A stretch of DNA of 22,595 nucleotides from a virus: IMG/VR virus record IMGVR_UViG_3300031280_000023, positions 1 to 22,595 of that record. One strand, given 5' to 3'. The notes beneath the pieces are model-generated. The model saw only the letters and a list, made by a program, of their open reading frames with translations, had not been told where the DNA came from and did not search any database. Below, in pieces: positions 1-22,595 of this stretch (positions are counted from its first letter, which is position 1; the number at the start of each line of letters is the position of its first letter). The position numbers were made by a program, and so were the translations under genes.

Positions 1-55
1 AAGGTACTGTCTCTACTATAAACTAATCCCTAAAACTTGTCAAGCCCCTAATTAA

Positions 56-78
56 AGCTAATTCATAGCTAAATTCAT
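56..78. repeat. Tandem AGCTAA(A)TTCAT repeat upstream of terS
   Basis: Two adjacent near-identical units, AGCTAATTCAT (56-66) and AGCTAAATTCAT (67-78), lie in the AT-rich leader about 45 bases before the first gene. They could be a small operator or simply AT-rich sequence. No convincing promoter hexamers accompany them; TTGTCA at 37-42 has only a poor -10 partner. Confidence 0.3.
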
Positions 79-122
79 GTCAAATAATTTTCTTCTTTAA
101 AACAGTAATTAAGAGTATATAA

Positions 123-614
123 ATGGCTAAACTAGGTCGTAAATGTAAATTAACCCCCGAATTACAATCGAAAATATGTAAGTATATAGAAGATGGTAAT
201 TATGCCATTCATGCCTGTAATGCCGTTGGTATAAGTAAGGCTATATTCTATCAATGGCTTAAACAGGGTGAGTTGGATATAGACACTGGTAAGAATAGCA
301 AGTTCCAAGACTTCGTGTACTCAATAAAAGAAGCTGAAGCTAAAGCAATCACGGCAAACGTAAAGAACATCAGGACAGCGGCCAGGGAGGGTGAGTGGAC
401 AGCATCAGCGTGGTTCTTAGAGCGCAAGTATCCAGACCTGTTCGGTAAACGTCAAGTTGAACCAGTAGTAGAGAATAAGATATTAATACAACTAAGAGAT
501 ACTGGTAAAGAGATGCTAGCTATAAAGACAGACGATAACAGGTTACTCCCAGAGGTGATACAGATAGGGGCTGAGAGCCAACCAGAAGGACTGAGAGAAG
601 TTAAGGAGAGCTAA
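123..614 (+). CDS. terS: Small terminase subunit-like HTH protein
   Basis: A 163-aa protein with the layout of phage small terminase subunits. These recognise the packaging site on phage DNA and hand it to the large terminase. An N-terminal helix-turn-helix is visible at about residues 28-48 (an AVGISKAIFYQWL core). An acidic/helical middle follows (65-90), then the segment WFLERKYPDLFGKR at 97-110, which resembles a pattern common in small terminases and related phage homeodomain-like proteins. The start ATG is preceded only by a weak TAAGAG. The large terminase is 2.2 kb downstream on the same strand, with small genes and RNA features between, which is a wide separation for this pair. A different phage HTH DNA-binding protein is the main alternative. 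The 5' part is more AT-rich than the structural genes. The stop codon lies inside a hairpin. Confidence 0.65.
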   Translation: MAKLGRKCKLTPELQSKICKYIEDGNYAIHACNAVGISKAIFYQWLKQGELDIDTGKNSKFQDFVYSIKEAEAKAITANVKNIRTAAREGEWTASAWFLERKYPDLFGKRQVEPVVENKILIQLRDTGKEMLAIKTDDNRLLPEVIQIGAESQPEGLREVKES

Positions 615-620
615 GCTCTC
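606..620 (+). other. Hairpin with the terS stop codon in its loop
   Basis: GAGAGC (606-611) and GCTCTC (615-620) are perfect complements, and the three-base loop is exactly the TAA stop codon of the upstream gene. No T-tract follows, so it is not a standard intrinsic terminator. It could affect mRNA stability or coincide with a DNA-binding palindrome. Confidence 0.5.
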
Positions 621-660
621 ATTATCTCTTACCATCTCGCACCATCTCTTACCATCTACC
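621..660. repeat. Four 10-bp tandem units (ACCATCTCTT type)
   Basis: Four consecutive decamers fill 621-660: attatctctt, accatctcgc, accatctctt and accatctacc. The core ATCT recurs at exactly 10-bp intervals (624, 634, 644, 654), about one turn of B-DNA. They directly precede the GTGAC array and may belong to the same protein-binding region. Confidence 0.75.
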
Positions 661-662
661 CT

Positions 663-675
663 CTTTATATGTGAG
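663..675. repeat. Left copy of CTTTATATGTRAG flanking repeat
   Basis: CTTTATATGTGAG is a 12/13 match to CTTTATATGTAAG at 776-788. The two copies bracket the phased GTGAC array, suggesting they mark the edges of one functional site. Confidence 0.5.
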
Positions 676-676
676 C

Positions 677-765
677 GTGACAGGGCGTGACAGAAGGCGT
701 GACTCCCCGTGACTCAGTGTGACAAGATATGACACTTTACTCGTAAAACCGTGACACAGTGTGAC
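677..765. repeat. Helically phased GTGAC array (candidate packaging site or origin)
   Basis: GTGAC occurs at 677, 687, 699, 709, 719, 751 and 761, with ATGAC at 729. Successive spacings are 10, 12, 10, 10, 10, 22 and 10 bp. The 22-bp gap would hold one more position, where a degenerate CGTAA lies at about 742. Most copies extend to CGTGACA or TGTGACA. Such spacing puts the elements on nearly one face of the helix, as expected for a multimeric DNA-binding protein. The array lies 63 bp after the small-terminase-like gene, so a packaging (pac or cos-type) site is the first guess. Replication iterons or a cooperative operator are alternatives. There is no coding sequence here. Confidence 0.7.
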
Positions 766-775
766 ATGATAATTG

Positions 776-788
776 CTTTATATGTAAG
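776..788. repeat. Right copy of CTTTATATGTRAG flanking repeat
   Basis: CTTTATATGTAAG, the partner of 663-675, lies just beyond the last GTGAC element. An ATGACACA (793-800) follows it, echoing the array core. Confidence 0.5.
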
Positions 789-847
789 TATTATGACACA
801 AAGAAGAAGTTGTAACAGTAAAGATGGTGTTGTTATTGCTCAGTATG

Positions 848-877
848 TTGAGTATATGTTCACTGTTTTGTTATAAG
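848..877 (+). promoter_or_regulatory. Candidate sigma-70-like promoter for the structured region
   Basis: TTGAGT (848-853) and TATAAG (872-877) are separated by 18 bases; the first matches TTGACA at four positions and the second matches TATAAT at five. Transcription would start near 884, just before the hairpin-rich segment at 905-1237 and the small genes behind it. Chance matches of this quality are common, so this stays tentative. Confidence 0.3.
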
Positions 878-904
878 TGTTATTCCCTGTATAGAGAGCT
901 ACCA

Positions 905-1237
905 TTGACCAATCCAAAGTTCAACTTTGGAATTCACTAGAGATACCTTACTCCGACCAAAATGAGAAATGGAGTAAGTCGCATGTGAAATAAGTTTCTA
1001 GTGGTGGAAGATAGACGCTAATCAGGCAGAGGGGAACTTGCTCGGTGTAGCGATACGGTGCGGGCAAGACCGTCCAGATGAGTATGGTAAGACGGACGGG
1101 CGAGACATAAAACGAGGCGTTGCTCACTACACGCCTACCCCTGCCGTCCCTAGGTGGAAGTCCTGGGGCTAGAAACCCCATGGGGTGACCTCACGCTGAC
1201 CAAAACGAAGTTTTGGAATACTTCATGTGTGAAGTAA
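905..1237 (+). ncRNA. Candidate structured non-coding RNA of unknown class
   Basis: No convincing ORF covers this 333-nt stretch, but it is dense in complementary pairs in order. CCAAAGTT/AACTTTGG is at 914-921/923-930. CACTAG/CTAGTG (935-940/998-1003) encloses CTTACTCC/GGAGTAAG (947-954/971-978). CTTGCTCG/CGGGCAAG (1037-1044/1061-1068) encloses a short stem capped by a GCGA tetraloop (GNRA type, 1050-1053). GGACGG/CCGTCC (1094-1099/1144-1149) encloses AGGCGT/ACGCCT (1115-1120/1131-1136). TGGGG/CCCCA is at 1164-1168/1176-1180, CCAAAAC/GTTTTGG at 1200-1206/1210-1216 and TACTTC/GAAGTA at 1219-1224/1231-1236. Nested stems with a GNRA loop are typical of folded RNA. The closeness of a tRNA recalls large phage RNAs such as GOLLD and ROOL, but I recognise no family consensus. 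Strand is inferred from the neighbouring genes. Confidence 0.45.
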
Positions 1238-1247
1238 GGAGGTGAAG

Positions 1248-1334
1248 ATGAAAAAGATTATGAGTTTGCTAGACAGGGCTTATCAGGCTGCGATGAGGGC
1301 AATGCGCCCACCTGTGCCGAGGATGGCGATATGA
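1248..1334 (+). CDS. 28-aa small protein of unknown function
   Basis: A very short ORF (starts MKKIMSLLDRAYQAAMRAM, ends PRMAI) preceded by an excellent Shine-Dalgarno, AGGAGG at 1237-1242, five bases before the ATG. The peptide is basic and could form one amphipathic helix. It begins immediately after the structured segment, so that segment may be its 5' leader. Its stop overlaps the next start (ATGA at 1331-1334), which supports translation of both. No family is recognised. Confidence 0.5.
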   Translation: MKKIMSLLDRAYQAAMRAMRPPVPRMAI

Positions 1335-1453
1335 GGGGAGTACCAAAGCAAGATGGAAGTGGAGGAGGTACGAGAGCCAACCGTGGCAGTGGTGGGTGTC
1401 CTGTGCCACGAAGAACGGGACGGGGACGAATGAGAAGGAGAAGGGGTTGGTAA
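1331..1453 (+). CDS. 40-aa Gly/Arg-rich small protein
   Basis: The start overlaps the stop of the preceding tiny gene as ATGA, indicating translational coupling. The product begins MRGVPKQDGSGGGTRANRG, contains one Cys (GGCPVP) and ends in a run of arginines (RRRRGW). It is very basic and probably disordered, so a nucleic-acid-binding role is possible. It is reminiscent of small Gly-rich KQDGSG-type proteins found in phage and environmental genomes, but I cannot name a family with certainty. The next gene starts 6 bases after its stop. Confidence 0.5.
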   Translation: MRGVPKQDGSGGGTRANRGSGGCPVPRRTGRGRMRRRRGW

Positions 1454-1459
1454 AGGACA

Positions 1460-1654
1460 ATGAATACCCCATTAAAGGTTTACCTGAATGAGAGAGCGCA
1501 GAATTGCTGTGAGTGTGGAGAAGTAATTAAGGCAAACCAGCGGTACGTTTGGCGGACAAAGATGATACGGGTGCAGGGGGATAGAATCCGAGATACTGCG
1601 CCGTGTTGCCTGCCGTGCGCACGAAAAAGGGGGTGGGCTGTTGAAGGGGATTAA
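1460..1654 (+). CDS. 64-aa zinc-ribbon protein
   Basis: A small protein with two cysteine knuckles: CCECG at residues 16-20 (C16xxC19) and CCLPC at 49-53 (C50xxC53). They are separated by about 30 residues rich in Arg, Lys and Tyr, which fits a single-zinc ribbon. Such stand-alone ribbons are common in phages and often bind nucleic acid or protein; the role here is unknown. The start follows the upstream stop by six bases. The AAAGGA at 1452-1457 is very close to the ATG, so re-initiation by coupling seems likely. There is no HNH catalytic signature. Confidence 0.6.
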   Translation: MNTPLKVYLNERAQNCCECGEVIKANQRYVWRTKMIRVQGDRIRDTAPCCLPCARKRGWAVEGD

Positions 1655-1740
1655 GATTGACTGGATGGAGGTGTTAATGTGCTTCATATTTTGTGAAAGC
1701 CTCCACCTGATTAGTAATGCAATTGTTAGGCTACTAACGT

Positions 1741-1818
1741 AGCGGGGGAGTGAAACGGAAATATCACAACAGCCTCATAAACTGTCAATAGTCGGTTCGA
1801 CTCCGACACCCGCCACCA
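1741..1818 (+). tRNA. tRNA with CAT anticodon (Met or Ile2), atypical
   Basis: A cloverleaf can be read. The D-stem is GTGA/TCAC (1750-1753/1764-1767) with a loop containing GG. The anticodon stem ACAG/CTGT carries the loop CTCATAA with anticodon CAT at 1776-1778. The T-stem is GTCGG/CCGAC (1791-1795/1803-1807) with loop TTCGACT, and the 3' end is an encoded ACCA. The acceptor stem pairs only at its five inner positions (G1742-G1746 with C1809-C1813). A1741 x C1814 and G1747 x A1808 are mismatched, C31 x A39 is mismatched, and the normally invariant U8 is G. CAT may be elongator Met or lysidine-modified Ile2. The initiator-type GGG/CCC anticodon stem is absent. It may be functional or partly decayed. 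A GTTAG/CTAAC hairpin (1725-1738) precedes it. Confidence 0.6.
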
Positions 1819-1820
1819 AA

Positions 1821-1865
1821 TGCTGAGTAGTGTAGTGGTAGCGGGTAAGGTTCTGAACCAGCACC
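1821..1865 (+). pseudogene. 5' half of a tRNA-Gln (CTG), 3' half missing
   Basis: Two bases after the CCA of the preceding tRNA, the sequence follows tRNA numbering through the anticodon loop. There are seven acceptor-position bases (1821-1827), U8 A9, a weak D-stem with a loop carrying GG at positions 18-19, and the loop TTCTGAA at 1851-1857 with anticodon CTG. Only two anticodon-stem pairs form (GG/CC). After about 1860 the sequence becomes AT-rich with no T-arm or CCA. It resembles a truncated tRNA or a recombination scar. Alternatively TGCTG/CAGCA (1821-1825/1859-1863) forms an unrelated hairpin. Confidence 0.4.
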
Positions 1866-1888
1866 TATATTAAACAAAAACAACCTTT

Positions 1889-1930
1889 ACTTTAATAAGA
1901 AAGAAGGGTGGTAAACAAAACTTTAATAAG
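1889..1930. repeat. Two copies of ACTTTAATAAG before the Cys-rich gene
   Basis: ACTTTAATAAG occurs at 1889-1899 and 1920-1930, 31 bases apart, in the leader of the next gene. The second copy runs into the Shine-Dalgarno AAGGAGG. It may be a duplicated ribosome-binding region or an operator; nothing decides between them. Confidence 0.45.
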
Positions 1931-1942
1931 GAGGAAATGAGT

Positions 1943-2266
1943 ATGAAAAAGACAATAAAAGGACTAATAGCTTTGGGGTGTGTGATAGGGATGCTAATAC
2001 CATCAGTGGTAGCAGCTTCTCCTAATGAGGATTGTTGCCAGTATCCCGTTGATTGCTGTTGTCGGGATACGTGTTGTAGCAACCAGACTTTCGATTACAA
2101 GATACGCTATTTTGAGAAAGTGGAAGTCGGTATGTTTCAGGGTAGACCCTGTTATGCTGGCGTGTGGACTACAGCAATAGTAGAAGATGTGCATGATGAA
2201 GATGAAGCTGCCGAATCATTGGGTTTGCGAGCAGGTTATAGTTGTTGGGTTACGAAGGTGTCTTAA
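1943..2266 (+). CDS. Secreted Cys-rich small protein
   Basis: A 107-aa product with a clear export signal: MKK, a hydrophobic core (GLIALGCVIGMLIP) and a likely signal-peptidase site after SVVAA near residue 25. The mature N-terminus is loaded with cysteines (CC at 31-32, CCC at 38-40, CC at 44-45), and two more occur near the C-terminus. This suggests disulfides or metal binding outside the cytoplasm. I prefer the ATG at 1943 to the in-frame one at 1937, because AAGGAGG (1928-1934) is eight bases from the former and only two from the latter. C13 does not sit in a good lipobox. The stop overlaps the next start as TAATG. A secreted protein between tRNA remnants and the terminase looks like accessory cargo; no family is recognised. 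Confidence 0.6.
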   Translation: MKKTIKGLIALGCVIGMLIPSVVAASPNEDCCQYPVDCCCRDTCCSNQTFDYKIRYFEKVEVGMFQGRPCYAGVWTTAIVEDVHDEDEAAESLGLRAGYSCWVTKVS

Positions 2267-2502
2267 TGAGTGAGGATAATACTACTGATACTTACTATGT
2301 AGGAGAGAACGGAACACATTTCTGTCCTCCGCCTTGCCCGTATTGCAATCCGCCACGTTGCCCTTGTTGCGGGCGACCCTATCCGTGTCCTCAACCAAGA
2401 CCATATCCTTACCCGTATCCGTGGACAGAGGAGTACCCTAATACCTACTGGGGTTCGAGTTGGACTATAACTGATGACAATACCCATACGGTGATGGGAT
2501 GA
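2266..2502 (+). CDS. Cys/Pro/Tyr-rich small protein
   Basis: A 78-aa protein with seven cysteines clustered at residues 20-41 (FCPPPCPYCNPP then RCPCCG), followed by a Pro-Tyr-rich stretch (RPYPYPYPW). The Cys spacing could bind zinc; the proline tract is probably extended. There is no signal peptide. The chosen ATG overlaps the stop of the secreted Cys-rich gene (TAATG) and has GAAGGTG about seven bases upstream; an upstream TTG at 2242 lacks such support. The stop overlaps the next start (ATGA). Coupling to the secreted gene hints that the two Cys-rich products work together, but this is only an inference. Confidence 0.55.
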   Translation: MSEDNTTDTYYVGENGTHFCPPPCPYCNPPRCPCCGRPYPCPQPRPYPYPYPWTEEYPNTYWGSSWTITDDNTHTVMG

Positions 2503-2855
2503 CCGATGGGAAAAGGGTAAAGACCACAAGTGCTCATCTTGAAGGATTCAGGCGTGAGTTCATAAAGTATCAAAAATTGCTTGGGCTGACTGGATGGGAT
2601 GTCAGTTTTACAATTAAGGAGTTGCCGAATTCGCTGGCTCAGATTCATTATGTAGCTTCTGACTGCAATGCTGAGGTCTTTTTGAATAGTTCCCTTCCGA
2701 GCAGCACAAGTCTAAGGAAAACTGCAAAGCATGAGGCTATACACTTACTATTAGCAAGATATGACTATATAGCAAGTGCACGGTATATTGATGCAGAGGA
2801 ACTTACTTTTGCAAATGAGGAGATTGTCGTTAAACTAACGGACATAATACCGTAA
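2499..2855 (+). CDS. Zincin-like HExxH metallopeptidase-family protein
   Basis: A 118-aa protein with HEAIH at residues 78-82, inside a helix (TAKHEAIHLLLARYDY). This is the HExxH zinc-binding motif of zincin metallopeptidases. Acidic residues about 20-30 positions later (E100/E101 or E107/E108) are candidates for the third ligand. The N-terminal half has a beta-rich look (WDVSFTIKEL, then QIHYVASDCNAEVFLN), as in small SprT/WLM-like phage zincins. It overlaps the preceding gene by four bases and the terminase start by one, so it is translated with packaging genes. The substrate is unknown; roles in virion maturation or against host factors are both possible. It could also be an inactive binding protein. 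Confidence 0.6.
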   Translation: MTDGKRVKTTSAHLEGFRREFIKYQKLLGLTGWDVSFTIKELPNSLAQIHYVASDCNAEVFLNSSLPSSTSLRKTAKHEAIHLLLARYDYIASARYIDAEELTFANEEIVVKLTDIIP

Positions 2856-4225
2856 TGGGATTAGAGGAAGCAACGCAGTATATCTTCAGGGCTATAGGTT
2901 ATGAACCCACAAATGCTCAGTGGGAAGTGCATCGTGACCCGACCAGACACAAACTTGTAACTGGAGGAGAGCGTGCTGGAAAGAGCCGAGTCAATGCTAT
3001 GGAGATACTAAAACACTGGTATGTTGATAAGTGCATACCAAAGATAGAGAATGGACTCTATTGGCTAATTGGTGCTGATTACGAAGGGTGTCGTGGAGAC
3101 TGGGAGCATCTGGTAGAGGCTTTTGCAAGGTTGGGGCAGATTAAGCAACTGACTAAATCAATAGACCCAGCCCTGATGGTTCTTACTGATGGCACACAAT
3201 TCGTTACAAAGTCGGCAAAGTATCCTGAGAAGATTGCTACCGTTGCTCCTGATGGCATAGGTGGATGTGAGGCTGCCCAGTTGGATTACGAGATTTTCTT
3301 GCGTTCTCGCTCAAGGGTTGCAGAGAAGCGAGGCTTCCTGAGCTTTACGGGAACGTTAGAGGAGGAGGAATACACGAGTTGGTATTCTGAATTGTATCAA
3401 GTTGGGCAGTCTCATAATAATCTTGAGCTTAAATCGTTCTCTATTCCCTCGTGGTCTAATAAATACGTATTCCCAGAGGGTGAGAATGACCCCGAGATAT
3501 TAAAACTGAAAGCTGGCATGACCTATGAGAGGTTCATGGAGAGATTTGCTGGAGTACCTGCTCCTAAGACTGGCAGGGTAATCACCGAGTTTGCCAATGT
3601 TATTCATGTCAAGGAATGCCCCTTCAATAAGGACTTACCTGTAGAGATTGGTATAGACGTAGGTTTCAAGGGAGCTTATGCTGTCGAAGCCGTACAAGAG
3701 GTAAATGGACAGTTTCGGGGTATAGATGAGGTTTACCTAACGGGCTATGTTACAGAGGATGTTATCACTATATGCCAGAAGAAGCCGTGGTGGGATAATG
3801 TTATAGGTGGTGCTATTGACATAGCTGGCACACAACACCAAGGCATGACTTCCCCTGTAGAGGTTTGGGGAAGTAAGGGTAAAGTAGCCCTAGTCTACAA
3901 GAAGGTGAATGTAGAAGACGGGATAGACTTGTTTCGCACTCAGCTAAAACAGCATCCTGTTACCTTACAGGCAGGATTTGTGTTTGACCCTAAATGCAGA
4001 GGGATTATCTCAGAGATGGGTGGAGGACGCTCACCACTATCAGAAGGTGGGGGTATATGGATGAGAGATAAGAATACAGGTGTGGCTCTCCGCAAGAATG
4101 ACCACGGATGCAAGGCGTGTATATACCTTTTGGCAAACAAGTTTTTATATACAGTAAAGGGAGACAGATTACCCCACCTAAGATTCACAGGAGAGCCTGC
4201 ACGACAAACCTTTAGAGGGAGATAA
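2855..4225 (+). CDS. terL: Terminase large subunit
   Basis: A 456-aa packaging motor with ATPase and nuclease halves. The Walker A motif GGERAGKS is at residues 37-44. A predicted ATPase motif III (SFTGT) is at 163-167. The Walker B region is unusual: no plain hydrophobic-DE string is seen, and E139 in GIGGCEAAQLDYEIF is the best candidate for the catalytic glutamate. The RNase H-like nuclease shows IGIDVG (D268), GGAIDIAG (D322) and a late acidic residue in KNDHGCK (D416), consistent with the metal-binding triad. The enzyme docks on the portal, pumps DNA into the prohead and cuts the concatemer. The start overlaps the zincin stop (TAATG), and the portal begins three bases after its own stop. 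Confidence 0.88.
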   Translation: MGLEEATQYIFRAIGYEPTNAQWEVHRDPTRHKLVTGGERAGKSRVNAMEILKHWYVDKCIPKIENGLYWLIGADYEGCRGDWEHLVEAFARLGQIKQLTKSIDPALMVLTDGTQFVTKSAKYPEKIATVAPDGIGGCEAAQLDYEIFLRSRSRVAEKRGFLSFTGTLEEEEYTSWYSELYQVGQSHNNLELKSFSIPSWSNKYVFPEGENDPEILKLKAGMTYERFMERFAGVPAPKTGRVITEFANVIHVKECPFNKDLPVEIGIDVGFKGAYAVEAVQEVNGQFRGIDEVYLTGYVTEDVITICQKKPWWDNVIGGAIDIAGTQHQGMTSPVEVWGSKGKVALVYKKVNVEDGIDLFRTQLKQHPVTLQAGFVFDPKCRGIISEMGGGRSPLSEGGGIWMRDKNTGVALRKNDHGCKACIYLLANKFLYTVKGDRLPHLRFTGEPARQTFRGR

Positions 4226-4228
4226 GTT

Positions 4229-6010
4229 ATGAAACAACCACAAGCTCCAACAGTAGATGAAATAAAGAAGAAACTCTCAGCTTGGGAGACCTATTACCAG
4301 AGACATCACCAGAATCAAAAAGACATAGATGAGTTCTATGAACTGACGTTTAGTGCCCAAGTGCCTAAGCGGTATCCGACACGCAAGCCTTCAACGGCCA
4401 GGGATTGGATTGACGCTGGCGTAAGGCACTACACACTTGATAATCCCAAGATGATAGTGTATGCCCGTAGAAATTCTGATGAAGCCCGCAGGCAAGCTGC
4501 GGCAATAGAAAACTGGGGAAACTTCTTCCTGAAATTAAGCCGCAGGCAAATCAAAGATGTTGCAAAGAAAGTCCTGCTCCGTGGAGAGGGCATAATCAAA
4601 CTCAATATGGACGACATTTACTTTGGGGATTATAACGGCAAGCCTATTGACTCCCTAGATGTTAAGGAACTAATGGAATACAGGGAGAAGCGGTTATACC
4701 ACTTCCCTCTTTATATGACTATTCCAGACGCTATCAATGTTTTCTGTTCTACTGCCCACGAGGGGCTTATGCCACTAGAAGTAATAGAGTGCTTTGAGGT
4801 TACTGTCTCTGAGGCTGAAGCTATGTGCCAGAAGAACGGATGGGTGTTCGACTCTAAGAACAGGAGACCAGATGAAAAGGTTACGTGGATAAGTTATTAC
4901 TCTTGCGACTGGCGATGCTTTATCCTTGATGATGTTCCCGTGTTAAAGGGACAGGTGCAACGTAATATTTTCGGTTTTGTCCCTTATGTGCATTTCAGTG
5001 CTATGGCTGGACAGACTGGATATGATGGCAAACCAGAGTATGAATACAGACCCTTAATACATGGGAAGCAGGATATGTTCATTATGGAGTCAAGGATGCT
5101 CTCGTTTATTGACGCTATCAATGCCCGTCATGCCTTCCCGAGGCATGTGTTTAAGGGCAATCCAGAAGTTATCAAGCAACATTATCCTCATGGTATTCCT
5201 ACCGACCCAGAGGAAGTCCTGATTGAGATACCAGACCAGATGGAGATTAGGATTCTTGATGGCGAGAAGCCGCCAGAAGGATTATTCGCAGAATTTGGGA
5301 TAATGGAACAACTGGCTGCTCCGCCCGCTGCTCTTAGTGGGGTGAGACCCATAGGAGTATATGGCAGTGCACATCAGGAAAGCCTGATGGCTTCTGCCTT
5401 ATCGCAGTATAAGGATGCCTTTATGAGTTTACAGGAGGCATTGGCTACTGTACTTGGTATGGGCTTGAGGATTATGGAGCAGACATACCAGCATGACGTG
5501 ATGATTAAGAATCTTTCCTCTGATGCTGCTAAGGTGTACCAAATTCTCAAAGTTAGCGACATTAAGGGTTATTATGACTGTGAAGTTAAGCTGCTTGCCG
5601 AGCCTCCAGAGGCTACCGATACACGCAAGGCTCTCGGAAAGGCTTTCTGGCAGGGTGGTGCAATTAGCAAGGATAAAATGCTGAGAGAATACTTCGATAT
5701 GTCACAGCAAGAAATACAGGATGAAACAGCCCAACAGCTTGCCGAGAAGGTAATGGAAGACCCGCTAGTTGGTGGAGCTTTGGGGCGAGATGCCCTGGAG
5801 ATGTTTGGCATGGAGAAGGCTGCTCAGGCTGTCAAGGCAATAGATGCCCAGACAGCAGCATTAGGCAAGCAACCCTATCTTGGGGTAGGTGCTACTCCTC
5901 CGAGTCAAGTAGGTGAAGGCATGGGTGTAGCTACTGATGCCGTACAGAAAATGAACAGAAGTGCTGGAGTAGGCACTAATCCAAGCCCAAGGGTACAAAT
6001 GGGGGGATAA
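4229..6010 (+). CDS. Portal protein
   Basis: A 593-aa protein directly after the large terminase, the usual place and size for a portal. Portals form the twelve-subunit ring at one vertex through which DNA enters and leaves. The N-terminal part has an aromatic helical segment (WETYYQRHHQNQKDIDEFY) and a region near residue 65 (RHYTLDNPKMIVYARR). A helical block at 85-126 ends in RGEGIIKLN, leading into the beta-rich wing. At 377-419 GVYGSAHQESLMASALSQY begins the long helical region expected of the crown-proximal stem. The C-terminal 45 residues are low-complexity Gly/Ala/Pro. Family assignment rests on context and these patterns. The stop overlaps the next start (TAATG). Confidence 0.78.
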   Translation: MKQPQAPTVDEIKKKLSAWETYYQRHHQNQKDIDEFYELTFSAQVPKRYPTRKPSTARDWIDAGVRHYTLDNPKMIVYARRNSDEARRQAAAIENWGNFFLKLSRRQIKDVAKKVLLRGEGIIKLNMDDIYFGDYNGKPIDSLDVKELMEYREKRLYHFPLYMTIPDAINVFCSTAHEGLMPLEVIECFEVTVSEAEAMCQKNGWVFDSKNRRPDEKVTWISYYSCDWRCFILDDVPVLKGQVQRNIFGFVPYVHFSAMAGQTGYDGKPEYEYRPLIHGKQDMFIMESRMLSFIDAINARHAFPRHVFKGNPEVIKQHYPHGIPTDPEEVLIEIPDQMEIRILDGEKPPEGLFAEFGIMEQLAAPPAALSGVRPIGVYGSAHQESLMASALSQYKDAFMSLQEALATVLGMGLRIMEQTYQHDVMIKNLSSDAAKVYQILKVSDIKGYYDCEVKLLAEPPEATDTRKALGKAFWQGGAISKDKMLREYFDMSQQEIQDETAQQLAEKVMEDPLVGGALGRDALEMFGMEKAAQAVKAIDAQTAALGKQPYLGVGATPPSQVGEGMGVATDAVQKMNRSAGVGTNPSPRVQMGG

Positions 6011-6189
6011 TGGCAAACGTACTGACAGAAGCCATGTTAAGGGCACACAAGATGCTGGTTAATGTTGATAAAAGATTTGGGGAGATAGGGGCGATGCCTT
6101 ATGGCAAGAGAAAGGCTACGCCAGCAGAAAGCAGGGAACAGAAAGCAAGGGCAGAAGAGGCAGAAATGCAGGAGTTATTAAATGGCTGA
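6010..6189 (+). CDS. 59-aa small protein overlapping both neighbours
   Basis: The ATG overlaps the portal stop (TAATG at 6008-6012) and the last eight bases overlap the next gene. The product begins MANVLTEAMLRAHKMLVNVD and ends in a charged helical tail (REQKARAEEAEMQELLNG). It is probably a short alpha-helical protein made with the portal; no family is recognised. Both overlaps and the absence of any other ORF in this gap support it as a real gene. Confidence 0.6.
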   Translation: MANVLTEAMLRAHKMLVNVDKRFGEIGAMPYGKRKATPAESREQKARAEEAEMQELLNG

Positions 6190-6952
6190 AGAAGAAACTA
6201 TACAAACCGCAGGAACGGTATTAGAAAGGTATGGGGGAATGGGAACTTTTTATAATCCCGACCACCAAGCAATAGCTGATGCAGTAAGGTCTGGCGAATT
6301 ACCCCGTGCTGATGTAAAGACGCTTACTAGCTTTCAGTTATCCTCTCTAGGACAAAAGGAATATGCAGCGTTATACCCCGAAGTCTTCAGTGGTGGTGGG
6401 CTTCCGCAGGCTCAGGTTATGTCACCTGAAGCTATGGAAATAGCAGCCCTTAGAGAATTACGTAATAGCTTTATCGGGCTTGGCATGGATATTTACAGAA
6501 CCATGATAGATAATAGGATTGCCTCGCTAGTAAGGCAAAAGAGAATGGGAGGTTGGGAAATAGCGAGGGAACAAGAATTTCCGCTTCCCGATTGGATGAG
6601 ACCACTTTTGGGGCTTCCCCCAGTACAAGCAGCGGAAGAAGATATGGGACGTGGGGGATTCAGGAAGGAACAAAAGCAGCCTACAATTTCTGCTGAAGAA
6701 GCAAGGGAGCTTAAACTTGCTCCGCCAGGGGCACAAACGGAACTAGATGTTGACCAGCAAAAATATCTGTCCTCTTTCCTTGCATGGCAAAAGGCTGGTA
6801 CGCCATCAGGTTGGGAACGGTCAGGGATGGAGGCACTTCAACGCATGTCTCAGGGTCAAGGCGACTGGTGGACAGAGTTCCAGCGTAAATCACAAAGTAT
6901 GTTCCCATCATCTCAGAGACTTGGAGTGCAACGGAGAGTTGCCTCCCAATAG
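6182..6952 (+). CDS. Unassigned 256-aa protein between portal and giant protein
   Basis: I do not recognise this family. GGAG at 6171-6174, seven bases upstream, supports the ATG, which overlaps the preceding small gene. The N-terminus contains short helical segments (HQAIADAVRSGELP, then LTSFQLSSLGQKEYAALYP). The middle has LRELRNSFIGLGMDIYRTM, and the C-terminus is basic and Gln-rich (FQRKSQSMFPSSQRLG). There is no signal peptide or membrane segment. Lying between the portal and a very large putative virion protein, it may be a head-assembly or internal protein. Its predicted product is soluble and largely helical. Confidence 0.65.
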   Translation: MAEEETIQTAGTVLERYGGMGTFYNPDHQAIADAVRSGELPRADVKTLTSFQLSSLGQKEYAALYPEVFSGGGLPQAQVMSPEAMEIAALRELRNSFIGLGMDIYRTMIDNRIASLVRQKRMGGWEIAREQEFPLPDWMRPLLGLPPVQAAEEDMGRGGFRKEQKQPTISAEEARELKLAPPGAQTELDVDQQKYLSSFLAWQKAGTPSGWERSGMEALQRMSQGQGDWWTEFQRKSQSMFPSSQRLGVQRRVASQ

Positions 6953-6959
6953 GAGTGTT

Positions 6960-7100
6960 ATGCCTAAAGAGCTTGAAAAAAAACTAAAAGCACAAGCAAG
7001 GAAAAAGTTTCCAAAAGATAAAGAGCGGCAAGATAAATATGTCTATGGAGCTTTAAGGAAAACTGGCTGGCGACCTTCTCATCAAAAAAGGAAGAAATAG
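6960..7100 (+). CDS. 46-aa basic small phage protein
   Basis: A compact lysine- and arginine-rich protein (starts MPKELEKKLKAQARKKF, then YVYGALRKTGWRPS). The YVYG-LRKTGW core resembles that of small proteins I associate with phage structural operons; their function is unknown to me. AGGAG (6951-6955) four bases before the ATG fixes the start. A longer in-frame reading from 6747 would lie mostly over the preceding gene and is unlikely. It precedes the giant gene by one base. Confidence 0.65.
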   Translation: MPKELEKKLKAQARKKFPKDKERQDKYVYGALRKTGWRPSHQKRKK

Positions 7101-7101
7101 T

Positions 7102-10100
7102 ATGGAATGGTGGAAAACCACTGATATAGTTAATAGCTTTGCCGATGCTGTGAATGCACAGATGAATAAGGCTATTGGCTCATATACGAATAAGTATAAA
7201 GAGCTAATGACTCGGAACGCCCAAAACGAGGCAGAAGCGAAGGCAAAAGCACAGCAAATCTTCAAAGCTCGGGCTAATGCTAAAAGGTGTGCTAACGCCG
7301 AGGATAGATTAAGAAGGGCTAATGAACACCTCTTGGAGTTGGGTTTCACTGACCAGATTCCGATAACCCAAGATACCATTAACAGGGAGATGTCTGGTGG
7401 ATTTGCGAGTGATGTTATTCAGCAAGCACTTACAGGTAGTTACCAGGCCAGGGAAAAAGAACTCCTGAAAGCTGCCGAGCATGACGTAAAACTCACGACA
7501 CCCAACTGGAACAAGATGACATATGAAGCCCAACAGGACTTGATACAACAAAAGTATCAGGCTAAGGTGAAGGCTCTGTATCCAGAGGGTAGGTATTCCT
7601 TGTCTGACCCGAGTAGTTTTACATACCAATATTCTGTTGATAAACTCACCGAGGGTGGATACATGCAAACTCAGGGACAAAGAGAACCTGTATATGACCG
7701 CCCTCAACCTGAAGGATGGGCTACTTTATGGCGAGAACCCAGTCATGAAATCCAGCCGATATCGAATTTAACCGATTATGAATATGACCCTTCCAGTATT
7801 CAGGAATACGCACAAAGGTTTGGCGCTACTCCAGAGCCACAGACTGAGCCAATAGGGACAGCGCAAAATGTAACGGCTGGCATGACTATGCCAGAGTATA
7901 TTCCCGAGTCCAAGGTTAAGGATGTTTTTGACGCATTTCTAGCAGGCGGCATGGGATTTATACAAAATGCAGAAATAGGACTTATGACACATCCACCGTC
8001 TATGCCTGACCCTAATCTGCCGTATCCAGTAGGCACACGTACAACTGCAATAGCTCCTGAATGGGCATACGGGACTGCCTTGGGTGAATACCAAGGTGCA
8101 TTACAGAATACTATAGATGCCTATATCAGAAGGAGAGAAGGGCATCAGGAATTCTGGAATGAGCACCCAGAATTAGCTCCTCGTCCTGAATGGACGCAGA
8201 GTGCTTGGGAACATCCCGAATTATTCAAAGATGCTGGTTGGTGGGGCTATACTATAATGAACAGCATGGCTTATACCATTGCTGTCATGGGAACTATGGT
8301 GGTAGGGAGTGCTATAGGGTCTCCTGCCGTGGGAATCCCTGCGGGGTTAATGGTTGCAGCCATACCTGAAACGGGTGACATGTTGAATGAATTAGTGGCA
8401 AGAGGTGTACCGATTGAACAGGCAAGGAAACCCGCAGAAATTTATGGTTTAATCGCAGGCGGAGTCGAGACAGTTTCAGACCTACCGTTTCTTGGTCTTG
8501 TATTCAAGCCCCTTCGTGGTGCAGTTCAACCATTTCTTACTGGACTCAAGAAGGTTACGGCTAATACGTTTGCCAGGAAGCTATTGACTGGCGTAATGCT
8601 GACTCAGGCTGAGGCAGCAGAAGAAGTTATAACACAGATAGCTCATAACTTAATTGTAAAGGACTTTGACAAGACACAGGGCATCCTTGAAGGGATAGCT
8701 GATGCTTGGTTACAGGCTACCATTGCCTCATTACCGTTTGCTGGTGTCGGTGGTTATGCCTCGCACAATACATTCCATAGTAACCTAGAGGAAACTATTA
8801 GGAAGATATACGATGAGAGGGTAAAACACTGGACAAAGAAGGGGCTGACTTTAGAGCAGGCTCAGGTTAAAGCCGCTAACGATGTCGCCAAGACTCCCGA
8901 AGGGAGGGCGGCACTCGAACAGGCTATTGAGATAGCTAGAGATGAATACCTTGAGAAAAACCCTGCTGTCAAGGAACAGATGGAAGCGAAAGTGGTAACA
9001 CTAATTCCATCTACCCGAGAAGAAGGTGTTTACTCTATCAAGGTCGGGGATGAGTCAGTTGGTGCAGTGGCTACATTCCCGCAGGAAGATTCCCTCTTTG
9101 TTAATAGAATTTCCATAAAAGAGGAGGGTACATTAACTCGTTCCATAATGGTTCAATTAGATAATCTTCTTGGCAACATGGCTAAGGAACAGGGGAAGCA
9201 GTATTTAAGAATAGCTGTCAGGGAAGAAAATTTGGGACTCTACAAGAGGGCAGGTTACACTCAAGAAGAAGGGACAAATATTGTCAGGAAGGATGTGTCT
9301 GAATATCAGTATGCTCCTACCACCGCCCAGGTAGAAGCAGTAAAACCTACTGCAACCGCAGGGGAAGTTACTGCAATCCCCAAAGCTGAAGCTGAGACTT
9401 TTATTGGGGAGACAGAAGAAGTAACTGCACATAATGTTGATAAAATAGCTAAGGCAAGAGGCTTAATATCACAGCAAGAATATGGCGATGCTACCATAGC
9501 AAAGCGTAATCAACTAATAGCACGGTATCAAGAATTGGAGGCGGAAATTGAGGCTGCCCGTGAAAAGGGGGATTATGATTTAGTCCGCAAACTAAAGGAT
9601 GAACAAGATCATCTCCATAAATTCACCAGTATTGTTGCTGTTTTGAAAGAATATATGGCTTATGTTGAAACGGGCAAGATATTACCAGAGTTTGAGGGAT
9701 TAGTCCCCCAAAATACAAATCCTGCAAAACCTAGTTCCGAAACCATCCCCAAAGCTGAAGCTGTTGCCAAAGAACCCTGGCAGATGACAAGGAAAGAAGC
9801 CACAGCACTATATCTTGAGGAAATAGCCAAAGATACTCCTGACCCCAATGACGCTATTAGATTAAATAAACTGGCAAATAATATTCGCAATCTACCTGAA
9901 GGCGAGAAAATAAAAGTAGATAGCCCTTACCTGAAAGCCGAAGTTTCAGTTGGTCAGTCGAAGCATAGAGTAGCTGTAGAAGGTGCCCTCTCCGAAGGCA
10001 AACCCGTACCAGCCGAAGTTCTAGTAGATTATCCCGAATTTCAAACCACCGCCCTGGCTGAAGGTGGGACAATAACAGGGGAAGCCTTTGAAGGCACAGT

Positions 10101-12843
10101 TGAAGTTACTGGCTTAGAGCCTGTAAGGGCTATCAGAAAGATACACTCTAACTGGATAGCCCGCAGGACACAATATGATGCTACTAAGAAAGCATTGGTA
10201 ACCTATGTCAAGAAACATGTACCATTAGAAGCCAGGGGTAAAATGCTTACCTCTGTTCAGAATGTTAAGACTCCATCGGGATTAACCAAGGCTATACTCA
10301 GGGCTGATGGATATGCTGAACAAGCAGCCCAAAAAACCCTGCGTACACAGATAACTAACCAGCTAAAGAGAATCTCCCCCAAGCAGGGATACGGTAGGTT
10401 CACTGCCGAGATACAGGGCAAGCTCGATGCGATTAAAAATAACGCCAAAGAGGACAGGGCAAAAGTCTATGAGAGGATTGGGGAAACTATAAGAGCCATA
10501 GATGAAAACAAAATAACCATAGAGGATGGACAGAAAGCTCTTGAGATTCTACAGGTATCAGGATTGAAGGGAATGACCTCTGGGGAGTTAGCCTTTACCT
10601 TGCAGGAGATTAAGACCCTGAAGGCAACAGGACGAAGCCTCTTTGCTGCACGGAAAGAGGCAGAGGCGGCAAACTTTATCCCACGAGAGATAGCCCTTGA
10701 CCAAGCAACAGGGGGTAAGGGGATAAAGGCAGGCAGGGGAACTGTTGACACAAAGGATTTACGCCCCAGGATAACAAAGCCCAAGGAGTTTGTTACCTTC
10801 TGGCAGTACGGACTTGATGATGTACTTGACTGGATTAGCAGGTTTAGTAAGACCAAACCTTACCAGAGTGTCTTTAGTCAAATAGGTTTCGGATTACACA
10901 TGGCTCGCAGTATACAGCAGAAGGGTGTAATTGAGTATGAGAACCAGACAACTAATGCCCTCGCTAGAATATACAACGTGAAGAAGGGCAGGCAGCTTTG
11001 GCAGACGCTACGGCGCATGAAACACGATAAGATAGACCTTGGCACGTTTATTAATGCGGCTAATGAGAAAGTTGATATATCATTAACCAAAGGGCAAATC
11101 ATACAGAAGTATCTTGAGATGCAAGACCCGACTCTTGATGAAACCTTCCGTAATCCTGCCCCAGATGGCATGAAGTGGACTGATGAGATAATGACTGCCG
11201 TCAGGGGAGCGATGACGAAAGAGGACATAGAGTTTGCCAACTGGCTCACTGAATTTTATCAAGAATATGGCAAGACAATCAAGACAGTATTTGAGGATAA
11301 GTATCATATACCTTTCCCCGACAACCCTCACTGGGTACACTTGACAAGGGTAAAGGAATCTGGTGATTATGCCCACCTGCTTATGGCTATGAATGGTTAT
11401 AGGGTTGCTGGCATCGGGAACAAGAGCTTGATTGCAAGAAAGGCTAATAAAATAGCACTGAAGTTTACGGATGTCCTTGATGTCCATGACCGCCACATAA
11501 TAGAAATGGAACACTTCAAGGCTTTTGCCGTTCCCATGAAACAGGCACGGATGATATTCGGAGATAAGGAAGCCAGAACTGCCATCGAGCAGTATAGTGG
11601 GAAGGAAGCTGTAGCCCATATTGACCTTCACCTAGACCAGATAGCCAGTGATGGAAAGATTGGTGCTAATATCGTGGAGTTTATTGATAAATTCAGGGGG
11701 CATTTTACACTTGCTGCCTTGGGGGTAAAGGTTGTCGTTAGTGTTAAACAGGCTTTATCTCTACCTGCATATCTATTCTATGAACAGATGCCAGTAAGGG
11801 ACTTCTTTACTGGAGTCGCTGACTTCTGGGCACACCCGATGCAAAGTATACAAGAGATGAAGGAGTTATCTGGACACCTGTCTGAAAGATGGGGAAGCGG
11901 GCATGAGAGAGATGTTCGTCTTGTCAAAGCAAAGGATACAGCGGGGAGATTGTCCCAATACCGAAACTGGCGTGACCTCTTTATGTTGGGGATAACGAAA
12001 GTTGATATGGCTACAACCTCTGCTGGCGCATGGGCTGTTTACAAGTCCATGTTGAAGCAGGGAATGTCCAAGGCAGACGCTATCACTCATGCAGAGATAG
12101 CCACTGACCGCACTCAGCCCTCATTTGGACTAGAGGACATGGCGGCACTGCGAAAACAGGGTTCGTGGGGTAACCTATTTACCATGTTCCAGAGCCAGCC
12201 GAATAAGTATTATCGTGCTATTGCCAGTAGCATCTGGAATCTTAAATATGGGCGTGGCTCAAAGGCAAGGAATATAACAACCCTGCTATTAGCATGGTGG
12301 GTATTACCAGCTTTATTCCAGTTAGTAACCGATAGCTTCCAGTGGAAAGAAGAACACCAGGCTAGAGTAGCCATACTCGGAGCAGGCAATTACTTACTTG
12401 CTGGCGGACAGATTCTACAAGGAATGTGGGGGCACATAACAGGTGAACCTCACGAAATAGAAGCCACTCCTTTGTTCTCTACGCTAAATGAAATTGAGTG
12501 GTCTCTTAATGGAATTAATAAGTTATTGGAACAAGGCAAAGACCCATTGCAGAATGTAGATACTGACCAGTTAGTTACTACAATAGAGCATATTTCTAAA
12601 CTTGCGGGGCAAATGGCAGGAGTTCCTACGCCATACGCAGTTCAATTAGAAAGAGCGATAAGGAATCACGACCCGAGACAGATAATATTCTCGCAGTATG
12701 CACTTTCAAATGAAGAAGATGTGAATAAAGAATACCGTGACCTGTATGCACAAGCATGGGGTTACGATAACTGGAAGGACATGCCTGAAGGTGATAAGAA
12801 TACCGCAGGTACAAAGGCTCATTTTAATAGCCTAAATTCTTAG
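7102..12843 (+). CDS. Giant phage polyvalent protein, likely virion-internal or ejected
   Basis: A single 1913-codon ORF. An Ala/Lys-rich coiled coil fills about residues 25-75. Hydrophobic segments cluster at about 380-425, 449-481 and 532-555, and again at about 1534-1570, 1723-1748 and 1757-1782. Residues 640-732 resemble a GNAT acyltransferase, ending in GLYKRAGY where GNATs usually carry a similar motif. A charged coiled coil follows. At about 955-975 HRVAVEGALSEGKPVPAEVL matches a short element common in phage and conjugative-element polyvalent proteins. The C-terminal third, containing ATDRTQPSF and LFTMFQSQPNKYYRAI, looks like the conserved region of large phage internal proteins. Polyvalent proteins often travel in the virion and act on the host after entry; that role is inferred here. 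GGAAG seven bases upstream supports the ATG. A tape measure is less likely in this position between portal and scaffold. Confidence 0.7.
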   Translation: MEWWKTTDIVNSFADAVNAQMNKAIGSYTNKYKELMTRNAQNEAEAKAKAQQIFKARANAKRCANAEDRLRRANEHLLELGFTDQIPITQDTINREMSGGFASDVIQQALTGSYQAREKELLKAAEHDVKLTTPNWNKMTYEAQQDLIQQKYQAKVKALYPEGRYSLSDPSSFTYQYSVDKLTEGGYMQTQGQREPVYDRPQPEGWATLWREPSHEIQPISNLTDYEYDPSSIQEYAQRFGATPEPQTEPIGTAQNVTAGMTMPEYIPESKVKDVFDAFLAGGMGFIQNAEIGLMTHPPSMPDPNLPYPVGTRTTAIAPEWAYGTALGEYQGALQNTIDAYIRRREGHQEFWNEHPELAPRPEWTQSAWEHPELFKDAGWWGYTIMNSMAYTIAVMGTMVVGSAIGSPAVGIPAGLMVAAIPETGDMLNELVARGVPIEQARKPAEIYGLIAGGVETVSDLPFLGLVFKPLRGAVQPFLTGLKKVTANTFARKLLTGVMLTQAEAAEEVITQIAHNLIVKDFDKTQGILEGIADAWLQATIASLPFAGVGGYASHNTFHSNLEETIRKIYDERVKHWTKKGLTLEQAQVKAANDVAKTPEGRAALEQAIEIARDEYLEKNPAVKEQMEAKVVTLIPSTREEGVYSIKVGDESVGAVATFPQEDSLFVNRISIKEEGTLTRSIMVQLDNLLGNMAKEQGKQYLRIAVREENLGLYKRAGYTQEEGTNIVRKDVSEYQYAPTTAQVEAVKPTATAGEVTAIPKAEAETFIGETEEVTAHNVDKIAKARGLISQQEYGDATIAKRNQLIARYQELEAEIEAAREKGDYDLVRKLKDEQDHLHKFTSIVAVLKEYMAYVETGKILPEFEGLVPQNTNPAKPSSETIPKAEAVAKEPWQMTRKEATALYLEEIAKDTPDPNDAIRLNKLANNIRNLPEGEKIKVDSPYLKAEVSVGQSKHRVAVEGALSEGKPVPAEVLVDYPEFQTTALAEGGTITGEAFEGTVEVTGLEPVRAIRKIHSNWIARRTQYDATKKALVTYVKKHVPLEARGKMLTSVQNVKTPSGLTKAILRADGYAEQAAQKTLRTQITNQLKRISPKQGYGRFTAEIQGKLDAIKNNAKEDRAKVYERIGETIRAIDENKITIEDGQKALEILQVSGLKGMTSGELAFTLQEIKTLKATGRSLFAARKEAEAANFIPREIALDQATGGKGIKAGRGTVDTKDLRPRITKPKEFVTFWQYGLDDVLDWISRFSKTKPYQSVFSQIGFGLHMARSIQQKGVIEYENQTTNALARIYNVKKGRQLWQTLRRMKHDKIDLGTFINAANEKVDISLTKGQIIQKYLEMQDPTLDETFRNPAPDGMKWTDEIMTAVRGAMTKEDIEFANWLTEFYQEYGKTIKTVFEDKYHIPFPDNPHWVHLTRVKESGDYAHLLMAMNGYRVAGIGNKSLIARKANKIALKFTDVLDVHDRHIIEMEHFKAFAVPMKQARMIFGDKEARTAIEQYSGKEAVAHIDLHLDQIASDGKIGANIVEFIDKFRGHFTLAALGVKVVVSVKQALSLPAYLFYEQMPVRDFFTGVADFWAHPMQSIQEMKELSGHLSERWGSGHERDVRLVKAKDTAGRLSQYRNWRDLFMLGITKVDMATTSAGAWAVYKSMLKQGMSKADAITHAEIATDRTQPSFGLEDMAALRKQGSWGNLFTMFQSQPNKYYRAIASSIWNLKYGRGSKARNITTLLLAWWVLPALFQLVTDSFQWKEEHQARVAILGAGNYLLAGGQILQGMWGHITGEPHEIEATPLFSTLNEIEWSLNGINKLLEQGKDPLQNVDTDQLVTTIEHISKLAGQMAGVPTPYAVQLERAIRNHDPRQIIFSQYALSNEEDVNKEYRDLYAQAWGYDNWKDMPEGDKNTAGTKAHFNSLNS
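9376..9763. repeat. Two exact 19-bp repeats inside the giant gene
   Basis: ATCCCCAAAGCTGAAGCTG occurs at 9376-9394 and again at 9745-9763, both in frame and encoding IPKAEA. They flank a roughly 115-codon charged coiled-coil segment (IARYQELEAEIEAAREKG), suggesting that this segment is a cassette gained or duplicated by recombination. Confidence 0.6.
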
Positions 12844-13062
12844 GGGGAATATCCCCCAGAATCCCCTAATTGGCGGTTTTAAGCCGATTCTCAGGGGTTT
12901 AAGGGGTGAGGTGGTATGATTGGACTAAACAAGAATTTCACCCCCATACTTTAAGGACGAAATCACGAATGGTCGATTCGTGTTTTGTTATCTCCGTAGT
13001 CGGCGGAGATTTACCAAGTGTTCGATAGCCCTGAAAGGAAGCTCGAACAAGGAGGTAGAAAT
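12844..13062 (+). promoter_or_regulatory. Hairpin-rich leader before the scaffold and capsid genes
   Basis: This 219-nt gap, unusually long here, holds a series of perfect or near-perfect stems. GGGGG/CCCCC is at 12843-12847/12853-12857. CCCCT/AGGGG (12863-12867/12893-12897) encloses AATTGGC/GCCGATT (12868-12874/12883-12889). GGGGTGA/TCACCCC is at 12903-12909/12938-12944. CACGAAT/ATTCGTG is at 12964-12970/12976-12982, ATCTCCG/CGGAGAT at 12990-12996/13004-13010 and GTTCGA/TCGAAC at 13020-13025/13043-13048. A strong Shine-Dalgarno, AAGGAGGT, follows at 13049-13056. It may control transcription or translation of the abundant head proteins. No promoter hexamers are convincing. Confidence 0.5.
12964..12989 (+). 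terminator. Possible intrinsic terminator upstream of scaffold gene
   Basis: A perfect 7-bp stem, CACGAAT/ATTCGTG with loop GGTCG, is followed at once by TTTTGTT. This matches a rho-independent terminator, although the stem is only moderately GC-rich. It would separate the giant gene's transcript from the capsid operon or attenuate read-through. The next hairpin (12990-13010) begins right after it. Confidence 0.45.
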
Positions 13063-13779
13063 ATGGCAAAAGCAACAGATAGCGCAACGCAAAGCCCTCC
13101 AGTTGTGGAGAATGATGCGGAGCAAATAACTGACGCAGAACCAAAAGAACCCACTATCGAAGAACTAAAACAGGCGGTACTGGCTCTAACAGAAAAGGAT
13201 GATAAGAGTCAAAAGGAGCTAAAAAGGCTGCAAGGAGTCCTCAGAAGCCAAGGTGTAACCAAGCAAGACTTGGCAGACCTACGGCAAGAGGTTACTTCTA
13301 CACAGGATTTATTGGCTGAAGCGATGGATACTATAAATCAAGGCGGAGTCGGGGAATTTAATGAGAAACCCAAACCCTCCTACTCGGAGAAACTCAAGAC
13401 CATGAGGCAGAGTAGCCAATCTCAAGAAGCCACAGACCCAGACGCTCCGCTATTCTTCGGCTATGCGATTAGCCAAGGCTTGACGTTAGAGAGTCCAGAA
13501 GTCAAAGAAGCCATGTCTGACGGCAGAACTGGCAAAGAGGCTTTTGAGTATCTTAAGGCGACAATAGCTGGCAGAAGTGAAGCTGCAAGAAAGGCAGAGA
13601 TTACCGCTACGGTGCAAGCAGCACTGAAAAATCACGGACTTACACAAGGAGGTGCTGGAGCACCAACTACTGGTGGCGGAAAGTTCACGTTGGACAAGAT
13701 TAAGAATATGTCTGATGAGGAAATAATTGCAAATCAAGAAGCCATCAATCAAGCTATGATAGCGGGTGAACTCAAGTAA
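13063..13779 (+). CDS. Scaffold-like head assembly protein
   Basis: A 238-aa acidic, helix-rich protein immediately before the capsid gene, the normal place of a scaffolding protein that templates prohead assembly and is then lost. Residues 1-35 are disordered and acidic. A coiled coil follows at about 40-95 (ELKQAVLALTEKDDKSQKEL, then a later DLADLRQEV). After a flexible middle comes a helical stretch rich in Ala and Lys, then a Gly-rich linker and a C-terminal helical segment with FTLDKIKNMSDEEI. The ATG at 13063 is six bases behind AAGGAGGT; a GTG at 13018 in the same frame lies inside the leader hairpin and lacks such a site. No protease motif is visible. Confidence 0.7.
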   Translation: MAKATDSATQSPPVVENDAEQITDAEPKEPTIEELKQAVLALTEKDDKSQKELKRLQGVLRSQGVTKQDLADLRQEVTSTQDLLAEAMDTINQGGVGEFNEKPKPSYSEKLKTMRQSSQSQEATDPDAPLFFGYAISQGLTLESPEVKEAMSDGRTGKEAFEYLKATIAGRSEAARKAEITATVQAALKNHGLTQGGAGAPTTGGGKFTLDKIKNMSDEEIIANQEAINQAMIAGELK

Positions 13780-13803
13780 AAATATAAAAGGAGATAATCT
13801 GCA

Positions 13804-14655
13804 ATGGCTAATTCACCAACCTTAGCAGAAATGATTACGGGAGATTGGGTAGGCGAATCGTATAGCCAGATAGTTATAGCTCACACTCGGAGCAATCTGG
13901 TCATCGTCCCCCACTGTAATCACAAATTCACCCCTGACTTAAAGAAGGGTTCAAAGGTAAGCATTTCCGTTCTAAGTGAACCTAGTGTGGGTGACGTTAC
14001 CGCTGGTACTGAGCTAACCGCTGAGAACTGTGTAGGAACTCCCACCAGCATTACGGTTGACCAATGGAAAGGTGTACGTGTTGAGGAAAGCGAGATGCAG
14101 ACAGTACAAGACCATCTTGACTATTTGGGCAAGGCTGCCCAGTCTTGTGGTTATGCTATCGCTAAATGCCTTGACCTCGCCATGAGTGCCTACTTCTCAA
14201 CCCTCGGTGGATATGAAACGAGTGCCTACGGTGCTGATGGACAGACCTTTACGGATGACATCTTTATTTATCTGGTGGAAACATTGGATGAGGCGGATGT
14301 CCCCCTAGCAGGTCGAGTTCTAATCGGCGACCCGTCAATGAAGGCAGACTTACTCAAGATTGATAAGTTTGTCCGAAATGACTATATTCGTGGAGCGCCT
14401 ATCGTAACTGGACAGTTTGGTATACTATATGACACTAAAGTTCTGCTTACCAACAACCTCACCGCAGCCTCTACAGGACACTATGGTGTGCTGATGCACC
14501 CCGATGCTATCGGGTGTGTAATACAGAAAGACCCTTACTCTCAGCGAATAGTTGATGAGCTAGAACACCAAATCGTTTACCAGACAAAGATAATCTACGG
14601 TTCAGCGGAGCTTCGAGACACATTTGGAGTCCCGTTCTACACGAGGAAGGCGTAA
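13804..14655 (+). CDS. Major capsid protein (HK97-like fold)
   Basis: A 283-aa protein with features of HK97-fold coat proteins of the P22-coat or N4-gp56-like kind. There is an N-terminal arm, an early beta-rich section (KGSKVSISVLSEPSVGDV), and a spine-helix-like region with HLDYLGKAAQSCGYAIAKCL. The peripheral-domain pattern shows GRVLIGDPSMKADLLKID, then RGAPIVTGQFGILYDTKVLL. It would be the main shell protein. The position after the scaffold and the strong AAGGAGAT site (13787-13794) suit high expression. No N-terminal cleavage region is obvious, consistent with a separate scaffold. The zinc-ribbon gene starts one base after its stop. The exact coat family is uncertain. Confidence 0.8.
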   Translation: MANSPTLAEMITGDWVGESYSQIVIAHTRSNLVIVPHCNHKFTPDLKKGSKVSISVLSEPSVGDVTAGTELTAENCVGTPTSITVDQWKGVRVEESEMQTVQDHLDYLGKAAQSCGYAIAKCLDLAMSAYFSTLGGYETSAYGADGQTFTDDIFIYLVETLDEADVPLAGRVLIGDPSMKADLLKIDKFVRNDYIRGAPIVTGQFGILYDTKVLLTNNLTAASTGHYGVLMHPDAIGCVIQKDPYSQRIVDELEHQIVYQTKIIYGSAELRDTFGVPFYTRKA

Positions 14656-14656
14656 A

Positions 14657-14884
14657 ATGCCCCTGTATGACTACCTCTGTGATATATGTGGTCAGACACG
14701 GGAAGTGCTGATAATGCACGGGGAAACGCCTCTGTGTTGTGACACCACGATGCGGAGGCTTCCCTCCTCTCTAGCCATGGTCAAGATGAAAGGCGAGGGA
14801 GGATACCCTAGCAGACAGCACCAGTTTAAAGGCACAGCGCCCTATACCAGTGGTTCTATGCCTGCTAAAACAGAACAGTCGTAG
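14657..14884 (+). CDS. FmdB-like zinc-ribbon protein, first copy
   Basis: A 75-aa protein starting MPLYDYLCDICGQ, the hallmark of FmdB-type zinc ribbons, with C8 and C11 as the first knuckle. The second knuckle is reduced to adjacent cysteines (C27-C28 in PLCCDTTMRRLPS) instead of the usual CxxC. The C-terminus is Gly/Ser/Lys-rich (KGEGGYPSRQHQFKG). Such ribbons recur in phage head operons; their job there is unclear and may be regulatory or structural. The start at 14657 follows the capsid stop by one base, with GGAAGG seven bases upstream. A second, divergent copy lies after the beta-helix gene. Confidence 0.7.
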   Translation: MPLYDYLCDICGQTREVLIMHGETPLCCDTTMRRLPSSLAMVKMKGEGGYPSRQHQFKGTAPYTSGSMPAKTEQS

Positions 14885-14932
14885 GGGTAGCACTACTCCG
14901 AAGCGACTAAAAATAAATGCGAAAGGAGAAAA

Positions 14933-15907
14933 ATGACACAACAATTAAGAGTTACAAGAAAAGTAGATTTTACGGGGGCGGTAAAGGTGGGTATGCCAAT
15001 CGCTAGTTTTGCGGGGATGGGCATAGGGAAGGTCATATATGTAGCTGATTCTACTTATGGGGCTGATGCCAATACTGGACTAGACCCCAATCATCCAAAA
15101 GCGTCAATCCAAAGTGCTATTGATGCCTGTTCGGACTGGTTTAATGACTATATCTTTGTCTATCGCAGGGCATCTAGTGATATAACACTCACTACGCCTA
15201 TTCTAATGGGGGCGCATACTGTCCATCTTATAGCGATGGCTGGTAATAGTCCACAAGGTTCGTTGATTCGCTTGGTTCACACCAACGCAACGGATAATGT
15301 CCTAGAGTTTCCTCAAGATGAGGGATGGCACAATGAAATCGCAGGGTTTGGGTTTGCAGGTGGAGCTACTGTTAAAGGTGGTATTGCTGTAACTGGAAGT
15401 GGTGGAGGTACTACGGGTGTGTGGATTCACGACTGCAACTTCGGTGGCATCTTGACGAAGGGAACACCAGACTATGGTATCTTTTCTGAAAGTGGTGGTG
15501 AATTTCAGGCAGCGGTAATTGAGGACTGTTCATTTTATGGTTCAGGGGACAATGCAAAGGGATTGATTGCCGTGAATGGGATTCACCTCGCTAATGCCTC
15601 TGGAAGTGCTGCAAACAAACACCTGATAATCCGTAATAACATCTTCATGGGAATCCCGGGGATAGCTATAAACATTGACAAGTCGTCTGGTGTAATGATA
15701 CTTAATAACTTGATAAAGCTAGACGCTGATACGGCTGGCGCTGCAATCACACTTGGCGCTGGCACTCTGGGATGCTACGTGGATGGCAACCACACAACGC
15801 ACGGCGACTCCGTAAATACAACCGAATACTATGCAGATGGGGCTGCTGCGGAAGCGAACAGTTGGGGACTCAACTACAACGGTGGTGCGGTCGACTACCC
15901 GAGTTAA
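14933..15907 (+). CDS. Right-handed beta-helix protein
   Basis: A 324-aa protein that opens like many parallel beta-helix proteins: VIYVADSTYGADANTGLDP followed by KASIQSAIDACSDW. Repeated short strands then carry Asn/Gly turns (WIHDCNFGGIL, VIEDCSFYGSGDN, LIIRNNIFMGIPG, MILNNLIKLDAD). This fold is common in carbohydrate-binding or -cleaving proteins and in phage tailspikes. I see no catalytic set that proves lyase or hydrolase activity. Its position between capsid and tail genes, flanked by zinc ribbons, also allows a head decoration or spike. It lacks a signal peptide, consistent with a virion component. An AAAGGAG site precedes the ATG. Confidence 0.72.
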   Translation: MTQQLRVTRKVDFTGAVKVGMPIASFAGMGIGKVIYVADSTYGADANTGLDPNHPKASIQSAIDACSDWFNDYIFVYRRASSDITLTTPILMGAHTVHLIAMAGNSPQGSLIRLVHTNATDNVLEFPQDEGWHNEIAGFGFAGGATVKGGIAVTGSGGGTTGVWIHDCNFGGILTKGTPDYGIFSESGGEFQAAVIEDCSFYGSGDNAKGLIAVNGIHLANASGSAANKHLIIRNNIFMGIPGIAINIDKSSGVMILNNLIKLDADTAGAAITLGAGTLGCYVDGNHTTHGDSVNTTEYYADGAAAEANSWGLNYNGGAVDYPS

Positions 15908-15912
15908 AGACA

Positions 15913-16206
15913 ATGCCAACTTATGAGTTTGTGTGTGATAAGTGTAATGCTAACCTTGAAATCTCCCGTCCTATGAGTAGGGCGGGGGATAGTCAAACCT
16001 GCAAGTGCGGGCGAACAATGAGGCGGGTGTTCTCGTACAGCGGGTTCACCATGCCGAAAACTGGCAGGGATGAAATCTTAGGGACTCTCAATCAAGAGGA
16101 GGGTGCTCAGGATTTCCCTTCAGGTAATAAACATAGAGCACGTTATGAACAGGCTATGGCAAAAGGACTAGACCCACCCAAACCCACGATTGGCAGAGGA
16201 TTCTAA
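15913..16206 (+). CDS. FmdB-like zinc-ribbon protein, second copy
   Basis: A 97-aa protein starting MPTYEFVCDKCN, again FmdB-like, with C8xxC11 and a compressed second knuckle, C30xC32 (CKCGRTMRRV). The core resembles the copy at 14657 in the MP-Y-F/Y-C-x-x-C opening and TMRR motif, but it is longer. Its tail is different (GRDEILGTLNQEEG, then PSGNKHRARYEQAM). The start is five bases after the beta-helix stop; a longer in-frame reading back to 15772 would overlap that gene and is rejected. The shorter second knuckle in both copies suggests a phage-specific variant. Function unknown. Confidence 0.7.
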   Translation: MPTYEFVCDKCNANLEISRPMSRAGDSQTCKCGRTMRRVFSYSGFTMPKTGRDEILGTLNQEEGAQDFPSGNKHRARYEQAMAKGLDPPKPTIGRGF

Positions 16207-16213
16207 AGGCTTC

Positions 16214-16236
16214 GGGGGTGTGCCTTAAACACCCCC
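16214..16236 (+). other. GC-rich hairpin between zinc-ribbon and tail genes
   Basis: GGGGGTGT (16214-16221) and ACACCCCC (16229-16236) form a perfect 8-bp stem around a 7-base loop. AACCAAAT follows instead of a T-tract, so a classic terminator is unlikely. It could be an mRNA stability or processing element separating head and tail gene expression. Confidence 0.5.
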
Positions 16237-16261
16237 AACCAAATATAAGGAGGAAACAAAT

Positions 16262-17014
16262 ATGGCAACGTACACATGGGACAAGCCCTTGGTTGCTGAG
16301 GAAGGTGATAGTGTTACCCTCGGTGACGGGACGTTACACTACCTCGCATTCAAGAAGGGGTTTGATGGAGTTATCATGGAGTGCGATACAGCATGGAGGC
16401 GAGCCTTAGCACCTGCTTTGCTGGAGGTACTTTACTACGACACTTCGGCTGGTACATACACTAGCTACTGGTCGGAAGCAACAGACGGGGGTTCTACGGG
16501 GCACGTTCCCCTAGATGCTATGGCTACTGGCGACTATCTCTATTTGGGATTTGCTGAACCAGTAAGGGGCGTTTATATTGATATTGGTGATAATGCCAAT
16601 GCTAATAACGTAGACCTAGATGTTGAATATTCTTCAACCGCAGTGGGGCAAGGGGCAACCTTGGCATGGACTGATGTATCTGATGATTCAGATGGGACGG
16701 ACGATAGCGGCACTCTGGCAGTGGATGGTGTTTACACATGGACAGTGCCTTCGGATTGGGTAAGAACTACTCTTGGAACACATGCTATACCACTTTACAG
16801 AAAGTGTTACTGGATACGATTCTGCCCGACTGGTGCATTATCCGCTGCAGTAGACCTCAACCAGATTATACCAGTCTACAAGAATACGAACTATGCCTAC
16901 ATGATGGCTGCTACAAGTTATGTGGAACAGTTAAACACCACAAGGAACGGCGGGTTCGTGATGAGTGGCACAAACACCAAAATAGTATATTTAACGTGGC
17001 TGAAACACGGATAA
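16262..17014 (+). CDS. Beta-rich virion protein, probably tail or decoration
   Basis: A 250-aa acidic, beta-rich protein without a signal peptide. Repeated short strands with Asp/Gly turns are seen throughout (DSVTLGDGTLHYLAF, LDVEYSSTAVGQGATLAW, VYTWTVPSDW). The stretch DVSDDSDGTDDSG is very acidic and may bind calcium or be a surface loop. Fibronectin or jelly-roll-like modules of this style occur in phage tails and decoration proteins, but I cannot assign the family. AAGGAGG eight bases upstream fixes the ATG. The gene follows a GC-rich hairpin and starts the tail-type gene series. Confidence 0.65.
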   Translation: MATYTWDKPLVAEEGDSVTLGDGTLHYLAFKKGFDGVIMECDTAWRRALAPALLEVLYYDTSAGTYTSYWSEATDGGSTGHVPLDAMATGDYLYLGFAEPVRGVYIDIGDNANANNVDLDVEYSSTAVGQGATLAWTDVSDDSDGTDDSGTLAVDGVYTWTVPSDWVRTTLGTHAIPLYRKCYWIRFCPTGALSAAVDLNQIIPVYKNTNYAYMMAATSYVEQLNTTRNGGFVMSGTNTKIVYLTWLKHG

Positions 17015-17027
17015 GGAGAAATGGTAA

Positions 17028-17324
17028 ATGAATTACGATAAAATGCTCAAAGACATCACCGATGCCACAGCCTTACGAGGGGTGATAGACTCTGTTGCTC
17101 AGGAATTAGCCAGCTTGGAGTCCAAGATTCTAAGCCAGAAGGCTGAGATTGAGAAGCGCAAAGACCTAGAGGAGTCTGTCAAGAACCTCGAACTCTTGCG
17201 AGCAGAGGTGTTCAAGACCCTTGGACAGCATCAGGCAGAGATGGAAAAGAGACTCGCTGCGCTGGGCAAGGCTGGCATAACCCTACCGATTGATGCAAAA
17301 CCACATAAAATTGTACACATGTAG
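17028..17324 (+). CDS. 98-aa coiled-coil protein
   Basis: Almost the entire sequence is a predicted coiled coil with charged heptads (LASLESKILSQKAEIEKRKD, then NLELLRAEVFKTLGQHQAEM). A short C-terminal tail follows (ITLPIDAKPHKIVHM). It lies between a beta-rich virion protein and the fibre gene and may be an adaptor, chaperone or oligomerisation partner of the fibre. The ATG at 17028 lies about ten bases behind AAGGAGA; a nearer ATG at 17021 is out of frame and reaches a stop within six codons. Confidence 0.6.
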   Translation: MNYDKMLKDITDATALRGVIDSVAQELASLESKILSQKAEIEKRKDLEESVKNLELLRAEVFKTLGQHQAEMEKRLAALGKAGITLPIDAKPHKIVHM

Positions 17325-17336
17325 GAGTAAGACTGA

Positions 17337-20138
17337 ATGACAAAGCTCTACCATCACCCACAATGGAAAGACTCAGGTGAATCTAAAGAGGTAATAGATG
17401 GCGAGCCAGCGTTAGTAACTAAGCTGGAGGTAGGTGATACCTCTACGCACATAACAAAAGACGGTGACGGCAATATGGTATTTACTGATGCCGTCACTGG
17501 TGAATTAACACTGGCAGAGCTTGAAGGTGGAGGTGGTGGAGGTGTTGATACCTCTGGGACACCAGTGGACAACGATTACGCCAAGTTCACCGATGCAGAC
17601 ACTATCGAAGGGCGGAGCTATACTGAAGTCAAGCAGGATTTAAGTCTAGAGGATTCCGACATCAATGCGTTAATCACGGCTACCAAGCTGGATGACCTTA
17701 CTGCGCCTGATGATACCGAAGACCTAGATGCTACCGATGCCCTGCATGGGTTAATGTCGAAGGCTGATAAAGGCAAGTTAGACGCTATCGAGGCTGGAGC
17801 AGACCAAACAGACGCAGCCAACGTAGCTGCTGCTGGTGCTGTCATGGCTGATGGCTCTGTTCCTGTAACGGGATACATAGATATTACGGAAGCAGCCGAG
17901 CCAGGAAATCCAGCCGCCAATAACTTACGCCTGCATGCACTTGATGAGAATGGATTTTCTATCCTTGCTTATAAAGACAGTGGAGGTATGGTTCGTAAGT
18001 TTGTAAAGGATGCTGTATTCATAGCCTATAATGGTAGTGGAGATACTATTGCTGCACCTAGAGCCGTTTATGCTTCAGGAAGCACAGGAACAGTGCCTAC
18101 GATAGCCCTTGCTAAAGCTGATTCCTCAGATACTATGCCAGCAATCGGCGTTACGTTGGAATCCATAGCCAATGGTGCGTATGGGCGAGTTATGCAAGTT
18201 GGCTTACTTGAAGATGTTAATACTCTCGCCTTTACAACAGGGGATATATTATATGTCTCCGCAGCTACGGCGGGAATGCCTACTGCTACTCCACCAACTT
18301 ACCCGAATATAAGGCAAGAACTCGGCACGGTTCTTGTAGATAGCGAAACAGTTGGAAGTATCCAGATTGTAGCAAGGACAGCATTTGACGATTCCCTAGT
18401 ATTAGTAGAAGGAACAGCGATATTATCAACTGGCGAAGAGGGTGCGTCTAAGTTCTTGAGAGAAGATGGTGACGGCACTTGTTCATGGCAAACCCCTGCT
18501 GGAAGTGGTGACGTAACTGCTGCTGCCGTTATGACGGACAATACCATCATAAAAGGTGACGGTGGTGCTAAAGGAGTCCAAGACACAGGTATTACCGTAG
18601 ACGACTCTGATAATGTTAGTGGCATGGGAACTTTGAGTTGTGGGACGATTACCACTAGCGGTACTGTAGATGGGATTGACATAGCAGCACACGATACCGC
18701 CACTACGGGAGTACATGGTGCTGGCGAGGAAACTCTTTTGAACACAGGGGATGTAGGCACAATGGCTGCTGAAACTGCTACTGACTATCTCTTAATAGCC
18801 AACCTAGAAAATCCACCCACCGAGGATGAAGCAACCAAAGCGCCTACAAGCGAGTGGGCTTATGACCATGCTGCTCTTACAGAGGCTCATGGTGCAACTG
18901 GGGCAGCGGTAGGAACTACCAATGAGCAGACACTAACCAATAAGACAATTCTTGCCACCACCAATGTAGTCGAGGAGATAACAACTGTTGCTTCTTCTGC
19001 TACCCCTGCTCCGACAGGTGGAAGCCTGAGAAACTTCTATACGATAACGGCATTAGCAGCAGCAGCCGAGTTTGCTGCACCTTCGGGAACGCCAGCAAAT
19101 GCCAACAAGCTAATTATCAGAATAAAAGACAATGGCACAGCAAGGGCTTTAACTTGGAACGCTATTTACAGAGCTATGGAGTTTGCCCTACCAACTACAA
19201 CCGTGATAAGCAAAACAACGTATCTTGGATTTATCTACAATTCAGCAGACTCCAAGTGGGATATGGTGTCTATAGATGATTCCCTAGTATTAGAAAATCC
19301 ACCCACCGAAGATGAAGCAACCAAAGCGCCTACAAGCGAGTGGGCTTATGACCATAACGCTGCCACTACAGGAGTGCATGGGGCAGGAGCGAACACACTA
19401 TTACACTCAGGAAGTACAGACGTAATCGGCGGGGCGCAACTAACACAGGTATTTGGGGCTTCTGCGACTAGATTAAGAAATATTATTATAACACCAATCG
19501 CAGGCAAGATAATAAACTTCTCCCCTGCGGCAACATCCATCCTTGCGCCTAGCCCATTTTCGGGCTTAATAAATGCTGGTGGTTCTGGTGGTTTAACAGC
19601 AACCAATGTTCCCTATGATGGCGATAGTAATGAGGGGATGTTTGCTGGCATGACCGCCTATGACGGGACAAATTACTGGGGGCAGATTGTGCTTCACAAC
19701 ACCACTAGGTCTAACTCCCGCAAGATTGTTTCTGTCAACACCGCAACCAATGTAATCACCACAACGAGTTCTACTGATGACTGGGCGGATGACGATGTTA
19801 TCACAGTCCAGTCCACGACAAATACACAGGCAGGGTACTTTGATGTTGACCTTAGTACCCAAATGGGTACTCATATAATAGGTGCCATGATATTTGGCGC
19901 ATGGACTGACGGCGAAGGTAACACTGATGCAGCCAGGTATGTTATGGTTCATACCTTTGAGGCATACGATGCAGGCAAGAGACAGTGGTTGTGTGCCTAT
20001 GTTGCCAATGAGCAAAACACCAATACCTTTCCTCTAAGTATAGTAAATCAAAAGCTGACGCTGATTTTTGGTTCAGGGTGTAGTGGCGTTGCTTTCGCAC
20101 TGGGGGCTGTGGGAACCATAGAGTACGCCGACACATAA
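17337..20138 (+). CDS. Modular tail fibre or appendage protein
   Basis: A 933-aa protein built from short repeated modules, as in phage fibres. After a Gly-rich hinge near residue 65, it carries LHGLMSKADKGKLDAIEAG, a short helical fibre motif of the SKADKxKLDxIEAGA type. Two near-identical segments with NPPTEDEATKAPTSEWAYDH occur at about 491-511 and 653-673. TTGVHGAG appears twice, and TNEQTLTNKTIL, another fibre-associated motif, once. The Gly/Ser/Thr-rich C-terminal third (FSGLINAGGSGGLTATN) is a candidate receptor-binding or trimerisation domain. No chaperone or peptidase motif is visible. It would project from the virion to bind the host surface. The repeats are also visible in the DNA. 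Confidence 0.75.
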   Translation: MTKLYHHPQWKDSGESKEVIDGEPALVTKLEVGDTSTHITKDGDGNMVFTDAVTGELTLAELEGGGGGGVDTSGTPVDNDYAKFTDADTIEGRSYTEVKQDLSLEDSDINALITATKLDDLTAPDDTEDLDATDALHGLMSKADKGKLDAIEAGADQTDAANVAAAGAVMADGSVPVTGYIDITEAAEPGNPAANNLRLHALDENGFSILAYKDSGGMVRKFVKDAVFIAYNGSGDTIAAPRAVYASGSTGTVPTIALAKADSSDTMPAIGVTLESIANGAYGRVMQVGLLEDVNTLAFTTGDILYVSAATAGMPTATPPTYPNIRQELGTVLVDSETVGSIQIVARTAFDDSLVLVEGTAILSTGEEGASKFLREDGDGTCSWQTPAGSGDVTAAAVMTDNTIIKGDGGAKGVQDTGITVDDSDNVSGMGTLSCGTITTSGTVDGIDIAAHDTATTGVHGAGEETLLNTGDVGTMAAETATDYLLIANLENPPTEDEATKAPTSEWAYDHAALTEAHGATGAAVGTTNEQTLTNKTILATTNVVEEITTVASSATPAPTGGSLRNFYTITALAAAAEFAAPSGTPANANKLIIRIKDNGTARALTWNAIYRAMEFALPTTTVISKTTYLGFIYNSADSKWDMVSIDDSLVLENPPTEDEATKAPTSEWAYDHNAATTGVHGAGANTLLHSGSTDVIGGAQLTQVFGASATRLRNIIITPIAGKIINFSPAATSILAPSPFSGLINAGGSGGLTATNVPYDGDSNEGMFAGMTAYDGTNYWGQIVLHNTTRSNSRKIVSVNTATNVITTTSSTDDWADDDVITVQSTTNTQAGYFDVDLSTQMGTHIIGAMIFGAWTDGEGNTDAARYVMVHTFEAYDAGKRQWLCAYVANEQNTNTFPLSIVNQKLTLIFGSGCSGVAFALGAVGTIEYADT
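18805..18869. repeat. 65-bp repeat in fibre gene, copy 1
   Basis: This 65-bp segment is repeated at 19291-19355 with one difference (GAG versus GAA, both Glu). Near-identity at the DNA level points to a recent internal duplication or gene conversion. It encodes ENPPTEDEATKAPTSEWAYD. Confidence 0.8.
19291..19355. repeat. 65-bp repeat in fibre gene, copy 2
   Basis: Second copy of the segment at 18805-18869. It is preceded by GATTCCCTAGTATTAG (19278-19293), which also occurs at 18390-18405, so several module joints in this gene share short DNA repeats that could promote shuffling. Confidence 0.8.
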
Positions 20139-20146
20139 GGAGTAGA

Positions 20147-20581
20147 ATGAAAGTCTATTATGAGAATCAGGAATACGAGTTAGGTAAGCATAAAATCAGA
20201 AAGGTCTGGGCTGAACTTCTGGGTATCAATATGCCCGACACCCCAAGTGGTTGTTCTATTCTTGAATTGGACGAAACCTACAACCGCAGGCTGGCACAGG
20301 CTTTAATAACCAATAGCGACCCCATCAACGAACTACCTGACAAGCTCTATGTTAATGATTCGGGTGAATTTGTCAGGAGTGATACCGATGAGGCGATTTC
20401 GATTGTAGCTAATCCCCAGAAGGAATCCTATAAACTGTCTCCCCTCTATGGACTGACCCATGAACGACTTGATACCTATATTGATAACAATGTAACAGAC
20501 CTTGCTTCAGCTAGGGAATTTGTCAGAAAGATGGCTCATGTAATTCTCTGGCTGGTAAAGCAGACTAAGCTGGATGAATAA
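20147..20581 (+). CDS. Unassigned 144-aa protein after the fibre
   Basis: I recognise no family. The N-terminus has a short beta hairpin and basic segment (KVYYENQEYELGKHKIRKVW). The middle is polar, and the C-terminus is a strong amphipathic helix (EFVRKMAHVILWLVKQTKL). There is no signal or membrane segment. AAGGAG lies six bases upstream of the ATG, and the stop overlaps the next start (TAATG). Position suggests a fibre-associated or tail-assembly protein, but this is inference only. Confidence 0.6.
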   Translation: MKVYYENQEYELGKHKIRKVWAELLGINMPDTPSGCSILELDETYNRRLAQALITNSDPINELPDKLYVNDSGEFVRSDTDEAISIVANPQKESYKLSPLYGLTHERLDTYIDNNVTDLASAREFVRKMAHVILWLVKQTKLDE

Positions 20582-21114
20582 TGGCCACTAAGTATGAGTA
20601 TTACGATACTGGATATGATTGGGAAGAAGGGTTCTATGATGAAGAATGGTTAGCCCAGACATTCACACCGAGTGAAGCACATAAAATAACTAGCGTTAAG
20701 TTGAGATTATATCGTGCTGGTAGTCCTGGGACTTTAACAGTCAGCATAAGAGCCACCGATGTTGACGGAAAACCTACGGGTGATGACCTCTGTTCTGGGA
20801 CGACCAATAGTAATACTCTTACCGATAGTTACCCTGGTGAATTGAGGGAAATAACATTAGGCGATGGATACGATTTAGAATCTGATACTAAGTATGCCAT
20901 AGTGGTGAGAATTGATGGCAATGTCCTCAACATGGTTCATTGGGTGCAAGACAAATCTGCCCCTACTTATAGTGGAGGCTCGGGCGGACATAGTTTTGAT
21001 TATGGCTCTACTTGGTCTTTAGATGTAATCGTTGACTTTATGTTTGAGGAGTGGGGAGACCCTGGTGGAGCAACTTATCCAGGCTGCCGAGGTTCATTTT
21101 TTAAGATGTTTTAA
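20581..21114 (+). CDS. Beta-sandwich (jelly-roll-like) structural protein
   Basis: A 177-aa protein with alternating strands typical of beta-sandwich domains. EEWLAQTFTPSEAHKITSVK opens the domain, followed by LRLYRAGSPGTLTVSIRATD and later DLESDTKYAIVVRIDG. The same style of domain is seen in many phage appendage proteins and in cell-surface proteins of bacteria, where it often binds carbohydrate; ligand binding here is not proven. The C-terminus ends with a short hydrophobic patch (GCRGSFFKMF). The TAATG overlap with the upstream gene shows coupling. It probably decorates the tail or fibre. Confidence 0.6.
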   Translation: MATKYEYYDTGYDWEEGFYDEEWLAQTFTPSEAHKITSVKLRLYRAGSPGTLTVSIRATDVDGKPTGDDLCSGTTNSNTLTDSYPGELREITLGDGYDLESDTKYAIVVRIDGNVLNMVHWVQDKSAPTYSGGSGGHSFDYGSTWSLDVIVDFMFEEWGDPGGATYPGCRGSFFKMF

Positions 21115-21126
21115 GAGGAGTAAATT

Positions 21127-21981
21127 ATGGCACAAGTAACTATAACAAAAGCGAACTTTATGACAAAGGTGAATGACCTACTGAATGACAACTGGGCTGG
21201 CACGACAACCTCCGCAGGTAACGCAGATAAGAAGGATTTGTTAGACTCGGAGCTTGCTCATTACAAGGACAATTACTTCAATGGTTGGTGGGTATATGTA
21301 GCATCGCAGCTTAGGCGTGTCTCGGATTTTACCTCCACGTCAGGAACAGTGGAGTGGATTACGGCAGTTACTGCACAGGTAGGCTCAGGCGTAGCCTATG
21401 AGCTACATCGTTACGATAGGGACAAGAAGGTGGCGGCTGCCAATCAGGCTTTAAGTATGGCGTTCCCTTGGTTCTACAGTCAGGTAGAGGATGAAGCCAC
21501 CTTAACGGGAACAGGCTCAGGTGCTACAGAATACCAAGTTCCTGCTACGTTTACAGAGTTTCCCGAGCAAATCTTCTACAAGGTGATAACCAATACCACC
21601 GACATTGAGTATGTAGAGGTATTGGACTTCAAGACCCGCAAGGCTGCTGGCACAATGTATTTCTATGCCGACATCCCTCTGGGCGAGCCTATCCTGCTGG
21701 TTGGCAAGACATACCTCACCCAGTTCGGTGCTCTAGACACAACGACTACGGAACTGGATGATTCACAGGCAAATGTAGTGGCCATGCTGGCTGCATCCAT
21801 CTTTTGCAGGATGATGTCATCTACCGTTAGTACCAATGATGCAGGTCGGTATGATAGTCTGGCTCAAAGATACGAAGCAATGTATGAGGAACAAAGGGAT
21901 AAACTGGCAGAACCCAGACTAACTGAGGGTAAGCTGGACTACAGTTGGCTCACAGGCTGGGAAAGAACCACATTCAAGTAA
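21127..21981 (+). CDS. Probable virion connector or tail protein
   Basis: A 284-aa protein with a conserved-looking N-terminal half. After a helical start (MTKVNDLLNDNWAGT) comes a beta-rich block, DNYFNGWWVYVASQLRRVSD, then GTVEWITAVTAQVGSGVAYE. This order resembles domains I associate with phage head-tail connector and tail-adaptor proteins. The second half has a helical segment (KKVAAANQALSMAFPWFYSQ), a beta region (EYVEVLDFKTRKAAGTMYFY) and a C-terminal helical stretch with SLAQRYEAMYEEQRDKLAE. The role is inferred from pattern and place. An AGAGGAG site precedes the ATG. Confidence 0.55.
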   Translation: MAQVTITKANFMTKVNDLLNDNWAGTTTSAGNADKKDLLDSELAHYKDNYFNGWWVYVASQLRRVSDFTSTSGTVEWITAVTAQVGSGVAYELHRYDRDKKVAAANQALSMAFPWFYSQVEDEATLTGTGSGATEYQVPATFTEFPEQIFYKVITNTTDIEYVEVLDFKTRKAAGTMYFYADIPLGEPILLVGKTYLTQFGALDTTTTELDDSQANVVAMLAASIFCRMMSSTVSTNDAGRYDSLAQRYEAMYEEQRDKLAEPRLTEGKLDYSWLTGWERTTFK

Positions 21982-21992
21982 TAGGAGTAATT

Positions 21993-22226
21993 ATGCCTTC
22001 TCAAAAAGCAAAGGATAAAGTCAAGGACAAAATCTTCCCTAACGACAGGGAGACTCCTGTTTACCTATCTGCTCAGGACTATAATAAGCTGGGTAGTGAG
22101 GAGAGGGAAGCCATATTGGAAGTCGTTAATGGGAAAGGGCATAACGGCTGGAAGTACGAGGAGGAGATGAAGTCCATGTTCCCACCCGTATTTAACCCCA
22201 AGCCCTTAACATGGAGGGTACGTTAG
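21993..22226 (+). CDS. 77-aa small protein
   Basis: A Lys- and Glu-rich protein (starts MPSQKAKDKVKDKIFPN, then PVYLSAQDYNKLGSEEREAI) with an aromatic C-terminal half containing GHNGWKYEEEMKSMFPP. AGGAG seven to eight bases upstream supports the ATG at 21993; an upstream in-frame start at 21945 overlaps the previous gene. It resembles short accessory proteins in tail operons and has no recognised family. Its stop overlaps the next gene (TAGTG). Confidence 0.55.
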   Translation: MPSQKAKDKVKDKIFPNDRETPVYLSAQDYNKLGSEEREAILEVVNGKGHNGWKYEEEMKSMFPPVFNPKPLTWRVR

Positions 22227-22595
22227 TGTCAACAGTGGGTGTAGATTTTGACTTGAGTTTCTTGGACATAACCACAACGGTTAAGACAAACGCTGCTACC
22301 TCAGCCAAAACCATTGATGTTACTACATCTACGGGTATGGCTGCGGGTGATGCTGTTGCTATTACCTTGAACGATACTAATGTTCACTGGGATGTAATAG
22401 CCTCTGTAACTGATGGTGATACCATTGTCATTACTATTGGCATACCAAGTGCTGCCGATGCTGGCAACGCTGTCAAGAGTTACAATGCCTATATGTGCAG
22501 GTCAGAGGGGGATAGAAAGATGTTCTCTGTAACAGACTCTCCATTGCTACCCCCGACCTTGATTACAGGGACAGCTTCAACAGACAACATTCAAC
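22226..22595 (+). CDS. Partial tail or structural protein, cut by window end
   Basis: An ORF open to the last base, 123 codons visible. The N-terminus (STVGVDFDLSFLDITTTVKT) is followed by a domain that looks like those in phage tail or stabilisation proteins: GMAAGDAVAITLNDTNVHWD, then DTIVITIGIPSAADAGNAVK. I prefer the GTG at 22226, which overlaps the previous stop (TAGTG) and has GGAGG at 22213-22217, eight bases upstream. An ATG at 22211 in the same frame is possible but lacks a ribosome-binding site. The true length and function cannot be judged from this fragment. Confidence 0.6.
   Translation, partial: MSTVGVDFDLSFLDITTTVKTNAATSAKTIDVTTSTGMAAGDAVAITLNDTNVHWDVIASVTDGDTIVITIGIPSAADAGNAVKSYNAYMCRSEGDRKMFSVTDSPLLPPTLITGTASTDNIQ

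Follow-up and report, generated by a model that had tools for sequence, protein, structure and literature searches.

A noncoding phage RNA with a tRNA-like outer frame, a probable member of a large phage-borne family

In bacterial Y RNAs of the YrlA type, which are bound by Rsr/Ro, a tRNA-like module has its anticodon arm replaced by another domain, the two RNA ends pair into the Ro-binding stem, and a cap closes the acceptor-like stem. ROOL and GOLLD are large structured phage RNAs that are found near tRNA genes. In phage T4, RNAs C and D (rnaC and rnaD) are noncoding RNAs of 119-139 nt that are encoded in the tRNA array and have no known function (PMC9697503), and hyper-transcribed noncoding regions of CKA15 have tentatively been called Y RNAs (PMC12282133).

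We analysed a 22.6 kb virus record from IMG/VR, referred to here as the window (the whole stretch of DNA, 22,595 nucleotides), for which a preliminary description had proposed a new class of structured phage RNA at positions 905-1237. Covariation of both an outer frame and an inner core, in alignments that include the window, supports this proposal; the description had overlooked the mimicry of tRNA, the narrower limits of the RNA, and the fact that it is no singleton but common. Our overall reading, in which we have somewhat more confidence than doubt, places window 994-1176 in a large family of noncoding RNAs that mimic tRNA and are carried by phages.

The window RNA resembles ROOL and GOLLD as a structured phage RNA near a tRNA gene, but is much shorter, has a tRNA-like frame, and matches nothing in Rfam. 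Rfam covariance models (E up to 10) gave no match to GOLLD, ROOL, HEARO, OLE, or group I and II introns, which excludes GOLLD, ROOL, and HEARO. Mobile-intron and group I/II ideas were rejected on the same absence of an Rfam match and on the closed tRNA-like stack in which the segment ends. Rfam 15, applied to the window at gathering scores and with E up to 10, returned only tRNA above chance; with E up to 10 on the window, L028, the P100 array, and EFDG1, only tRNA and a near-threshold ROOL match in P100 were relevant. The latter is a separate match within the P100 (L223) tRNA array (26573-27124; 86 bits, below the cut-off of 99.1) and is possibly one of the hyper-transcribed regions of PMC12282133, while the P100 frame element, which gene order places more than 3 kb from the locus corresponding to the CKA15 regions, is probably not one of them. 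The family is a common one that lacks an Rfam entry: no entry in Rfam 15 matches it, and no description was found in the open-access literature. Since subscription papers and preprints were outside the search, novelty is limited to these two sources.

The locus and the parts of the RNA

The window encodes TerS (123-614), TerL (2855-4225), a major head protein, and short ORFs, and the stretch 905-1237 lies between TerS and a short ORF that starts at ATG 1248. The stretch was described as noncoding, and no credible ORF was found within it; the strong Shine-Dalgarno reported downstream is AGGAGG at 1237-1242, ahead of that ATG. A tRNA neighbourhood had also been claimed, and the tRNA is real (1741-1815; 36 bits with Rfam), but it is degenerate, is not called by ARAGORN, and lies about 500 nt downstream. 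Searching INPHARED by blastn with window 700-1700 gave no match, because the conserved blocks are too short for a query of this kind.

The limits of the RNA follow from relatives identified by TerL. Both L003 and L004 keep hairpin units around the site (GACCAA...TTTGG...; in L003 also GACCAAAACGAAGTTTTGA...), but in L003 the segment between about 1000 and 1193 is missing, with the flanking hairpin units kept, and L004 has a different structured insert at the same site. The RNA proper is therefore narrower than 905-1237; the proposed structured stretch stands, but not its limits, the conserved RNA being 994-1176. The hairpins at 905-993 and 1177-1242 are a separate leader that is kept by a relative without the RNA. 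The 361-nt stretch 890-1250 folds at -113.5 kcal/mol (z = -2.78; 1/100 shuffles equally good), but energy proves little, since the core alone (995-1195) is unexceptional (z = -0.66); as far as sequence data can establish it, the structure is proven by comparison, with folding energy by itself modest evidence only.

Within 994-1176, the outermost helix is an acceptor-like stem, with GTTTCTAG (994-1001) as its 5' strand and CTAGAAAC (1169-1176) as its 3' strand; the strands are complementary at 7/7 (8/8) positions, the stem covaries in the family, and no CCA is encoded directly after it. A UG linker (1002-1003), equivalent to tRNA U8-G9 and invariant in an alignment of 46 sequences, leads into a tRNA-Leu-like D arm, GTG-GAAGATAGA-CGC (1004-1018), for which other members have GCG/CGC or GTG/CAC. 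The inner core is closed by stem B, whose 5' strand GGCAG.GGG (1025-1033) covaries with its partner in 13 homologues and whose 3' strand CCCCTGCC (1138-1145) ends 2 nt before the T arm, in keeping with a position rule described below. It contains three hairpins: H1, CTTGCTCG/CGGGCAAG (1037-1068), with an inner GUA-GCGA-UAC stem (1047-1056) that is invariant in 13 homologues and confirms the GNRA-capped stem noted earlier; H2, ACCGTC/GACGG (1069-1096), with the conserved loop GATGAGTATGGT and compensatory changes at 6/6 pairs; and the signature hairpin H3, AAAACGAGGCGT...ACGCCTA (1109-1137), a motif present in at least 120 IMG/VR stretches. H3 is invariant in alignment A3, but was fixed by the search that gathered the sequences. 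After stem B come GU (1146-1147), the U being the equivalent of tRNA position 48, and a T arm (1148-1168) with a 7-bp stem CCCTAGG/CCTGGGG and T-loop TGGAAGT, supported by the structural detector and the alignment.

The window thus has each feature that defines the frame: a 7-bp acceptor adjoining a T stem of 6-7 bp with a TNNRANN loop, UG followed by a GYG...CGC D arm, a U directly 5' of the T stem, and an insert whose closing helix (1025-1033/1138-1145) ends 2 nt before that stem. The comparisons below show that the outer frame (acceptor, D arm, and T arm) adopts a fold like that of the acceptor/elbow half of a tRNA, and that it encloses an inner core of about 130 nt in place of the anticodon and variable arms.

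Two features of the surroundings were observed in addition. Two tiny ORFs are conserved in the window, L003, and L004, one at window 1248-1334 (MKKIMSLLDRAYQAAMRAMRPPVPRMAI, with a good Shine-Dalgarno) and one from 1332 onward that encodes an Arg/Gly-rich peptide of about 40 aa; in L003 and L004 an ORF of about 460 nt is inserted between them. Short iterated repeats lie immediately after TerS or inside its end (CGTGACA at window 665-770; also in L003 and L004; GGCGTTACA at L006 1320-1400; CACGATGTTAACAAG at the L008 locus, 5030-5230) and are candidate terminase-binding (pac/cosB) iterons.

Covariation of the frame and of the inner core

The relative L006 has an element at the same place, after its TerS, whose 5' end has CUGGUGGCGGAA-n-AGACGCUA in common with the window and whose 3' end has CAAGGUGGAAGUCCUUGAGCCAGCAC; these shared ends are the tRNA-Leu-like D arm, T arm, and acceptor, with about 130 nt replacing the anticodon and variable arms. 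A structural detector recovered the window element (994/995-1175/1176) and some 140 others. Among 46 aligned members, 98.2% of frame cells are paired, compared to 74.9% after shuffling and 30-46% with slid partners, and double changes number 181 compared to 53 after shuffling. Because the detector selects for pairing, this count was repeated on 110 unfiltered pattern matches, for which the pattern fixed no more than GGUGGCGGAA..ACGC and GGUGCAAAUCC; here each of the five outer acceptor pairs is present in 85-100% of sequences, compared to 42-65% expected, with all five present in 90/110, and a U stands 5' of the T stem in 110/110. The covariation among homologues named in the preliminary description as the way to check its claim is therefore strong, both for the frame (46 and 110 sequences) and for the core (13 sequences); coding conservation, which it named as a refutation, was not found, because relatives lack the segment altogether.

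The tRNA core is held by contacts between U8 and A14 and between A15 and U48. U8, A14, and A15 are invariant in the aligned frame members and, together with the U before the T stem, are consistent with these contacts. D loops with GG go together with T-loop UGCAAAU, and those without GG mostly with UGGAAGU or UGAAAGU; exceptions are L034 and L025, the switch recurs in P100, and the correspondence is consistent with the 19-56 elbow contact. Likeness to class II tRNA-Leu thus extends to the D arm (GGUGGCGGAA-n-AGACGC) and to U8, A14, A15, and U48, but the family has no anticodon arm, its T stem is 6-7 bp, its T-loop is UGCAAAU or UGGAAGU, and its acceptor and T stems stack to 13-14 bp, not 12. 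A covariance model of the frame (R1) gives a true tRNA-Leu about 35 bits, similar to the window (35.6 bits, a value that is not independent as the trimmed window sequence was in the training set), and the separation from tRNA-Leu therefore rests on length, T-loop, and core rather than on R1 score. ARAGORN called neither a tRNA nor a tmRNA at the window element, and the RNA was rejected as a tRNA on the absence of an anticodon arm and of recognition by tRNA finders.

With regard to the inner core, stem B obeys the position rule in 96 members: placed exactly 2 nt before the T stem, it has a mean energy of -9.1 kcal/mol compared to about -4.1 at offsets of 6-14, with 59% of energies below -8 compared to about 11% at those offsets. 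In several families a second stem crosses stem B to form a pseudoknot. Within one close family, stem B and a hairpin show compensatory changes that support it, but significance of the crossing stem is only weak when all members are taken together (10/80 at p<=0.05).

The core of the window itself consists of UAAUCAG, GGUGUAGCGAUACGGUGCGGG, GAUGAGUAUGGU, and AAAACGAGGCGU..ACGCCUA. Listeria phage B025 shares AAAACGAGGCGU...ACGCCUA with the window, and a scan of IMG/VR for this signature gave at least 120 stretches. L308 and L352 carry the full core inside the common Bacillota frame, other full-core members sit in frames of different sequence, and short core matches occur in phages of E. coli, Klebsiella, Acinetobacter, and Pseudomonas. 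In 13 aligned core sequences, the window included, 93.7% of cells are paired compared to 78.7% after shuffling, with 41 double-change cells compared to 14 (0/500), and stem B and H2 have a compensatory change at every pair; RNAalifold independently returned the same core helices plus the GNRA-capped stem. The window therefore passes as a member of the AAAACGAGGCGU core family, and its core is shown to be a conserved four-helix module common to Bacillota phages, with looser matches extending to phages of Proteobacteria. Among the matches listed, the strict frame detector recognised only 11 of 104 distinct signature sites; other frames thus exist and need models of their own.

Among these same listed matches, a canonical tRNA T arm (GGTTCRANNCC) was observed nested in the core region at 29/104 sites (e.g., L238, L255, L262, L267, and L042 3754-3942), as if a whole tRNA-like domain had been inserted. 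In the E. coli phage CUS-3 (CP000711), the signature region at 25524-25596 falls on a feature annotated 'bsq3; boundary sequence'.

Distribution among phages and exchange of frames and cores

Many viral contigs, and some bacterial ones, proved to contain the frame when scanned by pattern. A strict frame pattern had at least 120 matches in IMG/VR and none in 398 Bacillota and 398 Pseudomonadota genomes, from which we infer that the family is phage-borne. Relatives are kept across hundreds of phages, laboratory model phages among them; carriers include Lactobacillus phages Lenus, Gut-P1, and phiJL-1, Leuconostoc Ln-9, Bacillus SPP1, Grass, Goe27, and phi3Ts, Listeria LP-101, B025, B054, LP-037, PSA, and P100, several Enterococcus phages, Brochothrix BtpYZU01, and SPO1-like phages. 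In no phage region inspected was the element annotated as an RNA. L015, L018, L019, L021, and L022 were rejected as chance pattern matches, and a proposed identity of Listeria RliG as the copy in A118 was unsupported, as A118 36.0-40.8 kb has no R1 match.

By inspection, SPP1 and Grass have a common core but not a common acceptor, another core is found in both phi3Ts and Goe27, the acceptor of Grass recurs in Goe27, and EFDG1/VEsP-1 and L025 have the same core in different frames, showing that frames and cores occur in different combinations and recombine independently. Acceptors follow host genus: ATACTCG occurs in 7/8 Listeria phages of unrelated groups, including P100, which is lytic and has different D and T loops, GTCACTG in 6/6 Enterococcus phages, and GTGCTTG in 3/3 L. 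plantarum phages. Identical acceptors were found in 31/43 within-genus pairs compared to 3/210 between genera, a count that leaves out two Enterococcus phages and is uncorrected for shared phage ancestry. This link to genus could reflect recombination among the phages of one host or a host factor that reads the acceptor. A wider model, for which our support falls short of an even balance, is that in phages of many hosts a tRNA-like frame adapted to the host genus serves as carrier for pseudoknotted effector RNAs, which are exchangeable, reach a target conserved among cells, and are swapped between frames by recombination.

Several further elements were observed alongside the family. A frame of 51 nt that consists of acceptor, D arm, and T arm only, with hardly any insert, is found at 329-379 in both L229 and L230 (Enterococcus phages phiFL2B and IME197), in phiFL2B upstream of the terminase, and is perhaps a minimal frame or an emptied one. 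Directly downstream of the frame RNA, a second, shorter tRNA-like element (T arm and acceptor) occurs in SPP1 (L083 about 2618-2662) and at L028 4600-4662, the latter mascRNA-like in Rfam at 16.5 bits, below cut-off. Structured inserts at L004 968-1105 and 2330-2470 and at L003 3290-3418 share CUGGUGUCYGU...GGGAAG...GAGCCAG; they are apparently divergent tRNA-like relatives with larger T-loops, and are unmatched by R1.

Proposed role and relation to known RNAs

We propose that host RNase P would release the RNA from phage transcripts at the acceptor 5' end, with RNase Z or exonucleases acting at the 3' end. The product would be a stable RNA that is neither aminoacylated nor used in decoding, since it has no anticodon and has 13-14 bp of acceptor plus T stem instead of 12. 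This part of the proposal is inferred from tRNA biology, with no transcript or processing data, and we regard it as likely. The frame may provide processing, stability, and recognition by tRNA-handling factors, while the core may serve as effector by binding a host or phage factor and keeping it occupied. That the RNA acts in trans in this way, as scaffold plus effector, is an inference with no identified target, and we put it forward only tentatively.

Action in trans draws support from members inside tRNA arrays (Lenus, Grass, Gut-P1, 21C1, and P100), from a stand-alone copy in L218 with a near-consensus promoter and an intrinsic terminator, from an extended -10 in L006 that puts the start near acceptor nt 1, and from the Pd_22F member, which is followed by opposite-strand genes. 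Most members, however, lie between same-strand genes in gaps of about 150 nt and several are placed before the terminase, between it and a late regulator, so that a role in cis is possible: the tRNA-like fold would be processing punctuation or a regulatory leader of the downstream operon, with cuts by RNase P and RNase Z shaping the late mRNAs. We consider this unlikely, as it fits poorly with the tRNA-array members, the L218 unit, and the neighbours of Pd_22F, and a pure cleavage signal needs no conserved 130-nt core. Still more doubtful is a decoy or inhibitor of tRNA-directed host defence, soaking up tRNA-attacking nucleases or tRNA-modifying enzymes. Such a decoy would suit an RNA that accurately imitates the acceptor, D, and T arms yet cannot decode, that occurs in tRNA arrays, and that has a hypervariable inner part and acceptors tied to host genus, but known anticodon nucleases require an anticodon loop, which is absent here, and there are no data on association with defence.

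Two readings derive the RNA from known genes. The Leu-like D arm and the degenerate tRNAs nearby in the window and its relatives could suggest decayed class II, Leu-like tRNA genes with random insertions; this would require a pattern of neutral drift and is already refuted by strong purifying covariation, which extends to the acceptor, the T stem, stem B, and the core; the persistence of the 13-14 bp stack and the altered T-loop in hundreds of phages also speaks against it, so that we give it almost no credence. A tmRNA relative without its mRNA part is hardly more credible. As in tmRNA (SsrA), a tRNA-like domain encloses other domains, with a pseudoknot in many members, and in 21C1 the element adjoins a tmRNA; but 21C1 retains that true tmRNA beside the element, and the window RNA has no tag reading frame, no match to the Rfam tmRNA model or tmRNA call by ARAGORN, and a different acceptor/T geometry, with a T stem of 6-7 bp. 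As a separate observation, phage L023, which carries a frame-family RNA at 3396-3544, also has an 84-nt tmRNA-like gene at 6660-6743 (Rfam tmRNA, 53 bits; encoded CCA; no room for a tag) that reads as the tRNA-like domain of tmRNA alone.

The genus-specific acceptors and the shuffling of frames and cores suggest a host factor that reads tRNA-like RNAs in infection, possibly in defence and counter-defence. If the family is as common as it appears, and absent from Rfam although present in the model phages SPP1, P100, PSA, and phi3T, a major class of phage noncoding RNA has been missing.

Among known RNAs, Y RNAs come conceptually closest as tRNA mimics, but YrlA has a topology opposite to that of the frame family; no Y RNA family match was found by Rfam in the window, L028, or the P100 array, and no TROVE/Rsr gene in the 30 records searched, a result limited by the window record being a fragment. 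T4 RNAs C and D are the nearest precedent by location. RNA C resembles the frame family in ending in a T arm and an imperfect acceptor, but has a canonical UUCGAAU T-loop and no TG-GCG...CGC D arm, and RNA D differs in ending in CCA. R1 with filters off gave neither a full-length match nor anything above noise against rnaC and rnaD, and the inspected rnaC/rnaD sequence had no sign of the AAAACGAGGCGU core. As it provides many related RNAs in easy genetic systems, the family may nonetheless give comparative material on the decades-old question of what T4 RNAs C and D do.
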